DNA of 64,000 nucleotides from Fodinibius roseus (GTDB lineage: Bacteria > Bacteroidota > Rhodothermia > Balneolales > Balneolaceae). A program made the translations under genes and the position numbers. Below, one piece after another: positions 1 to 64,000 of this stretch (positions are counted from its first letter, which is position 1; every line of letters starts with the position of its first letter). Under the pieces are notes generated by a model that saw only the letters and a program-made list of their open reading frames with translations, searched no databases and was not told the DNA's origin. The stretch spans positions 1 to 64,000 of the forward strand of contig NZ_FQUS01000004.1 in NCBI RefSeq assembly GCF_900129315.1. The letters are read 5' to 3'.

Positions 1-243
1 CGGAAGCTCATTTACACGACCAATGCGGTGGAAGGCTATCACCGGCAGATTCGCAAGGTGACCAAGACCAAAGGAGCCTTTACCAGCGATATGGCCTTAC
101 TCAAGCTGGTCTATTTAGCAACCAGAAACATAAAAAAGAAGTGGACATCACCGCTACAAAACTGGGCCTTGACTGTGCAGCAGCTGGCGATTAAATTTGG
201 AGATCGGCTTCCACTTGATTTAACCCGGAACACTGATGAATAA
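1..243 (+). CDS. IS256-family transposase, C-terminal part
   Basis: The reading frame is open from the first base and encodes about 80 residues, starting RKLIYTTNAVEGYHRQIRK. The TTNAVE...RQ(I/L)RKVTKTKGAF pattern with a following lysine-rich helix is the standard C-terminal part of IS256-family (Mutator-like) DDE transposases, after the catalytic Glu region. The N-terminal three quarters lie left of the window. The end with TAA at 241-243 looks natural, so the gene may be intact outside the window. Confidence 0.88.
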   Translation, partial: RKLIYTTNAVEGYHRQIRKVTKTKGAFTSDMALLKLVYLATRNIKKKWTSPLQNWALTVQQLAIKFGDRLPLDLTRNTDE

Positions 244-265
244 AACAAACCAGACAGAGTTCAGC

Positions 266-619
266 TTACACTCCCACTTTGTGCTTAATAACATATAAAC
301 TGATCCAAAAGAACGCTTCCAGTCCAGTACCACCGGTTTCATAATTCTTACTTGCTACCAGTTTTTGAAATTTTTCGTCTTTTCTTAGAATAGCATCAAT
401 CTTATCCCGCTGCTCCCAATATAAGCGATGGTCTTCTTTTATAGAATCAGGTACTTCACTACTCATCATATCATTACCATATCGATCATAAGCACCCCCA
501 GTTTTAGCCCATTGTTCATATTCAAAAGGATTAGCAGCACTTGTAAATGCTGAACAGTGTTTTTCTAGCTTTTCAAATTCATCTCGGTATTTCTCATACG
601 TTTTTTTTAATTGTGACAT
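266..619 (-). CDS. Hypothetical protein, 117 aa
   Basis: I do not recognise this protein. It is 117 aa, rich in charged residues, with an N-terminal stretch (MSQLKKTYEKYRDEFEKLEK) likely to be helical or coiled coil and a hydrophobic C-terminal patch (GLEAFFWISLYVIKHK) that may be an amphipathic helix. It sits between the IS256 tail and the RHH/ParA pair, on the same strand as the other element genes, so it is probably element cargo. No signal peptide or clear domain is visible. Confidence 0.5.
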   Translation of the reverse strand: MSQLKKTYEKYRDEFEKLEKHCSAFTSAANPFEYEQWAKTGGAYDRYGNDMMSSEVPDSIKEDHRLYWEQRDKIDAILRKDEKFQKLVASKNYETGGTGLEAFFWISLYVIKHKVGV

Positions 620-650
620 AGGTATTTATATTAGTTTTTAGATTTATATG

Positions 651-962
651 TTAATTATTCTCGTGGTATTGCGTGATGATATCTTTTAATTCTTCAGAGT
701 TGATATCATCTAAATATTGATCTACCGCTTGTTCAATAAACTCTCGCTGACTGATTCGCTTCCACCAGGCCAGCGCTTTAATAACATCCACATGCTGCTG
801 GCCTAGCCGGACCGAAAAGGGATGCAGGGGGGAATCGGTAGTTTCTGTAGTGGATGTATGATCTGTATTACTTGTATTGCGTGTATTGGATTGTGGTACA
901 TCCCGGCCGGATTCCTCCGGGCCGGATATCAGCTCATCAATATTAAATTCATCGTCGGCCAT
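651..962 (-). CDS. Ribbon-helix-helix partner of ParA
   Basis: I chose the ATG at 962 (protein MADDEFNIDELISG, 103 aa) over a longer frame from 1058, because the short version overlaps the parA stop by only 14 bp, as expected for translational coupling. The C-terminal half (about residues 47-103) has the RHH/CopG pattern: a strand with FSVRLGQQHVDVIKALAWWK and two helices with SQREFIEQAVDQYLDD. The N-terminal half is a low-complexity linker of (N/T/H)-T-x tripeptides encoded by 9-bp DNA repeats. In small ParA systems such as delta/omega, an RHH protein plays the ParB role, binding centromere repeats and stimulating ParA. That role is inferred here from position and fold. Confidence 0.72.
   Translation of the reverse strand: MADDEFNIDELISGPEESGRDVPQSNTRNTSNTDHTSTTETTDSPLHPFSVRLGQQHVDVIKALAWWKRISQREFIEQAVDQYLDDINSEELKDIITQYHENN
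834..887 (-). repeat. Six imperfect 9-bp repeats in the RHH gene
   Basis: On the minus strand the units are AATACACGC, AATACAAGT, AATACAGAT, CATACATCC, ACTACAGAA and ACTACCGAT, in exact 9-bp phase. They encode NTR-NTS-NTD-HTS-TTE-TTD. The core (A/C)(A/T)ACA recurs in the parA leader (1743-1775). These may be binding sites of the RHH protein, a centromere, or simply a repeated linker. Confidence 0.6.
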
Positions 963-1725
963 AGCGCTCCTCCACTTCGGTTGAAAGGTTCCTATAATCG
1001 GTGGCCCCATGGGATTTAGGGTCATACTCAAAGATCGTTTGTCCCTGGGAGGTGGCATTGCTCAGCCGGGCGTTGGTCCGGATGATCGTCTGGAACAGCT
1101 TCCCCGGAAACTTTTCTTTGACCGCTTTTCGGATGGCCTTATGCTGGTTTTTGCGCCCGTCGTAGTTGGCTAGTAGATACCCGGACAGGTTGAGATCCGG
1201 ATTGATCCGCTGCTTAATCATCTCGGCTTTTTGGGATATGCGCATGAGTCCCTCCAGGGCAAAATACTCCGGTTTAATAACCACAAGCATATCCGTGGCT
1301 GCCACCAGGGCATTCATCGTCAGAAATCCCAAATTTGGCGGGCAGTCGATGATGATATAGTCATAATTCCCCTCGATTTCGGCCAGTCGCTCGGAAAGCA
1401 GTTTTTCCTTGACCGGCACGCCGCTGAGCTTTTGCTCCGCATACGCCAGGGGCTCCCCGGCAGGAAGCACGTCCAGCCCGGTAAATCCGTTGCGGGAGAT
1501 AAGCACCTCGGAGATATCTAGATCGGCCTCATAATAGAGGTTATCCATGGTCTTCCGCAGGCGCTTGCGATCAATGCCCAGATGAGAGGTCGCATTGGCC
1601 TGGGGATCTGAATCGACCAACAGCACGGATCTCCCCAGCCGCTGCAGTCCGTCCGCAAGGTTTACGGCCGTGGTGGTTTTGGCCACCCCACCTTTTTGAT
1701 TGGTAATAGCAATACGTGTATTCAT
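949..1725 (-). CDS. parA: ParA-family partition ATPase
   Basis: A 258-aa cytoplasmic deviant Walker ATPase. The N terminus MNTRIAITNQKGGVAKTT carries the KGGVAKT(T) motif with its signature lysine (residues 11-18); DSDPQAN follows as the A' motif (about 40-46), and IIIDCPPNLG (about 125-134) is the Walker B region. Length fits chromosomal/plasmid ParA or Soj lacking an N-terminal HTH. Such proteins bind DNA as ATP dimers and move or stabilise replicons. It precedes the RHH gene with a 14-bp overlap and lies 72 bp after the relaxase stop. In an integrated element it may stabilise an excised circular form. Function is certain by family; the cargo is inferred. Confidence 0.93.
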   Translation of the reverse strand: MNTRIAITNQKGGVAKTTTAVNLADGLQRLGRSVLLVDSDPQANATSHLGIDRKRLRKTMDNLYYEADLDISEVLISRNGFTGLDVLPAGEPLAYAEQKLSGVPVKEKLLSERLAEIEGNYDYIIIDCPPNLGFLTMNALVAATDMLVVIKPEYFALEGLMRISQKAEMIKQRINPDLNLSGYLLANYDGRKNQHKAIRKAVKEKFPGKLFQTIIRTNARLSNATSQGQTIFEYDPKSHGATDYRNLSTEVEERYGRR

Positions 1726-1742
1726 ATAGGTATTGTTTTTAA

Positions 1743-1775
1743 TATTTGTATTTCGTGTAGTGATTGTAGTGCATC
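1743..1775. promoter_or_regulatory. Repeats in the parA leader (possible parS/operator)
   Basis: The 72 bp between the relaxase stop and the parA start contain, on the minus strand, CACTACAAT CACTACACG AAATACAAA in 9-bp steps. About 28 bp of this block match the repeat block inside the RHH gene with only a handful of differences (plus-strand cores TTGTATTTCGTGTA and TTGTATTGCGTGTA). A binding site for the RHH protein controlling parA is the simplest reading. Confidence 0.5.
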
Positions 1776-1797
1776 GTGGGACGGTAACCCAAGGTTT

Positions 1798-3951
1798 TTA
1801 CCGCTCGAGCTCTTGGTTCTTTTCGTGCTCCCGTCCGCTGGCCTGCTGGATCGCCTCCTTCATGACGCCTTTGGCCAGGCTGAGACTTCCCGCTACGGGA
1901 TTCTTCAGCATCTTGGCAATACTGGCCGACACCTTAACCGCCCGGGCCGACATCGAGAACAAGGCCCTGCCGGCTTCGGTGCCGCTCGCGCGGGACAGCC
2001 ACCGGCTACTTGTCTTCATAAGATCGAGACCGGTTACGGCGTGGGGGCTAAGGGCCTGGAACTGCTCGGCAGGCCGCTCCTTCATAGCCTCCGGAAGTTT
2101 CCGGAAATACCCTTCCACTTCCTCCGGGCTCATCTCATTGAGGAATCCTTTAAACTCCTGGCGTACCTGCTTCGGAGCTACTAATGCCTTACTTATCTCC
2201 ACACGAGTGACATCCCCGTCCGGAACCCCATACTTTTCGGGATTATAAACGATTGCTCCAATTTCTTCCGCTTTGTCGGCCCACATGATATCCCACAGGG
2301 CCAGGCGGGCTTTCGTCGGATCGGCGTAATACTCCTCCAGCTTCCCGTCTAGCACCGTAATCGCCTCGGCCATTTTCCCGTCCAGGGCCGGGTTGCGTTC
2401 CATGGAGGTTATCTGCTTATCCGATAGGTCAACATTTTGGTAGGCCTGTTGGATGCGACTCACGGCCCGCCACAAGGTTAAGGCTTCGTTATAGCCCCGT
2501 TCGCCCGCCCGCTGCACGTCGGGGTCGTCCATCTGCTCCCGCAGGTGCTGCTTAATTTCAGATTTGACGCGCTGGATGGAGGGGACCAGCTGTTTCGCTT
2601 TGAGAGAGGTCTGTTCAATAAGGGCTTGCCGGTCCTTTTTGCTGAGCCCCTCGGAAAAGTATTGCTGGAACTCATGGGAGAGGCGCTCCATGGCCCGAAG
2701 GTCCCGGCTCATTTGGGTAATGGCGTGGGTATCTTTCACCTCCCCAAATTGGCCCGGATTCTCCATGAGGTCGTGCTGCCCCTCCTGAACCCATGCCTCC
2801 ATATCCTTGCCTGTCATCTTTTTGTTAAAGGCTCTGCGGGCCGATTTCCCGTTCTCAAAGGCCTCGTCCCACCTCATATCGAACTGCCCGTACTCGCTCT
2901 TGATCTCCCGGCTGAAAGCCTGGTCTAAATCCTTTAATTCTTGTACCTGCTGTTCAGCGGTTTTGTGTTTTTGGTGTGAGATCATTTTGAGGGTTTGCAA
3001 CTGGTCCTCAATCATCCCGCTTCGCCAGTTCACGGCTAATGCCATGCCGTCTAACTTCTTCAGCTGCTTTTCCCGATCATAGACATAGCCTTTCAGGGAC
3101 CTGCCAAACCTCTTTTCCAATTGCGGTCCAGACAGCTGGCTGGATATAGAACTGGCTTTAATCGTATCTCGGGTTCCACCACAAATAATCATACCCTTTT
3201 TATTCCGGGCCATATCCAGCCAAAGGCCCTGCTTTGCCAATGCCTGGTCAAACGCCCGAAAGGATGTTGCTTGAAATAATTCGTCCTTAATCTCCCTCGC
3301 CCGTTCCAATACCGCCCGCCCATCAATCTTCTCCGGGTCGATTCCCAACCTGGCGGCCATTTCTTTATTGCGTTGTTCCCGGTGGTATTCGTGATCTTTA
3401 AGGCTCCGACCGTTTTTGTTTTTTGCTTTACCGTTGGATCGATACTTACCCCTGACTTCCCGCCAGTCGTACTCCTTTTCAATCCCTTCGAGGAATTCTT
3501 GTACCCGCTGGTTGTGCATCTTGTCAAACGTGCGATCTCTGCCTTTTCCCTTATAGGTATTTAAGTCCCATGCCCTAAATTCCCTCGGGTGGCCTGGGGG
3601 AAAAACACGGTTTGCCATAATGTGAACATGGGCATGTTCGGTATCGTTATGAGCAACCAATAAAACCTGGTTATCTTCCAGCCCCATATGCTTCAAATAT
3701 CGCTCCGCTACCTCCCGCATTTCAGCCTCGGTTGGGTCGTCCTCCGGTGCCCAATTCAAAGACGTATGATAGACTGGCTTTTCGCACCGGGACTCCCTCG
3801 CCACACTCTCCATTTCCATGGCAGAACCCTTAACACTACTTGTGCCTAAATTCCGAAACTCCATCCATTCTACTCGACTCCGATCTTTCTCTAAACCATA
3901 CCAAAGAGCTCCGCTAAAATGACTCCCTAAACTTACCTCTGCACCTGTCAT
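1798..3951 (-). CDS. Relaxase / mobilization nuclease
   Basis: A 717-aa protein. The N-terminal 200 residues match the relaxase/mobilization nuclease family (MOBP-like): YHTSLNWAPED at 61-71 is the strand before the metal site, and HNDTEHAHVHIMANRV holds the three-histidine HxHxH site (His106, 108, 110). Tyr18 (ALWYGLEKD) is the likely nucleophile. The long C-terminal part is charged and helical with no recognised helicase or primase domain. The enzyme would nick oriT and pilot the strand into a recipient through a conjugation pore supplied by another element. Its ATG overlaps the mobC stop by 4 bp, so the two are coupled. The histidine site is clear; the choice of tyrosine is inferred. Confidence 0.88.
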   Translation of the reverse strand: MTGAEVSLGSHFSGALWYGLEKDRSRVEWMEFRNLGTSSVKGSAMEMESVARESRCEKPVYHTSLNWAPEDDPTEAEMREVAERYLKHMGLEDNQVLLVAHNDTEHAHVHIMANRVFPPGHPREFRAWDLNTYKGKGRDRTFDKMHNQRVQEFLEGIEKEYDWREVRGKYRSNGKAKNKNGRSLKDHEYHREQRNKEMAARLGIDPEKIDGRAVLERAREIKDELFQATSFRAFDQALAKQGLWLDMARNKKGMIICGGTRDTIKASSISSQLSGPQLEKRFGRSLKGYVYDREKQLKKLDGMALAVNWRSGMIEDQLQTLKMISHQKHKTAEQQVQELKDLDQAFSREIKSEYGQFDMRWDEAFENGKSARRAFNKKMTGKDMEAWVQEGQHDLMENPGQFGEVKDTHAITQMSRDLRAMERLSHEFQQYFSEGLSKKDRQALIEQTSLKAKQLVPSIQRVKSEIKQHLREQMDDPDVQRAGERGYNEALTLWRAVSRIQQAYQNVDLSDKQITSMERNPALDGKMAEAITVLDGKLEEYYADPTKARLALWDIMWADKAEEIGAIVYNPEKYGVPDGDVTRVEISKALVAPKQVRQEFKGFLNEMSPEEVEGYFRKLPEAMKERPAEQFQALSPHAVTGLDLMKTSSRWLSRASGTEAGRALFSMSARAVKVSASIAKMLKNPVAGSLSLAKGVMKEAIQQASGREHEKNQELER

Positions 3952-4328
3952 AATATTGCCTCCATGAATTTAATTGCCAGCCGGTCTAAACTTTTCCGAC
4001 AAGCTTTGATTTCAGTTATTAATTCTTCTCGTTCTTTTTCGGCAAACTCATCTTTTGAGTTTACTTTTTTTACTATTTGATCCACATTCCTACCCACCGC
4101 TGGCAAACCTTTATGTATAAGTTCTTTTACCTCTCCATGAGTAACATTATCATCCAGCTCTAACGACCGTTGGTTAGTGGCAAATGGTACCTTGGCTGGA
4201 GGACGTTCCCCCAAAGTGACTTGGCGCATATATCTGCTTTTTGAAACCCCAACCTCTCCGGCTTTTTTGATAATCCATTCTTCTTCGTCCTCATCTACCC
4301 GTACTGTAATTCTTCCGGTTACACCCAT
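3948..4328 (-). CDS. mobC: MobC relaxosome protein
   Basis: 126 aa from the ATG at 4328 (an upstream ATG at 4343 would add five residues). The N terminus GRITVRVDEDEEEWI is an RHH strand-helix, followed by VGVSKSRYMRQVTLGERP, the usual MobC pattern, and then a helical region ending with ITEIKACRKSLDRLA. MobC proteins bind oriT and help the relaxase melt and nick it. The gene lies directly upstream of the relaxase with a 4-bp ATGA overlap, which supports the assignment. It is followed upstream by the hairpin-rich spacer expected to contain oriT. Confidence 0.85.
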   Translation of the reverse strand: MGVTGRITVRVDEDEEEWIIKKAGEVGVSKSRYMRQVTLGERPPAKVPFATNQRSLELDDNVTHGEVKELIHKGLPAVGRNVDQIVKKVNSKDEFAEKEREELITEIKACRKSLDRLAIKFMEAIL

Positions 4329-4368
4329 TCTATTGGCCTCCAATATTCCTGCTTTTAGTTAGAGATAT

Positions 4369-4492
4369 ACCCGCCTGGGGCGGGCCAAAAAAAACACTTT
4401 GAGCAGTCGGCCTTGGCCGATCTGCGAATAGTCCAGTAGTGTTATGTTGCATAGTAGTGAGCGAAAGCGAATCACTATGTCAGACATAACAC
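4369..4492. other. oriT candidate: cluster of hairpins
   Basis: The 396-bp gene-free stretch before mobC (4344-4739) has three dyads: CCCGCC/GGGCGGG at 4369-4384, TCGGCC/GGCCGA at about 4407-4420, and a long arm GTGTTATGT (4439-4447) pairing with ACATAACAC (4484-4492). Inside the last one TAGTGA (4455-4460) pairs with TCACTA (4472-4477). Inverted repeats next to mobC and relaxase genes are the usual setting of oriT. I cannot place the nick site. The rest of the spacer (about 4500-4700) is AT-rich with no gene I can see. Confidence 0.55.
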
Positions 4493-4708
4493 ATAGCTGG
4501 CTATCATTATTCAAGTGTATTATCTATCATTAGATATATTATTTTTTATAACGTTACTTTTTTATAGAAGCAGATTTTAGAGAATGTCAAGATTTTTCTT
4601 TCCTCTTCCTGCAATGACAAATACCTGCAAGTGTGATCCCCCAATTGCGGTAGTTCGCAACAACAACTGCTTGTTCAATGGAGATCTATTTAAACCCACG
4701 ACAAAGTT

Positions 4709-4741
4709 GAAACCACTAACATCAGTGTATATAGTGGTTTC
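4709..4741 (-). terminator. Hairpin at the end of the winged-helix gene
   Basis: GAAACCACTA (4709-4718) and TAGTGGTTTC (4732-4741) form a perfect 10-bp stem with a 13-nt loop. It overlaps the stop codon of the minus-strand gene ending at 4740. No good T-run follows on the minus strand, so it may be an RNA-stabilising hairpin or a protein site rather than a rho-independent terminator. Confidence 0.4.
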
Positions 4742-5501
4742 ATTTCTGTCGCTCTATATTGCATCGATATCTGAATTCTATATTTGAGGTTATGATGTCA
4801 GCTTGTACGTGCTCATATATATGACTGGTTTTTGTTTTCCGGTAAAATCCTGGAAGGGATAAATCATATTGCTGGGCATGTTTAATAGTTGCATCATCAG
4901 CACGCTTCTTTTTCACATTCTTTGTGATTTTTATGTAGTCATACTTTTTTGCATATTGCTTTAACCGATGGCATGTTGCCTTGGAAAGATCAACGATCGG
5001 TTTAAGATAATTTGCCGCTACGGGCATGGAATTGGGTGGGAGGTCGAGCGTTCTGGAGTGAACATCAGTGTTTTTGTTCAAACGCTCTACCTCCCTTTGT
5101 TTTTTTAAAATTCGATTTCCAATAATAGCCGCTACACAAAATCCTCGTAGTCTTTTGGTCGATTGCAACTCCTGGAGAAAAAGCTTTGCTGCTGTGGTAT
5201 TGTAAAAGTCTTCTTGTCGACGTATTTGCTCAAAGCTTCTGACAAAATGAGTACCCGTCTTGGGATTTTTCCCAATCCAGTCTCGATCCAATAGTTCTTT
5301 CATATATCGCTCAACGGTTCGACTTGAGCAAGTGAGTTTAGAAGCGACGGAGCTTTTAATTTTTCTATTGAAAACAGTTAGCCCACTCGCGCTTATGGCA
5401 AGCACCAAATAGAGACGTAACGGGTTATGAAAAGCATCTTCTAACCCGAAACGACACATCTCCACCGGGACCCAGACATACGTATCCTCTGTAAAATCCA
5501 T
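4740..5501 (-). CDS. Winged-helix DNA-binding protein of the element
   Basis: 253 aa. Residues about 30-90 look like a winged helix-turn-helix (YLVLAISASGLTVFNRKI, then SSRTVERYMKELLDRDWIG, a typical recognition helix plus wing start). The rest is basic, with a lysine-rich stretch (KKYDYIKITKNVKKKRADD) near the C terminus. I do not recognise a named family. The position between the oriT region and the AlpA gene suggests a replication initiator or a regulator of the element. 'Element-specific DNA-binding protein' is as far as the sequence goes. Confidence 0.55.
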   Translation of the reverse strand: MDFTEDTYVWVPVEMCRFGLEDAFHNPLRLYLVLAISASGLTVFNRKIKSSVASKLTCSSRTVERYMKELLDRDWIGKNPKTGTHFVRSFEQIRRQEDFYNTTAAKLFLQELQSTKRLRGFCVAAIIGNRILKKQREVERLNKNTDVHSRTLDLPPNSMPVAANYLKPIVDLSKATCHRLKQYAKKYDYIKITKNVKKKRADDATIKHAQQYDLSLPGFYRKTKTSHIYEHVQADIITSNIEFRYRCNIERQK

Positions 5502-5525
5502 TATCTTCCTCAGATTTTAAGAGAG

Positions 5526-5729
5526 TTATATATTGGGAGATTGGGGATCGTCTCGATCCTCGGTATTGCTCTCGATCCACTCCATGATTTCACTCTCGCG
5601 GAAACCCACAGCTTGTTTACTGATCCGGACCTTCCGGGGAAAATCTGGTTCTTTCATGAGCTCATATAGTGTACTGAGGCCGATTCCTAACTTGTTTGAT
5701 AATACTTTGGGACGAATAAGATTATCCAT
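5526..5729 (-). CDS. AlpA/MerR-type HTH regulator (excisionase-like)
   Basis: 67 aa from the ATG at 5729 (MDNLIRPKVLSNKLGIG); a longer frame from 5771 adds 14 unlikely residues. It is a single MerR-like HTH: LSNKLGIGLSTLYELMKEPDFP followed by the wing VRISKQAVGFRESEIMEWIES. This is the AlpA / prophage regulator / Xis pattern. In P4-like islands such proteins activate the integrase gene or direct excision. The integrase lies about 1.1 kb upstream on the same strand, which fits. Confidence 0.8.
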   Translation of the reverse strand: MDNLIRPKVLSNKLGIGLSTLYELMKEPDFPRKVRISKQAVGFRESEIMEWIESNTEDRDDPQSPNI

Positions 5730-5840
5730 TGGTAGTAAAGGTTTAGGTTTGATTGGAATTACTACCAACAACTTAGAAGAGTTCGGAAAATCTACCTATC
5801 AACGAAATATTGTAAATTAATTGATTATTCATTGAATTTA

Positions 5841-6857
5841 TTAGGAACGCTTCAAATACTGTGCGTAATCTTCATAGCCACCCTTGTCAATTCGTTCTAT
5901 TAATGAATTTTCCCAATGATATAAAATGCTAGTCGATGTAGGTAAATCATTTTTTACATCTGATGGAATATTAGAGGAGTTAATTAATTCTGTATGGATT
6001 GCAGAAGGAGAATGAGTTGGAGTTTTTAGGAAAGCATTGAGATAATGTATCCTTGTATTAGCTTTATATGTTGCAGATTTCTTACCGGAAGTTCTCTTCG
6101 CTTTCTCATTAATCCAATCATCAAGTTTATTAGCTGGCGGAAGATTAAAATTTAGCTCATTTTCATCTAATTCAACTGAGATATTGATAGTTGTAGTATC
6201 TACTTCTTCAGGAAAACCATTGGCTTCTACTTTTTCAATAATATCATTAAGGATATTTAATCGAAATTGGCGTTCAGCTAAAACCACAAATTGATTCAAA
6301 AGCTCCTGCATTTGAGCTTTTTGAATGGTTTCCAAATACCCTGATTTATCAAAAAAACTTAATATTTTTTTTATCCTGTAATCCGAATGGGGTATGCCTT
6401 TTTGTGATCGATCCTTATACAGCCCAAGATGACTGAATAACCTGAGATACTTCCTTCTTAATTTTTCAATTTTCTCTTCACTATCTTTTATTTTTAAAAC
6501 ATATTTACTGATTTCCTTTTCTCCTAACTCTTCCTCATTCTTAACTATAAGTTTTCTAGTATTTCCAAGTAACTTGGATTTATTTTTATCAATAACCTCA
6601 TGATAATGGGAAATTTCAGAATCCCTTCTATTTTCTAATCTTTCTATATTTTGTTCAAATTTTTCTTCTAAAAAATCATAAGATTTTCGGACTCTCCTTT
6701 TCAAGTCATCCTTAATGAGAATAAGGTTAGATATAAAATTTATTTTTGAATCTGCTTTCATGTAATGAACCAAATACTTACCTGATAGTTCTTGCACTTT
6801 TTCCTGGTAATTACTATTAGCTTTATGTAATTCCATTAGAGATTTATTTCGATTCAT
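5841..6857 (-). CDS. Unknown coiled-coil protein of the element
   Basis: 338 aa, not recognised. The first two thirds are charged and helical with several likely coiled-coil stretches (for example NIERLENRRDSEISHYHEVI and KIKDSEEKIEKLRRKYLRL). The C-terminal third (KLDDWINEKAKRTSGKKSATYKAN to WENSLIERIDKGGYEDYAQYL) looks globular. No signal peptide or membrane span. AT-rich like its neighbours. It starts 18 bp from the integrase stop, so it is probably cotranscribed with it. Element-specific; function unknown. Confidence 0.6.
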   Translation of the reverse strand: MNRNKSLMELHKANSNYQEKVQELSGKYLVHYMKADSKINFISNLILIKDDLKRRVRKSYDFLEEKFEQNIERLENRRDSEISHYHEVIDKNKSKLLGNTRKLIVKNEEELGEKEISKYVLKIKDSEEKIEKLRRKYLRLFSHLGLYKDRSQKGIPHSDYRIKKILSFFDKSGYLETIQKAQMQELLNQFVVLAERQFRLNILNDIIEKVEANGFPEEVDTTTINISVELDENELNFNLPPANKLDDWINEKAKRTSGKKSATYKANTRIHYLNAFLKTPTHSPSAIHTELINSSNIPSDVKNDLPTSTSILYHWENSLIERIDKGGYEDYAQYLKRS

Positions 6858-6875
6858 TTTTATAGGAATTGAATG

Positions 6876-8096
6876 TTAGCTATTATCATTTGATATTATT
6901 TCTTTCAATCTATAGCTCCATCGATTTAAAGCTTGTCTTTTTTCGTCCATATAGGCATAACGATCATAACGTGCCGTCACTTGGGAATCTCCAGCTAAAC
7001 CTTTATGGTTTAACACCTTACCTAATATTGTACGATCAGTACCACTTTCAGCCATATAAGTTGCAGCAGTACGTCTCAAATCATGAATTCTTATATCAGT
7101 TATTTTTGCCTGTTTAGTTGCCCCCTTAAAACTATTATGGAGCCACTTTATCGGTTGCCCCTTATTTCTGTTAGATTCAAAGACATAAGGGCTTTCATTT
7201 TTTAAGTCACTTATAATATCAACGGCTAAAGGTGTTAATGGAACTGAATGTTTCCTATCAGCCTTTGTCTGTTCTTTTGGTATAGTCCAGACATTGTCCT
7301 TGATATTCTCCCATTTCATTCTACAGGTCTCTCCCTTCCGTTGTCCCAACAACAGTAAAATTCTAAACACTGAACTTAGAGGCTCATGAAGTTTCAATAG
7401 ATGTTCCCAAAGTCTCCGGAGTTCCTCCTCATTTAGTACTCTGTCTCTTTGGTTTTCATTTCCCAATGGCTTAATAGTTTTCACCGGATTGTATTCTGCT
7501 ATTTCTCGTTGGACCGCAAAAGAAAACATACTACTAAGAATTGCCCTTATTCTATTAGAATGGGTTGGCTGATTACGATCAACTGCAATATCTTCCAGCA
7601 ATTCTATTATTACCCCTCGCGTCATATTTTCGATAGTCATTCCCTTAAATGCTGGTAATATTTCAGTTTCTATCCTATTCCTATAAGTTTTCTGAGTAGA
7701 CTCTCTCAAAGTTGGCAAGTGTTGATTTTTGAAATGCTTTACTAAATAATCAAAAATTTTCGGTTTTGACTTTTTCTTATTAGCAATCTTTTCTACCTGT
7801 GGATCAATATTATTGTTAACTTTATAAGCTAGTTTCCTAGCCTTATCTCTTGCTTCGGACAAACTTAAATTAGGATAATTACCTATCTTAAATCGTTTAG
7901 ATTTATTATCAAACCAATAGCTATAATAAAAATATATATTTCCCGCTTTAGTTAATCTTATTAATAACCCCTTTACTCCGACCCGCTTTAACGTACTAGT
8001 TTCAGGGTCTATCAAATGTTGGTCAAAATACTCAATACGTTTTCCTTGAGGAGTTAAGTTTCTAATGAACTGATCGTTTAAATGTTTTTTAGGCAT
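6876..8096 (-). CDS. int: P4-type tyrosine integrase
   Basis: 406 aa. Residues 1-105 form the Arm-DNA-binding DUF4102 domain (RIEYFDQHLIDPETSTLKRVGV... KRFKIGNYPNLSLSEARDKA). Residues about 115-200 are the SAM-like core-binding domain, and 215-395 the catalytic domain, with Arg253 (GQRKGET), His338-x-x-Arg341 (HDLRRTAATY), His364 (LNHKG) and the likely nucleophile Tyr377 (ARYDRYAY). All key residues are present, so it should be active. The gene reads away from the tRNA-Leu fragment 170 bp upstream. P4-type integrases typically recombine inside tRNA 3' ends, matching the attachment site found here. Confidence 0.95.
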   Translation of the reverse strand: MPKKHLNDQFIRNLTPQGKRIEYFDQHLIDPETSTLKRVGVKGLLIRLTKAGNIYFYYSYWFDNKSKRFKIGNYPNLSLSEARDKARKLAYKVNNNIDPQVEKIANKKKSKPKIFDYLVKHFKNQHLPTLRESTQKTYRNRIETEILPAFKGMTIENMTRGVIIELLEDIAVDRNQPTHSNRIRAILSSMFSFAVQREIAEYNPVKTIKPLGNENQRDRVLNEEELRRLWEHLLKLHEPLSSVFRILLLLGQRKGETCRMKWENIKDNVWTIPKEQTKADRKHSVPLTPLAVDIISDLKNESPYVFESNRNKGQPIKWLHNSFKGATKQAKITDIRIHDLRRTAATYMAESGTDRTILGKVLNHKGLAGDSQVTARYDRYAYMDEKRQALNRWSYRLKEIISNDNS

Positions 8097-8230
8097 AACA
8101 AATAATTTTTATCTACTCTGGTACAAGACTGGTACAAGGATTTTCTCCAAACCATCCGGATTAATCTGGAAACACTTGTAATATATAATATTCTATAAGA
8201 CTATGAAATACAATAATTTACAATCATTTC

Positions 8231-8260
8231 GGAATAGTATGGAATAGTTTGGAAGAGTAT
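8231..8260. repeat. Three tandem 10-bp repeats beside the att site
   Basis: GGAATAGTAT, GGAATAGTTT and GGAAGAGTAT lie head to tail, at one helical turn each, five bases before the tRNA-derived sequence. They lie between the integrase gene and the att core, where arm-type integrase or Xis sites are expected. A looser pair GGTACAAGA/GGTACAAGG occurs at about 8120-8140. Confidence 0.7.
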
Positions 8261-8265
8261 TGTAC

Positions 8266-8326
8266 TTGGACTTAAAATCCAATTGGTATCTAAATACCAG
8301 TGCCGGTTCGAGTCCGGCCTCGGGTA
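8266..8326 (+). other. tRNA-Leu(UAA) 3' fragment, attachment site
   Basis: The sequence contains an anticodon stem-loop TGGA-CTTAAAA-TCCA (8267-8281, anticodon TAA), a variable arm GGTATCTAAATACC, a T arm GCCGG-TTCGAGT-CCGGC (8302-8318), an acceptor half CTCGGGT (8319-8325) and discriminator A. The D arm and 5' acceptor are missing: upstream is element sequence. So this is not a working tRNA but the 3' part left at one junction. The intact tRNA-Leu should be at the other end of the element, left of the window. CCA is not encoded. Confidence 0.85.
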
Positions 8327-8331
8327 CTCCT

Positions 8332-8380
8332 AAAGCCTTGTAGCTCTTAGCGTTATAGAGTTACAGGGCTTTTTTGTTTT
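8332..8380 (+). terminator. Rho-independent terminator of the former tRNA-Leu
   Basis: AAAGCCTTGTAGCTCT pairs with AGAGTTACAGGGCTT around a short loop and is followed by TTTTTT. It lies just after the tRNA 3' fragment on the same strand, so it is the original terminator of the tRNA gene and marks the chromosomal side of the junction. Confidence 0.8.
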
Positions 8381-8460
8381 GAAGGATATGAGCTTTTTAG
8401 GATTAGATGTATTTAAATTTGGGCACAAGAATAGAATGTCCCCTCTCATTTTGCCTCTCC

Positions 8461-8501
8461 AACATGCTGGATTTTATGGCGGTATGCCGGCAAGGTTAGT
8501 T
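8461..8501. repeat. 41-bp direct repeat, copy A
   Basis: This block (core GGATTTTATGGCG, then TATGCCGGCAAGGTTAGTT) recurs at 9344-9384 with two mismatches in 41 bp, in the same orientation. It lies immediately after the 3' end of the broken doc gene. A weak dyad GGC...GCC sits inside. Origin unknown. The two copies bracket the doc locus and may have recombined. Confidence 0.8.
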
Positions 8502-8903
8502 TTATTCTTTTATTTCGGTTGCCCTTGCCGCCAGAAAGTCTGCTATATCTTCATCCGTTTTCTCTCCTGATAGATAATCCAGGACTAAGTCTGCCAGCTC
8601 TGTTTCGTAAAACTCGGCAATATCGTATCCGTTTAAGTATAGAAAAGTGATAGCTGTATGTGTTCCGGTTCTTTTATTTCCATCCATAAAGGGGTGGGTC
8701 CGCACAATCGCGGTTAGATAATCAGCCGCCATTGCAAACAGGTCTGAATATAGTTATTGACCGCCAAAGGTTTGTTGGGGTTGCTGGATAGCAGCTTCCA
8801 GCTTGTCTTTAGAAAGGATTTTAGCCGCGCCGCCTTTTTCGGAAACTTGTAATTGGTGGAGTTCTAAGACTTCAGACAAGGTTAAAAAACGTACTTCTTC
8901 CAT
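8502..8903 (-). pseudogene. doc: Doc/Fic death-on-curing toxin, broken by one stop
   Basis: Reading from the ATG at 8903 gives MEEVRFLTLSEVLELHQLQV ... IQQPQQTFGGQ, then an in-frame TAA at 8754-8756 (codon 50). The same frame continues LYSDLFAMAADYLTAIVRTHPFMDGNKRTGTH to the end at 8502. The Fic/Doc catalytic motif HPFMDGNKRTG is intact, and total length (133 codons) fits Doc, which AMPylates or phosphorylates EF-Tu. A single base change explains the loss, so inactivation is recent or there is readthrough. The downstream half has an ATG at 8732 and could be made alone, without the N-terminal helices. Confidence 0.88.
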
Positions 8904-8911
8904 CCAGGCAA

Positions 8912-9064
8912 TTATTCTGCCAGCTTTTCGAAAGACTTTTCATGCTTTCGAAATGTGATTTTAGCTACTTCTTTAAAGGATTTCTTAGAACGGCATGCTT
9001 TGGCAGCCTTTCTGTCAACTCCTACATCTTTAGAATGGTTGGTATGTTTGTTCTTTTTAGCCAT
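8912..9064 (-). CDS. 50-aa basic protein upstream of doc, possible antitoxin
   Basis: The frame from ATG 9064 to TAA 8912-8914 encodes MAKKNKHTNHSKDVGVDRKA and so on, ending SFEKLAE. It lies 8 bp before the doc start on the same strand, where Phd-type antitoxins sit. The sequence is very basic and does not look like Phd or another antitoxin I know, so the role rests on position only. Its presence beside a dead toxin would be a relic. Confidence 0.45.
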   Translation of the reverse strand: MAKKNKHTNHSKDVGVDRKAAKACRSKKSFKEVAKITFRKHEKSFEKLAE

Positions 9065-9298
9065 TACTACCTTCTTATTAACTATAAGTAGTTATTAGTT
9101 ATGATATAGCTTTAACGGCAATAAGTAAAATTTGTTTTATCTGTGCGGCGCGCTTTCTGCAATGTAGTGTTTTGGAGTGTAGCTTCAATCTAAAATTTGA
9201 GGTTTTTTGAGGTAGACAGACTATAAAATTGAGATTACACTGTAAGCTTACCCGAAAGTTGACCGTTTGAAAGTAGATAAAATTCACTACTTTTAATC

Positions 9299-9382
9299 AT
9301 GAAAAAGTCACGATTTAGCGAATCCCAAATCACCTCTATCCTTAACAGGCTGGATTTTATGGCGCTATGCCGGCAAGGTTAG
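9299..9382 (+). pseudogene. IS3-family orfA 5' stub
   Basis: MKKSRFSESQITSIL at 9299-9343 is the standard start of IS3-family OrfA proteins, which normally continue for about 90 residues. Here the similarity stops exactly where the 41-bp repeat copy B begins, and the frame ends at TAG 9380-9382. This is a deletion remnant of an insertion sequence. Confidence 0.6.
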
Positions 9383-9384
9383 TT
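9344..9384. repeat. 41-bp direct repeat, copy B
   Basis: Copy B of the repeat at 8461-8501. It starts at the breakpoint of the IS3 stub and ends 12 bp from the aconitase stop. Like copy A, it sits immediately 3' of a minus-strand gene. Confidence 0.8.
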
Positions 9385-9395
9385 GGGGAGGTTTT

Positions 9396-12191
9396 TTACT
9401 CTTCCAAAAACTGGCGCAGCACATATTGCAGGATGCCGCCGTGCTTTACGTACTCTATTTCAATCTGGGAATCCAACCGGCTGACAACCTTGAATGTTGT
9501 CTTTTCCCCTTCGGGATGTTCAGCGGATACGTCCAGCTCCTTCCCGGGCGCCAGTCCTTCTTCTATCCCTTTGATGCTGAAGATTTCTTCGCCCGTTAAT
9601 CCCAGGCTATCGGCATCTTCTCCGTCCTTAAATTCCAGCGGCAGCACTCCCAGGCCGACCAGATTCGATCGATGAATACGCTCGTAGGAGGCGGCAATTA
9701 CGGCTTTTACGCCCAGCAGATTGGTTCCCTTCGCCGCCCAGTCGCGTGAGGATCCCGCACCGTAGCCGCTGCCCGCCAGTACCACCAGGGGTGTATCGGA
9801 TTCTTTGTACTTCATGGCGGCATCATACACCGGCATTTCTTTGTCGCCGGGAAAATAACGGGTATATCCGCCTTGTTGGCCGGCAATTTCATTATTTATG
9901 CGCACGTTGGCAAACGTACCGCGCATCATGACTTCATGGTTCCCGCGGCGAGAACCATAGGAGTTGAACATTCGCTTCTCAACTCCCTTTGACTTCAGGT
10001 ATTTCCCGGCCGGACTGTCTTCGGCGAATGCACCGGCGGGGGAGATATGATCGGTGGTGACCGAATCCCCCAGCTTCATCAGCACACGGGCACCCGTGAT
10101 ATCCTGCAGGGGCTCGGGATTTTCGCTGATGCCTTTGAAGAACGGAATTTCCTTGATATAGGTTGAATCCTCTTTCCATTCGTAATCCAACCCTTTGGGT
10201 GCATCCAAGTTTTTCCACTGCTCTTCGCCGTCGAAAATCACCGAATATTCGTGCTCGTAATCTTCTTTGGCTGTGGCGCTTTCAATAGCTTCCCGGATTT
10301 CGCCCTGGGTCGGCCAGATATCTTTTAAGTATACCTCCTCACCATTGGCATCGGTGGCCAGCGGCTCATCAATAAGGTTGATATCCACCCGGCCGGCAAT
10401 AGCATAGGCTACCACCAGCATGGGAGAGGCCAGGAAATTCATCTGAATTTTAGGATGAATACGCGCTTCAAAGTTCCGGTTCCCGCTCAATACCGAAGAC
10501 ACGACCAGCTCGCTTTCATCGACGGCCTCTTCGATATGGAGGGGCAGCGGACCGGAATTGCCGATACAGGTGGTGCAGCCGTAGCCGACCACATGAAACC
10601 GCAGAGCTTCCAGGTATTGCAGCAGACCGGCTCGCCGCAGATAGTTCGTTACCACTTTGGAGCCGGGGGCCAGTGAAGTTTTTACCCAGGGCTTCACGTC
10701 AATTCCTTTCTGAATGGCCTTGCGTGCCACCAGTCCCGCGCCCAGCATCACGGAAGGATTGGAAGTGTTGGTACAGGAGGTAATGGCCGCCACCACAATA
10801 GAACCGTCGCTGAGAATATATTCTTCATTTTCAAGCTTGATGTGTACCGATCGCAGCTTATCTTTATCTACTTCAACTTTTACATCGCTCTCATGCCTCT
10901 GCTGTCCCCCGTCAACCGCGTCTTCCTGGTGAAATTCTGTTCCCGAACCGCCTTCGCCATACCAGACTTCGCGTTTGTCGCGTGGCAGGTAATCCCGGCC
11001 GTGCACGTCTTTTAACAGCGTGCCAAACTCGGTTTTTAAATTTTTTACCAGAATCTTTTCCTGCGGTAACTTTGGTCCGGATACCGACGGCTCTAACGCG
11101 GATAAATTTACCGTGACTACATCGCTATATTCAATTTCCTCACTGTCGGTGCGCCACAGCAGATTTTCCTTGCAGTAGCGCTCGACCAGTTCGAGTTGTG
11201 TTTCATCCCGATTGGTTCTTTCCATGTAACGGAGGGTCTGATCATCGATGGGGAAATACGTTACCGTACATCCGAACTCGGGCGACATATTGGAGATCGT
11301 CGCCCGGTCGGGCACGGAAAGATGATCAAGTCCGTCGCCAAAAACCTCCACAAAATCGCCCACCACCCCGTGAGAGCGCAACCGGTTGGTAACCTCGAGC
11401 ACCATATCGGTTGAGGTAATCCCTTCCGGAAGTTTACCGGTAAGTTCCAGCCCAATCACCTTCGGACTGCTGAAATAAATAGGCTGCCCCAGCAAAGCGG
11501 CTTCCGCTTCAATACCGCCCACGCCCCAGCCTACAACGCCAATACCGTTTACCATGGGCGTGTGGGAATCGGTGCCCACCAGGGTGTCCGGAAATGCCCA
11601 GCCGTCGCGCGCATCCACTCCCCTGGCAAGGTATTCCAGGTTTACCTGGTGACAAATACCCATGCCCGGCGGTACAACCGTAAAATCTTCGAAGGCGTTC
11701 TGAGCCCACTTCAAAAGTTCATAACGCTCGGCATTTCGCTTGTATTCATACTCAACATTTTTCTTATAAGCATAGTCGGTCCCGAAGAAATCCACCTGTA
11801 CGGAGTGGTCGATAATTAAATCCACGGGTACCCTGGGATTGATTTTTTTTCCGTCTTTTCCTTTTCTGATCGCTTCTGAACGGATTGCCGCAATATCCAC
11901 GACCGCGGGAACCCCCGTAAAATCCTGCATCAAAACCCGCGTCGGTTTATACGGGACAGAATGGTCGCTGCCCTCGGGATCCCAGTTCATCAGATGGCTG
12001 ATGTGATCATCATTGACCAAAAAACCGTCATAATTCCGGAGCGCATTTTCCAGCAGGATACGAATTGAAAAGGGCAGTTTTCTTAGCCGCGGGTAATCCT
12101 CGGCAAGCTTGTGCATATTTATGTAGTCAAGGGATCCCTTCGAGGTGTTTAGCTTTTGGGTTATTTTGTTTATCTGGTTTTGTATATCCAT
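9396..12191 (-). CDS. acnA: Aconitate hydratase A
   Basis: 931 aa, full length for AcnA/IRP-type aconitase. It isomerises citrate to isocitrate in the TCA and glyoxylate cycles in the cytoplasm. Iron-sulfur ligands are visible in AAITSCTNTSNP (first Cys, about residue 470) and GYGCTTCIGNSGPL (two Cys, about 535). The N-terminal part has GVPAVVDIAAIR and VGTDSHTPMVNGIGVVGWGVGG. The C-terminal swivel domain has GSGYGAGSSRDWAAKG and SYERIHRSNLVGLGVLPL. Spacing and order are normal. It stands alone, between the 41-bp repeat and a long non-coding stretch. Confidence 0.97.
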   Translation of the reverse strand: MDIQNQINKITQKLNTSKGSLDYINMHKLAEDYPRLRKLPFSIRILLENALRNYDGFLVNDDHISHLMNWDPEGSDHSVPYKPTRVLMQDFTGVPAVVDIAAIRSEAIRKGKDGKKINPRVPVDLIIDHSVQVDFFGTDYAYKKNVEYEYKRNAERYELLKWAQNAFEDFTVVPPGMGICHQVNLEYLARGVDARDGWAFPDTLVGTDSHTPMVNGIGVVGWGVGGIEAEAALLGQPIYFSSPKVIGLELTGKLPEGITSTDMVLEVTNRLRSHGVVGDFVEVFGDGLDHLSVPDRATISNMSPEFGCTVTYFPIDDQTLRYMERTNRDETQLELVERYCKENLLWRTDSEEIEYSDVVTVNLSALEPSVSGPKLPQEKILVKNLKTEFGTLLKDVHGRDYLPRDKREVWYGEGGSGTEFHQEDAVDGGQQRHESDVKVEVDKDKLRSVHIKLENEEYILSDGSIVVAAITSCTNTSNPSVMLGAGLVARKAIQKGIDVKPWVKTSLAPGSKVVTNYLRRAGLLQYLEALRFHVVGYGCTTCIGNSGPLPLHIEEAVDESELVVSSVLSGNRNFEARIHPKIQMNFLASPMLVVAYAIAGRVDINLIDEPLATDANGEEVYLKDIWPTQGEIREAIESATAKEDYEHEYSVIFDGEEQWKNLDAPKGLDYEWKEDSTYIKEIPFFKGISENPEPLQDITGARVLMKLGDSVTTDHISPAGAFAEDSPAGKYLKSKGVEKRMFNSYGSRRGNHEVMMRGTFANVRINNEIAGQQGGYTRYFPGDKEMPVYDAAMKYKESDTPLVVLAGSGYGAGSSRDWAAKGTNLLGVKAVIAASYERIHRSNLVGLGVLPLEFKDGEDADSLGLTGEEIFSIKGIEEGLAPGKELDVSAEHPEGEKTTFKVVSRLDSQIEIEYVKHGGILQYVLRQFLEE

Positions 12192-12788
12192 ATCAGAGAA
12201 GTGTTAATGATTCTTCTGGGGGTTAGAAGGTTTAAAAATCCTTGTCGAGGCCTTTGCAAAACAACGGTTTCAAAGACCTCTTATCGTTACCAGCTGCAGC
12301 GGCTACCCACCACCGGGTTCGAACCAACTTATCGTGCCGTAACACTTTTGAAGCTCGGCATGGTTGCGGCAAACCCGCAGTTGTCATGATAATGGAGATT
12401 GATCCACGGTTTTGTACGGCTAAGGGCCCCTTTCATGTGGACATTTTCCCTACGTTCGAAACCGCAAACTGGTGTACAGCTTCAGCCGTCCATGATCCGT
12501 AGCTTATAATCCGTATCATGATATATTATAGCTATTTTCCCGTATTATTAGCAGTGGGACTGGAAAAACCAGCATTTTGGGTCCATGTCAAGTCCGGAAG
12601 AATCAAAACCGCAGTCTATATATTGATAGTGCATAATGCAATTGTATGCTGATGAATGCTCGAAAATACAACCCGGTGAAAAAACGGTTTATAAAAGCTC
12701 CTACCATAATCTATCATAATACAGAACTGTTCATCTTCACATATCATTAACAGAAAAACCAGCATCAAAAATTCCAGATAAAATAAAA
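12192..12788. other. 597-bp spacer with repeat relics
   Basis: No convincing gene. It contains the palindrome at 12247-12280 and a second related repeat copy at 12651-12700 (GATGAATGCTCGAAAATACA, 18 of 20 bases shared with 39391-39410). It must also hold the divergent promoters of aconitase and the stress protein; I cannot place them. Confidence 0.6.
12247..12280. repeat. Palindromic repeat related to the scattered family
   Basis: GAGGCCTTTG (12247-12256) and CAAAGACCTC (12271-12280) form a near-perfect inverted repeat (9 of 10) around CAAAACAACGGTTT. The sequence GAG(R)CCTTTGCAAAAC also occurs at 54885-54900. The ends resemble terminal inverted repeats of small DDE elements, so this may be a solo end or MITE. 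Confidence 0.6.
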
Positions 12789-13601
12789 ATGAATATCACA
12801 AACATCCTGGTACCGACTGATTTTTCCGATTGTTCAGAAACGGCCGTATCCTTTGCCCTCGAACTGGCTATCCGTCTCAAGGCGCGCCTCCATCTGATGC
12901 ACTCGATGAAAGGCCTTTATTCTGTCGCATCGGAACAACTTCTGGAAAAGCTAATGAACGAAAACCGATTTGGGAAAATAAAAACCAATATCGTAACAGA
13001 AATTGGTGATGCCGATTTATCTATTCTCAGACAATCGAAAGAGGTGAAGGCAGACCTTGTTGTGATGGGAAGCAAAGGTCGTTCCGGGGGACGAAAGTTT
13101 TTAGGCAGTACGACTACGGAAGTCATTTCCAGGTCCGAGGTTCCGGTACTTGCGATTCCTGAAAACAGCACCTATTCGGGTTTTAAGGATATCGTGTTTA
13201 TGACCGATTACAATGAAGGAGACCTGTCCGCATTAAGGGAGCTGTCGGATTGGGCCCGTTTTTTTAATGCCAGCCTGCATGTACTTCATCTGTTTACCGA
13301 TGATTCCCTTCAGGAACTCATTAAATTCAGAGGATTCAAGGAGGTGGCAAAAGAGCGTTTAGAAGATGACGTACTATCTTTTGAACGGGTCTTAAATCCG
13401 TCTTTTGATGAAGGGTTCTTCGATTATATGAAATCCCACAGTCCCCAGCTGGTAGTTTTAACCCGATATGAAAAAACAATTTTTCAAAAACTGACGGAAC
13501 CAGACCACCTCCGTGAAATCGGATACGAGATCACGGTACCATTTCTCAGCTTGCCCGGTGAGAAATATATAAAGAAGGAACAAGAAGATAGTATCTGTTG
13601 A
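12789..13601 (+). CDS. Universal stress protein, two UspA domains
   Basis: 270 aa made of two Usp folds. Domain 1 (1-144) has NILVPTDFSDCSETAVSFAL at the N terminus and the ATP-loop motif GSKGRSGGRKFLGSTTTEVI (G-2x-G-9x-G-S/T type), so it probably binds ATP. Domain 2 (about 150-260: KDIVFMTDYNEGDLSALREL) lacks a clear G-rich loop and is probably non-binding. Tandem Usp proteins are common stress-survival factors in the cytoplasm. It stands alone and converges with the DUF2231 gene 33 bp downstream. Confidence 0.92.
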   Translation: MNITNILVPTDFSDCSETAVSFALELAIRLKARLHLMHSMKGLYSVASEQLLEKLMNENRFGKIKTNIVTEIGDADLSILRQSKEVKADLVVMGSKGRSGGRKFLGSTTTEVISRSEVPVLAIPENSTYSGFKDIVFMTDYNEGDLSALRELSDWARFFNASLHVLHLFTDDSLQELIKFRGFKEVAKERLEDDVLSFERVLNPSFDEGFFDYMKSHSPQLVVLTRYEKTIFQKLTEPDHLREIGYEITVPFLSLPGEKYIKKEQEDSIC

Positions 13602-13633
13602 GATAAAAGAACAGAACGTGAAGGTGCCGGATA

Positions 13634-14140
13634 TTACTCCAAATCCTCATAAAGACAGGTAAGTGTAAGTGCCGGCACGGTCGTTAGCTGTTCCGTACTG
13701 CTCGTGCTTGCTCCCGAATGAAAAATCTTGCCGCCCTGGTAAGCGGTATAAAGCAACGTTCCCAGTGAAATCAGCGCAGAAAAGGCCAGCACCCCGAAGA
13801 GCGTATTCCGCCACCGCAGATCGTATGAAATCACAAAAAGGCCAACGATGCTCAACAGGCCGGTTGTAATGGTAAACCAGAAGGCAATTTCCGCTGCCTC
13901 TTCATGATTGTGAATGACCTCGTGGGAGGCCACAGAAAGTTCTTCGACAATATCTTCAGCGGCTTCCCCCGTTTCCATAGCTGCATAACTGCTTGCCGCT
14001 CCGACCAAAAAGAGGACCATTGCAATTTGCAGTATGGACTTATTTTTCCTGAAAAGTCCCCACCCCAGGATAAGAATTCCAAAGAGAACACTGAAAATGG
14101 GAACGTGATTTACGATTAAATGCAGGTAGTCAGCTTCCAT
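13634..14140 (-). CDS. DUF2231-type membrane protein
   Basis: 168 aa with four likely membrane segments: VPIFSVLFGILILGWGLF, ILQIAMVLFLVGAASSYAAM, FWFTITTGLLSIVGLFVISY and LFGVLAFSALISLGTLLYTA. The second and third are separated by an acidic, His-containing loop (EEEL..ASHEVIHNHEEAAE). This matches DUF2231-like proteins, often found next to metal or cytochrome genes. It lies 50 bp downstream of the CzcA-type pump on the same strand, so it may be the last gene of that efflux operon. Function unknown; the His/Glu loop could bind metal (inference). Confidence 0.75.
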   Translation of the reverse strand: MEADYLHLIVNHVPIFSVLFGILILGWGLFRKNKSILQIAMVLFLVGAASSYAAMETGEAAEDIVEELSVASHEVIHNHEEAAEIAFWFTITTGLLSIVGLFVISYDLRWRNTLFGVLAFSALISLGTLLYTAYQGGKIFHSGASTSSTEQLTTVPALTLTCLYEDLE

Positions 14141-14190
14141 AATAACCTCTTTTTAAAATTAAAAGTTAAATGATGGTGGTAATGTTAATA

Positions 14191-17100
14191 TTAGAATGCT
14201 TCTTCCCTGGGTTCCAGTTTTTTGCCTTTTTCCATCCAGTGATAGATGGTAGGCAGTACCAGCAGGGTCAGCAGGGTCGCGGTTACGAGCCCCCCCACGA
14301 CGACCGATGCCAGGGGACGCTGTACCTCGGAACCGGGTCCCGTGTTAAACGCCATCGGGATAAAACCGAGGCTGGCCACGAGGGCTGTCATCAGCACGGG
14401 ACGCAGCCGGTCGCTGGCTCCCTGGATAACGGCCGTTTTAAGATTGGTGCCCTCCTTTCGCAAGTCGTTGAGATGGGCAACCAGTACAATTCCGTTGAGA
14501 ACAGCAACCCCGAAGAGGGCTACAAAGCCGATGCTGGCCGATACCGACAGGTACAGCCCGCGCATCCAGAGGATAAATATACCGCCGGATAACGCCATCG
14601 GAAGATTCAGGAATATGAGCAGGGTGAACCGTATTTTACCGAACATCAGGTAGAGCAGGCCGATAATAATCAGAAGCGAGATCGGTACGACAACATAGAG
14701 ATGATTCATGGCCCGCTGCTGGTTTTCGAACGTTCCGCCGTATTGAATAAAATAGCCGGCCGGTATATCCACGCTTTCCGCAATGGTATTCTGAAGATTC
14801 ATCACATACGAGCCCGTATCGATATCACGGATGTTAATGCCTAAAATGACGCGCCGCCACCCGTTCTCCCGTGCGATTTCACGGGGCCCTTCTTCTGCGT
14901 AGATTTCGGCCACTTCCTTGAGGGGGATATATCCTCCGCCGGGCAGCTGCAGGGGCACTTCCAGAATATCCTGGAAGCTGTTCCTGAGGTTTTCCGGCAG
15001 ACGTACGTTGATGCCGAACCGTCGCTGCCCCTCAAAAATTTGTCCCGCCTCACTGCCGCCGATGCCGGTCCCGATAACATGCTGGATGTGGTTGACATTC
15101 AATCCGTACGAAGCCACGGCCTCGCGGTCGATCTCGATGTTGTAATAGGGTTGACCGCTGCTTTGCTCGAGATAGAAGTTATCGGTGCCCTCGATATCCC
15201 TCAGGATCCCCGACACCCGCTGTCCGACCGCCTGGAGCGTGTCCAAATCCTCCCCGAATATCTTGACGGCAATGTCGGACTTCACGCCGCTGGTCAGTTC
15301 GTCAACACGCATGGCGATGGGCTGGGTGATGTTATAGGAAAGGCCGGGTTCGGTTTCCAGATAGGGACGGATATCGTCAATGATATCCTCTTTGGTCAGG
15401 CCCCCGCGCCACTCCTCTCTTGGCTCGAGGACCACCCATACATCGGTTTGATGCACGCCCATCCAGTCATTGGCCAGGTCGGATCGTCCCGTTTTGGGCA
15501 CGACGGTTTTTATTTCCGGAATATTTTGCGTCAGCTTAGCCGCCAGCCAGTCTGCATTTTCTACCGACTCCTCAAGAGTCACCGAAGGCATCCGTACCTG
15601 TTCCACCAGGATCGAACCTTCATCCAGCTCGGGCAGAAATTCAGTCCCCAGAAAAGGGATCAAAGCCACAGAAATGCCAAAAATGGCCACTGCCGTTGAG
15701 AGAATAATCCCTTTTTTTTCCAGGCTTGCTTCCAGGAATCGTTCGTAACGGGGACGCAGCCAGTTGATGACATAATTCTTTCGGATCTTAACCCCTTTGC
15801 GAAACACAATAGCGGACAGGGCGGGCACATAGACCAGGGCCAGCAGCAGGGAGCCAAAGACAGCGGTGGCTACCGTTATAGCCATGGGCCGGTACAGGAT
15901 GCCTTCCATCCCGGAAAAGGTCATGACCGGCACATAGACCATCAGGATAATAAGCACCCCGAAGAAGATGGGACGGGCTACCTCGTGGGCGGCCTCGCGG
16001 ATGATGAGCAGGCGGGATTTTTTGGAGCGATCCTCATGCAGTTTATCCACGATGTTTTCGACCATCACCACCGAACCGTCCACGACCATTCCAAAATCGA
16101 TCGCCCCCAAACTCATCAGGTTGGCTGCGAGTCCCACCTGCTCCATCCCGATAAAAGCAAAGAGCATGGAAAGAGGAATTACGGAAGCCACAATTAAAGC
16201 CCCGGAGATCTCTCCCAGCAGCAACAGAAGCACGGCAATCACAAAAAATCCGCCCTCAACCAGGTTGGTCACAATGGTATCCGTCGTCCGATCCACGAGA
16301 TCCGACTGGTCGTAAAATTTTTCGATATAAACGCCCTCCGGGAGACTTTCATTAACCTCCTCAATCTTGGCGTCTACGTCACGGATCACTTCGCGGCCGT
16401 TGCCGCCCCGAAGCATCATCGCAATACCGGTCACAATTTCGCCCCTGCCATCCTGGGTAACCGCCCCCTGCCGCAGCTGCCGCCCGACCGAAACATCCGC
16501 AATATCTTTTACGTAGACCGGTCGCCCTTCCAGCTCCTCGACGATAATATCCTCAATATCCCCGGTACTGTTTATTTGACCGAATCCGCGGACGATATAC
16601 TGTTCCCGGTTGTGCTCCAGATAGTTCCCGCCCGAGACGCTGTTATTATTTTCAATAGCATCGGTCAGGTCTTTCAGCCCGATCCCGTAATTTCTCAGTT
16701 TATCCGGGTCAACCGCCACCTCATACTGCTTGACAAAGCCGCCGAACGAGTTGATTTCGGTGACGCCCTTAACGGTCTTAAGCTGAGGGGCGATCAGCCA
16801 GTCCTGGATCGTACGCAGCTCGGTAAGGGTGTAGCGGTCACTGCCGCGGACCACATATTGCACAATCTCTCCCAGCGCCGTGGAAATAGGTCCCAATTGC
16901 GGGGAGGAAACCCCTTCGGGCAGCTCCCCGGCGATGCTTTGCACGCGCTGGCTAACCAGTTGGCGGGCAAAATAGATATCTGTTCCTTCTTCAAACTCCA
17001 CGGTTACGGCCGAAAGGCCGAACTGCGAGATCGAGCGCACCTCCTTGACGTCGGGCAGCCCGTTCATGGACGTTTCAATGGGATAGCTCACCAGGCGCTC

Positions 17101-17283
17101 TACATCATACGGTGAATACTGTCCGGCTTTTGTAATCACAAGAACCTGAACAGGGGTGACATCCGGCTGGGAGTTGATGGGAATATTCAACAGCGAAAAG
17201 ACGCCGGCGGCCGCCATGAGGAGCGTCAGCGAAAGGGCAACGAATTTCTGTTTTAAACTGAAATCAATTAATCGAGTTAGCAT
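14191..17283 (-). CDS. czcA: CzcA-type heavy-metal RND pump
   Basis: 1030 aa, full length for the heavy-metal RND family. The N terminus MLTRLIDFSLKQKFVALSLT is followed by the periplasmic porter and docking domains. Transmembrane segment 4 carries DFGMVVDGSVVMVEN (about residues 397-411). The two Asp and one Glu are those of CzcA-like divalent-cation pumps, not the CusA (Cu/Ag) pattern, so Zn, Co, Cd or Ni are the likelier substrates. The C-terminal half repeats the fold (MNHLYVVVPISLLIIIGLL to the end). It works as an inner-membrane proton antiporter with the adaptor and channel encoded just upstream (18-bp and 11-bp gaps). Confidence 0.93.
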   Translation of the reverse strand: MLTRLIDFSLKQKFVALSLTLLMAAAGVFSLLNIPINSQPDVTPVQVLVITKAGQYSPYDVERLVSYPIETSMNGLPDVKEVRSISQFGLSAVTVEFEEGTDIYFARQLVSQRVQSIAGELPEGVSSPQLGPISTALGEIVQYVVRGSDRYTLTELRTIQDWLIAPQLKTVKGVTEINSFGGFVKQYEVAVDPDKLRNYGIGLKDLTDAIENNNSVSGGNYLEHNREQYIVRGFGQINSTGDIEDIIVEELEGRPVYVKDIADVSVGRQLRQGAVTQDGRGEIVTGIAMMLRGGNGREVIRDVDAKIEEVNESLPEGVYIEKFYDQSDLVDRTTDTIVTNLVEGGFFVIAVLLLLLGEISGALIVASVIPLSMLFAFIGMEQVGLAANLMSLGAIDFGMVVDGSVVMVENIVDKLHEDRSKKSRLLIIREAAHEVARPIFFGVLIILMVYVPVMTFSGMEGILYRPMAITVATAVFGSLLLALVYVPALSAIVFRKGVKIRKNYVINWLRPRYERFLEASLEKKGIILSTAVAIFGISVALIPFLGTEFLPELDEGSILVEQVRMPSVTLEESVENADWLAAKLTQNIPEIKTVVPKTGRSDLANDWMGVHQTDVWVVLEPREEWRGGLTKEDIIDDIRPYLETEPGLSYNITQPIAMRVDELTSGVKSDIAVKIFGEDLDTLQAVGQRVSGILRDIEGTDNFYLEQSSGQPYYNIEIDREAVASYGLNVNHIQHVIGTGIGGSEAGQIFEGQRRFGINVRLPENLRNSFQDILEVPLQLPGGGYIPLKEVAEIYAEEGPREIARENGWRRVILGINIRDIDTGSYVMNLQNTIAESVDIPAGYFIQYGGTFENQQRAMNHLYVVVPISLLIIIGLLYLMFGKIRFTLLIFLNLPMALSGGIFILWMRGLYLSVSASIGFVALFGVAVLNGIVLVAHLNDLRKEGTNLKTAVIQGASDRLRPVLMTALVASLGFIPMAFNTGPGSEVQRPLASVVVGGLVTATLLTLLVLPTIYHWMEKGKKLEPREEAF

Positions 17284-17300
17284 GATACATATCCTGAATG

Positions 17301-18539
17301 TTAGTCGGCAAACTGTTCAAAACGTTCCAGCGCTTTAAGGCTGAATACCTGGGTTACCGCGATTTTATCGCCGGCTGTCAGTCCGGATTCAATAATGGCG
17401 GAATCAGCGGTTGCACGATTGATATCAACGGGTCGTTTTTCATATTCCCGGGGCGAGAGCTGAACAAAAACGGTAGCCCGGGATCCGTCAAACTGAATAG
17501 CGGACATCGGTATGCTGATGGCGTCTTCGCCGGCCCGGGCGGTGTATGTCATGCGGACATTTTGTCCGATAATAGGCCAGTTGTTCCTCGTTTCCACCAG
17601 GGAATTGAGTACGATGGACCTGTTTTCTTGGTCCAGGGCCGGATTTACGGAGGTAACGGTCGCTTTAAGCCGGGATCCCGATGCGGGGCCTTCGCCCGAT
17701 CGCTCTGTGATGAGAACAGGATTTCCGGGCTGCAGAAAAGGAGCATCGGAGGCGGAGACAAAACCTTTTACCAGTACCTCTTTACTGTCAATAATGTTGA
17801 GCAGCTCCTCGTAGGCGTTAACCGATTGCCCCAGATCGATTAAATGCTCATTCACCACGCCTGTTATCGGGGCGTAGAGGGTGAGACGGGACTCAGGTTC
17901 AGACGTCTGGGGATCCCACTGCTGAATAGTCCCCTCGGAAATACCGACGGCATGCAGGCGGGCGTGCGAGGCATTTTGTTTGGCTTTGGCCCTGTTCAAA
18001 TCGGCCTGGGCCCGTTGCAGCGTACGCTCGGGACTTATTTTCTCCTCTGTCAGGACTTTGAGGCGGTCTACCTGCTGTTGCTGGAATATAATTTCCGCTC
18101 TTGCTTCGAGATAGTCAGCCACAAGATTGGCGAATTCAAGGCTCTCCAGTTCCAGAAGCGGGTCCCCTTTGCGCACGTGCTCTCCTTCATGGGCATAAAT
18201 ACGGGCCACCCTCCCGTTAATGGGAGCACTTAAAAATGAAATCCGCTCCGGGGAGGCAAACACCTGTCCCGGCGCTTCAATCGTAAAAGAGATCTGCCGG
18301 GATTCAATGGTTTGGGTTTGAATGGACAGGTCTTCGGCCTGCTGCTCCGTAAGCTGTACGGTCGCCGGTGAGTGGGCCCGGGCAAGAGAGGGCGGCGTAC
18401 CGGGATCCTGTGTCCCTTCATTTTCCGTTGGATCTCCCCCGCAACTTATTATCGCAAAGAATATGAAAAGAAGCAGTGTCCCCGGCTTCAGATATTTATG
18501 AATGGTATTGCCTGAAAAAATAGTCATGATCATGTCCAT
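17301..18539 (-). CDS. RND periplasmic adaptor lipoprotein (CzcB/CusB-like)
   Basis: 412 aa. A lipobox LLLFIFFAIISC with Cys33 marks a lipoprotein signal peptide, so the protein is anchored in the membrane facing the periplasm. Family order is visible: barrel-sandwich half GRVARIYAHEGEHVRKGDPL (biotinyl-lipoyl-like), helical hairpin (about 155-215), second half LTLYAPITGVVNEHLIDLGQ, then the beta-barrel and the membrane-proximal domain ending LKALERFEQFAD. It links the RND pump to the outer-membrane channel. No Cys- or His-rich metal-binding tail is present. Confidence 0.9.
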   Translation of the reverse strand: MDMIMTIFSGNTIHKYLKPGTLLLFIFFAIISCGGDPTENEGTQDPGTPPSLARAHSPATVQLTEQQAEDLSIQTQTIESRQISFTIEAPGQVFASPERISFLSAPINGRVARIYAHEGEHVRKGDPLLELESLEFANLVADYLEARAEIIFQQQQVDRLKVLTEEKISPERTLQRAQADLNRAKAKQNASHARLHAVGISEGTIQQWDPQTSEPESRLTLYAPITGVVNEHLIDLGQSVNAYEELLNIIDSKEVLVKGFVSASDAPFLQPGNPVLITERSGEGPASGSRLKATVTSVNPALDQENRSIVLNSLVETRNNWPIIGQNVRMTYTARAGEDAISIPMSAIQFDGSRATVFVQLSPREYEKRPVDINRATADSAIIESGLTAGDKIAVTQVFSLKALERFEQFAD

Positions 18540-18549
18540 TGATTACTTG

Positions 18550-19788
18550 TCATTTAAAAATGATATCGGCCTGCAGGTATTGCTCCAGGGCAATAACCTT
18601 CAAATAATAATTTCTGAGTGTTTGATAGTATGCTTCCTGGGTTCGCAGGTAAGTGCGCTGGGCCTCCAGGAGTCTCAACAGGTCCAGCTCGCCATACTGG
18701 TACCCTTTTTGAGTCATGCGCACCAGTTCCAGGGATTTTGATTGAATGGACTCCCTGAAGCGCTGGATATTGACCCGGGTCGTCTGGTAGCTGTGCCAGG
18801 TTTGTTCCGCCCGTTTTTTTAGCGAAAGTTCCTGTTCTGCAAATTTCCAGTCTATTTCGCGCTGCAGCGCATGGGCCTGTTTCACTTTGCGGCTCTGGCT
18901 GGCGCCAAACCAGAGAGGAATGCTTACGCCCACCTCGAAACCGTAAAAATCATAATTATTGCCGAAGTCCTGTTTGTAATAGCTTATGCTCAGGTCCGGC
19001 AGGTAACTGGCCCTGGCAATTTTGGTCTGCAACAATGCCGCCCGCTGCTGCCGGCTGATCTGTTTCAACTCCGGATGATGGTCCAGCCGCCGCAGAACCT
19101 CCTCCTGGTCAATATCCACCGCGATATAATGCAGGGTATCGGGGAAGCTGATATCATACCTCTGATCTTCCGGTTCGAGTCCGATCGTCTCGAACAGATC
19201 GTACCGGGCGTTCATGATCTGCCTGCGGGCCGTCTCGAGATTGTTCCGGGCTTCAGACAGCTGCAGGTCGGCCTGCATGGCGTCAATTTCGGAGGACTCC
19301 CCGAGGTCTGACCTCGTTTGGGCGGCATTGCGTAATTGCTGGAACAGATTCACCTGCTCGCGGGCAAGATGGCTTATTTCGATAGCGTAGGCCAATTCGG
19401 TGTAGGCCGATTTTACATCAGCCTTAAGCTGCAACTTTTGAGCCTCCAACTGCCGTTCAAGTACGCCGGTTCGTGCTTGCTCATTTTTGTAGCGATAATA
19501 GCTGGTGAGCGGAAAATCAAACGTCTGTGACACCGACCAGCGCTGTTCGGAAAAGCCGTTATCGCCAACGCCCTCCCTGAGGTAGGCGAGTTCGGGATCC
19601 CGGAGCCCGATGCTCAAAAGCTGCTGCTGCCGCTGTGCATCTATCTTGTTGCGCAGCTGGTTGATCCGGGGATTCTGATCATAGGCGATCCGGAGAGCTT
19701 TTTGAACATCCAGGGAAGAAAGGTCCGTCGTATCGGCACTTCCTGCCTGCCAGGAAAAAATCAGTGCAAAAATGAGGGAATAAATCAT
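18550..19788 (-). CDS. TolC/CzcC-like outer-membrane efflux channel
   Basis: 412 aa with a signal peptide (MIYSLIFALIFSWQAGSADT). It is mostly helical with the two-fold repeat of outer-membrane efflux proteins: first half to about 195 with AYTELAYAIEISHLAREQV, second half from about 215 with LLQTKIARASYLPDLSISYYKQDF and QKGYQYGELDLLRLLEAQRTYL, a motif typical of the family. It is the first gene of the efflux operon and is preceded by a long inverted repeat and by the two-component genes. Confidence 0.9.
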   Translation of the reverse strand: MIYSLIFALIFSWQAGSADTTDLSSLDVQKALRIAYDQNPRINQLRNKIDAQRQQQLLSIGLRDPELAYLREGVGDNGFSEQRWSVSQTFDFPLTSYYRYKNEQARTGVLERQLEAQKLQLKADVKSAYTELAYAIEISHLAREQVNLFQQLRNAAQTRSDLGESSEIDAMQADLQLSEARNNLETARRQIMNARYDLFETIGLEPEDQRYDISFPDTLHYIAVDIDQEEVLRRLDHHPELKQISRQQRAALLQTKIARASYLPDLSISYYKQDFGNNYDFYGFEVGVSIPLWFGASQSRKVKQAHALQREIDWKFAEQELSLKKRAEQTWHSYQTTRVNIQRFRESIQSKSLELVRMTQKGYQYGELDLLRLLEAQRTYLRTQEAYYQTLRNYYLKVIALEQYLQADIIFK

Positions 19789-19792
19789 CTCA

Positions 19793-19849
19793 ATACCTTT
19801 TAGCCGTTAAACGCATTGCCGCGTTATTGTTTCACTGGCTAAAAGGTAT
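19793..19849. promoter_or_regulatory. 13-bp inverted repeat upstream of the efflux operon
   Basis: ATACCTTTTAGCC (19793-19805) and GGCTAAAAGGTAT (19837-19849) are perfect inverted repeats separated by 31 bp; AACGC/GCGTT form a second stem inside. It lies 5 bp upstream of the channel start codon, between sensor kinase and efflux genes. It could be an operator for the response regulator or an RNA structure of the leader that uncouples the two halves of the locus. Confidence 0.65.
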
Positions 19850-19937
19850 AAAGAGAATCTGTAGAGAATATGGATTTCATACGTAATTCCCGGGAGCGTC
19901 CCGACCTTGCCGGGGGCTGTCGGACTTCCGGAAAAAA

Positions 19938-21257
19938 CTAAAAAAGAATACTTACCTCCGCTCCTTTTCCCGGCCTGTTTTCAGCCCTGCAGTCAAAGTT
20001 ATGCAGGTGACAAATGCTCTGCACAATAGAAAGCCCGAGACCGGGACTGCCGGCATCCTTCCTGTCAGGGGGATTGCCGATCTTTTTAAACCGATCGAAA
20101 ACGGAGTTAATAAATTCCGGCGGGATGCCCGGTCCCTGATCCCGTACCGAAAAACGGGGATTCTCATCCTCACAGCATGTTGCAAGCGTTATGGTGGATC
20201 CGCCGGGAGAAAATTTTATGGCATTCTGTATGATATTGTATACGGCCGCGTGAATAAGCTCTCCGTTTCCATGGACTTCGATGTGACACGCAAACTTTTT
20301 TTCTATGGCAATCTCCTTCATCTCGATAAAATCCCTAAGTTCCCCCGTCACCTCCTCAACCACTTCATTGACTGCAATGTGCTGATCGAGCGAATACTGT
20401 TTATTTTCTACCCGGCTGATTAGCAGCAGGGCATCACTTAACCGGCTCAGCCGCACGGCGGTATGCTGTATATCGCTGACCGATTCGATGGTCTCCTTGT
20501 CCAGCGATTCCGCTTCCGACAGAATATTCTCCGCCTTCTGCCTAATAATGGAAAGCGGGGTCAAAAGCTCATGTGAAACATTTTGGATAAAATGCTTTTG
20601 ATCTTCAAAGGAAGAGCGAATATGCTGCATCATCGAGTTCAGGGCCCGGTTAAGGACGTTTACTTCGTAGGTGGAAGTCCCCGGAAGGGACTCATCAAAG
20701 TCAGAGGGGTCGGATATGTTTTCAAGGGTGTCCACTGTATGATAAAACGGGGTTAAAATCCGGTCCAGCACAAACTGGTTGAATACATACAGCAGAAGAA
20801 TCCATATCAGTAACCCGGCCAGCACGCTTATGAGGATCGTGGTACTGATGTCGGCCCAAGAGGCTACCTCCTCATAAATTCGCAATGTATAATACCGGTC
20901 ATTTACGGTGACAGTGGTAGTTAGTTGCCGGTAGGATTTGGATTCCACCTCTTTCTCCGGGTTACGAAGCGTATCAATGGTCGCAAACCGGTTTTCATGG
21001 GGAGCTACGGAACCGTCATATTCCACTATTTCAATCCATTCGTAGGAGCCGAGCCTGCCCAGTTCGATTATCTGTTCAAGACTGGATGCGTCCTGCCCGA
21101 CCTGGCTGATGATATCAATCTTATGCTGAAGCAGGTGATTGTCGAGTTCGTCGTACACCGTCTTATTGACCAGGTAATAGATGCCAACGCTGGTAAACAG
21201 AAACACGACCAGTGTCAGTATGGTATTGCTGAGCAGTATTTTGTTATTCAGCTTCAT
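19938..21257 (-). CDS. Sensor histidine kinase of the metal locus
   Basis: 439 aa. Two membrane segments (ILLSNTILTLVVFLFTSVGI, about 7-29, and TTILISVLAGLLIWILLLYV, about 139-158) flank a periplasmic sensor of about 110 residues. A HAMP-like linker leads to HisKA with the phospho-acceptor His229 (QNVSHELLTPLSIIRQ), then HATPase motifs (an N box around AVYNIIQNAIKFSPGG, DQGPGIPPEF, GLGLSIVQSIC). The sensor has no obvious Cys or His cluster. Its start overlaps the regulator stop by 14 bp. By position it probably senses metal and controls the downstream efflux genes (inference). Confidence 0.92.
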   Translation of the reverse strand: MKLNNKILLSNTILTLVVFLFTSVGIYYLVNKTVYDELDNHLLQHKIDIISQVGQDASSLEQIIELGRLGSYEWIEIVEYDGSVAPHENRFATIDTLRNPEKEVESKSYRQLTTTVTVNDRYYTLRIYEEVASWADISTTILISVLAGLLIWILLLYVFNQFVLDRILTPFYHTVDTLENISDPSDFDESLPGTSTYEVNVLNRALNSMMQHIRSSFEDQKHFIQNVSHELLTPLSIIRQKAENILSEAESLDKETIESVSDIQHTAVRLSRLSDALLLISRVENKQYSLDQHIAVNEVVEEVTGELRDFIEMKEIAIEKKFACHIEVHGNGELIHAAVYNIIQNAIKFSPGGSTITLATCCEDENPRFSVRDQGPGIPPEFINSVFDRFKKIGNPPDRKDAGSPGLGLSIVQSICHLHNFDCRAENRPGKGAEVSILF

Positions 21258-21930
21258 ACGCGGTCAGCTTGTACCCGACGCCATAAATGGTTTCTATAAT
21301 ATTGTGCGCGCCGGCTTCAGAAAGTTTTTTCCGGATATTCTTCATGTGAGAGCTGATGAAGTCGAGCGAAAACCGGTCGTCGATCCTGTTTCCCCAGATA
21401 TGTTCGGCCAGCGATATCCGGGTAATGGTTTTGTTCTTGTTAAGGATGAGGTAGCGCAGCATTTTATATTCTGTTTCGGTAACATCAAGTGGTTGGTCGT
21501 TGACCTGCACCTCCATATGATCGAGGTTGACTTCCAGGGGGCCTCCGGAAATATGATTGTCGCTTATTTTGAACTTGCGGCGTAACACCGCGTGGATGCG
21601 GGCTCGCAGCTCTGCTATCGGAAAAGGCTTGGACAGATAGTCGTCGCTGCCCAGTTCCAGACCTTTAACCTTGTCCTCGGTTTCTCCCCGCGCCGTAATG
21701 ATGATCACCGCCGTCTCCCGGTAGTATTTATTCACTGATTTCAGTAATTCAAGGCCGTTACCGTCGGGGAGCCCCAAATCCAGGAGCACCAGATCATATG
21801 GCTCCCCTGCGACAAGGTCGTTGGCCTCTTGCAGACTTTCCGCCGTATCCACATAAAAATGTTCCTCAAGCAAGCATTGCTCGAGATCCTCGATCAACAG
21901 TGGTTCATCTTCTACGATAAGGGCTCGCAT
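21244..21930 (-). CDS. OmpR-type response regulator of the metal locus
   Basis: 228 aa from the ATG at 21930 (MRALIVEDEPLL); the longer frame from 22035 adds 35 residues without receiver character. The receiver domain has acidic pocket Glu7-Asp8, phospho-acceptor Asp51 (LVLLDLGLPDG) and the SKPF lysine (about 101). The C-terminal winged helix ends with RFSLDFISSHMKNIRKKLSE and TIYGVGYKL, typical of OmpR/PhoB regulators. Paired with the kinase by overlap. The inverted repeat before the channel gene is a possible target. Confidence 0.93.
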   Translation of the reverse strand: MRALIVEDEPLLIEDLEQCLLEEHFYVDTAESLQEANDLVAGEPYDLVLLDLGLPDGNGLELLKSVNKYYRETAVIIITARGETEDKVKGLELGSDDYLSKPFPIAELRARIHAVLRRKFKISDNHISGGPLEVNLDHMEVQVNDQPLDVTETEYKMLRYLILNKNKTITRISLAEHIWGNRIDDRFSLDFISSHMKNIRKKLSEAGAHNIIETIYGVGYKLTAYEAE

Positions 21931-22081
21931 ATATAATCCTGTATTTGTTATTGTAACGCCCACAGCCCGTCCCGGGCTCCCGGGGGTGCAGGAAAGCCAC
22001 ATAAGAAGGCATTGTCCATTTTTTGAAGGGGCCAACCGGATTCATTACAGTCCGGAACTACCTCCTCTTCTTCTGATATCC

Positions 22082-22492
22082 TTAAAGGGAGTCGATAACC
22101 TTGGTAAGGAGTCCCTGTACCTTTTGGGCCACCTCGCCCAGCTCTTCATTTTCGACCGCCTGCATGGAGGCAATGGGATCAACCGCAGATACCTCCACCT
22201 CGCCGTTCTCATGCTCCTGTACAATCACGTTGCAAGGCAGCATCAGGCCGATATGACCTTCTGACGTAAGGGCCTGGTGGGCCAGCGGCGGGTTGCAGGC
22301 GCCTAAAATCTGGTACTTCCTGAAATCTACATCCAGTTTCTTTTTCAGGGTCGCCTTGATATCAATTTCCGTTAGAACGCCGAAGCCCTCCTCCTTCAAA
22401 GCGGCGGTCGTTCTTTCGATGGCTTCCTCAAATGGGATATCCAGTTTTTTGCTGATGTGATAAGACATAATAGTGGGATTAGTGGTTTGCAT
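22082..22492 (-). CDS. DUF302 family protein
   Basis: 136 aa (or about 128 from the second Met in PTIMSYHISKKL). The sequence SYHISKKLDIPFEEAIERTTAALKEEGFGVLTEIDI..., then FRKYQILGACNPPLAHQAL and IGLMLPCNVIVQE, is the DUF302 pattern, with the two conserved Cys in GACNPP and LPCN. The function of the family is unsettled; it is often found beside redox and metal-stress genes, as here between the metal two-component system and a thioredoxin. No signal peptide, so probably cytoplasmic. Confidence 0.9.
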   Translation of the reverse strand: MQTTNPTIMSYHISKKLDIPFEEAIERTTAALKEEGFGVLTEIDIKATLKKKLDVDFRKYQILGACNPPLAHQALTSEGHIGLMLPCNVIVQEHENGEVEVSAVDPIASMQAVENEELGEVAQKVQGLLTKVIDSL

Positions 22493-22700
22493 TAATTTTC
22501 CCTTTAAAATTCAAAATCGATACTAAGCTGCGGCTGTCTCGACTGCCTGACATCCAGCTGCAGGAGTAAAAATACGGGATAAAAACACGCATTCAACGTA
22601 ACGGTCTGTTAAAATTTAAAATAAATACCGGGCTTAAAAACGAGAAACGCGCGCGTTCATGCCGGGGATGGTGGGCCATAATTATAGGGCTCCTCCCCGC

Positions 22701-23024
22701 TTATATTTCCCGCAGTTTCTGATCGAGAATGCGTTTAAGCTGGGGCAGTTGCACGACCCCCGATTGCTGCCAGAGTATTTGTCCCCTGTGGAAAAGGATC
22801 AGCGTCGGCACGCCCCGCACCTGGTACCGGATAGCGGCAGCGGCATTTTTTTCGGTGTCCACTTTTATAATATTGAGCTTGTCGCCCATCTCTTTTTTCA
22901 GATTCTTAAGAATCGGGGCCATCATCTTGCAGGGACCGCACCAGTCGGCGTAAAAATCCACCAGTACCGGGGTATCCCCGTTAATCACTTCGGAAAAGCT
23001 CATCGTCTTTTTTGCAGTACTCAT
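22701..23024 (-). CDS. trxA: Thioredoxin
   Basis: 107 aa with the active site WCGPCK (Cys29, Cys32) in VDFYADWCGPCKMMAPILKN and the cis-Pro loop VRGVPTLILFHRGQ. Length fits a classical cytoplasmic thioredoxin; no signal peptide. It reduces protein disulfides with thioredoxin reductase, which is not in this window. It sits between DUF302 and the CBS/ATPase pair; the 87-bp upstream gap could carry its own promoter. Confidence 0.94.
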   Translation of the reverse strand: MSTAKKTMSFSEVINGDTPVLVDFYADWCGPCKMMAPILKNLKKEMGDKLNIIKVDTEKNAAAAIRYQVRGVPTLILFHRGQILWQQSGVVQLPQLKRILDQKLREI

Positions 23025-23111
23025 TGTTTTGGCTGTTTAATTTTAGGTGTCGTAAATAATAGTATTGTCAGGCCAGCCGCATTCCCCGCCGGCACATTCT
23101 TCACGCCCGCA

Positions 23112-23333
23112 TCAGTAATCAAGCGGAGCCCGGAAGGTGATAAATTCACTGATATTGTTCATATCTATCGCACCTGCCAGCTTCTTTCCCTCTATAACGG
23201 GAAAGAAGGTTTTATTATTGGAGCGCACTTTCCGGTATATTTCGGTCAATTTATCATCGATTTGAACCGGGTTAAACTCCTTCTCCATAATATCCTGTAC
23301 TCTGGCCTCCGTATTCCTGTTTTTTAACATCAT
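23112..23333 (-). CDS. Half-size CBS-domain protein coupled to the P-ATPase
   Basis: 73 aa from the first ATG at 23333 (MMLKNRNTEARVQDIMEKEF); a longer frame is a shadow of the ATPase. VQDIMEKEFNPVQIDDKLTEIYRKVR, then KTFFPVIEGKKLAGAIDMNNISEFI, is one CBS motif, where functional units normally have two. A dimer could rebuild a full Bateman module that binds adenine nucleotides. The start overlaps the ATPase stop by 4 bp (ATGA), so translation is coupled. A regulatory role on the pump is inferred only from this. It may also be the C-terminal relic of a larger CBS protein. Confidence 0.72.
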   Translation of the reverse strand: MMLKNRNTEARVQDIMEKEFNPVQIDDKLTEIYRKVRSNNKTFFPVIEGKKLAGAIDMNNISEFITFRAPLDY

Positions 23334-26095
23334 TCTCTTCCCTCCCGGCTTCTTCCGGCCCAGACCTTTTGGAGTTGCCCCACCAACAGGGGAATAAAAC
23401 TCATGACCGCGACCACCAGCCAGCCCTCCCCGGTCGGCGGCGACAGCTGCATCACCTCGGCAACCGGTCCGGCATAAAGGGCCCCGAATATCAGCGCCAG
23501 GCACAGGACAATAGCCCTCCATACCCATCTGTTCCGCACAACCGAATTGTCCACAAAACCGCTGTTGCTGTCCCGCATGTTGAATACGTGCCAGAGCTGG
23601 GCAAGAGCGAGGGTTAAAAAGCTGAGCGTTACGGCTTCACGCTCGGGAAGTTCCAGCCAGTACAGACCGGTGAACAGGGCTCCGAGAACCACCGTTGTGA
23701 TCACAAGGCCATAACCACCAATGCCGATCCAGTGCTGCCGGTTCAGGATCGGTTCACCCATTTTACGGGGTGGCTGCTGCATCGCCCCCTGCGTTCCTTC
23801 ACCGACGCCGAGTGCCAGAGCCGGGAAAACGTCCGTTACCAGGTTCAAAAAAAGTATTTGCAACGGCAATATCGGCAAAGGCGCCCCCAGCAGGGAAGCC
23901 AGTCCCACCACCAACACTTCGCTGACATTACAGGACAGAAGATAATATACAAACCGCCGTATATTCGTAAAAATAACACGACCCTGTTCAATAGCCGTAA
24001 CGATAGTGGCGAAGGCGTCGTCCGTCAAAACCATATCCGACGCTTCTCGGGCCACCTGGGTGCCGCGCTTGCCCATCGCGATGCCTATATCCGCTTTCTT
24101 GAGAGCGGGGGCATCATTCACCCCGTCGCCGGTCATACCCACAATATGACCCTTCTTCTGGTATAACTCGATCAGGTCGAGTTTCTGCCGGGGGCTGATG
24201 CGGGCAAAGATGCTGGCAGACAAAATCTGATCGGTATCCTGTTGCGACGATTCAAGCTCCTGCGGGGACGGCAGGTCGCTCCCGTGAATCACTTCCGCCT
24301 CCTGTCCCTCTTCTGCGGTAACCAATCCCACCGATTTAGCAATATATTCGGCCGTATGGGGTTGATCGCCCGTCACCATCACGACGCGGATTCCCGCTTT
24401 CCTGCAGGCTTCCATTGCCTCCCTGACATCACCCCTCGGCGGATCCAGCAGCCCGACCATCCCGATAAACACCAGGTTTTCATAGGGATCACCATCGGCC
24501 GTATCCGCCTCCCGATAAGCCAGGGCCAGTACCCGCAAGCCGTCGGCGGCAAGCTTTTCGTTCATCGATTCCCATTTTTCCCGCTCTTCCCCGGACAGGG
24601 AACGCTGCTGCCCGTTTGTCAGATAGGAGTTGCAATGCTCGAGCACCGTACCGGGAGCCCCTTTGACTGAAACCCGGTACCGGCCCGGCTCCATCTCATT
24701 CCAGGTGGCCATCATTTTAACCTCGGGATCAAAGGCCTCTTCCCGAACTTCGGGATACTGCTCCAGGAGCTCTTTCCGTTCAATACCGGCAAGATTCGCG
24801 GCTTCCAGCAGCGCTATTTCGAGGGGATCCCCGCTGTTTCCTCCACTGCCCTCTTCATCTCCGGCTCCGTCTGTATCGGTATCGGTTTCAGTGTTTGTGC
24901 CAGGCCCCCCATCCCCCGCATACGTGGCGTTATTGCAAAACGCCCCCGTCTCCAGCGCCAGCCTTATATCTTCATCGTCCGTGTCCCCGTCCCCGATATG
25001 CCCGGAAAAATCCGATCCGACGTCTATCTCACGTTCCGAAAGAAAAAGCCGCGTAACACTCATTTGGTTCTCGGTTAGTGTTCCCGTCTTGTCCGAAAAA
25101 ATAATCTCCGTCGCCCCCAGCGTTTCGACGGACGAAAGCCGGTTGATGAGGGCATTCTTGCGGGCCATGATACGCATGCCCTTGGCCAGGGCAATCGTGG
25201 CTACTATAGGCAGTCCTTCCGGGATGGCGGCCACGGCGAGCGCGATACCGGTCTGGATCATCAGAAACATCTCCTTGCCCGACAGCACACCGCTTACCGA
25301 TATAAAGGCCGTTATCGCAAGCGTCAGCAGAATCAGCCGGTAACCCAGCCGGTCAAGCCGTTCTTCCAGCGGCGTCTGCTCCTCTTCGGCCTCCTCGACC
25401 AGCGACGAAATATGTCCCAGTTCCGTTTGCTGTCCCGTGGACACGACCACTCCTTCTCCCGAGCCCCGGGTGATGGCGGTCCCCTTATAGAGCATGGACG
25501 TGCGTTCCCCCAGAACCGTATCTTCGTCAACCGGCTCAGGGGTTTTCCCCACCGGCATGCTCTCGCCGGTCAGGGCCGACTCGTCGGCCTGCAGCTTTGA
25601 GGAGGCGAGGATACGTATGTCGGCCGTGATGATGTCGCCCCCCTCCACCAGGATGATATCGCCCGGGACCAGGTCCCGGGCGTCCACCTTCATGACCTCC
25701 CCGTCCCTGCGCACCCTGGTCTCTACCCTGCCGAGCTTGAACAGGGCCTCCATCGACCGGACGGCTCTCAGCTCGGTAAAAAATCCTATGCCCGTATTAA
25801 TGACGATGACAATCGCGATGGCCCAGCCTTCCAGTATTTCCCGGTACAGAAAGGATACCAGCGCAGCTACAGCCAGCAACAGGATGATCAGACTTTTGAC
25901 CTGCTCGACAAGAATTTGCCACAGACTCTTCGTCTCATGCTCCCGAAGCTGGTTCTGACCGTATTGTTTGAGGCGCTTTTGCACTTCCGCGCCGGAAAGC
26001 CCGCTCTCCTGTTCACTTTCCAACGCCTTTAGCACCTTGCCTGCCTCAGCGGCCCATGCATTTTCAGGCTTTTTAAGGGAATGCGGGCTGCTCAT
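23330..26095 (-). CDS. Calcium-type P-type ATPase
   Basis: 921 aa, P2-type (SERCA/PMR-like) cation pump. Motifs in order: N-terminal cation-ATPase domain, LQADESALTGES (actuator TGES), PEGLP in M4, DKTGTLT (phosphorylation Asp, about residue 335), KGAPG in the nucleotide domain, MVTGDQPHTA, and TGDGVNDAPALKKADIG hinge. About ten membrane segments, C-terminal four at about 735-900. It exports Ca2+ or a similar cation at the cost of ATP. Odd: an Asp/Thr/Gly-rich insertion at about residues 385-420, inside the nucleotide-binding domain. Downstream it overlaps a CBS half-protein. Confidence 0.94.
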   Translation of the reverse strand: MSSPHSLKKPENAWAAEAGKVLKALESEQESGLSGAEVQKRLKQYGQNQLREHETKSLWQILVEQVKSLIILLLAVAALVSFLYREILEGWAIAIVIVINTGIGFFTELRAVRSMEALFKLGRVETRVRRDGEVMKVDARDLVPGDIILVEGGDIITADIRILASSKLQADESALTGESMPVGKTPEPVDEDTVLGERTSMLYKGTAITRGSGEGVVVSTGQQTELGHISSLVEEAEEEQTPLEERLDRLGYRLILLTLAITAFISVSGVLSGKEMFLMIQTGIALAVAAIPEGLPIVATIALAKGMRIMARKNALINRLSSVETLGATEIIFSDKTGTLTENQMSVTRLFLSEREIDVGSDFSGHIGDGDTDDEDIRLALETGAFCNNATYAGDGGPGTNTETDTDTDGAGDEEGSGGNSGDPLEIALLEAANLAGIERKELLEQYPEVREEAFDPEVKMMATWNEMEPGRYRVSVKGAPGTVLEHCNSYLTNGQQRSLSGEEREKWESMNEKLAADGLRVLALAYREADTADGDPYENLVFIGMVGLLDPPRGDVREAMEACRKAGIRVVMVTGDQPHTAEYIAKSVGLVTAEEGQEAEVIHGSDLPSPQELESSQQDTDQILSASIFARISPRQKLDLIELYQKKGHIVGMTGDGVNDAPALKKADIGIAMGKRGTQVAREASDMVLTDDAFATIVTAIEQGRVIFTNIRRFVYYLLSCNVSEVLVVGLASLLGAPLPILPLQILFLNLVTDVFPALALGVGEGTQGAMQQPPRKMGEPILNRQHWIGIGGYGLVITTVVLGALFTGLYWLELPEREAVTLSFLTLALAQLWHVFNMRDSNSGFVDNSVVRNRWVWRAIVLCLALIFGALYAGPVAEVMQLSPPTGEGWLVVAVMSFIPLLVGQLQKVWAGRSREGRE

Positions 26096-26120
26096 AATAT
26101 CTCTTGAGAATATCGATTCG

Positions 26121-27284
26121 TCATACGTTCCTGAAGTACTCTTGATCCCTGTTAAAAAGATTCACGTGCTCATATCCTTTCATTTTCCGGTTTCCCAGGG
26201 GCTGTAGAACATGCTTTAGCAGCTGGCGACTGATCTGTTCTGCCGGATAATAGTGATCGGCCAACCCTTCTCCCATCACAGACAACGGAAGATCATCCAC
26301 CACCGCATCCCCCGGATCCTGAATAATGACACGTCCCCCTCCCTCCCGGATCGCACGGGCGCCAGACAGCCCGTCAACGCCGTTTCCACTTAAAATAATA
26401 CCCAGTACGTCCCTCCCGTATAATCTCGCCGCAGACCGGAAAAGGACATCGATAGAGGGACGGTCCCCATTTTCCCTGGGACCGCGATGGACTTTAACAA
26501 ACGGCCGGTTGCCCCTCTGCGCAATCTCACAATGGCGACCTCCGGAGGCCAGTAAGGCCGTTCCCGGCGTCAGCGCCGACTCCTCAAGCGCTTCCCTGAC
26601 AGCCAGAGGGGAGCCCTCTTTTAACAGCCGAGCCAGGGCACGGGTATAAAACTTAGGCAAGTGCTGAACGGCCACAACCGGAACGGGAAAATCGGCCGGA
26701 AGCTTCCTGAGAATATCATTCAGTGCCTTCGGTCCCCCCATACTGCCCCCTATGACAATCAGCCTGACCGGCCCTCTGTTCATCCAGGCCTTTTCTTTTT
26801 CCGGTTGCTCTTCTGTGTCAACCAGGGACCGGGCCTCCTTTTTTCCCGCCGTCCACCCGTCGAGAGCATCGCTGCCAACCACACGCTTTATCCCCTGTAT
26901 CATCGGGGGCAGGCGCTTGGCAAGATGGCGGGTGGCGAATAAAAGAGCATTGCTTTTTTCCGGCTTGGTAATAACGTCAACCGCTCCCTTGCGAAGCGCA
27001 TAGAGCGCAGCCTGGGCTCCCCCCTCCGAACGGGAGCTGATAACCACTACCGGCAGCTTTGGAAAACGCACCCGGAGGGTATTAAAAATGGTGAATCCAT
27101 CCGGCGCGGAATCTTCAATATCCAGCAAAACAACATCGGGATTTTCCTCATTAACCAGCTGTTCGCTTTGGGTTAGCTCTCCGCTGACCCGGACCACTAC
27201 ATCGGATTCCCGGCTCAGTATCCCTGCAATGGCCTGCCGGACTACTATATCGTTATCGAGGACAAGCACTTTCATCTTTTCCAT
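26121..27284 (-). CDS. cheB: CheB-type protein-glutamate methylesterase
   Basis: 387 aa. The receiver domain (1-120) has Asp10 and Asp12 (LVLDNDIVV), phospho-acceptor Asp55 (VVLLDIED) and the lysine in VITKPEK. The methylesterase domain (about 173-360) has the triad Ser181 (IGGSMGGPKAL), His208 (VAVQHLPKFYT) and Asp304 (LSGNGVDGLSGA). CheB removes methyl groups from chemoreceptors. No cheR, cheA or receptor gene is nearby, so this copy is outside a chemotaxis operon. It sits 25 bp upstream of the P-ATPase on the same strand and may serve a non-chemotaxis or distant receptor system. Confidence 0.92.
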   Translation of the reverse strand: MEKMKVLVLDNDIVVRQAIAGILSRESDVVVRVSGELTQSEQLVNEENPDVVLLDIEDSAPDGFTIFNTLRVRFPKLPVVVISSRSEGGAQAALYALRKGAVDVITKPEKSNALLFATRHLAKRLPPMIQGIKRVVGSDALDGWTAGKKEARSLVDTEEQPEKEKAWMNRGPVRLIVIGGSMGGPKALNDILRKLPADFPVPVVAVQHLPKFYTRALARLLKEGSPLAVREALEESALTPGTALLASGGRHCEIAQRGNRPFVKVHRGPRENGDRPSIDVLFRSAARLYGRDVLGIILSGNGVDGLSGARAIREGGGRVIIQDPGDAVVDDLPLSVMGEGLADHYYPAEQISRQLLKHVLQPLGNRKMKGYEHVNLFNRDQEYFRNV

Positions 27285-27759
27285 AACAAACTCCTTCTTC
27301 TTTTACTATACCGCGCTGCCTGCTACACGTTCAATATTCCGTGGCAGCAACGCTTCCTATTTATATAATCCACATGCAGCCGGCAGGGTTCCGCATCCAT
27401 ACCCTGTAAAACCTTTCCCGGCTGTTTATCCGAGGCCGTTTACGAGACGGACGTCGGATGATTGCTTATTGAACTTAAATTATATGATCTGGTGCCGTCA
27501 CTTTTTGTACGGTCTTCGGGGGATAACATGTGAGGGAATGTATTACATATTTTCCCTGCCTGGACAAGCAGAAATATCAGCCTTTTTTAGACTGAATAAT
27601 TTCTCTTTTTTTCAGCAGCTCGTTATGAGGTCCACACCTTTTTCCGGCAGTATATGAGAGGCGATGCCGCATTTTTGCTTTCCAAAGAAATAAGATTACG
27701 GGCGGCGTACTTCCTCATTTCAAATCCGCTGGGCTGACGGATGAGCAATGCGGACCGGT
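27285..27759. other. 475-bp spacer, no gene seen
   Basis: Lies between the CheB start and the end of the glucan synthase. I see no supported gene, RNA or repeat. It must hold the CheB/ATPase promoter and the 3' end of the glucan synthase transcript. Confidence 0.5.
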
Positions 27760-30700
27760 TCAGCGCCTGATAAGCCGCAGTGAGACGGAATGCTCTTGGT
27801 TATCGTTTTCCAGTGGTATCCGGGCTTCCCCTTCGGGAAAACGAACCGGCTCCCCGTCAACCGTTCCTTCAAGTCCCCCGCTTTGCAGTTCATCGGGATT
27901 GTTGATCTCCAGCCGGTAAACGGTCTCCCCGTCTCGCAGTCTCCATTCCAGGCAGTAAGACTCCCATTCGGAGGAAATCGCCGGCCGGATCGTCATGACA
28001 TGCTCTTTAATTCGAATGCCCAGAATCGATTCCAGGGCCACCCGGTACATCCACCCGGCCGACCCGGTGTACCAGGTCCACCCGCCCCGACCGGTAAGCG
28101 GTGGTTCGCCATAGACATCAGCCGCCACCACATAAGGCTCAACCTTGTACTGTGACACCTGTTCCGGGGAGATTGCATGGTTCACCGGATTTATCATGTG
28201 CAAGTACTCGACGGCCTTATCACCCCAGCCGCTCTCGGCAAACGCTTTTATCGCCCAAACCGCAGCATGGGTATATTGTCCCCCATTCTCCCGAACGCCC
28301 GGGATATAGCCCTTAATATAGCCCGGGTTTTGATCCGTCTGATCAAAGGGCGGGGTGAGCAGGCGGATGATGCGATCCTCTTTTGAAACCAAGTGTGTTT
28401 CCAGGGCCTCAAGAGCCTTTTGCTTTTTCGCTTTTGGGGCCACCCCCGATATAACAGACCAGGATTGTGCTATGGCATCTATCCGTCCCTCCTCATTCAG
28501 GGCGGATCCCAGCGGCGTGCCGTCGTCATAGAACGCCCGCAGGTACCACGCGCCGTCCCATCCCTCCTTGTTGAGATGTTTCGACAGCTTGCGGGCCTCC
28601 GCCTGGTAACGCCTGGCCCGTTCCTTCTCTCCCTGTTTTTCGCAGTACTCCGTGAACTCCTCCAGGACGATGTGAAGGAAGAACCCCAGCCATACGCTCT
28701 CCCCCTTCCCCTCATCCCCGACCCGGTTCATCCCGTCATTCCAGTCGCCGGTGCCCATAAGCGGCAGGCCGTGCCGGCCGGTGTTCAGGGTCACCTCGAT
28801 GGCTCTGATGCAGTGTTCATATAGAGACGCCTTTTTGGTTGACTGTTGCGGCTGCAGGTAAACCTCGTGTTCGTGCTCCTCCAGTTCCCGTGCTTCAAGG
28901 TATGGAATTTGCTCCTCCAAAATTTCCTCGTCACCGGTCGACTCGATGTAAAAATTGACCACATAGGGAAGCCAGAGCCTGTCATCCGATATTTTGGTCC
29001 GAACCCCTCTGCCTGTCGGGGGATGCCACCAGTGCTGTACATCACCCTCCGGGAACTGCCGGGACGCATGCAGTAAAATTTGATCCCGCGTCATTTGGGG
29101 ATCGACATACAGGGCTGTCATGGCGTCCTGCAGCTGATCGCGAAATCCGTACGCCCCGCCGGCCTGGTAGAATCCCGTGCGCGAAAGCATACGGCAGGCG
29201 ATGTTCTGATACATAAGCCAGCCGTTCATCATTTGATTAAGAGAGGAATCGGGCGTCTCTATGCGGATGCGCCTCAGCCGCTCTTCCCAGAAGGCCGTTA
29301 TATCCCGAAATGCGTGGTTCACCTCCTGAGTCTGCCGGTACTTCCGCACGAGTTTTTTCGCTTCTTCGGTGTCTTTGGCTTCTCCCATGACCACGATCCA
29401 TTCTATTTCTTCGCCCGGCTCCATCACCAGCCTGGCCTGAAAGGCGGCACAGGGATCCCCGCCCGTATTGACGCTGTCATCCAGGTCAGCTTCTCCGGCA
29501 ACGGCGGACGGCCTTTCCAGGGAAGCGTTCCGGCCGATGAATTGCTGCCGGTCGGTGGAAAAGGAGACCTCGGCATCCCCCGCCTCCTTTGACGCTGTTG
29601 ACACGGAAGCGAAAGCGATCCGCCCGGCAAATTCGTTGTTGTAATGGTTTCGCGCATAGATGGCATACTCATCCCGGTCCGCTTCCTGGATGATAAACCG
29701 GGCGGAATCTTCCCTGTTGATCCCCAGCACCCACTCCTGATAACGGAACAGGGAAAGAGTTCTTTGTACGTCGCTTTTGTTGCGTATGGTCAGCCTTGAA
29801 ACCTTAACCGGATCGTTTTCAGGGACAAACTGAAGCAGCTCGGATTCGATGTCGTACGAGGAATGCTCATATCTCGTATATCCGAATCCGTGTGATACCA
29901 CATAGCGATGTTGACCGGGCACGGGCGCCGGCGTGGGGGACCAGTACACCTTTTCATCTTCATCACGGATGTAAAAGGCCTCTGCAGGCGGATCAAGCAC
30001 CGGGTCGTTGGACCAGGAAGTCAGCTTGTTTTCCCGGCTGTTTTCACTCCAGGTGTATCCGGCCCCGCTTTCGGTAGCCAGGAATCCGAAATTCGAATTG
30101 GCAATGACGTTGATCCAGGGGGCCGGCGGGTACCGCACGGTTCCCTTCACGACATCCGGCTCTGCGATGATACGATATTCACGATTTTCGTCGGAAAATC
30201 CCCCGTAACCGTTAAAAAACTGCAGGTCGTTTTCAGCCGCTTCCTGTCCTTCAGGTTTTTTTCCAGCAAGTGAAGCCGGCCGGTAGAGTTGGGACTGGTG
30301 GTTTTCGCTGAATGAGTTTACCTCTTCAGAATGACCGGAGTCAAGTATCTCCACCCGGGGGAGAGTGCCTTTGAATACGACCGAAGCAACGGTCAACATA
30401 AGGGTTAAGTCCTCCTGTGAAAGACGATCGGAGCGCAGCGTAAACACCTCCCCCTCACCATGTCCCCGGTGGCTGCTGTGAGAGGCTTCTATCGCCTGCT
30501 GAATGCCTTCCTGCAGCTCGTCGGCATAACTCGGGGGATGATCATTGATGATCACCAAATCAGCCCGCAGCCCGCGATGCTTCCAAAGAAGATGTCCCTT
30601 CAGCATCTTTTTCATGGACTTTAACTGGTCGGTCTTGCTAACCCGGAAAACAATAATCGGATGATCCCCTGAAATCCCATATGCCCACAAACCGGACTGC

Positions 30701-33700
30701 TGTCGGCGATTTTGAGCAAGGACTTCCGGGGCGGCCCTGAATCGGGTATCGCTGTACAGCATATACCCCGCCAGCTTCTGGAAATACTGAAACTCGTTGC
30801 TGGTTACTCCAATATGATCCAGCTCCACCGTATTATAAATAGAGGCCAGCTCAAAAGAGCGTTCCACCGCATGCGGATTGTCAAACATATCGGCAAGGTC
30901 TTCCGCTTCCTCCCGGCTCCCGGCCCAGCCGGTCCCGAAGGTAACCTGCATCTTTTCGCCCGGCCCCAGTGTTACCGACCGGCGCAGGCTGAGTATGGGA
31001 TCCAGCACATTTCCGATGGAACCGCTGAGCCTGTACCCGGAATCCATGGCCCGGGGATTTTTCAGCGATCGTCCCCGTCCTATAAAGTTAGCCCGCTCGG
31101 TCTCAAACTGCAGTGGTTCCTCCAGGTTCTCCAGGTCGTGGCTTGCCACCATATGAACCATCCACAGGGGGTCTTCCCCGGCATTACGGGGCCTGCGCCA
31201 GGCAAGAATCCCGTGATGGTCGGCCAGGTAGTCGGTTTGCAGGAACAACTTTGAGAAGGCCGGATGCGACTGATGGTCCGCCGCCCCATTGAGCACGATT
31301 TCGGCATAGCTGGTAAGCTCAAGGGTTCTTTTACGGTCGGAATAGTTAGTGAGCGTAACCTTTCTGAGCTCAATAGGGTTTTCCGGGGAGACACATACTT
31401 CCGTTGTGGTTTCAATCCATTCATCCACTCTTGAGGTCTGTACCTTGCCGTTGTGAAACCAGGTATCATAACGATCGGGCTTCCGTTTTACCGGCTGGTG
31501 AAAGGCCGACCAGTAACGATCGGTTTCACGGTCTTTGATATAGATAAAGGGGCCCAGCGGGTCTTCCGTAGCATCGGGCTTCCAGCCGGTGAGCCTGATA
31601 TCACCATAGTGGGAGCACCCGGTGCCGGCATGACTTACGAACGAATGGAACCGGCCATTTGACAGCAGGTGCAGCCGCGGGGGGGCGTCGTCCAGGTTGT
31701 TTATTCCGGCGTGATCCACCGTATAGGTCACGCTGTGCTGCTCGCCGGGCTCCATCTCTACCTCAATCGGGTACGGTTCCTTGACCGGAATACCGCGTGG
31801 AATACGCTCCTGCAGCAGGAGTTCGCAGGCTTTAATCTGGGGATCGGCGTGAAAGTAGCGATGAATCGACCAGTCATGCAGCACGTTCAAAAGAGCCATA
31901 AAACTCATCCCGTGATGGTGTACCATATACGTTTTTACCACCTTGTAGGATTCCGACTTCGCCAGGTGATCCGGCGTAAAATCAACGGCATCATAAAATC
32001 CCTTCAGTCCCAATGCCCCTATTTTTTCAAGTTCCAACAGGTTGTCCATTGATTTTTCAGGAGCTACCATCAGAGACAATATCGAGGCGTAGGGCGCCAC
32101 CACGAAATCCTCGGCCAGCCCCCTTTTCAGGCCCAGTCCGGGTACCCCGAAGGCCCGGTACTGGTAGTTCAGATCCATGTTGAGGCTGTTATAGGCACTC
32201 TCGGAGAACCCCCAGGGACGGTTGAATTTTTCGGCATACTCCTGCTGCAGGTCCACGATATGTCCATAGGTATGGCTCAGCAGGGTGTTGGGGTATGATT
32301 TTTGAAACAAATGGGGCATCAGGTATTCAAAAGTCGTGCCTCCCCAGGAAAGCAGAAACTCATGCTGGTTACGGCTGGTCAGGCGACGGCTCAGCCGGAA
32401 CCAGTGTTCCGAGTGAACATCGCCCTTGGCAATGGCAATCAGGGAAGCGATGCGGGCCTCGCTGGCCAGCAGGTCGTAGGTTCCTTCGTCAAGCTCTGCT
32501 TTCTCTACATTATAGCCGATACTGAACAGGCCGCTTTTCTTTTCATACAGAAACCGGAAATCCATCTCGGAGACCAGCCGCTCGCTGATCTCGCGGATGG
32601 ACTGAATTTGATTGTTCCAGTTTTTCAGCAGCTGCCAGGCACTATTGTCTTCTGGTCTTCCCCTCTCCCTTTCGATCTCGAGGTGCTTTAACCACTCATC
32701 GGGGGAAGATTGCAGGGCATCGTCCGGAACGGATTTCTCCAGCTGCTGCAACTCATTTTTATAGCTTTTTATCTGTCTCAGGGGACTTTCCATCCAGTAA
32801 AGCAGGTCATCCACCCGCTGATCTCCCAGCGATCCGCGAAGTTTCATCACATTTTGTCCGCACAAGGTACAGGCCGATTCTTTCAAATCGTCCAATAACC
32901 GGAGGTTGCCTGAAATAGTGGTTGGATCTTCGCGGTTCAAAAGGTCCGACATCCTGTCCAGGCAGGTTTTCATCTCCCTGCAAACCTCCTCCCCGTTTTC
33001 AACCTCCTCCTGCAGGTCCGTGACAATGGTTCTCAGGGTTTCAAGCGTATCCTCCAGTCCATCCCGGAAAGCGCCATTGGGATTTTGCTTTTTCATAAGC
33101 CGGCCAACCGCCTGCCGGATGACAATGAGTCCCGCTGCCAGGTTCCCCGAGTCCACGGTGGATATGTATTTGGGACTCAAAGCCTCGCCCAAATTAATTT
33201 CGTACCAGTTGTAAAAGTGCCCTTTGTAGCGTTCCAGCTGCAGAAGTGAGTGCAGGGTATTCTCCAGCCGCGTCAAGAGCTCGCTCAGGGTAATATACCC
33301 CATTTCATAGGCTGCCTGCGTGGAGACCAGCGTCAGTCCGATATTGGTCGGTGAGGTACGGGCTACCGGCGGCAGCTCGGGATCTTCCTGGTCATTATCC
33401 GGCGGAAGCCAGGAATACTCGTCGCTGACCAGTCGCTCGAAATAAAACCAGGTCCGCCGGGCATAGCTCCGCAGTGTTTTTTTGTCCTCTTCCGAAAATT
33501 CGCTTTTTTTCTTTCGGCCGGTGGTGCTGAAATAGTTGGCAAAAAAGGGCGAGGTTATCCACAACAGGGAAAACGGGATAATAATCCAAAGATCAGCAGG
33601 ATCAATGAAGATGCCGAGCACTAAAATACCTGTCCCCAGGATAACCGACACCATCATCGAACGGAAATAGGAGCTGAGGTCATTGGTACTAAGCTTTTCC

Positions 33701-36483
33701 GCCTGCGAAGCGGAGGTCCATTCCAGCAATCGTTTCCGGGCCACCGACAGCCGCCACAATGTACGGGCAATAGCATCCAGTTGGAGAGCAGCCTGGTGCG
33801 GCAGGATAGCCAGCGTTGAAACAGCCTGGACAGTATTGATTTTCAGGTTCGCCCGGACCTTTTCAAAATAAAGCTTCCATTTGATGCGGGCCGGACGATT
33901 GAATATGTCCGTTGAAAAGCTCACGTAAATGGGAAAAGCAAGAATACCGAAGGCTGCCAGCGTCCATATCAGGGCCGATCCCGGCAGCCAAAACCACCCG
34001 GTCACGAAAAAGAGGGTAAGGAAGAACGGGTTGAGCGACCGCCGCAGATTGTCAAAAATTTTCCAGCGCGACAACAGGTTAGCCTGATTATTTGTGGTTC
34101 CATCGGGTCCGGGCACGCTTCGAAAGAGCCATCGCGCAATCTGCCAGTCACCGCGTGTCCACCGGTGATTTCTTTTACAATAACTGGCGTAATTTGTCGG
34201 ATACTCATCAAAGAGTTCAATATCCGTGCTCAGTGCCGCACGGACATAATTACTTTCAATCAGATCATGCGAGAGTATCCTGTTCTCCGGGAACCGGTCG
34301 TCAAGCACGGTATGAAAAGCGCGCACGTCATAAATCCCTTTTCCCGTGAAAATCGCCTCCCCCAACAGGTCCTGGTAGATATCCGACACCGCGGTGGTAT
34401 AGGGATCTATGCCCACATTGCCGGAAAATATCCGTGCAAACAGCGACTTGTTTGCAGCGTCCGGCGGAATGGATATCCGCGGCTGGATAATACCGTATCC
34501 TTTGGTAATGCGATCTTTTTCGCTGTCGTACCAGGCTCTGTTCAACGGGTGGGAAGCGACCCGAACCAGGTCAATGATACTGTCGGGAGGGGTTCGGGTA
34601 TCGGCATCCAGGGTTAAAACGAACCGGACGGGCTTTTCCCGGATGGAATCGATAAAATTCCCCATCATATATGAAAATGAAGAGCCTTCTGAGGGATTAC
34701 ACAGCAGTTTATTCAGTTTTTCCAGCTTCCCGCGTTTTCGTTCCCATCCCATCCATTGGTCCTCCGAAGGATTCCACTTTCGCGGGCGGTGCAGCACAAA
34801 GAACTTGTCACCGTAACGGGAGGAATATTTCCTGTTCAGTCTGTTTATCTCACGTTCGGCTTTTTCAAGAATACGTTCATCTCCCGGCATATGCTCCCGG
34901 TCGGCGTCCGTGAAATCGGAGAGCAAGACAAACTGCAGTCCCGGATCGGGGTTGGCCAGCGAGGTAATTTCCAGTTTCTCCAGCTGGTGTTCCACCTCCC
35001 CGGGTGAATCCACAAGCGTCGGCACCACGATGAGGGTGCGGGCCTGATCCGGTACCCCCTCTTTAATCTTCATTTTGGGCAGGATATGCGGTGGCAGCGA
35101 AAAGACAAAAAAGCGATTTATGACTGAAATCGAAAGTTCAAGGGCGGGAAAGAATCCTACCAACAGCACGCTCAAAGAGACCAACAGCGATGAACTTATG
35201 GCATCGGTAGCGACCCAGAGAACCGCCAGTAAAAAAAGAGTAAATGCAGCTATAAAGCCAATATAATATCCTGCTATCTCCTCTAATTTTTTTCGGATGC
35301 GTTCGCCCAGCGGCATATCGTATTCGATACGCCGGGTCAGCTCGTCATAGCCTTCCCCCAGCAGGTAGTAGCCCACATGCTTTTTCAACACTGAGTAATC
35401 CTCAAAAATATCATTGGCGTCCCGGCCGGAGTGATTGATTTGGCTTTCGGTAAGCACAAGCACTTCTTCAGCTACCTGCTTCTCGGTGAACCCTGAGTGG
35501 CGGGCCAACCGCTCGACGGTACTCCTGTACTGATTCTTCGTCCCCGAGTCCATATCTGTAAAGGCCTCCATCGGGTCCAGCTGCAGGATCTGGTCTACAA
35601 TGGAACACTCTTCCACAAATTCCTGCCACTTTGTTTCGGAGGCCTCCCTCATGGAAAGAATGGCATTCCGGATACTGACCTGCAGTTTGGACTGCCGCTG
35701 GGCTTCGTCTCTGAGGGCTTCATTAAGTGTGGTATTATGGGAGCGCAGCCGGTACTCGAACCACTTCTTCTCCTCTTCGGATATCAGTCCCGCTCCCTGC
35801 AGCTGGTGAGCGAGTTCAACATAATGAAGCCGGTCATCATATGAATCCCTTCGCCCGTCCAGCCATTCAATAACCCGGCGCAACACGCTTCCCGGCTCGT
35901 CGGTATCCTGCTCCAACAGCCGGGTAACAAGATCCTGGATATCCGACCGGATATCCCGCCTTTCGAGTATCCGGTTCGCTTTTAGTGCCAAATGCCGGAT
36001 GAGCACCAGGCGCACCATGACAGGGATGGCCCAGAGTTCCCCGACCCGGAGCGGCAGCTCCTCCTGGTAACTCTGGACATACCGGGTCAGATCTTCGATA
36101 TCAATAACATTATCAGTATGGAGGGACAGGTTTTGTACCAGATCATAAACCCGGGGCATCCCGCTGTTCGATCCGGAAGACAGGTGAGGCAGATTGCGCT
36201 GGTAACCGATGGGAAAATCATTCTCTACCTGAACAATCTGTTCCTGGATGATGTAAAAATTATCGATCAGCCATTCCGCGGCCGGCGTAATATCTTTGTT
36301 CTGCTTAACCGAGGTAGCCAGAACCTTGTAGGCCTTTGTCAAAATCTCCCGGGCTTCCTCCAGCCGTGGCTTCACGGGCAGAATATCCTTATTCCGGTAG
36401 GTAAAAGAATGCCTTCGGGACAGTTCTTTCGCATCCTGTTTCAACAGATCAGCCTGAAACATTAATGTGGACTCTGGAGCCAT
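27760..36483 (-). CDS. ndvB: Cyclic beta-1,2-glucan synthase (NdvB/Cgs)
   Basis: 2907 aa, typical for the family. Membrane spans flank a GT84 glycosyltransferase: about 405-460, then PTLVD (486-491), LTLDADTRTPPDS with the DxD (about 623-635), SHDLIESNYVRA (about 738), HRWTRGDWQ (about 773), then spans at about 818-850 and 943-985. A glycoamylase-like domain follows (SEARIASLIAIAKGD, about 1345; GHIVDLQQEYAEKF, about 1424). Two super-sandwich domains (about 1590-1880 and 2095-2340) lead to a GH94 phosphorylase domain with GTGDWNDGMN (about 2578; the Asp is the catalytic acid of GH94). In this family the transferase grows the chain, and the GH94 part sets its length and helps cyclisation. Product: osmoregulated periplasmic glucan. 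Cotranscribed with DUF5335 (12-bp gap). Confidence 0.93.
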   Translation of the reverse strand: MAPESTLMFQADLLKQDAKELSRRHSFTYRNKDILPVKPRLEEAREILTKAYKVLATSVKQNKDITPAAEWLIDNFYIIQEQIVQVENDFPIGYQRNLPHLSSGSNSGMPRVYDLVQNLSLHTDNVIDIEDLTRYVQSYQEELPLRVGELWAIPVMVRLVLIRHLALKANRILERRDIRSDIQDLVTRLLEQDTDEPGSVLRRVIEWLDGRRDSYDDRLHYVELAHQLQGAGLISEEEKKWFEYRLRSHNTTLNEALRDEAQRQSKLQVSIRNAILSMREASETKWQEFVEECSIVDQILQLDPMEAFTDMDSGTKNQYRSTVERLARHSGFTEKQVAEEVLVLTESQINHSGRDANDIFEDYSVLKKHVGYYLLGEGYDELTRRIEYDMPLGERIRKKLEEIAGYYIGFIAAFTLFLLAVLWVATDAISSSLLVSLSVLLVGFFPALELSISVINRFFVFSLPPHILPKMKIKEGVPDQARTLIVVPTLVDSPGEVEHQLEKLEITSLANPDPGLQFVLLSDFTDADREHMPGDERILEKAEREINRLNRKYSSRYGDKFFVLHRPRKWNPSEDQWMGWERKRGKLEKLNKLLCNPSEGSSFSYMMGNFIDSIREKPVRFVLTLDADTRTPPDSIIDLVRVASHPLNRAWYDSEKDRITKGYGIIQPRISIPPDAANKSLFARIFSGNVGIDPYTTAVSDIYQDLLGEAIFTGKGIYDVRAFHTVLDDRFPENRILSHDLIESNYVRAALSTDIELFDEYPTNYASYCKRNHRWTRGDWQIARWLFRSVPGPDGTTNNQANLLSRWKIFDNLRRSLNPFFLTLFFVTGWFWLPGSALIWTLAAFGILAFPIYVSFSTDIFNRPARIKWKLYFEKVRANLKINTVQAVSTLAILPHQAALQLDAIARTLWRLSVARKRLLEWTSASQAEKLSTNDLSSYFRSMMVSVILGTGILVLGIFIDPADLWIIIPFSLLWITSPFFANYFSTTGRKKKSEFSEEDKKTLRSYARRTWFYFERLVSDEYSWLPPDNDQEDPELPPVARTSPTNIGLTLVSTQAAYEMGYITLSELLTRLENTLHSLLQLERYKGHFYNWYEINLGEALSPKYISTVDSGNLAAGLIVIRQAVGRLMKKQNPNGAFRDGLEDTLETLRTIVTDLQEEVENGEEVCREMKTCLDRMSDLLNREDPTTISGNLRLLDDLKESACTLCGQNVMKLRGSLGDQRVDDLLYWMESPLRQIKSYKNELQQLEKSVPDDALQSSPDEWLKHLEIERERGRPEDNSAWQLLKNWNNQIQSIREISERLVSEMDFRFLYEKKSGLFSIGYNVEKAELDEGTYDLLASEARIASLIAIAKGDVHSEHWFRLSRRLTSRNQHEFLLSWGGTTFEYLMPHLFQKSYPNTLLSHTYGHIVDLQQEYAEKFNRPWGFSESAYNSLNMDLNYQYRAFGVPGLGLKRGLAEDFVVAPYASILSLMVAPEKSMDNLLELEKIGALGLKGFYDAVDFTPDHLAKSESYKVVKTYMVHHHGMSFMALLNVLHDWSIHRYFHADPQIKACELLLQERIPRGIPVKEPYPIEVEMEPGEQHSVTYTVDHAGINNLDDAPPRLHLLSNGRFHSFVSHAGTGCSHYGDIRLTGWKPDATEDPLGPFIYIKDRETDRYWSAFHQPVKRKPDRYDTWFHNGKVQTSRVDEWIETTTEVCVSPENPIELRKVTLTNYSDRKRTLELTSYAEIVLNGAADHQSHPAFSKLFLQTDYLADHHGILAWRRPRNAGEDPLWMVHMVASHDLENLEEPLQFETERANFIGRGRSLKNPRAMDSGYRLSGSIGNVLDPILSLRRSVTLGPGEKMQVTFGTGWAGSREEAEDLADMFDNPHAVERSFELASIYNTVELDHIGVTSNEFQYFQKLAGYMLYSDTRFRAAPEVLAQNRRQQSGLWAYGISGDHPIIVFRVSKTDQLKSMKKMLKGHLLWKHRGLRADLVIINDHPPSYADELQEGIQQAIEASHSSHRGHGEGEVFTLRSDRLSQEDLTLMLTVASVVFKGTLPRVEILDSGHSEEVNSFSENHQSQLYRPASLAGKKPEGQEAAENDLQFFNGYGGFSDENREYRIIAEPDVVKGTVRYPPAPWINVIANSNFGFLATESGAGYTWSENSRENKLTSWSNDPVLDPPAEAFYIRDEDEKVYWSPTPAPVPGQHRYVVSHGFGYTRYEHSSYDIESELLQFVPENDPVKVSRLTIRNKSDVQRTLSLFRYQEWVLGINREDSARFIIQEADRDEYAIYARNHYNNEFAGRIAFASVSTASKEAGDAEVSFSTDRQQFIGRNASLERPSAVAGEADLDDSVNTGGDPCAAFQARLVMEPGEEIEWIVVMGEAKDTEEAKKLVRKYRQTQEVNHAFRDITAFWEERLRRIRIETPDSSLNQMMNGWLMYQNIACRMLSRTGFYQAGGAYGFRDQLQDAMTALYVDPQMTRDQILLHASRQFPEGDVQHWWHPPTGRGVRTKISDDRLWLPYVVNFYIESTGDEEILEEQIPYLEARELEEHEHEVYLQPQQSTKKASLYEHCIRAIEVTLNTGRHGLPLMGTGDWNDGMNRVGDEGKGESVWLGFFLHIVLEEFTEYCEKQGEKERARRYQAEARKLSKHLNKEGWDGAWYLRAFYDDGTPLGSALNEEGRIDAIAQSWSVISGVAPKAKKQKALEALETHLVSKEDRIIRLLTPPFDQTDQNPGYIKGYIPGVRENGGQYTHAAVWAIKAFAESGWGDKAVEYLHMINPVNHAISPEQVSQYKVEPYVVAADVYGEPPLTGRGGWTWYTGSAGWMYRVALESILGIRIKEHVMTIRPAISSEWESYCLEWRLRDGETVYRLEINNPDELQSGGLEGTVDGEPVRFPEGEARIPLENDNQEHSVSLRLIRR

Positions 36484-36495
36484 AATCGATGTTTA

Positions 36496-36822
36496 TTAGC
36501 GCAATTCGATGATGTTTTTGGTGCCGTCAGGCTGAATTACCTCAAAACTGAGCATCCAGCCCTGATCATCGTCATCAACATATATTTTCTCAGGATGGTG
36601 AATTAACCGGTTTAGTTTTTCCAGCTGGATCTCCAGCAAATCGGATTTGTCATCATAGGTAATCCCTTTTAAAAGTAACCAGTTTGTTTCAGGTTGCATT
36701 CCCATCGAGTCCGCTAATATCCGTATTTCAGCGTACTCCGGCTGCTTATCTTTTAAAAAATTTTTAGAAAATGAATTGAAATAATTACCCCATTCTTTTT
36801 TTTGTATTTCCCTGATAGCCAT
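36496..36822 (-). CDS. DUF5335-like protein
   Basis: 108 aa. MAIREIQKKEWGNYFNSFSK, then LLKGITYDDKSDLLEIQLEK, VDDDDQGWMLSFEVIQPDGT, is the DUF5335 pattern (small soluble alpha+beta protein of unknown function). No signal peptide. It precedes the glucan synthase by 12 bp on the same strand, so the two are probably one transcript. A link to envelope or osmotic stress is inferred from this. Confidence 0.8.
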   Translation of the reverse strand: MAIREIQKKEWGNYFNSFSKNFLKDKQPEYAEIRILADSMGMQPETNWLLLKGITYDDKSDLLEIQLEKLNRLIHHPEKIYVDDDDQGWMLSFEVIQPDGTKNIIELR

Positions 36823-37263
36823 AACAGCAGGTTATTTTAAAATTGAAATTATGTTAACGTCATAATCTCAAAAGCGCGCATCACCTGTTTACAGGCGGAT
36901 TCCGGTCTGTAATGAGGGCGAATACCCTACAGGAAGAAAGTAAATCAACAGGAACCGTTTCCCTTTCGGAACCTGCGGATTCGTGGATCGCGTGGGGTAG
37001 GTCAGACGCTTTGAATCAATCAGATTCCGGGGCCTTTTGAGGCCAATGGTTGGACTTCTTTTATGAAAAGGGACGGAATCCGGTCCAGGTTTACAGACTC
37101 AAAGTAAATGGTGCGAAGTTTGAGAAATTGACGGGCTCTTCAGGACAGGATGTAAGAAATAACACTACACCATTTATAGATTAATTTACTATATCCCGGC
37201 AGCTGGTAATTGAGGTTCTTACCATAAAACAGACAATTACTCAAACAGGAATGAGGTTACATT
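36823..37263. other. 441-bp spacer between divergent genes
   Basis: No gene supported. It separates the DUF5335/glucan synthase operon (minus) from the DksA-like gene (plus) and so must hold both promoters. GGTAA/TTACC (about 37205-37223) is a short dyad near the plus-strand gene. Otherwise I see nothing. Confidence 0.5.
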
Positions 37264-37665
37264 ATGGAAACGACAAAAACGATCAACTCACCATTTGACG
37301 AGCAAACCCTTCAGTACTTTAAGGAACTTCTACTGGAAAAACGCAGGGAAGCGGAGCAGCAGGAAGCGCAAGTTGAAGAGAACATCTCCAATTTAAATGA
37401 GGCCGATGATGCGGATCAGTCCTCTATTGCGCATCACATGGGAGATTTTGGCTCCGATACGGAAGAAAAGCAGTTGAATTACCAGTTCCTGGAGCGAACC
37501 CGAAAGTACATTAACCAGATCAACGATGCGCTCCAGCGAATTGAAGACGGGACTTATGGTATCTGTAAAGCTACGGGAAACCCCATAGCAAAAGGCCGCC
37601 TGGAGTCGGTTCCCCATACCCGGTATAGCATTGAAGCAAAAGAGCAGGGGCTTGACCATGAATAA
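37264..37665 (+). CDS. TraR/DksA-like protein without a zinc site
   Basis: 133 aa. An N-terminal coiled coil (FKELLLEKRREAEQQEAQVE, about 18-40), then the acidic tip (NLNEADDADQSS) and the DksA-type C-terminal domain (INDALQRIEDGTYGICKATG, NPIAKGRLESVPHTRYSIEA). In DksA four Cys bind zinc; here only one (GICKATG) remains. Such zinc-free members exist in the family. DksA-like proteins enter the RNA polymerase secondary channel through the coiled coil whose acidic tip is present here. The next gene starts inside its stop region (8-bp overlap), so both are coupled. Confidence 0.85.
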   Translation: METTKTINSPFDEQTLQYFKELLLEKRREAEQQEAQVEENISNLNEADDADQSSIAHHMGDFGSDTEEKQLNYQFLERTRKYINQINDALQRIEDGTYGICKATGNPIAKGRLESVPHTRYSIEAKEQGLDHE

Positions 37666-38008
37666 AATTTATCAATATGAAATACCAAAAGAAGTCAATA
37701 ACCTGACATTTTCTGTATGGAATAAGAATGTACACCATGGACATGCGTTGTTTGTGGGTAATCTTGTGGAAATCTTTCATTTTTTAAAAAATAATAATAT
37801 CAAAAAAATAGAAGTATCAATCTTAAACTTACGCTTCGTGGAATCATACGATTCGTTAACAGCAGAAGAATGGCTCGAATGGTATTACAGCGTTACTTTA
37901 TTTCTCCCGGAGGGAAGGTTTTTTATACCAGAGTCCCTGATCCGGCAATCAACAAAATCATATGATTTATGCGAATTTTCAGATCCTGTAACTATAGGAA
38001 TAAATTAA
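37658..38008 (+). CDS. Unknown protein coupled to the DksA-like gene
   Basis: 116 aa from the ATG at 37658 (MNKIYQYEIPKEVNNLTFSV). The frame is open further upstream but the ATG overlapping the dksA-like stop fits coupling. The protein has an alternation of beta-like strands and helices (LVEIFHFLKNNNIKKIEVSI, SLTAEEWLEWYYSVTLFLPE). I do not recognise it. It is more AT-rich than the preceding gene. No signal peptide or membrane segment. It is followed by a strong terminator (38233-38297). Confidence 0.6.
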   Translation: MNKIYQYEIPKEVNNLTFSVWNKNVHHGHALFVGNLVEIFHFLKNNNIKKIEVSILNLRFVESYDSLTAEEWLEWYYSVTLFLPEGRFFIPESLIRQSTKSYDLCEFSDPVTIGIN

Positions 38009-38232
38009 CCATTCGCTCTATAAATCTAAGCTCGTTAATACGAAGTAAGAAGGGTGGTTTACAGGGAAACCCCCACAACCCATTCCATATTTTTCCTACA
38101 AACAAGAAGCATACATGGAGTTATATTATATATAGAAACATTGACGTAATGATTGAGAAGTTAAGAATTCTTAAAAAAGAGCACTGCTTACGGGTATACC
38201 TTGGTGTAAACGTAGGCAAGCCAGAAAATTTA

Positions 38233-38297
38233 CCTCAGGCTTCTCGATAAATCCCTTTTATAACTGAAGGGTTTAAAGAGAGTGCTCGGGTTTTTTG
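38233..38297 (+). terminator. Terminator of the DksA-like transcript
   Basis: A long stem (CCTCAGGC TTCTC ... AAATCCCTT paired with AAGGGTTT ... GAGAG T GCTCGGG, with a few mismatches) is followed by TTTTTT at 38291-38296. This is a good rho-independent terminator for the two-gene operon upstream. Confidence 0.75.
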
Positions 38298-38322
38298 TTG
38301 ATCGCCGGAAGGTGATCAACAC

Positions 38323-38422
38323 GAAGCCAGCGGTTGGGGGTGTCCCAAACAAGAGTTGGGACTGAGATCAGACCCCTCGAACTTGATCCGGACCATGCCG
38401 GCGAAAGGAAACCAACGGCTTC
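38323..38422 (+). promoter_or_regulatory. TPP riboswitch (THI element), orphan
   Basis: The thi-box landmarks are all present in order: P1 GAAGCC (38323-38328) pairing with GGCTTC (38417-38422); P2 with GGGGGTG against ACCCC; a P3 stem GTCCCAA/TTGGGAC; the conserved CTGAGA; CGAACTTGATCCGG; the P4/P5 arm ATGCCGGCGAAAGGAAA. It matches the TPP aptamer in core and helices. About 60 nt later a terminator follows, and no thiamine gene lies downstream (the next gene is on the other strand). A hairpin GTTGATC/GATCAAC (38297-38320) precedes it. Confidence 0.88.
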
Positions 38423-38480
38423 ATTAGTTATTTTTATATTCTACTGAGGGCGATTTCATTTTATTCTCTTGAGGGCAAGG

Positions 38481-38511
38481 GTCCCTGCAGTAACACGCAG
38501 GGGCTTTTTTT
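38481..38511 (+). terminator. Terminator after the TPP riboswitch
   Basis: CCCTGC (38483-38488) and GCAGGG (38497-38502) form a stem, followed by GGC and seven T. It is the expected expression platform of a transcription-terminating riboswitch. On the other strand it could also end the GlsB-like transcript about 280 bp away. 38512-38792 holds no supported gene. Confidence 0.75.
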
Positions 38512-38792
38512 ATTCCGCTTAGGTGTTAGTTTAAGCTCACCGAAATCTTTCATTTCAGTTAATAAGTACACGAAATAAATCGTAATCTTACCTAATAGCA
38601 AAAAAGGGACTCCTCCCGGCTGTGAATGATTTTTACAACCTGTCTGCCTCACCCGGGCACATTCTCGCACAAAAAAATTAAAATTATTAAAACAATCTCT
38701 CCTTCATTGCCAGTTTCAGGGTCTATATTAATTATCCACAATTCTTTATACGGCAATAAAATTGTAATAATAAATATGACTTCTCCTTTCGT

Positions 38793-39086
38793 TTATTCCA
38801 CCTTGATTCGCGGCTTGATATTACCATATTTGTCTTCTTCGTGGTGCTGATGAAATACATTCACAATAAATAAGAAAGCAATCGTATAAACGAAGGCGAA
38901 TAACAGTCCATCACCGAAATCCAACAAGATACCAAGCGAACCGGTCAAAACCGACGCAATGACGCCCCAGAATATATTAGCGGGGACTGTCACTCCTTCT
39001 CTTTTGACAATGAGCCCGTAGAGTAAACCAACCAGTAATCCCAGTGCTATAAACCAAAAAATAGCTGTTGCGCTTAAACTAATCAT
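38793..39086 (-). CDS. GlsB/YeaQ/YmgE-like membrane protein
   Basis: 97 aa with three likely membrane segments (ATAIFWFIALGLLVGLLYGL, VPANIFWGVIASVLTGSLGI, LLFAFVYTIAFLFIVNVF) and a short charged tail with His residues (HQHHEEDKYG). This fits the GlsB/YeaQ family (transglycosylase-associated protein), small inner-membrane proteins induced by stress. The GTAAGGGATT motif upstream (39161-39179) is shared with other genes of the region. Confidence 0.75.
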   Translation of the reverse strand: MISLSATAIFWFIALGLLVGLLYGLIVKREGVTVPANIFWGVIASVLTGSLGILLDFGDGLLFAFVYTIAFLFIVNVFHQHHEEDKYGNIKPRIKVE

Positions 39087-39160
39087 CTTTACCTCCCATT
39101 TTGAGTGTAATAATTATAATTATCTTGTAGTAAATATAGGCATGTTGTTTTTACGAAGAG

Positions 39161-39180
39161 GTAAGGGATTCCCGCTTAAC
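39161..39180 (-). promoter_or_regulatory. Shared operator-like motif upstream of the GlsB-like gene
   Basis: Read toward the gene it is GTTAAGCGGGAATCCCTTAC, containing the palindrome GGGAATCCC. Similar blocks lie at 41979-41995, 52813-52830 and 55508-55526, each 60-175 bp upstream of a gene and in gene orientation. Confidence 0.4.
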
Positions 39181-39390
39181 ATTGAAGGGATTAGGAGGGC
39201 GTTTTATGGCAACCGGCTTTCTGATAATTACCTTGAATACATATTGTTATTTCAATAACATTAAAATAGTATAGAGAAAACTGAAAGTGCAAAATTGTAC
39301 TATAAGAAACTTTGAAAAAACAGGGATATAAGACAATATCAAAGCCTTGAGTGTATACAAAACCACAGTATATAAAGCATCTGTGAGTAT

Positions 39391-39443
39391 GTTGAATGCG
39401 CGAAAATACAGAGAGCGGCCAAAAGAACGGTTTTACAGAGGTT
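39391..39443. repeat. Scattered repeat, copy 3
   Basis: GTTGAATGCGCGAAAATACA followed by GAGAGCGGCCAAAAGAACGG and TTTTACAGAGGTT. Related to 12651-12700, 40044-40075 and (reversed) 54885-54931. CAAAA/TTTTA flank a GAACGG loop. Confidence 0.6.
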
Positions 39444-39485
39444 CCCATGGTGATTTGACTGTATAAAACAGAAGATACTTGGCCC

Positions 39486-39863
39486 ATGACATATAAAGAC
39501 ACCCAGCTTGAATTAGCCAACAATCTCACAAAATTACTGAGACATCTCAATTTTTCCGATATCCGCATTCGCAGCAATACAGCATTTCCGGACCCCGAAG
39601 TTCATGAAATAGTCATGACTGAGTTGGGATATATACCACCGCTGATGGCCAAAAAAAACGGGGTAATTTATTATTTTGAATTTATCGAAGACAATCCAAA
39701 GGACCTGAACAGAATAAGACAGCCGCTCCAAAAAATCATTGCGCTGGGCTATAAGCAATGGGACACGGACTTCGTACTCGTGACCCGGTATGGCAATAAA
39801 GACGCTGTACGGGAATGGTGTCAAAACTACAACCTGCCCGTGAATGAGATCTGGGAAATGTAA
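39486..39863 (+). CDS. Hypothetical protein, 125 aa
   Basis: Not recognised. The protein begins MTYKDTQLELANNLTKLLRH, has an alternating strand/helix pattern (IYYFEFIEDNPKDLNRIRQP, TDFVLVTRYGNKDAVREWCQ) and no signal peptide. The E-[IYYFEFIE]-D region with VLVT resembles the core strands of restriction-nuclease-like folds, but no complete catalytic motif is seen, so I make no claim. It is flanked by two copies of the scattered repeat, which suggests the unit may have been moved as a block. Confidence 0.55.
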   Translation: MTYKDTQLELANNLTKLLRHLNFSDIRIRSNTAFPDPEVHEIVMTELGYIPPLMAKKNGVIYYFEFIEDNPKDLNRIRQPLQKIIALGYKQWDTDFVLVTRYGNKDAVREWCQNYNLPVNEIWEM

Positions 39864-40043
39864 ATGTAAGGATTAAGACTACATCTATTTCATCTTTTGC
39901 CGTAAACCCAAAAAGGTTTTCCAGTGTATTTTGCAATTAGAAGTCTTAGAAAAACCAGGATTTTGTTCATAGCCAAGGCCCCGGGGAGGTTGCCCTCGCA
40001 GCATATTGCCTATATGTGAGGATTTCAACCGACCGATAATGCC

Positions 40044-40075
40044 GGCCTTGGCCAAAAGAACGGTTTTGCAAAGAC
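40044..40075. repeat. Scattered repeat, copy 4
   Basis: GGCCTTGGCCAAAAGAACGG followed by TTTTGCAAAGAC. The CAAAA-GAACGG-TTTTG hairpin is best preserved here and at 54885-54913. It lies between the 125-aa gene and the DUF3365 lipoprotein. Confidence 0.6.
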
Positions 40076-40109
40076 TTCGATTAGTGTAAACTAAAAAAAC
40101 TATCCTTTT

Positions 40110-40733
40110 ATGCGCTTTACTCTTCTCCTCTTTTTCGTTCTGCTGGTGGGCTGCGGCCCTCAAGATGACAGTCGCCCATCCGAAAGTGAACGTATGGATA
40201 TTGAGGCCGAAATAGACACAACAGCCGTCGTCTCAGCGGGACAGGAAATCTCGGGGGCAGCCTTCCAGACGTTAAGCCGCAATTTACAGCAGGCTGTGAA
40301 GGAGGGTGGCGTGAAAAACGCGCTGGAATTCTGCAATGTCAGGGCAATGCCCCTTACCGATTCCCTTGCCGCTCATTACGGAATCAAACTTCGCAGGGCC
40401 TCTCACCAGCCCAGAAATCCCGTCAACCGTGCCGATTCGCTGGAAATGGAAACCATAAAAGAATACATACGAAAAATAGAACAAGGCGGTGAGTTAAAAC
40501 CGGTTACCTACGCGCGGGGCAACACCATCACTTATCACGCCCCCATTCGCATTCCCGGCCAATTGTGCCTGAACTGCCACGGCAGTCCCGGAACGGATAT
40601 AGCGCAATCGGATTTAAAGACCATCCAGGAGCTGTATCCCGAGGATGAGGCCACCGGCTTTGAGATGGGAGAGCTACGGGGCATCTGGTCGATACAATTT
40701 CCGCCGGGTCATTTCGACCAACAGGATGAATAA
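40110..40733 (+). CDS. DUF3365 heme-type lipoprotein
   Basis: 207 aa. A lipobox LLLFFVLLVGC puts the lipidated Cys at 15. The domain (FQTLSRNLQQAVKEGGVKNA, LEFCNVRAMPLTDSLAAHYG, LRRASHQPRNPVNRADSLE) is the DUF3365/Tll0287-like fold. It has one C-x-x-C-H heme site, Cys153-Leu-Asn-Cys156-His157, in IRIPGQLCLNCHGSPGTD. The family includes small c-type cytochromes and redox sensors. It is a periplasmic, membrane-anchored mono-heme protein here; its partner is unknown. Confidence 0.88.
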   Translation: MRFTLLLFFVLLVGCGPQDDSRPSESERMDIEAEIDTTAVVSAGQEISGAAFQTLSRNLQQAVKEGGVKNALEFCNVRAMPLTDSLAAHYGIKLRRASHQPRNPVNRADSLEMETIKEYIRKIEQGGELKPVTYARGNTITYHAPIRIPGQLCLNCHGSPGTDIAQSDLKTIQELYPEDEATGFEMGELRGIWSIQFPPGHFDQQDE

Positions 40734-40768
40734 GCAGTCAGGTCTGACCAATCTCGAATTTTCAAAGA

Positions 40769-41692
40769 TTACCGATTGTATACGTTTTCCAGCTGCAGGG
40801 TATCCCCCTTTTCATCGACAAGCTCGAGATCATACCGAATAACAATGCGTGTGCCTACTGGTGCATAATAATAGATGTACCAGGCGGCCGCCTCCGAGGT
40901 ACCGATGCAGCCGTTCGAGTAGGCCTTGCCCAACGTTTCAAGGTTGGTGGTGGGATGGATAAGCTGGCCATAGCGCACACCGTTGATCTCAGGTACGAGC
41001 CAGGGCACGTTGGGCAGGTCAGTCACCACTCCGTCGTCGCGGCGAGTGACGTGGTAGACATGGTTGTTACTGGGATTGATAAAATCCGGATCTTTGCTAT
41101 GCTGTACAATAGTTCCCTCTCCGGTATGAGTGCGAAGGTCCACTACCCTGCCGGCCATGGCCAGGTACTTGTGTTCATCGCGGCCGATGCGTACCGGAAA
41201 CTCATAAATTGTGCTGTTACGCTGCCGGATCCGGAGTTTAAATTCAGGAAGATTAATGTCCAGCCAGGTCTGCTCAAAAAGCCGATTCAGACTATCTGCC
41301 TCTGCGGAATCGGGAATAACCAGAGTATTGCCCGGTTTGAAAATGGTGAGTTCCCTGATGTTCCGGCTGGTAATGCCCCGATCCTTTAAACGATAATAAT
41401 CGGTGGCGGCCAGCGAATCGATCACCCAGGAGTTATTACGGACGATCAGATGCTCCGAGACGGGATAAGCGAGCAGGGAGTTATACTGTTTTACGATGTC
41501 TTCCATCTCCTTGAAGTAGTCCTTGATTTTCACCGTATCCGAAAACGTGTGGATTATTTCTGATCTGATTTCCGACTTTTCCGGAGGTGAAATAGCATAA
41601 GAGGCTACGGATTCATTTTGGTTGAAAAAAAGCAAAAAAAGCATGACCGCAACCAGCAGGAAGATTGAATTTCGGTGTATCAGTATCATCAT
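40769..41692 (-). CDS. L,D-transpeptidase (YkuD family)
   Basis: 307 aa with an N-terminal signal or anchor (HRNSIFLLVAVMLFLLFF). The catalytic domain is about residues 160-295: WLDINLPEFKLRIRQRNSTI, then YGQLIHPTTNLETLGKAYSNGCIGTSEAAAW in short pieces: His in QLIHP, and the nucleophile Cys262 in SNGCIGTSEA. Such enzymes form 3-3 peptidoglycan crosslinks or attach proteins to the wall. Periplasmic. It diverges from the flavodoxin gene. Confidence 0.92.
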   Translation of the reverse strand: MMILIHRNSIFLLVAVMLFLLFFNQNESVASYAISPPEKSEIRSEIIHTFSDTVKIKDYFKEMEDIVKQYNSLLAYPVSEHLIVRNNSWVIDSLAATDYYRLKDRGITSRNIRELTIFKPGNTLVIPDSAEADSLNRLFEQTWLDINLPEFKLRIRQRNSTIYEFPVRIGRDEHKYLAMAGRVVDLRTHTGEGTIVQHSKDPDFINPSNNHVYHVTRRDDGVVTDLPNVPWLVPEINGVRYGQLIHPTTNLETLGKAYSNGCIGTSEAAAWYIYYYAPVGTRIVIRYDLELVDEKGDTLQLENVYNR

Positions 41693-42089
41693 GTTTTATG
41701 AATTTATCGTTATCTAAAATATCAGGCTCCGTCTATTCGGCCCCATCTCAAAAACCCGGAATCATGTACAGCCGACCTTTTCTACTCAAAAGAGCGAATC
41801 ATTTTTTCATAAAGATTAAGCTTCAACCACAGGGTACAAAAATTTATCATCCGCCGTACCCGTGTGATTTCCCAATGGAATTGTAGTCTTATTCCCTGCA
41901 GGCTGCCTGTTTTAATACTACACTGTGAAGTTAGTTCGGCGTCTACCCCACATAATTCTGCTGCTTGCCAACGCTATTGTAGGGAAAATGCCTACCCTGA
42001 TCATCTATTTATCCTTCTACTTTATCAGCAAAAAGACACCTACGTTAACTATAAACAGATTAGTCTGACAACCAACTATTCGATTCGTC
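41693..42089. other. 397-bp divergent spacer
   Basis: No gene supported. It holds the promoters of the L,D-transpeptidase (minus) and flavodoxin (plus) genes and the GTAGG/CCTAC palindrome at 41979-41995. Confidence 0.5.
41979..41995 (+). promoter_or_regulatory. Palindromic operator-like motif before the flavodoxin gene
   Basis: GTAGG (41979-41983) and CCTAC (41991-41995) are perfect inverted repeats with a 7-bp spacer, 95 bp upstream of the ATG. It belongs to the motif family at 39161, 52813 and 55508. Confidence 0.45.
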
Positions 42090-42626
42090 ATGAAATTGCT
42101 CATTGTGTACGGTACAACGGAAGGACAAACGAGGAAAATTTGCAACTATCTGCGCGACAAAGCCACAGGTGACGGCCATCAGGTTACGATTGTGGATGCC
42201 ACCGGCCCCGATGTAAATCCCAATAGCTTTGACGCGGCTATTATCGGGGCTTCGCTTCATGCTGAAAAATACCAAAATTCTGTTGAACACTACGTGCAGG
42301 AACATCGCGAATCCTTAAATAAAATGCCCACGGGTTTCTTATCGGTAAGTTTGGCGGCTGTTCATGATGATCCCCAAAGCCAACGAGAGCTCAGGGAAAT
42401 TTCCAATAATTTTTTAGAGAAAAGTGGATGGAGCCCGACCATTGTGGAACAGGTAGCCGGCGCGCTTCGCTACACAAAGTATAACTTTTTTAAAAAGTTC
42501 ATTATGCGAATGATTGCCCAGAAAAGCGGGGGAAGTACCGATACGTCAAAGGATACGGAATACACTGATTGGAATCAGGTAAACGGGTTTCTGACTAATC
42601 TGGAAAAAGAAGTGGCAAAAGAATAA
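42090..42626 (+). CDS. Flavodoxin-domain protein (HemG-like)
   Basis: 178 aa. The N terminus MKLLIVYGTTEGQTRKICNY is the phosphate-binding loop of flavodoxins; FDAAIIGASLHAEKYQNSVE and TGFLSVSLAAVHDDP follow the HemG/menaquinone-dependent protoporphyrinogen oxidase pattern. It probably binds FMN and may oxidise protoporphyrinogen IX or transfer electrons; the C-terminal part (FFKKFIMRMIAQKSGG) also matches HemG-like proteins. Two small genes follow on the same strand. Confidence 0.85.
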   Translation: MKLLIVYGTTEGQTRKICNYLRDKATGDGHQVTIVDATGPDVNPNSFDAAIIGASLHAEKYQNSVEHYVQEHRESLNKMPTGFLSVSLAAVHDDPQSQRELREISNNFLEKSGWSPTIVEQVAGALRYTKYNFFKKFIMRMIAQKSGGSTDTSKDTEYTDWNQVNGFLTNLEKEVAKE

Positions 42627-42647
42627 AAATAAGAAATCTATAAACAA

Positions 42648-43046
42648 ATGACAGAACGAGCAAAGAAAACTCATATAAAAGAAGTTGAAAGAATTATCAA
42701 TCATCTCATGGAAGACTGGATGGATAATGAGGGGGAAAATTTGGATCGTTATTTTTACGACCATGTGGTAATGATTGAAGCAGGAACCAATAATCGGATT
42801 ATGGGAGTGGATAATGTGTTGGAAAACTATCTGCTTTTTATTGAGGATGCCAAAATAACCGATTATAAGATTACTGATCTGTTTGTTGAACTGGTTGAAG
42901 ATACAGCCATTGGATACTTTACATACCGGATAAAATATGAAATGGATGACACAAAATTTGATGAAAGCAACACTGAAATCCTGGTTTTCCGAAAACAGGA
43001 AAATAATTGGCAAATAATATGGAGAACACAGCTTTTAGGAGAGTAA
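42648..43046 (+). CDS. SnoaL/NTF2-like protein
   Basis: 132 aa, a single cone-shaped alpha+beta barrel fold: INHLMEDWMDNEGENLDRYF, then HVVMIEAGTNNRIMGVDNVL and a sheet ending IGYFTYRIKYEM..ILVFRKQENNWQIIWRTQLL. It matches SnoaL-like or DUF4440-type proteins. The catalytic role is open. It follows flavodoxin by 21 bp and probably shares its transcript. Confidence 0.8.
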   Translation: MTERAKKTHIKEVERIINHLMEDWMDNEGENLDRYFYDHVVMIEAGTNNRIMGVDNVLENYLLFIEDAKITDYKITDLFVELVEDTAIGYFTYRIKYEMDDTKFDESNTEILVFRKQENNWQIIWRTQLLGE

Positions 43047-43047
43047 A

Positions 43048-43149
43048 ATGAAGAAAACATGTTTGATAGCTTTTTTAATTTCTTTACCAATTATGAGCTG
43101 GACCCAAGGCCATAATAATTATGGTCTTACATTGAGAATAACACTTTAA
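43048..43149 (+). pseudogene. Truncated secreted protein (signal peptide only)
   Basis: ATG at 43048, 1 bp after the SnoaL-like stop, encodes 33 residues: MKKTCLIAFLISLPIMSWTQ followed by GHNNYGLTLRITL and TAA. A clear signal peptide with a cleavage-like WTQ-G, then almost no mature protein. This looks like the head of a gene for an exported protein cut down by deletion or frameshift. Confidence 0.5.
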
Positions 43150-43280
43150 AGCAATTTAATTACAAGTTTTTCTGACAGATTTTCCCCTACATTTTCTTTT
43201 TGATAAAACCTACATAGAAATAGCCGAGGAACAAATAGCTTATAATATGATCTTAAGAACTTAAATTCAGAGGTGGTGTT

Positions 43281-43964
43281 ATGTATGGAATCTCTATGCA
43301 GCTTCCATTTGATGGTTATCATGTACAGGGGAAACTTACCTTACCTGTCAAGGCACAAAACCTGATTATTTTTTCACACGGGCACGGACGATCTATATTA
43401 ATGCCCCATGTGCATCGGTTGGCTCTTGCATTCCAGCAGGAAGGGTTTGGAACGCTGATTTTTGATACGCTGGACAACCATGAAGATATCCCGGAAGAAT
43501 CCATAGATATTGCCTTCCTCAGCAGAGGATTGCTCACTTCTACCCAATGGCTGCACAACCATTCTGACTATCATTCATTTAATCTGGGCTATTTCGGCAG
43601 CGGAACCGGGGCAGCGGCTGCACTGAAGGCAGCGTCGGAACTGGGGGACACGATTAAGGCTGTTGTCTCTATTAGTGGACGGCTGGATTTAGTAAAAGCA
43701 GAACTTGCGGAGGTGCGTTGTCCTACACTGTTAATTGCAGGCGAACTTGATTTTAACATTGTCAAAATAAACCAGAAAGCCCTGTCAAAGCTGAACGTAA
43801 AAAAGCAGTTAGCCGTGGTGTCCGGCGCCTCCCATCTTTTTGAAGAACCAGATAAACTTAATAAAGCTGCACATATAGCAGGATTGTGGTTTAAAAAATA
43901 TTTAGCTCCAGAGAAGTTGAAGTCTGATACTGACATTTCAAAAAAAATTACCGGGTTAATCTGA
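43281..43964 (+). CDS. Alpha/beta hydrolase (dienelactone-hydrolase type)
   Basis: 227 aa. NLIIFSHGHGRSILMPHVHR is the oxyanion-hole strand, YFGSGTGAAAALKAASEL is the nucleophile elbow (G-S-G-T-G), and LLIAGELDFNIVKIN and SHLFEEPDKL hold the Asp and His. The nucleophile elbow reads G-S-G rather than G-x-S-x-G with Ser in the middle position as usual (GSGTGA), so Ser may be the nucleophile. Predicted serine hydrolase of small substrates; no signal peptide. TTAAG/CTTAA (43253-43264) lies just upstream. Confidence 0.83.
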   Translation: MYGISMQLPFDGYHVQGKLTLPVKAQNLIIFSHGHGRSILMPHVHRLALAFQQEGFGTLIFDTLDNHEDIPEESIDIAFLSRGLLTSTQWLHNHSDYHSFNLGYFGSGTGAAAALKAASELGDTIKAVVSISGRLDLVKAELAEVRCPTLLIAGELDFNIVKINQKALSKLNVKKQLAVVSGASHLFEEPDKLNKAAHIAGLWFKKYLAPEKLKSDTDISKKITGLI

Positions 43965-44004
43965 ATTGCGACTTTCACCAGAGTCGCAGATAGTACAATC
44001 AGCA

Positions 44005-44403
44005 ATGGAAAAGAATTTGCCTATACAAAATAAGAATTTTACTTCTGAAGAGATCAGGCGGTTTTCCAACATTGTGATGGAAAATAATTGTCATTATTAT
44101 GCCAGTGATTTTCTGGGAGTAAATAAGGAAAAAAATCTGAATGCAGTGGAGGAGTTAATTCAACATGCGCTTGCAATATTTCATACACTGCATATATCGA
44201 CAGATGGTCATTTTTACGCGGTATATCGCTGCACTCCACAGAATTTAATTTTTAAAGATTGGAAAATATCCGAGCTGGCTTGTGCTTATATGCTGGTGAA
44301 GGGAAACCCCAGCGATCTGAGAGGTATCGCCAAACAGCAAAGTGTTTTTATCAATGAGATGCTGCGCCATATGAAGTCATTGAGGGCAGTCAGGCCCGTG
44401 TGA
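44005..44403 (+). CDS. Unknown protein, 132 aa
   Basis: Start at ATG 44005 (MEKNLPIQNKNFTSEEIRRF); a TTG-started longer frame from 43966 would overlap the preceding gene's end. The sequence is alpha+beta with ADY..., CRYCTP... not matching any family I know: motifs seen are CHYYASDFLGVNKEKNLNAV and GHFYAVYRCTPQNLIFKDWK. No signal peptide. It follows the hydrolase by 40 bp, so the two are probably one operon, ended by hairpins at 44492-44551. Confidence 0.6.
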   Translation: MEKNLPIQNKNFTSEEIRRFSNIVMENNCHYYASDFLGVNKEKNLNAVEELIQHALAIFHTLHISTDGHFYAVYRCTPQNLIFKDWKISELACAYMLVKGNPSDLRGIAKQQSVFINEMLRHMKSLRAVRPV

Positions 44404-44491
44404 GTCACTCTTACCTCACTTAGCATGACTTTTGCATATATCGGGAAGACCATGGTAGAATGTGTTTCGATCCACGGAACTCAAGGTTTAT

Positions 44492-44551
44492 CGCACTCCA
44501 GAAAGTGAAGAGTCCTTGTCTTGGAGTGGAGGTAGAGGGGTAAGGACTTTT
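44492..44551 (+). terminator. Terminator with an alternative hairpin
   Basis: AGTCCTT (44509-44515) pairs with AAGGACT (44540-44546), followed by TTTT. A competing stem CACTCCA (44492-44498) pairs with TGGAGTG (44520-44526) and traps the first arm in its loop. The two cannot form together, so this is either a terminator with interfering structure or an attenuator. No gene follows on this strand. Confidence 0.6.
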
Positions 44552-44570
44552 TAATGACTCTCTCCATGAT

Positions 44571-45779
44571 TTACTCATATCTCAGCGCATCAATGGGATC
44601 CATCAAAGCAGCGCGTCGAGCCGGGAAAAAACCGAAAATAATGCCTACCAGCCCTGAGAAAAGAAAGGCGATTACGATAATATCCAGATTAAATACAAAG
44701 GGTATGCCCAATGCCGGGGCCGTAACTGCCGCCAGCCCCAGCCCTAATCCTATGCCAATAATTCCACCAAACAGTGACAGTATAATTGCTTCAACAAGAA
44801 ACTGAAGCAGTACCTCTCGGCCCAGTGCCCCTATGGCAAGGCGAATACCAATTTCCCGGGTTCGTTCGGTCACTGAAACGAGCATAATATTCATAATTCC
44901 AATACCTCCCACCAGAAGACTGATGGCAGCAATAGCACCGAGAAAAGTAGTTAAAATCCCGGTCGTGCTCTCTACCGTACGGGCAACCTGGGCCATGTCA
45001 TTCAGTTCAAAATCATCTGTATCACCCGTCCTGATATTCCGACGCTCCCGCATTAGTTCAGTAATATCTTCTTGTACCTGCTCGCTTGAGATTTCACTCT
45101 CGGCAGATATATAAATCATATTGACATCCGTATTTCCGCGCATTCTTCGATGAAGGGTTTTAACCGGCGTCAGAATAAAATCATCCTGGTCCATCCCAAA
45201 GGTCGATTCTCCCTTTGATGTCAATACACCGATAACCGTACATGCTATTTTCCCCAGCCTGATCTTGGCATCCAGCGGATCCAGTGAGCCAAACAATTCT
45301 TCGGCCACTGTTGACCCGAGCAAACAAACCGTCTTCCCGATCGCAAGTTCATTGGCCGAAAAAGCCCGTCCCCTTTCGATTTCCCACATGCGGACGGTAA
45401 GATATTTGTTATCTGTCCCCATTACGCTGGTTGACCAGTTCGTATTGCCATAAACAGCCGTGGCTGTTGTCGAAGAGACAGGAGTCACTGCAGCAATCCC
45501 TGCAATATGGTTATCGATCGCTTCAACATCTTCAAGCTTGAAAGGAGTTGCTGATGTTCTTATGCCTCCGTGACCTTCGTTGGTACCGGGACGAAGGATC
45601 AGCAAATTACTGCCGAGGCTTGTAATTTCATTGGTTATTTGCGAGGTTGCGCCCCCGCCCAGGGTCACCATACTGATGACCGCTCCCACGCCAATCACAA
45701 TACCGAGGATAGTCAGAAATGACCGCATCATATTGCGTCCGATTTCTGAAACGGCCAGTTTTATGGTATTCCAGATCAT
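44571..45779 (-). CDS. MacB-type ABC transporter permease
   Basis: 402 aa. MacB-PCD and FtsX domains: an N-terminal span (MMRSFLTILGIVIGVGAVIS), the large periplasmic domain (SLGSNLLILRPGTNEGHGGI) and three C-terminal spans (AAISLLVGGIGIMNIMLVSV, LFGGIIGIGLGLGLAAVTAP, IIVIAFLFSGLVGIIFGFFP). It forms with the ATPase a mechanotransmitter that extrudes substrates via an adaptor, or exports lipoproteins or peptides. It overlaps the ATPase stop by 4 bp. The ATPase and adaptor are encoded upstream. Confidence 0.93.
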   Translation of the reverse strand: MIWNTIKLAVSEIGRNMMRSFLTILGIVIGVGAVISMVTLGGGATSQITNEITSLGSNLLILRPGTNEGHGGIRTSATPFKLEDVEAIDNHIAGIAAVTPVSSTTATAVYGNTNWSTSVMGTDNKYLTVRMWEIERGRAFSANELAIGKTVCLLGSTVAEELFGSLDPLDAKIRLGKIACTVIGVLTSKGESTFGMDQDDFILTPVKTLHRRMRGNTDVNMIYISAESEISSEQVQEDITELMRERRNIRTGDTDDFELNDMAQVARTVESTTGILTTFLGAIAAISLLVGGIGIMNIMLVSVTERTREIGIRLAIGALGREVLLQFLVEAIILSLFGGIIGIGLGLGLAAVTAPALGIPFVFNLDIIVIAFLFSGLVGIIFGFFPARRAALMDPIDALRYE

Positions 45780-46540
45780 TGATGGATCACCCGGTTATTT
45801 TGGATATTTGAAATTCGTCCATCCAGAAAATGTACGGTTCGATCCGCATATTCCGCCATTGCTCTTTCATGGGTAACCATGATAATGGTAATTCCGCGAT
45901 CTTGATTTAATTTGGTAAGCAGATCCATAATTTCACTCCCCTTTTTTGAATCCAGATTTCCGGTGGGCTCGTCGGCCAGCAACAAGCTTGGATTGGTAGC
46001 AATAGCCCGTGCAATAGCTACGCGCTGCTGTTCTCCACCCGAAAGCTGTGCCGGGGTATGATGTTCACGACCCTCAAGGCCCACTTCCTTCAAGGCGGTA
46101 AGTGACATTTTCTGGCGAACCGATTTTTTATATCCGCGATAAACAAGCGGCATTTCAACATTTTCTATGGCTGTTGTTCTTTTCAGCAGGTTGTACCCCT
46201 GAAAAATAAAACCGAGATAATGCCGGCGCAGCAGTGCCCGCTGATTTCGACTGAGACCGCCCACCGCTACCCCCTTAAATCGATACGAACCTGAAGACGG
46301 CGTATCAAGGCAACCGATAAGATTCAGGCACGTTGATTTTCCGGAACCACTGGGACCCATAATTGCTACAAACTCTCCTTCGTTTATGGCAAGATCTACT
46401 TCATCCATGGCAATAACCTGCGCACGTCCGACCCCGTAAACTTTGCTCACCTTGCTGAAATCGACCAATGGCAACCCTGTCTTTTCAGCCCTTTTATCTT
46501 TGTCGTTCCCCGACCGTGGTAATATAGAAGTATCCATCAA
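45776..46540 (-). CDS. ABC transporter ATP-binding protein (MacB-type)
   Basis: 254 aa. Walker [21 protein letters not shown]-loop [15 protein letters not shown], signature [15 protein letters not shown], Walker [17 protein letters not shown], and H-loop [12 protein letters not shown]. All motifs intact. It matches the LolD/MacB/FtsE class. It overlaps the permease by 4 bp and abuts the adaptor gene's end, forming the second gene of the operon. Confidence 0.95.
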
Positions 46541-47776
46541 TCACTCTTCCCTTTTAATATTAACAAGCACTTCCGTGCCGGACTCTACACCCGACACAAT
46601 TTCCGTATGCCGGTCATCTGCTATTCCTGTTTTTACCGGAACAACTACGGGCTCCCCATTTTCCAGAATCCAAACCGATGTATCCTCTCCTTGATTCTTC
46701 TCAAATCCGGGGGGTATAAATCGCAAAGCACTATTAGGTACCCTTGTCACATCCCTTGCCTCATTGATCACAATATCTGTGGAGGCCGTCATGCCGGGCC
46801 ACAACAACATCCCGCTGTTATCAACGCTCAGGATTGCTTCGTAGGTAACCACCCCCGCCTCTATCCGGGGAGCATAGTACACTTTTGTAATTACAGCGGA
46901 AAAGGTCATATCGGGATAGGCATCTACTTTAAAGTTGGCTTCCTGGCCTTCTTTGACCTGCCCGATATCGGCTTCATCGACGTCGACGTGCAGTTCCATT
47001 CGCCTGAGATCTTCGGCCAGCGTAAATAATACCGGAGTCTGGAATGAAGCGGCAACGGCCTGGCCGGATTTAATCGTACGGATTAAAACAATACCATCGA
47101 TCGGAGATCGGATGAATGCTTTTTCCAGCCGGGTTTCCGCCATATTGAGGGTCGCCCTGCCGGCAGTAATCTCTGCACGTACGGCGGCTACATTCGACTC
47201 AGCTGTCGCAAGTGAAGCTTGTGCCATTTCGACTTCCTGCAAAGAGATCAGATCCTGGCGGGCCAATATTTCGGCCCGATCTGTCTTTGCCTGCTGCTCC
47301 TCGAGTGCGGCCAAAGCCTGCCTGAGAGAAGCTTCTGATGCCTGCAAGGATGCCTGAGCCTGGGTCACTTCCGCTTCGAGTTGATCGGTATCGAGTTCAG
47401 CCAAAAGCTCCCCGGCCGAAACCTGATCATTATAATCGACATAAACGGACTTAACGAGTCCGGAAATTTCGCTGCCGATTTCTACGGTATGGACGGCCTG
47501 TAAATCTCCGGTGGCAGAAACAATGACAGTAATATCACCGCTCGCAACTTTTTCTGTTACAAACGTTGTGGGAGCCGTTTCAGTAAACTGATTCCATCCC
47601 CAGGAAATACCCAAAAGAATAGCAATAACAATTAACCCATACACCATTTTTTTGCGGGTGGATATACCACCATCCTCTCCTGTGCCGAGCGTTTTTTCAA
47701 CTTCTTTGGGATCAATGAACCTGTGCCCGGACTCGGTTTTTTTGGTCTGATCTACTTTTTCATCCGATTCAATCAT
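46541..47776 (-). CDS. MacA-type membrane-fusion adaptor
   Basis: 411 aa, with one N-terminal membrane segment (MVYGLIVIAILLGISWGW), so it is anchored in the inner membrane. Domains: lipoyl-like halves (SGLVKSVYVDYNDQVSAGEL and FIRSPIDGIVLIRTIKSGQA), helical hairpin with coiled coil (about 125-190), beta-barrel. It connects the MacB-like permease with an outer-membrane channel, not encoded here. First gene of the three-gene operon; a 28-bp palindrome lies 10 bp upstream. Confidence 0.93.
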   Translation of the reverse strand: MIESDEKVDQTKKTESGHRFIDPKEVEKTLGTGEDGGISTRKKMVYGLIVIAILLGISWGWNQFTETAPTTFVTEKVASGDITVIVSATGDLQAVHTVEIGSEISGLVKSVYVDYNDQVSAGELLAELDTDQLEAEVTQAQASLQASEASLRQALAALEEQQAKTDRAEILARQDLISLQEVEMAQASLATAESNVAAVRAEITAGRATLNMAETRLEKAFIRSPIDGIVLIRTIKSGQAVAASFQTPVLFTLAEDLRRMELHVDVDEADIGQVKEGQEANFKVDAYPDMTFSAVITKVYYAPRIEAGVVTYEAILSVDNSGMLLWPGMTASTDIVINEARDVTRVPNSALRFIPPGFEKNQGEDTSVWILENGEPVVVPVKTGIADDRHTEIVSGVESGTEVLVNIKREE

Positions 47777-47786
47777 TATCTGTAGC

Positions 47787-47814
47787 TGTAATCTAAGAAC
47801 TTAATTAGATTACA
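47787..47814. promoter_or_regulatory. Palindromic operator before the ABC efflux operon
   Basis: TGTAATCTAA (47787-47796) and TTAGATTACA (47805-47814) are perfect 10-bp inverted repeats with 8 bp between, located 10 bp upstream of the adaptor start codon. Size, symmetry and place fit the operator of a TetR- or GntR-type repressor; the regulator gene is not beside it. Confidence 0.7.
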
Positions 47815-48267
47815 AAATCAGCTTTTGGGAGTCCGGATTATAAGAGGCAAAATGCGAAACATACCGTAATCATAATCCCTACATAACCTAAATACCCCGG
47901 GTTGATCTGGTTCCCGGATGCTACGCATCATTAGAACCGTGTAACCAGCGGAAAAAAGAACAAATGAGGGAATCCACTACCTGATATACAGCTTTGCCCC
48001 ACTATAGTAGATTAACTGCCTCTCAAGGGGATGGTTGACTCACTATTTCCCGTTTTCAGGATATCCACAAATACTCATATTCTCCTTCGCGGATAATAAG
48101 ATATGCCGCAGGAGCATCAGAATACCGACAATGTTGGAAATCATCCAGGGTATTAAATTATATCAGGACCCTTCATCTATTATTGGCTTATTTGTTGGAT
48201 GTATTACAAATATTATGGTGGCACCGACGCATAAAACGCCTGACCTGACAGCCGGTTGAATCAGTGT
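47815..48267. other. 453-bp spacer, no gene seen
   Basis: I find no supported gene. The GC-rich block CCCCGGGTTGATCTGGTTCC (about 47899-47918) is not part of a larger structure I can identify. The 74-aa and 96-aa frames here have no family features. Confidence 0.4.
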
Positions 48268-48609
48268 TCAGTTTTCTGGGAGCTGCCCGGCAATAGCCAT
48301 AATAATGGGTATCGCTATGATAATGTTGGCTATTGTACCGTACTTGGCATCGCTCCAGGAGAGGATAATGAGCAGCTGTGAAACGACCACCGCAACAGCT
48401 CCCACCATCCACCAGATATCATTCTGTGTGAAGTACAGAAAAACGGTGACCAGGAACAGTATGCATACCACCAGCCAGAACATTCCCGCTGTTTTGGATA
48501 TATCTTCGGTCAGCTGTTCGACGGGTGCTAAATCAAATGCTTTTACAAAGCCAAGCAAATGAATTAACCCGTGGATAATGATAACGAAGGACAAGATTAC
48601 TTTCTGCAT
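48268..48609 (-). CDS. Small four-span membrane protein
   Basis: 113 aa with four likely membrane segments: VILSFVIIIHGLIHLLGF, GMFWLVVCILFLVTVFLYF, IWWMVGAVAVVVSQLLIILS and TIANIIIAIPIIMAIAG. His14 and His17 flank the first. I do not recognise a named family (resembles DUF-type 'GIHLLGF' membrane proteins). A degraded relative of its first half lies at 52367-52585. Flanking DNA also resembles that copy (GGCAT(G/T)AGCGTC, ATGCTTCAAATA). Confidence 0.65.
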   Translation of the reverse strand: MQKVILSFVIIIHGLIHLLGFVKAFDLAPVEQLTEDISKTAGMFWLVVCILFLVTVFLYFTQNDIWWMVGAVAVVVSQLLIILSWSDAKYGTIANIIIAIPIIMAIAGQLPEN

Positions 48610-48770
48610 GGTAAATTTAATTTTTAGTGTTTAATATGTCTCTTGAATGATTGGCATGAGCGTCAAAATCAATAAAATCACAACTGCTAAACCCACTCCA
48701 TAAACAATTGATACACTGGCTTAAATTTTTAGTGTATACTTCAAATAATGGTCGAAGCTGATACGAGCAA

Positions 48771-49931
48771 TCACTCTTCCACTGAAGGATATAACAATAA
48801 AAGGGTCAATAGTTCAGCACGTTTAAGCGTCTCTTCCAGAAATATTTTCTCATGATAAGCATGAGCACCTTCCCCCACGGCGCCAAGTCCGTCAATAGTC
48901 GGAGAAAAGAGATTAGTAAAGTTACCGTCGGAGCCGCCGCCTGATTTACCCTCTTTCAAATGCAAATCCAAATCCGCACCCAGGGATTTCGTTATCTCCC
49001 ACAGCTTTTGGTTGGCTTCATTTTTTTCAAGTGGGGGACGTCCTATACCACCGGTTGCTGTAATTTCAATGCCATTTAGACGGGGATCGATATTATAAAT
49101 CTTATTCTTTATTTCGTTACCGTCTTCCGTTGTCGGAACCCGTACATCAACTACAGCTTTACTTTTTGCAGCCACAACATTAGCCCGTTCGCCACCCTCT
49201 ATCGTCCCTACATTTACGCTTATGCCCTTTTCAGGGTCATTAAGTTCCACCAGCTGCTGAACAACATTTGATAACCCGACAATGGCACTTACGCCTTTTT
49301 CTGGGTCAAGTCCCGCATGCGAAGGTTTACCCTTGATAATTATTTCAAACTGACCTATGCCTTTGCGTTCAGTCTTGATTTTACCTTCCGTTCCAAGTGA
49401 AGGCTCCAGCACAAAGGTCCGTTCTGCCTGCTTTGCCTGTTCAATGATAAGATTTTTGGATTCCCTGCTGCCAATTTCTTCATCAGTAGTAATCAAAAAA
49501 ACAGGCTGTACTTCAAAAATTTTCCCCAGCTCACGGATGGCTTTCATAGCAAAAATCATCATGCAGATGCCGGCTTTCATATCAAAGATTCCCGGGCCAC
49601 TGACTTTGTTGCCATCTACGGAGAAAGGCATATCATTCAGCGTTCCGATATTCCATACGGTGTCAACATGTCCGAGTACAAGCTGAGTTGGAACCTGTGA
49701 ATTAAAACCTTCCGGTTTACAAAGCAGTTGTCCCGCAGTCTGCTGACCTTCTGTATGCTCAACATTGAAATCCAATTTTTGAAAATTGTGGCTGATAATT
49801 TCCAGAATTTCAGTAAAAGAGGCAGGCTCTTTTGACGGCGTCTCCTGCTCGACAAGGGATTGTAGCAGGTTTATAAAATCCGCTTTCCTTTCCCTAAAAA
49901 AACTGTGCAGCTCCCGGCCTAAATCTGTCAT
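48771..49931 (-). CDS. M20-family metallopeptidase (carboxypeptidase G2 type)
   Basis: 386 aa. Zinc ligands are visible in LVLGHVDTVW (His), GIFDMKAG (bridging Asp), FLITTDEEIGSRES (catalytic Glu and metal Glu), FVLEPS (Glu) and GAHAYHEKIFLEET (C-terminal His). The dimerisation domain (about 185-285) starts with GQFEIIIKGKPSHAGLDPEK. The fold hydrolyses peptide or N-acyl-amino acid bonds; carboxypeptidase G2 relatives act on C-terminal glutamate. No signal peptide, so it is cytoplasmic. Last gene of the STAS/GNAT operon, 11 bp after the flavin reductase. Confidence 0.92.
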   Translation of the reverse strand: MTDLGRELHSFFRERKADFINLLQSLVEQETPSKEPASFTEILEIISHNFQKLDFNVEHTEGQQTAGQLLCKPEGFNSQVPTQLVLGHVDTVWNIGTLNDMPFSVDGNKVSGPGIFDMKAGICMMIFAMKAIRELGKIFEVQPVFLITTDEEIGSRESKNLIIEQAKQAERTFVLEPSLGTEGKIKTERKGIGQFEIIIKGKPSHAGLDPEKGVSAIVGLSNVVQQLVELNDPEKGISVNVGTIEGGERANVVAAKSKAVVDVRVPTTEDGNEIKNKIYNIDPRLNGIEITATGGIGRPPLEKNEANQKLWEITKSLGADLDLHLKEGKSGGGSDGNFTNLFSPTIDGLGAVGEGAHAYHEKIFLEETLKRAELLTLLLLYPSVEE

Positions 49932-49942
49932 ACCCTGTTTAA

Positions 49943-50557
49943 TTATCTTTTAAAATCTTTTGGCAAAGGAAAGTTATGGCTTTTTTTGATTATACTGAAT
50001 CGGTTGGGGTGCAGGTAGGCCAGCAAAGGGGAGTCATTAATTATTTTATTGTCGCGGGAATCTTCTCCCTCTTTTCGAAGGGCATCCTCGTGTACGTAGG
50101 CCGCAACAATTTCACCGACAATTATTTCCCATTCCCCAAACTTTCCCATGATTTCATGGAGAGTACATTCCAGCTGCAGGTAGGAATTCTCCATAAACAC
50201 TCCTTCAATAATTTGGGCTTTTACGGTTGGAATAGCCTCAATAACCGGTTTGCTGTCATCATCTTCGCGGGGAGAAGCTGCCAGGCTGGTTTGTACAAGC
50301 TGATCCGGCTGTGGAAAGCTGACCGTAAAAACTTCTTCCCGCTTAATATTTCGATAAGTCGTTTTCCGCGGCGTACCTATAAAGCCGAAGTAGGGGCCAA
50401 AACCAAGGGGCATAGCCATATGTTTAGGGGCCATGTTAAAACTCCCGTCTTTTTCTTTGCTGCCAATAATAAGCAGTGCATGAACCATAAAGAAGCGAGT
50501 CCACAAATTCGGGTTATCGGTAATGTCGATCATTGGTGAAGAAGATTGATCAGCCAT
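49943..50557 (-). CDS. Flavin reductase-like (FMN-binding split-barrel) protein
   Basis: 204 aa. The split barrel is visible from LWTRFFMVHALLIIGSKEKD through APKHMAMPLGFGPYFGFIGT, PRKTTYRNIKREEVFTVSFP to IIEGVFMENSYLQLECTLHE. It belongs to the flavin reductase/DIM6/NTAB family that binds FMN and either supplies reduced flavin or carries out a redox step. Cytoplasmic. It sits 11 bp from both neighbours in the compact operon; its redox partner is not seen here. Confidence 0.88.
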   Translation of the reverse strand: MADQSSSPMIDITDNPNLWTRFFMVHALLIIGSKEKDGSFNMAPKHMAMPLGFGPYFGFIGTPRKTTYRNIKREEVFTVSFPQPDQLVQTSLAASPREDDDSKPVIEAIPTVKAQIIEGVFMENSYLQLECTLHEIMGKFGEWEIIVGEIVAAYVHEDALRKEGEDSRDNKIINDSPLLAYLHPNRFSIIKKSHNFPLPKDFKR

Positions 50558-50568
50558 AAGAAATATTT

Positions 50569-50865
50569 TCAGTTAGCTATGATTTTTTCAAAATCCCAGG
50601 TACTGTCAAGATTTAAAATTTCAAGTATTTCGAAAAGGATAGCAGGGGGTTCAATCAGCTGTAATTTATTTCCCTGTTGCAGCCAGCGGTGTAAAAAAAT
50701 AATTCCCTCACTATCAATACGTTCACAATTAATCAAGTTTATTACCAGCTTATCAATGGCCGGGTTAAGGCGACTTACTATCATCTTTTTAGTATGCAGA
50801 TTAAAATCGCCTTGTACGGTTACGTTAAGCCTTTTGCCTTTTTTCCGAGCATCTATGGTATTCAT
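50569..50865 (-). CDS. STAS-domain protein (anti-anti-sigma-like)
   Basis: 98 aa from the ATG at 50865 (MNTIDARKKGKRLNVTVQGD); an earlier ATG at 50871 adds two residues. The STAS core strands and helix are LNVTVQGDFNLHTKKMIVSR, KLVINLINCERIDSEGIIFL and HRWLQQGNKLQLIEP. At the phospho-acceptor place, DSEG has a Ser (SpoIIAA-like D-S-x-G). Such proteins bind RsbW-type kinases and are switched by phosphorylation. It overlaps the HATPase-GNAT gene by about 41 bp, so the two are translated together and are the likely partners. Confidence 0.82.
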   Translation of the reverse strand: MNTIDARKKGKRLNVTVQGDFNLHTKKMIVSRLNPAIDKLVINLINCERIDSEGIIFLHRWLQQGNKLQLIEPPAILFEILEILNLDSTWDFEKIIAN

Positions 50866-52330
50866 CAGCAATAAATGATTTTATCTTTTTCCCAAATTCG
50901 GAATAAATATCAATAATATTAAAATCAATAGCCGAGTACACTTTTTGCACCCGCAGGAAGTCAGCATTGAAATGATACTGTGGCAGCAAACCACAGTAGA
51001 GAAAATTCAGGGACATTGTAATATTTGAAAACTGCTCCGGTGTAGCTCTATTTTCAAGAGGTAGATCCAGCAATATCGTTTTAGGCGATTTTTCTTCCAG
51101 GCTGCCAAGTATACCAGAAAGTGTGGTAAAGAAATCCTGCCCGTACTTCTTAACAATAATAAGCGATGAAGAACTGGAATAGTTTATTCTCAAATCAATA
51201 TCCGATTTATCGGCCAAATGATATGGTTCTGAACCTTTTGGTTCAACATCCATCCCCAACTCATTATATGTTTCAAGAATAATCTCATTATATCTTTTTG
51301 GTAAATATACTGCTTTCTTTGGAAGATGAATAATGGGAAGAAAATCCAGAACCATGGATACCGGCTGAGAGTATTCTTCATCAAAACCTTTGTACTTTAC
51401 ATTTTTTGAGAAAGCCAGTTGCAGCGCTGTTGTCTTATATCCAAATTTATTATTTACCTTTTGGCTTACGGGATGGTTGGTAACAGCCATACCAACCAAT
51501 GTGGTTGTCTGCCGTGATCTCGCAATTTCAATAAGTTGTTCCATCATCGCACTCATCACGCCATTTCTGCGATATCTGGGAGATACAACTGCTTCGGCTA
51601 CTTCCGCAAGGTTGGAGTTGTCATTGGGAATTACGCTAAAAAAGCCAATGGCTTTTCCATCTTTATTTCGGGCAATAACCCCGAGCTTTTCTTTTGCCAG
51701 CACTGACTCTTCAATCTTTTTGGGCAAATACAAATCCTCTTTGTTATAAGTATATCCATAAGTACGATAGAAAAGTTTTGAGATTTCTTCCGCATCAGCA
51801 GGTTTAATACGCTCAACAGTAAAATCCTCAATTTTTATATGGGTATCTTCATCTTCTTCAGACCTTACCTGAGCCTCACGTTGCTCGGCCGACTGCAGCA
51901 ACAGCTCATCTATATCATGGATTTGAATATTTTTCGCCAGCCTGAATTCCTTGCCTTCCTTGCCTTTATTAATGAAGGAAAATTCATCACTGAAAGATTG
52001 CATCAGTAAAAGCCCTGCCCCCTCAAAATCATCTTCACAACGAACTTTTTGGACATCGTACGTGTGTCGGTCCGGATCAAATGGTTCCCCCAGCTCACTG
52101 ACAATAATTTCGACATTTGAGAATGTATGATGAAATTCTATCTCAAAATTTTGCTTACTGTCATCAGGAAAGGCAAAAAGAATAACATCTGTGATAAGTT
52201 CACTAACAGCTACAGAAAAGCGAAGAGCATCTCCCTTTGACAATCCGCAGTTTACTCCCCAGCTGTAGGTAAAATCACAGACCGGATTTATTATCTGCTC
52301 ATCTGTTGATATTTGGAATCTGGCATCCAT
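50825..52330 (-). CDS. RsbW-like ATPase fused to a GNAT acetyltransferase
   Basis: 501 aa. Residues 1-140 are a GHKL fold of the anti-sigma-kinase type (MDARFQISTDEQIINPVCDF, FSVAVSELITDVILFAF, ELGEPFDP, FEGAGLLLMQSFSDEFSF). The N box reads E-L-I-T-D48, with Asp for the usual Asn, so kinase activity is uncertain. Residues 168-300 are a GNAT domain with the acetyl-CoA loop SPRYRRNGVMSAMMEQLI and the C-terminal NHPVSQKVNNKFGYKT. The last 170 residues are a further unnamed domain. STAS partner encoded with overlap. The architecture couples a phosphorylation-type switch to acyl transfer; the target is unknown. Confidence 0.85.
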   Translation of the reverse strand: MDARFQISTDEQIINPVCDFTYSWGVNCGLSKGDALRFSVAVSELITDVILFAFPDDSKQNFEIEFHHTFSNVEIIVSELGEPFDPDRHTYDVQKVRCEDDFEGAGLLLMQSFSDEFSFINKGKEGKEFRLAKNIQIHDIDELLLQSAEQREAQVRSEEDEDTHIKIEDFTVERIKPADAEEISKLFYRTYGYTYNKEDLYLPKKIEESVLAKEKLGVIARNKDGKAIGFFSVIPNDNSNLAEVAEAVVSPRYRRNGVMSAMMEQLIEIARSRQTTTLVGMAVTNHPVSQKVNNKFGYKTTALQLAFSKNVKYKGFDEEYSQPVSMVLDFLPIIHLPKKAVYLPKRYNEIILETYNELGMDVEPKGSEPYHLADKSDIDLRINYSSSSSLIIVKKYGQDFFTTLSGILGSLEEKSPKTILLDLPLENRATPEQFSNITMSLNFLYCGLLPQYHFNADFLRVQKVYSAIDFNIIDIYSEFGKKIKSFIADEYHRCSEKRQKA

Positions 52331-52366
52331 ATTCGCTACTGAAGATCATTGGTTCATACTGAATAT

Positions 52367-52585
52367 TCAATATTTATGGCAAATTACAATTTCCTTCAGG
52401 ACTGCTTGCTGAATATTCCTGACTGATATTATTTTCAACATATCTTCGGTCAGCTGTTCGGCAGGGGCTAAATAATATGCATTTACAAATCCCGGCAAAC
52501 GCATTAACCCGTAGACAACGATGACAAATGCGAAGATTATTTTTTCCTTAATAAATGTTATACATTTGGGTTTACACTTTCTCAT
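52367..52585 (-). pseudogene. Degraded copy of the four-span membrane protein
   Basis: 72-aa frame. Residues about 15-53 (IIFAFVIVVYGLMRLPGFV, NAYYLAPAEQLTEDMLKI) align with residues 4-41 of the 113-aa protein at 48268-48609 (VILSFVIIIHGLIHLLGFV, KAFDLAPVEQLTEDISKT); after that the frame runs into unrelated sequence. Only the first quarter of the original survives. It lies between the GNAT operon start and the outer-membrane gene, 4 kb from the intact copy. Confidence 0.75.
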
Positions 52586-52986
52586 TCTCTTTTAAACCCA
52601 TATCGAACAGAAGGCATTAGCGTCAGCCCCAAGCAAATAAGCAGCAATTTGTGTTGGCCAAATAGCTTGGTTGTATGCTTCAAATACGTGTAAAAATTGA
52701 TCTATCGCAAAAACGGCAGTTAAATCATCTCATGCCTCTCGTGTTATTACTGCTATAAAAAACTTACGAGATCATCGATTAAACCTATGGAAGGAAAACC
52801 CGTCGATTCAATGTAGGGAAATCACTTATATTCGCGCACGCCAAGTACCTACAGCAGACTGAGCCGGACTTCTTACATATTTTAGAATTATAAAATGGTA
52901 CTCTAAAAGTGAACGGCTTATTTATCACAACTAAATCTGAAATACGTGAAAAAACCATCTAACTAATAAAACAAGAGGAATATATC
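52586..52986. other. 401-bp spacer with operator-like motif
   Basis: The first 120 bp resemble the flank of the intact membrane gene (48610-48730). GTAGGGAAATCACTTAT at 52813-52829 is the second member of the shared motif. No gene supported; it must contain the promoter for the outer-membrane protein. Confidence 0.5.
52813..52830 (+). promoter_or_regulatory. Shared operator-like motif upstream of the barrel gene
   Basis: GTAGGGAAATCACTTATA, 157-174 bp upstream of the ATG. It shares GTAGGGAAA with 41979; right arm is less conserved. Confidence 0.35.
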
Positions 52987-53571
52987 ATGAAATCAATTAT
53001 TAAAACGATTCTGCTGAGCGCAACTATTATTCTGGTTACCCAGTCGGTTTACGCCCAAAACATATTCAGTCTGGAACTACGTACCGGGGCCGACTTTGCT
53101 ACCCAGGAATTGGGTGACGCTGACCTGAATACCGGATTCGGCTTTGATGGTATTCTAACCTACCGGATTATGCCTCACACTTCAATCTTTGGCGGCTGGG
53201 GATGGCATCGATTTACCTCGGATGATTCTTTTGCCGGTTCAAATATGGATTTCGAAGAAACGGGATATACCTTCGGAATGGAATTTTTACATCCACTGGG
53301 TAATATGCCAATGAGCTTCTATATCCGGGGAGGCGGCATCTACAATCATGTCGAAGTTGAAAATAGCGACGGTGATATCACGGCCGATTCAGATCATGGG
53401 CTGGGATGGCAGGCAGGGGCTGGCGTCGCTTTTGATATTGGGAATCGCTGGATGTTGAAGCCGGGTGTACGATATCGTTCACTGTCAAGAGATATTGAAG
53501 TCGGAAACGTATCTTCGGATGTTGATCTCACATATTTCAATATAGCTGTAGGTATAGCAAAAGTTTTCTGA
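52987..53571 (+). CDS. Outer-membrane beta-barrel protein
   Basis: 194 aa. Signal peptide MKSIIKTILLSATIILVTQS ending VYAQ-N. The mature part is eight-stranded-barrel-like with alternating aromatic strands (SIFGGWGWHRFTSDDSF, ETGYTFGMEFLHPLG, MSFYIRGGGIYNHVEVEN, MLKPGVRYRSLSRDIEVG) and the C-terminal Phe (GIAKVF) needed for outer-membrane insertion. It fits OmpW/PF13505-type small barrels; ligand unknown. A perfect hairpin follows (53589-53614). Confidence 0.85.
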   Translation: MKSIIKTILLSATIILVTQSVYAQNIFSLELRTGADFATQELGDADLNTGFGFDGILTYRIMPHTSIFGGWGWHRFTSDDSFAGSNMDFEETGYTFGMEFLHPLGNMPMSFYIRGGGIYNHVEVENSDGDITADSDHGLGWQAGAGVAFDIGNRWMLKPGVRYRSLSRDIEVGNVSSDVDLTYFNIAVGIAKVF

Positions 53572-53588
53572 CACACATCAAAATAAAT

Positions 53589-53614
53589 GCTGGGAAGTAA
53601 ATTAACTTCCCAGC
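53589..53614 (+). terminator. Terminator after the outer-membrane gene
   Basis: GCTGGGAAGT (53589-53598) and ACTTCCCAGC (53605-53614) form a perfect 10-bp stem with a 6-nt loop, followed by TTAGTTT. It ends the single-gene transcript of the barrel protein. Confidence 0.8.
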
Positions 53615-53689
53615 TTAGTTTCCGGAGTTGATCCCTAAAAGAAACCGATCAGATATATCCTTTTATTTTATTAATCAAGCAATAATGAA

Positions 53690-54799
53690 ATGAAACAACT
53701 GCTTTATTTTCTGATACTGACCTTTATTATCTCCTGTGGAAGCGTCAGCAATCCTGAAGTGGCCGTAAATAATCTTCAGCGTCCACCCGGGGTATCCGAG
53801 GCCCAGACCGATCATATTTTCAACACCCTCCGCTACTACCCCAACCAGACCCAATTGTCAATTGCATCCATTGATGACACCTCCGCGGTGTTTTACGGGG
53901 CTATCCGTGCAGGTGATACCCTGCAAACCATTGACAATAAAGACAGCGTTTTTGAAATTGGTTCTTTGTCTAAAGTATTCACCTCCACCCTGCTTGCCAA
54001 TCTGGTCCATCATAATAAGCTGATGCTTAATCAACCGATTCAGGCTTACCTCGATTTTCCGCTCAACGACAGCCTGCAGGTTTCCTTTCTTGAACTGGCG
54101 AACCACACATCGGGATTACCCCGCATTCCCTCCGGGTTTATCAGGGAATCGCTGTGGCATATGGATAATCCCTACAAAGATTACAATGAGAAAAAGCTTC
54201 GCGATTACATGAGCAATAACATGGAACCGGATCATGAGCCGGGCAGTACCTTTCAATACTCCAACATTGGTGCTGGTATTCTGGGATATGTGCTCACCCG
54301 GATCGAAGGTCAGTCCTATGAAGAGATGCTGCAACAAAAAATCTTTCAGCCGCTGGAAATGCAGCACTCTACGACACAACGAGCATTCGTTAACGATAAG
54401 CTTGTAGCGGGATTAAGTAAGCGTGGAAAAACCGCCAGCAACTGGGATCTGGGGGCCATTCCGGGGGCCGGAGCTATACTTTCCACTTCGGAGGATCTGG
54501 TAAAATTTGGGCAGGCTAATTTTGACCGGGATAACAAGATAATGAAGCTACAGCGTCAGGAGACGTTCTCTATAGATAATGATCGAGCCATGGCTTTAGG
54601 ATGGTTTATCCTTAAGCGGGATTCGACCACAAAATGGTACTGGCACAATGGTGGGACGGGCGGATACCGCTCCTCCATGGTATTGGACGTAGACAATAGA
54701 AAAGGAGTGATCGTTTTGTCCAATATTTCGGCAGGACACAGTCATGCTGCTCAAATTGATTCTCTCAGCTATTCTTTACTCCGGGAACTGAGAAAATGA
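53690..54799 (+). CDS. Class C beta-lactamase-type serine hydrolase (lipoprotein)
   Basis: 369 aa. Lipobox LILTFIISC with Cys16, so the protein is anchored in a membrane outside the cytoplasm. Motif order: Ser92-Leu-Ser-Lys95 (EIGSLSKVFTSTLLA, the S-x-x-K), Y-S-N in TFQYSNIGAGILGYVL, and H-N-G in WYWHNGGTGGYRSS. This is the AmpC/penicillin-binding-protein-like fold; members include peptidases, esterases and some beta-lactamases. Substrate not predictable. Confidence 0.92.
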   Translation: MKQLLYFLILTFIISCGSVSNPEVAVNNLQRPPGVSEAQTDHIFNTLRYYPNQTQLSIASIDDTSAVFYGAIRAGDTLQTIDNKDSVFEIGSLSKVFTSTLLANLVHHNKLMLNQPIQAYLDFPLNDSLQVSFLELANHTSGLPRIPSGFIRESLWHMDNPYKDYNEKKLRDYMSNNMEPDHEPGSTFQYSNIGAGILGYVLTRIEGQSYEEMLQQKIFQPLEMQHSTTQRAFVNDKLVAGLSKRGKTASNWDLGAIPGAGAILSTSEDLVKFGQANFDRDNKIMKLQRQETFSIDNDRAMALGWFILKRDSTTKWYWHNGGTGGYRSSMVLDVDNRKGVIVLSNISAGHSHAAQIDSLSYSLLRELRK

Positions 54800-54884
54800 G
54801 ATCCAATAGAACCCGACGCCCGGCTAAAGATTGCTTTGGATCTACTATTGATGCGTCCTTGCCATCCGAACTATTATCATTTTA

Positions 54885-54931
54885 GAGAGCCTTTGCAAAA
54901 CCGTTCTTTTGGCTAATCCCTGCATTTTCAC
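54885..54931. repeat. Scattered repeat, copy 5 (reverse orientation)
   Basis: GAGAGCCTTTGCAAAACCGT followed by TCTTTTGGC (54885-54913) and a tail to about 54931. Reverse complement is nearly identical to 40044-40075 in the AAAAGAACGGTTTTGCAAAG core and resembles 39391-39443 further out. Starts with the same GAG..CCTTTGCAAAAC end as 12247. Confidence 0.65.
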
Positions 54932-55034
54932 AAATTCAAAACCCACACACATGCCTTTCTATGGTACGATTTTGAATTCGCTCAGGCTTTAATCCTGCTC
55001 AAGATTCATAAGTAATTTTCCAAAGCGCTCTTAC

Positions 55035-55445
55035 TTATTCAAACTCAACAATATCGGCTCTCACCATAACTTTAACTTTTGTGTAAAGCACGAGATTAAG
55101 GATATCTGTATCGTACCGAACATTGGTAAGCGCCAGCTTTTGACCTGAAATCGACCCGTATTCATTTTCATAATTTTCCCACAGATTTTCCAGAGCTTCG
55201 GCATACAGCATGCCTGTGCCATTAACCCTTGCGATGGCCAGGGTGCTGGCCGTAAGGCCGCTTGAATAGCTTAACCCGAATACATAAGCGGTCTCTGCCT
55301 CTCCGGCGACATTAGTTGCCGATATGGCATAGTTACCCTCATTCAGGTTAACAATCGTTTGGTTGGCGGACAAAAAAGCCCCTGAGCTGGTACATGCCGT
55401 AAGCAAGGTTGCCAGTAAAAGTGTCGGTATCAGAATGTTCTTCAC
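55035..55445 (-). CDS. DUF6567-like lipoprotein
   Basis: 136 aa. Lipobox LLATLLTAC with Cys18; then TSSGAFLSANQTIVNLNEGN, YAISATNVAGEAETAYVFGL, MLYAEALENLWENYENEYGS, and a C-terminal strand VKVMVRADIVEFE. It matches small DUF6567-type lipoproteins of Bacteroidota-like genomes, function unknown. It faces the periplasm or outer membrane. One motif of the shared operator-like set lies 63-81 bp upstream. Confidence 0.75.
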   Translation of the reverse strand: MKNILIPTLLLATLLTACTSSGAFLSANQTIVNLNEGNYAISATNVAGEAETAYVFGLSYSSGLTASTLAIARVNGTGMLYAEALENLWENYENEYGSISGQKLALTNVRYDTDILNLVLYTKVKVMVRADIVEFE

Positions 55446-55507
55446 AATAAGTCCTCTTTTATGTTAAAAGTTTACACTCAATTAATAAATTTTACATTCC
55501 TAAAGAT

Positions 55508-55526
55508 GTAAGGGATTTACCTATAT
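55508..55526 (-). promoter_or_regulatory. Shared operator-like motif upstream of the lipoprotein gene
   Basis: Read toward the gene: CATATAGGTAAATCCCTTAC (55507-55526). Identical to the 39161 copy in AATCCCTTAC and similar further out. Confidence 0.4.
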
Positions 55527-55716
55527 GACTGTAGGAATTTGTTTGACTCCTGATTCGGTTTATCCATCGCCCACCTGCAGCCGGTATAGCTGACAAAACT
55601 ACCATAACACAAAACAGTAACCGTTTCCATACTCTGCTGAAGCCGCTAAAAACCTCCTTTAATCAAAGTATTAGAAATAGCAGCCAGTATAATTCTATTA
55701 GCGGCAATGACTGGTT

Positions 55717-56613
55717 TTACTGATTATTTTCATCCATAGACTGGGCCGCCTCAAAGCCCGCCATAATATCCAGCAGCTCGCTGGTAATGGCCGACTGGCG
55801 TTCGTGCGTATAAGCCCGGTTCAATTTTTCCAGGCGCTCATCTATTTTCTTCTCGGCCTGCTGCATGGCAGACAATCGACTGGTATACTCGGCAACAAGC
55901 GACTCGGCCACAGCGCGGTAAAGAGATACAAACAAATATTGCCGAAGCAGCGAGAGGAACAGGGTATGTGCATCTGCCCTGTATTGGGGTAAATTATTGG
56001 TCGGCCAGGGACGATCAACCAACCGCTCCAGCCAGCGTTTGTTCAGCGGAAGCAGATGCTGGCTGTGGGACGTATATCCCTCTTTATCAGCGGGCTTGTT
56101 ATGCAATACCCTTATCGAACGGATATCCTGTGTTGCCTGCCACTCTTCAATACCAGCCAGCAGATCCAGCACCAGTCCACCGATCCCGCCAGCCGAACCG
56201 GGCAAAATAAACTGCTTGTCTACCGACACGCCCGCCTGATGCAAATAACCGGTCAGTCGTTCTCCCAACACAAAGAACTGTGTGTCCCTTTTTTTATCTT
56301 CCCTGATCTTTTCCAACGTATAGGTTAGTATCGACTCATCAAATGGACCGCACAGCGACTGGCTTGAGCCAATAACAATGATCCCGGCTGATCCCTCATC
56401 ATCCGATGAAAGGAAAGGGCGAGCCTCACTGAATTCTCTGGAAAGCACAACCTGCAGGCCCCGTTCAAGAGTATCGTAATAGTCACCAAGCGAATCGGCG
56501 GCATCCTCAAACTGATGAATACCTACCGAAGCCATAACTTTCATCGTCCGAACAATAGACTGTAAGTCTTCCGCATTCTTAACTTTGCGCTGTAGCTGTT
56601 CAAGTTTCTGCAT
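55717..56613 (-). CDS. atpG: N-ATPase F1 gamma subunit
   Basis: 298 aa. N-terminal helix MQKLEQLQRKVKNAEDLQSI, VRTMKVMASVGIHQFEDAAD and C-terminal helix AEKKIDERLEKLNRAYTHER, QSAITSELLDIMAGFEA are the rotating shaft. The central domain holds GIIVIGSSQSLCGPFDESIL. It is more diverged from ordinary AtpG than AtpA/AtpD, typical of N-ATPase gamma. It is the last gene of the operon and overlaps the AtpA stop by 14 bp. Confidence 0.9.
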   Translation of the reverse strand: MQKLEQLQRKVKNAEDLQSIVRTMKVMASVGIHQFEDAADSLGDYYDTLERGLQVVLSREFSEARPFLSSDDEGSAGIIVIGSSQSLCGPFDESILTYTLEKIREDKKRDTQFFVLGERLTGYLHQAGVSVDKQFILPGSAGGIGGLVLDLLAGIEEWQATQDIRSIRVLHNKPADKEGYTSHSQHLLPLNKRWLERLVDRPWPTNNLPQYRADAHTLFLSLLRQYLFVSLYRAVAESLVAEYTSRLSAMQQAEKKIDERLEKLNRAYTHERQSAITSELLDIMAGFEAAQSMDENNQ

Positions 56614-58150
56614 GCTCCTGCTCCTTCTTTAACGATTCAAGCACTGTTTCCGCCAGATCGAGCAAATATGTCCGCTCCTCTTCCGTAATATCTTCCTGCC
56701 AGTCGATCTTTTGATTCAGTTCATCGGAATGCTCCCGGTAGATTTCCCGGATCTCCCGTTTGGCTTTTTCGATTCGGTCGAGCGGAATATCATCCATCAG
56801 CCCTGAGATCAGCGCCAGCAGCAGTAACATTTGTTCCCCAATGTCCAGGGGCTCAAATTGCGGCTGTTTTAAACTCTCGCGAATCAACCGTCCGCGTTCT
56901 ATGGTTTTCCTGGTATCTTCATCGAGCCGTGAGCTAAACCGCGAAAACGCTTCCAGTTCTTCAAATTGTGCATAGGCCAGTCGGAGTTTTTTGGTTACCG
57001 AACGGTAGGCCGGGCGCTGGGCCGCACCACCGACCCGTGAGACCGACTTCCCGGCGTCAATGGCCGGCATCACATCTTTTTGGAATAGTTCCGGAGACAG
57101 ATAGAGCTGTCCGTCGGTAATAGAAATCAGGTTGGTAGGTATAAAGGCCGATATATTTTGAGCCTGTGTCTCCACTATGGGCAAGGCGGTCAGCGACCCG
57201 CCTCCATGTTCCTCCTTTAGGCGGGTCGAGCGTTCCAGCAATCGCGAGTGTATGTAAAAGATATCGCCGGGGTATGCCTCCCTGCCGGGGGGACGCCGAA
57301 GCAGCAGGGCCAGTTCCCGGTAAGCCCGGGCATGCCATGTTAAATCATCGTAAATAATCAGCACGTCTTTTCCCCGCTCCATAAAATACTCCCCGATGCT
57401 GGTTGCTGCATACGGGGCGATATACTGCAGTCCCACCGGGTCTTCACTCCCGGCCGAAACGACAATCGAATAGTCCATGGCTCCGTGTTCCCGCAAGTCG
57501 GCTATAACACGGGCCACCGCTGCTTTCTGCTTACCGATACCGCAATAAATACAGATTATACCTTTATCGTGCTGATTGATTATGGTATCCACGGCAATAG
57601 CCGTCTTGCCGATCTGCCGGTCTCCTGCAATCAGTTCGCGCTGCCCCCGTCCGATCGGAAACAGTGCGTCTATCACTTTGATACCTGTCTGCAGCGGGGT
57701 TTCGACGGGACTTCGGTGCATGATGGGCGGGGCCGGACGTTCTACCGGCAGGGTTTCGTTTGCAGCCAGCGGCTTTTTCCCGTCAAGCGGACGACCGATG
57801 CTGTCTACCACCCTGCCCAGAAGCTGTTCTCCGACAGGAACGCTCAATATATCAGATGTCCGGTGAACTTCATCACCGGCTTCTACATACTGCTCCTCAT
57901 CCAGCAAAATAATACCCGCTTCCCCGGAATCCAGGTTGTAAACAAGTCCCGGCACCCGGCGTTCGCGCGTGTCTATGTATACCAGCTCATCGATTCCCAT
58001 ATGCGGTAATCCGCGCACCCTGATGAATCCCTCTCCCACCGACATGACCACTCCGTATTCGCGAAGCCGCATATCCGGGCTCCGCTGAAGCGCCCGATCC
58101 AGCCGGGCTCCGGACTTTTCAAGTACTGAATCAAGTATTCGGTCAGTCAT
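56600..58150 (-). CDS. atpA: N-ATPase F1 alpha subunit
   Basis: 516 aa. Non-catalytic nucleotide-binding subunit: N-terminal barrel VMSVGEGFIRVRGLPHMGID, then Walker A GDRQIGKTAIAVDTI, Walker B-like DVLIIYDDLTWHARAYREL, and the alpha signature QLYLSPELFQKDVMPAIDAG..SVSRVGG. The C-terminal helices end with TYLLDLAETVLESL. Separated from atpF by 183 bp, the only large gap in the operon. Confidence 0.95.
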   Translation of the reverse strand: MTDRILDSVLEKSGARLDRALQRSPDMRLREYGVVMSVGEGFIRVRGLPHMGIDELVYIDTRERRVPGLVYNLDSGEAGIILLDEEQYVEAGDEVHRTSDILSVPVGEQLLGRVVDSIGRPLDGKKPLAANETLPVERPAPPIMHRSPVETPLQTGIKVIDALFPIGRGQRELIAGDRQIGKTAIAVDTIINQHDKGIICIYCGIGKQKAAVARVIADLREHGAMDYSIVVSAGSEDPVGLQYIAPYAATSIGEYFMERGKDVLIIYDDLTWHARAYRELALLLRRPPGREAYPGDIFYIHSRLLERSTRLKEEHGGGSLTALPIVETQAQNISAFIPTNLISITDGQLYLSPELFQKDVMPAIDAGKSVSRVGGAAQRPAYRSVTKKLRLAYAQFEELEAFSRFSSRLDEDTRKTIERGRLIRESLKQPQFEPLDIGEQMLLLLALISGLMDDIPLDRIEKAKREIREIYREHSDELNQKIDWQEDITEEERTYLLDLAETVLESLKKEQEHAET

Positions 58151-58159
58151 GGCACGATC

Positions 58160-58273
58160 TCATCTGCTTCCTGGATATTGGTTATTACAACTCGTTGCAT
58201 TGTCCTTTCCTGAATAAGGTTGATTGCTATCACTGGCTTTGCATAAATATACCACAGCTTTACTTTCCCTCAT
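58160..58273 (-). CDS. Possible 37-aa ORF in the atpF-atpA gap
   Basis: ATG at 58273 (overlapping a preceding TGA) opens 37 codons: MRESKAVVYLCKASDSNQPY, ending PGSR, TGA at 58160-58162. No family resemblance. It lies on the operon strand in the only spacer big enough to hold a gene. It may be chance. Confidence 0.2.
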   Translation of the reverse strand: MRESKAVVYLCKASDSNQPYSGKDNATSCNNQYPGSR

Positions 58274-58333
58274 CAGGTTGACCGGTTATGTTGATGATTA
58301 TGTAAATCCATTTTCCCATACATCGGTATCGTC

Positions 58334-59098
58334 TCAGGTTTCGGTTTCCAGCTGGCTGAAAGTCGTATTTACCTCTGACCTCAGCTCCTCGAGGTAGCCT
58401 TTCATATTCCAGCCTATTTTCCAGCCATTACTGCGCACTTCGATACCGAATCCCAGCTCCGGGTCATGGATATACCGGCACTCCTTTTCACTGTCCAGCA
58501 GCCGGCGAATGGCGGCGTCAATTTCTTCGCGATCCTTCTCTTCGGTCGGAAAGGCCGTTGCGACCTCAAGGTGGTTCGTATCCACGGCATCGATCATCTG
58601 CTTTCTTTCGTCATCCTTCATCTCTTTGATACGATTAATAAACCGGTTTATCGCCTGTTTTTCGAGCGACCTGTCGGCCAGGTCCGATACCATATGCTCA
58701 ACGATACCCATGATCTTCTCAAAGGACTGCTCCTCAAGTTCCTCCAGGAACATCTTTTTTTCTCTCTCTACCGACTTCGTCCATTTACTGCGAACCTGCT
58801 CCACTTCATTCCGGGCTTCCTGCATGAGTTCCAGCTTAAAGGACTCAGCTTCTTCTTTGGCTTCTTCACGCCAGGCTGACTTCTGCTTCTCCAGCTCATT
58901 TAACTTTTTTTGATACTCCGTCGACTTATCCTCTGCTTCTTCGAGCTTACTGCGCGCCTCCTCCAGCCGGGATGAGATTTTCTCCTCCCGGTCTTTCATG
59001 ACATTGAGCAGCGGGCCGTACAGGAATTTCCGCAGGAGCCATAGCAGGATCAGAAAATTTATAATCTGGGCAGAAAATGTAAACCAGTCGATTTGCAC
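58334..59098 (-). CDS. atpF: N-ATPase F0 subunit b (long form)
   Basis: 254 aa. N-terminal membrane segment FTFSAQIINFLILLWLLRKF, then a coiled-coil stalk (EEKISSRLEEARSKLEEAED, QKKLNELEKQKSAWREEAKE, VRSKWTKSVEREKKMFLEEL) and a C-terminal part (about 150-254) ending with LRSEVNTTFSQLETET. It is about 90 residues longer than ordinary AtpF. N-ATPase operons lack atpH (delta), and this extension is thought to take over part of that job; no delta gene is seen here either. Confidence 0.88.
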   Translation of the reverse strand: MQIDWFTFSAQIINFLILLWLLRKFLYGPLLNVMKDREEKISSRLEEARSKLEEAEDKSTEYQKKLNELEKQKSAWREEAKEEAESFKLELMQEARNEVEQVRSKWTKSVEREKKMFLEELEEQSFEKIMGIVEHMVSDLADRSLEKQAINRFINRIKEMKDDERKQMIDAVDTNHLEVATAFPTEEKDREEIDAAIRRLLDSEKECRYIHDPELGFGIEVRSNGWKIGWNMKGYLEELRSEVNTTFSQLETET

Positions 59099-59099
59099 G

Positions 59100-59369
59100 T
59101 TATCCTCCGGCTACAAAATCCCAGAAGGGATTGGCGAACATTATAATGAGGGCAACGACAAAGCAGTATATAGCTGTCGACTCGATCATTGCCAGTCCCA
59201 CAAACAGGGTGCGCGTTATGGTCGGACTTTCATCCGGCTGTTGCGCTATAGCCAGCAGGGCCTGCGCCAGCGCGCGCCCTTCCCCAAGTGCGGGAGCAAT
59301 AGAGCCAACGGCTATCGTAAAGCCGGCCGTAATGATGGATACCATTCCGATGATGCTTATACTTTCCAT
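59100..59369 (-). CDS. atpE: N-ATPase rotor subunit c
   Basis: 89 aa from the ATG at 59369 (MESISIIGMVSIITAGFTIA); the upstream 29 residues in frame are AtpB shadow. Two helices: helix 1 with GSIAPALGEGRALAQAL (Glu30 in the place of the Na+-site Gln of Ilyobacter c) and helix 2 with MIESTAIYCFVVALIIMFANPF (Glu63, Ser64, Thr65, Tyr68, the EST..Y ion-binding set). Two carboxylates per site plus the EST motif are known features of N-ATPase c subunits; whether H+ or Na+ is bound in vivo is not settled by sequence alone. The gene fits between atpB and atpF with 4- and 1-bp gaps. Confidence 0.95.
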   Translation of the reverse strand: MESISIIGMVSIITAGFTIAVGSIAPALGEGRALAQALLAIAQQPDESPTITRTLFVGLAMIESTAIYCFVVALIIMFANPFWDFVAGG

Positions 59370-59373
59370 GATG

Positions 59374-60093
59374 TCAGGTTGTTTGATGGTTGTAAGAGTT
59401 ATTATTGGATTCAGACTGATCCTTTTGTTCGCGAATCCGTCCGGCCGAAGCCACATAGACCAGTGCTAAAATGGCAAACACATACGCTTGTATGACCCCG
59501 ATCAGCAGTCCAAAAGCCTGCATGACAACCGGGAAAAAGAGGGGCGTCAGACTAAGCAATATCGCTACGATGAGGCTCCCGCTCATAATGTTGCCGAACA
59601 GGCGGATAGCCAGGGCAAGCGTACGCGAGAGCTCCCCGATAATATTGAACGGCAGCATCAGGGGGGTAGGCTCGATGTAAAAGCGCAAATAGTTTTTGAG
59701 TCCCGCCGAACTAATTCCATACACAGGCACCGCCACAAAAACACACAGGGCGAAAGCCGCTGTGGTGGACAGAGAAGCGGTCGGGGCGTGAAAACCCGGA
59801 ATAACACTAATGGTATTTGAAACCACGATAAACAAAAAAAGCGTACTGATAAACGGCAGATATTTCTCCGCTTTTTCGCCGGTGGCCTCCTCGATCTGAT
59901 CTTCAATAAGAACCACCAGAGACTCCAGCAGGGCCTGCCCGCGCGACATGCCTGTTTTGGATGTCAGCTTGCGGGTAATCATAATCGATATACCGACCAT
60001 AAACAGCATCACCAGCCACGAAAACAGAAGGGTGGCATTCAGCTTCAGAAAGCCCCATTCCCAGTAGATTATTTGATCGATGTCAATTTCCAT
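59374..60093 (-). CDS. atpB: N-ATPase F0 subunit a
   Basis: 239 aa with five to six membrane segments. The essential arginine is in RTLALAIRLFGNIMSG, with the conserved helix LIVAILLSLTPLFFPVVMQA and GLLIGVIQAYVFAILALVY near the C terminus. It forms the ion half-channels beside the c ring. Gap to atpE is 4 bp; atpR is upstream with 4 bp. Confidence 0.94.
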   Translation of the reverse strand: MEIDIDQIIYWEWGFLKLNATLLFSWLVMLFMVGISIMITRKLTSKTGMSRGQALLESLVVLIEDQIEEATGEKAEKYLPFISTLFLFIVVSNTISVIPGFHAPTASLSTTAAFALCVFVAVPVYGISSAGLKNYLRFYIEPTPLMLPFNIIGELSRTLALAIRLFGNIMSGSLIVAILLSLTPLFFPVVMQAFGLLIGVIQAYVFAILALVYVASAGRIREQKDQSESNNNSYNHQTT

Positions 60094-60097
60094 GGTA

Positions 60098-60394
60098 TCA
60101 GCCGTATATCAATTCATCAGAAGGTTTGCCTTTGCGCCGAATCACCAGGTGACGGGTAACCATAAAGGTAATCATGGCCAACACCAGGTATATCCAGTTG
60201 TAGAGCAGCAGCAGGTAGAAACCCGCCAGTACCAGGGCTGTTCGCAATAGAAAACTGCCCGTAAGTAGCAGGTACGGCCGTCGCACCTCGCTTACTTTAT
60301 TAACGGTGATCCAGAGTCCCCCGAAATAAATCAGCCCGAGTACGGCTCCTCCCCCTGCCGCGGTCACATAAAAAAGTATTTGCAGATACGTCAT
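60098..60394 (-). CDS. atpR: N-ATPase subunit AtpR
   Basis: 98 aa from the ATG at 60394. A GGAG ribosome site (AAGGAGAATAAC-ATG) 6 nt before it decides the start over the upstream Met at 60415. Three membrane segments: YLQILFYVTAAGGGAVLGLI, LLLTGSFLLRTALVLAGFYL, YLVLAMITFMVTRHLVIRRK. AtpR is specific to N-ATPases. Conserved Arg in the second span (LLRTALVL) and third (TRHL) support this; it has been suggested to help c-ring assembly. The start overlaps the AtpQ stop by a few bases at most. Confidence 0.88.
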   Translation of the reverse strand: MTYLQILFYVTAAGGGAVLGLIYFGGLWITVNKVSEVRRPYLLLTGSFLLRTALVLAGFYLLLLYNWIYLVLAMITFMVTRHLVIRRKGKPSDELIYG

Positions 60395-60395
60395 G

Positions 60396-60698
60396 TTATT
60401 CTCCTTTAGATTCATTTTTTACCCAGTACCAGGCGTTCATACATCCTGTAAAAATTCCTGCAACCAGCATCATGAGCGTCCATGAATACGTACTCTTGTA
60501 GCTGCTGTCGATCCAGATACCCAGCAACAGGAATAAGATGGTGGGTATCGACACCGACCAGCCCACCAGGCCGAACATACCCAGTCCATACCACAGTCCT
60601 TTATCCCCCTCTTCACGGGAACGAATCCTGCGCGCTGATTTTTTTCGGACCGTATCGGCGAAGGTATTCTTGTTGTTATTCTCTGATTCTTCAGCCAT
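60396..60698 (-). CDS. atpQ: N-ATPase subunit AtpQ (AtpI-like)
   Basis: 100 aa. A charged N-terminal 35 residues (VRKKSARRIRSREEGDKG) and two membrane segments (YGLGMFGLVGWSVSIPTILF, SWTLMMLVAGIFTGCMNAWY). It matches AtpI/AtpQ proteins that help assemble the c ring. Together with AtpR it marks the operon as N-type. It follows atpC by 14 bp. Confidence 0.88.
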   Translation of the reverse strand: MAEESENNNKNTFADTVRKKSARRIRSREEGDKGLWYGLGMFGLVGWSVSIPTILFLLLGIWIDSSYKSTYSWTLMMLVAGIFTGCMNAWYWVKNESKGE

Positions 60699-60712
60699 AT
60701 CTGCCCTGTTTA

Positions 60713-62553
<1,841 letters not shown>

Positions 62554-63999
62554 TCACGTGGAGTGTTTGTGTTCGGCCTGGTATACTTTTTTAATCACAC
62601 TTACGACACTGTCCGGGTTCAGCGATATGGAGTCAATGCCGCACTCCACCAGGAAAGCCGCGTAATCGGTATTATCACTGGGAGCCTGTCCACAGAAACC
62701 GATCCTGATTCCCGCCTGGTGGCCGCGGCTTATTACCTCGCGGATCGCTTTTTTAACGGCCGGATCATTTTCATCAAATAGGTAGGCCAGATCCGCGGAG
62801 TCCCGATCCACCCCCAGGATAAGCTGCGTCAGGTCGTTGGATCCGATGGAAAATCCGTCAAACAGTTCTGCATATTCTTCCGTCAGAATATAGTTGCTCG
62901 GAATTTCACACATCATATAGATTTGAAGATCATTTTCACCGCGCCGCAAACCGAAGGTCTCCATCTGCTCCAACACTTTGCGCGCCTCCGTCAACGTCCT
63001 GCAAAAGGGGATCATAATGATCACATTGTCAAGTCCTATTTCTGCACGGACTTTCTTGAGGGCCCGGCACTCCAGGGCAAATCCATCCCGGTAGCCATCG
63101 CTGTAATAGCGCGAGGCACCCCGCCACCCCAGCATCGGGTTCTGTTCATCCGGTTCGAATTCATTGCCACCGATCAGATCGGCATACTCGTTGGTTTTGA
63201 AGTCACTGGTTCGCACGATGACGGGATCCGGGTGTTGTGAGGCGGCTATTTTGGCGATGCCGCTGGACAGCTTATCCACAAAATACTGCTCAAGGTCACT
63301 ATACCCCCTGGTCAGTTTTCTTATTTTGGCAAACTCATCCTCATTGATAATTCGTTCGGGATGGGCCAGCGCCATCGGATGGATGCGAATATGCTGACTG
63401 ATAATGAATTCCATGCGGGCCAGTCCCACCCCACGAACGGGAAGCCGCCACCATTTAAAGGCCGATTCAGGGGTGGCCAGATTTAACATGATATCCGTTT
63501 GGGGCTCGGGAAGATCGTCCAGATCAACCTCATTGACCTCAAAATCAATCTTGCCCTCATAGATCTTGCCCTCCTCCCCCTCCCCGCTCGAAAGGGTTAC
63601 CTCCTGTCCCTCTTCAAGTATTTTTGTCCCTTCGCCGGTACCCACCACAGCCGAGATGCCCAGCTCGCGACTGACAATGGCCGCATGACACGTTCGTCCC
63701 CCGAAATCCGTAATAATACCGGCTACGTTTTTCAGGGACGGTACCCAGTCGGGCTCCGTCATTTCCGTAACGAGTATGTGATCGGGCTGCAGATTTTGAA
63801 GATCAGTGATATCATGCACATGCTTTATAATACCATGAACGATATTGTTTCCGATACTTAATCCCCTGATCAACACCGGCGCTCCGTCTTCGTGCAGGCG
63901 ATAGGTTTTAAAACTCCCGCCAGCCTGCTGAGAGTGAATCGTCTCGGGACGAGCCTGCACGATATAAAGCTCACCGGTCGAGTCTTCTTTCACCCATTC
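62554..63999 (-). CDS. ppsA: Phosphoenolpyruvate synthase, C-terminal part
   Basis: The frame is open through the window edge at 64000 (reading EWVKEDSTGELYIVQARPET); about 480 residues are visible. The swivelling phospho-His domain has GGRTCHAAIVSRELGIS (catalytic His), and the PEP-binding barrel has GLARMEFIISQHIRIHPMAL, MIPFCRTLTEARKVLEQMET, SIGSNDLTQLILGVDRDS and the Cys in GIRIGFCGQAPSDN. This is PEP synthase (pyruvate, water dikinase): pyruvate + ATP to PEP + AMP + phosphate. The nucleotide-binding half is beyond the edge. It ends 9 bp before atpD. Confidence 0.94.
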   Translation of the reverse strand, partial: EWVKEDSTGELYIVQARPETIHSQQAGGSFKTYRLHEDGAPVLIRGLSIGNNIVHGIIKHVHDITDLQNLQPDHILVTEMTEPDWVPSLKNVAGIITDFGGRTCHAAIVSRELGISAVVGTGEGTKILEEGQEVTLSSGEGEEGKIYEGKIDFEVNEVDLDDLPEPQTDIMLNLATPESAFKWWRLPVRGVGLARMEFIISQHIRIHPMALAHPERIINEDEFAKIRKLTRGYSDLEQYFVDKLSSGIAKIAASQHPDPVIVRTSDFKTNEYADLIGGNEFEPDEQNPMLGWRGASRYYSDGYRDGFALECRALKKVRAEIGLDNVIIMIPFCRTLTEARKVLEQMETFGLRRGENDLQIYMMCEIPSNYILTEEYAELFDGFSIGSNDLTQLILGVDRDSADLAYLFDENDPAVKKAIREVISRGHQAGIRIGFCGQAPSDNTDYAAFLVECGIDSISLNPDSVVSVIKKVYQAEHKHST

Positions 64000-64000
64000 G

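Follow-up and report, generated by a model that had tools for sequence, protein, structure and literature searches.

A four-gene operon in Fodinibius roseus may encode a partner switch with acyl transfer as its output, coupled to amide hydrolysis or redox chemistry on a putative substrate. We put the probability of this reading at about one in two. Its observed basis is the operon itself, the co-inheritance of its genes, the folds of their products, conserved catalytic and acceptor residues, and one covarying interface position. The genes, here called A to D, lie on the minus strand of a 64,000-nucleotide stretch of DNA (the window). They form a tight operon in which B and C, and likewise C and D, are separated by 11 bp. 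The overlap of A with B is 47 bp if B begins at the TTG listed as its start, and 41 bp if it begins at its third codon, an ATG. Coordinates, strands and sizes match the preliminary description, which had recognized this compact grouping. The features are as follows.

Gene A: 50825..52330, minus strand, 501 aa; RsbW-like HATPase, GNAT and C-terminal domain (Pfam, fold search, homologues).
A HATPase domain, residues 1-140: 51911..52330, minus strand (fold match to RsbW, residue conservation, RsbW alignment).
A Arg37: 52220-52222, minus strand (RsbW alignment).
A Glu44: 52199-52201, minus strand; catalytic-type residue (conservation, RsbW alignment).
A Asp48: 52187-52189, minus strand; N-box residue (conservation).
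A GNAT domain, about residues 168-339: 51314..51829, minus strand (Pfam; GNAT structures matched with a highest Z of 13.9).
A C-terminal domain, residues 340-501: 50828..51313, minus strand; probable degenerate GNAT-like half fold (model and fold searches).
Gene B: 50569..50871, minus strand, 98-100 aa; STAS protein, probable ATG start at 50865.
B Ser54: 50710-50712, minus strand; putative phospho-acceptor position (aligns with RsbV Ser56).
B Glu81: 50629-50631, minus strand (aligns with RsbV Arg87).
Gene C: 49943..50557, minus strand, 204 aa; flavin-reductase-like FMN split barrel (Pfam, PDB profile match).
Gene D: 48771..49931, minus strand, 386 aa; M20 metallopeptidase, carboxypeptidase-G2-like, last of the conserved set (Pfam, PDB profile).

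Across the four genes, dN was 0.08-0.12 and dS 0.70-1.20 between the window and its nearest relative, and we therefore conclude that all four are under purifying selection. A promoter and terminator scan of 48200-53100 gave counts of 15 against a shuffle mean of 13.7 (sd 4.1) and of 5 against 4.4 (sd 2.2); because these counts are close to those of the shuffles, we claim no promoter or terminator in that interval. Genes A-D matched none of the known anti-phage defence families in PADLOC at E 0.01.

A failure of the four genes to co-occur in other genomes had been named beforehand as a result that would refute the proposed system, and the outcome did not refute it. We found B, C and D downstream of A, in this order, at 26 of 27 Balneolaceae A genes; the exception (L091) sits on a contig that ends after A. 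The same order occurs at one Rhodothermales locus, and strong matches to A, C and D fall in the identical 15 of 58 genomes. All 17 loci of the family in our initial set (A identity 38-81%) preserve the order, whereas seven other window genes that we tested had no match in those loci, and we conclude that the grouping is far beyond chance. Among 92 family genomes, C was found only alongside A (25/25 occurrences, E 1e-20), and pairwise-distance correlations over 18 loci were 0.96 for A-D, 0.94 for A-C, 0.95 for C-D and 0.83 for A-B, as expected of genes inherited together. Among the hosts of this small operon are named strains of Fodinibius halophilus, Gracilimonas amylolytica and Rhodohalobacter sulfatireducens. 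When we looked for further genes that recur next to the operon, the other recurring families in the Balneolaceae four-gene loci looked, by eye in the cluster lists, like lineage synteny or antisense open reading frames. Two A-B-D loci, L079 and L087, have an M20 amidohydrolase (Pfam) upstream of A, and reading frames clustering with it are present in L077, L082 and L085.

The operon can also come apart, a point against our preferred reading. A-B occurs without C-D in Desulfurobacteriaceae, a C-D pair lies away from A in four loci (L155-L158), and D is found without A in 5 of the 30 D-bearing genomes among the 92 (G212, G273, G336, G343 and G353). The G353 copy lies at a contig end; second D matches are present in G303 and G022, the latter partial. 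In addition, 7 of the 58 relatives carry weak relatives of C without the operon (E 5e-4 to 5e-8), and 6 of 58 carry weak relatives of D (E 4e-22 to 3e-28). We conclude that A-B and C-D are separable units, and thus that a substrate shared by the two pairs is not required. We also collected 64 distinct full-length A proteins, selected for having both the HATPase and GNAT parts; STAS was undetected within 1.5 kb of 23 of these, nine of which had flanks no longer than about 1.5 kb per side.

At its N-terminal end A carries a kinase domain with the RsbW/SpoIIAB fold, joined to a GNAT domain; kinase activity is predicted. It scored 42 bits against HATPase_c_2 (Pfam cut-off 27.4), its VIA-align match to RsbW (6m37_C) had a Z of 17.5 and an rmsd of 1.7 over 115 residues, and SpoIIAB was also among the fold matches. 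The catalytic-type Glu44 is Glu in 35/35 members of the clade to which the window A belongs and in 61/64 overall. It aligns with RsbW Glu49, which contacts RsbV Ser56 (PMC7340262). The preliminary description had pointed to Asp in the ATPase N box, and it is indeed there, at residue 48. Within the clade this position is Asp in 32/35 and Asn in 3, a departure from the N-box Asn that defines an RsbW/RsbV-type module, and the Asp is a mark of this clade, in which B directly follows A (32/35 rows versus 0/29 outside it). The G1 Asp is replaced by Glu in 34/35 clade rows. Together, N-box Asp and G1 Glu could weaken or abolish the kinase activity of A.

B alone falls under the Pfam STAS gathering scores (22.0 versus 29.2 bits and 17.5 versus 22.6 bits). 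A 21-sequence profile, with 3 ordinary STAS proteins from remote loci among its members, matched TM1442, RsbV and SpoIIAA with E values of 9e-7 to 5e-5. The acceptor position 54 is Ser in 25 and Thr in 9 of 34 sequences. On these alignments, B is assigned as a divergent RsbV-like STAS protein.

The loss of kinase chemistry through N-box Asp and G1 Glu would make B a constitutive or ligand-sensing subunit, and the A-B pair an ATP- or metabolite-sensing acyltransferase complex instead of a phospho-switch. The confinement of the N-box Asp to the clade and the near-uniform G1 Glu within it fit this explanation, but G1 Glu is found in 10/29 rows outside the clade too. Moreover, Glu44 of A (35/35) and Ser/Thr54 of B (34/34) are kept, and a non-phosphorylating pair would not need them. 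We consider a pair that has lost its kinase chemistry unlikely.

An RsbW Asp42-RsbV Arg87 contact is described in PMC7340262, and comparing our alignments with the contacts given there is how we first spotted the equivalent pair, A37-B81, which was then tested for covariation. The A profile used for the RsbW alignment contained 7 remote members among its 25 rows, and the B profile used for the RsbV alignment 3 among its 21. The charges of the pair are swapped in the window (Arg/Glu); across 34 rows they are opposite in 28, the same in 2 and uncharged on the A side in 4. The pair ranked first of 1320 sign-switching column pairs, with the switch mainly in one lineage (three Desulfurobacteriaceae rows); this narrow basis and the same-charged and uncharged rows count against our preferred reading. 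Its score was reached in 34 of 10000 shuffles of the B rows, a figure that is not a probability because the rows are related. Given the retained Glu44 and Ser/Thr54 and this charge-swapped, covarying pair, we conclude that A and B probably bind as RsbW and RsbV do. Fold, catalytic and acceptor residues and interface covariation all support the partner-switching pair of the preliminary description. The genome has four matches to a SpoIIE-type phosphatase, one of them beside a STAS gene and an RsbW-like gene.

The middle part of A belongs to the GNAT superfamily by its Acetyltransf_1 score (48 bits, Pfam cut-off 20.7) and its fold, and acyl transfer is predicted. The acyl-CoA pyrophosphate loop of GNATs reads R/Q-x-x-G-x-G/A, with Gly or Ala usual at the last position. 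In A, Arg254 is kept in 63/64 and Gly257 in 58/64, and residue 259 is Met, Phe or Leu in 61/64. The window A has Met where this motif usually has Gly/Ala, which we counted against our preferred reading. FeeM-like N-acyl amino acid synthesis was rejected, the FeeM match being weak (E 0.19). The C-terminal domain, previously called unnamed, resembles a GNAT in a predicted model of residues 330-501 alone (pLDDT 90). Its best Foldseek rows were GNATs at E about 1e-4 but with TM only 0.3-0.4, and a fold search reached a maximum Z of 7.3, with no row at Z 8. With these weak fold scores, we regard it as a probable degenerate half-GNAT.

The fold matches of A to RsbW and SpoIIAB would also suit an ordinary stress-response switch, with A acting as an anti-sigma factor that B antagonizes, while the GNAT and C-D would be loosely associated passengers. 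However, no sigma factor turned up in Pfam scans covering A-D plus three neighbouring genes, and A scored far under the NCBIfam cut-off for RsbW, the anti-sigma B factor equivalog (32 versus 145 bits). The GNAT fusion is also widespread, as the 64 full-length proteins selected for both parts attest. Further, in L195 a relative of the GNAT and C-terminal part of A, a STAS gene and a HATPase gene are three adjacent genes. We therefore hold such a stress-response switch to be very improbable. The L195 relative has no Pfam match of its own.

C is a flavin-reductase-like FMN split barrel (Flavin_Reduct, PF01613, 54.1 bits, cut-off 27; PDB profile match to the FMN-binding protein 1eje, E 7e-12), with predicted flavin activity. 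D scored 79 bits against Peptidase_M20 and 74 bits against M20_dimer. The HATPase-GNAT, flavin reductase and M20 assignments made earlier for A, C and D hold. The match of D to 1cg2/6xj5 had an E of about 1e-51, and H88, D117, E151, E152, E176 and H357, which we take to be zinc-ligand positions, are invariant in 18/18. With both domains and these putative metal ligands, the sequence of D fits an M20 metallopeptidase. D aligns with carboxypeptidase G2 (1cg2) over residues 19-359, keeping the putative zinc-ligand positions and the Arg of a Gly-Arg-Pro motif; it differs in its NCBIfam glutamate carboxypeptidase score, which misses the cut-off (218 versus 349 bits). Synthesis of an N-acyl compatible solute, of which N-acetylglutaminylglutamine amide is an example, was left aside, as none of the four genes encodes a synthetase.

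Is the acyl acceptor a protein? Cyclic-nucleotide- or amino-acid-sensing domains fused to GNATs control protein acetylation in known regulators. By analogy, the phospho-switch could control lysine or N-terminal acetylation by A, perhaps of C and D, which would then be targets rather than cycle partners. The structural neighbours listed for the GNAT domain include protein acetyltransferases (RimI, Ard1/Naa10), and the A-B pairs of Desulfurobacteriaceae dispense with C-D. Small-molecule enzymes (phosphinothricin, polyamine) are equally among these neighbours, however, and the restriction of C to A-bearing Balneolaceae genomes suggests a metabolic link. We judge protein acetylation a rather unlikely output.

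In the partner-switch reading that we prefer, A would dimerize and bind ATP through its RsbW-like domain. Unphosphorylated B, as fold and covariation suggest, would dock on the HATPase and set the activity of the GNAT on the same chain. Phosphorylation by A at Ser/Thr54 would release B, which a SpoIIE-type phosphatase from another locus of the genome may then reset. The product of the GNAT would be an N-acyl amide, formed on either a protein or a small molecule. D and C may use that amide-bearing metabolite, or a precursor of it, as their substrate, and the phospho-switch would then choose between acylation and breakdown of the compound. Of the earlier proposal of a phospho-switch controlling acylation and de-acylation, the partner-switching genes and their co-occurrence stand, now refined by the separability of A-B and C-D. 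A fuller version is possible but more doubtful: a partner switch working by Ser phosphorylation would gate an acyltransferase carried on the kinase polypeptide itself, and the co-encoded amidohydrolase and flavin enzyme would oppose it, making up an acylation/de-acylation cycle for an undescribed N-acyl metabolite. The switch would then belong to a wider, apparently unnoticed HATPase-GNAT regulator family over several phyla.

Compared with RsbW/RsbV and SpoIIAB/SpoIIAA, the pair shares the kinase fold, the catalytic-type Glu, a STAS partner with a Ser/Thr acceptor and the equivalent interface position. It differs in its fused GNAT output, N-box Asp and swapped interface charges, and the four-gene set encodes neither a sigma factor nor a phosphatase. 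In Bordetella, BtrW is the RsbW-type kinase partner of BtrV, and to our knowledge neither this pair nor Vibrio SypE/SypA carries an acyltransferase. SypE/SypA and BtrV are described as partner switching outside the classic sigma pathway (PMC8256260), where, as proposed here, an RsbW-type kinase acts on a STAS protein with no simple sigma output; the main text of that review nowhere mentions acetyltransferase or GNAT. Among the papers listed in full-text literature searches, which covered few subscription papers, none describes, judging by its listing, an RsbW-type kinase-GNAT fusion. Sensor-domain GNAT regulators are cyclic-nucleotide- or ACT-domain-fused acetyltransferases; A likewise joins a regulatory domain to a GNAT, but with a kinase-type domain as the sensor and a STAS partner protein.

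Partner switching is one of the main signalling devices of bacteria, classically with sigma factors and other regulators as its outputs. The sequences offer precise testable residues: Glu44 and Arg37 of A, and Ser54 and Glu81 of B. If our reading is true, switch and acyltransferase on one polypeptide would mean that partner switching also directly drives metabolism or protein acylation; the fuller version would in addition place an acylation/de-acylation cycle under post-translational on/off control.

Genes A, B, C and D of the window form a real unit:

50825-52330, minus strand: gene A, 501 aa, HATPase_c_2 and GNAT (Pfam, above cut-off)
50569-50871, minus strand: gene B, 100 aa from TTG or 98 aa from the likelier ATG, STAS match below the Pfam threshold
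49943-50557, minus strand: gene C, 204 aa, Flavin_Reduct (Pfam, above cut-off)
48771-49931, minus strand: gene D, 386 aa, Peptidase_M20 and M20_dimer (Pfam, above cut-off)

The preliminary description had called this a compact operon, and position and spacing were as it said: the four genes are co-directional, A overlaps B, and gaps of 11 bp separate B from C and C from D. The overlap recurred in all 27 complete four-gene loci, window included, with starts taken from the longest ORFs, which may overstate it. Among the first 24 loci with a full-length A homologue, all 17 from the same family kept A-B-C-D in identical order and strand (A identity 38-81%), and none of the 24 matched any of seven other window genes tested. 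C and D were absent from the seven remote loci (A identity 23-29%). Comparison of the window with its closest relative indicated purifying selection on all four genes, and pairwise-distance correlations were 0.94-0.96 among A, C and D and 0.83-0.89 with B.

A search for the gene set in other genomes, which the preliminary description had put forward as one check on its proposal, found the four genes together. Merging copies across all sequence examined left 64 distinct full-length A proteins, 27 of them from Balneolaceae; B, C and D followed in order in 26 of these, and the sequence of the 27th (L091) stops after A. The three genes also accompanied A at a Rhodothermales locus (L077). Other full-length A loci were A-B-D (4), A-B (3) or had a STAS gene close by (6), and no STAS gene was detected within 1.5 kb of A for 23 of the 64, nine of which had at most about 1.5 kb of flank on each side. 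Strong matches to A, C and D fell in the same 15 of 58 relatives, with weak relatives of C in 7 other genomes and of D in 6 others. Of 92 family genomes, 26 carried A (E 1e-30), 25 carried C (E 1e-20) and 30 carried D (E 1e-40). Every genome with C had A, the 26th A reaching its contig end, and D occurred in 25 genomes with A and five without.

In the phylogeny of all 64 full-length A proteins, the 35 from A-B-C-D, A-B-D and A-B loci formed one clade (100/100). The Desulfurobacteriaceae (Aquificota), with A-B only, branched outside the Balneolota, Rhodothermota and Bacteroidota rows, and searches of three Desulfurobacteriaceae genomes detected no C and no D. In genomes G370, G371 and G372 the A locus was A-B-D, and C was next to another copy of D at a different site (L157, L155 and L156, respectively); a fourth separate pair, L158, was in G369, the genome of L077. 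Another A-B-D genome, G373, had a single D and no C found in the genome. The two-gene pairs away from A-B were:

L155:7164-9370, C and D
L156:3314-5455, C and D
L157:1-1880, C and D
L158:4833-6655, C and D

Because C-D pairs occur separately and A-B occurs without C-D, we conclude that the window's operon brings together two modules, A-B and C-D. A second M20 amidohydrolase lay immediately upstream of A in C-less A-B-D loci (L079:6559-7827 and L087:6633-7877).

Sequence and fold give good support to the partner-switching logic that the preliminary description assigned to A and B. In structural comparison, the model of A (mean pLDDT 84.9) aligned over 115 residues (Z 17.5, rmsd 1.7) with RsbW as it stands in the RsbV/RsbW complex, 6m37_C, and also matched GNAT structures (Z up to 13.9). 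Profile alignment, with residue numbers counted along it, paired A Glu44 with RsbW Glu49, A Arg37 with RsbW Asp42, B Ser54 with RsbV Ser56 and B Glu81 with RsbV Arg87. In the RsbV-RsbW crystal structure, RsbW Glu49 touches RsbV Ser56, and RsbW Asp42 touches RsbV Arg84/Arg87 (PMC7340262). Glu44 was conserved in 35/35 clade members and 61/64 overall, and the acceptor position of B was Ser in 25/34 and Thr in 9/34. The Asp42/Arg87 contact is charge-reversed in the window, as Arg37/Glu81, and in most relatives. Arg or Lys on A met Glu on B in 25 of 34 rows, window included, and three Desulfurobacteriaceae rows had the opposite arrangement (A Glu, B Lys/Arg); the exceptions were Lys/Lys in two rows and an uncharged residue or His on A with B Glu in four. 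A37-B81 had the top complementarity score of the 1320 column pairs that switch sign on both sides (28 opposite, 2 same). This covariation supports A-B binding and is not proof of it, because the charges changed sign essentially once in evolution.

The Asp noted earlier in the N box of A was confirmed and is lineage-specific: within the clade, which has B directly downstream, the residue was Asp in 32/35 and Asn in 3/35, and outside it Asp in 0/29. The G1-box Asp was replaced by Glu in 34/35 clade members and in 10/29 others. These changes could reflect a different use of ATP or metal, or the kinase may have become inactive. That Glu44 and the Ser/Thr acceptor are both kept speaks for a continuing role of phosphate transfer. 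The window's genome had three STAS_2 and four SpoIIE-type phosphatase matches, and the phosphatase of one row elsewhere in it is a candidate for carrying out the dephosphorylation:

L209 (G000:C11:75000-83000), row of STAS, RsbW-like and SpoIIE-phosphatase genes

Modelled alone, the C-terminal domain of A reached pLDDT 90. Its best Foldseek rows were GNATs (E about 1e-4, about 90-160 alignment columns, TM only 0.3-0.4 by query length), and a structural aligner returned NUDT6/7 N-terminal domains, GNATs and antizyme (Z up to 7.3). With Z below 8, our reading of the modelled domain as a degenerate half-GNAT is a cautious one.

Among 247 sampled genomes of another phylum, 40 had a match by our own count of match rows: 20 with full-length A, 19 with the GNAT and C-terminal part alone (about 350 aa) and a single genome whose A is shortened at the 5' end. 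At L195, a GNAT and C-terminal relative (detected by A's profile, no Pfam match), a STAS protein and an HATPase were three separate adjacent genes. HATPase-less GNAT and C-terminal relatives, again detected by A's profile (that of L154 without a Pfam match), adjoined a carrier-protein-like gene and an AMP-binding enzyme gene at L154:3081-8316 and L205:4807-10050; the carrier-like genes scored 19.3 bits (L154, below the 20.8 cut-off) and 30.1 bits (L205) for PP-binding. These neighbourhoods hint that the GNAT family of A may use carrier-bound acyl groups. Both also held an aminotransferase, identified by Pfam in L154 and by eye in L205, and a protein of 424-437 aa that no Pfam family matched. 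Weak matches to the HATPase and C-terminal parts of A, and not to its GNAT, came from proteins of about 440 aa at L195:13672-15000 and L190:9894-11210. GNAT and C-terminal matches, none with the HATPase part, stood four in tandem at G467:C100:7651-11772 (in L189) and as two adjacent copies with a third about 7.5 kb off at G496:C84:7211-17977 (in L190).

C is an FMN split-barrel protein (FMN-binding protein 1eje, E 7e-12), with weaker matches to 2-nitrobenzoate nitroreductase and flavoredoxin. The nearest solved structure to D was carboxypeptidase G2, whose G-R-P motif Arg aligns with R298 of D. Residues H88, D117, E151, E152, E176 and H357 of D, which we take to be the metal and base residues, were invariant in 18/18, and D fell below the curated NCBIfam cut-off in all 25 matches listed of 52.

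Elsewhere in the window, by eye, three genes at 44571-47776 resemble a MacAB-type ABC efflux set (permease, ATPase, HlyD-like), and two at 55717-58150 resemble, from their translations, F-type ATPase gamma and alpha subunits and may be the last genes of an alternative (N-type) ATPase operon.

Among the papers listed by full-text literature searches, none was seen to describe a fusion of an RsbW-type kinase with a GNAT, and the four-gene operon appears to be undescribed. A cycle of acylation and de-acylation would be a reasonable idea for what this operon does.
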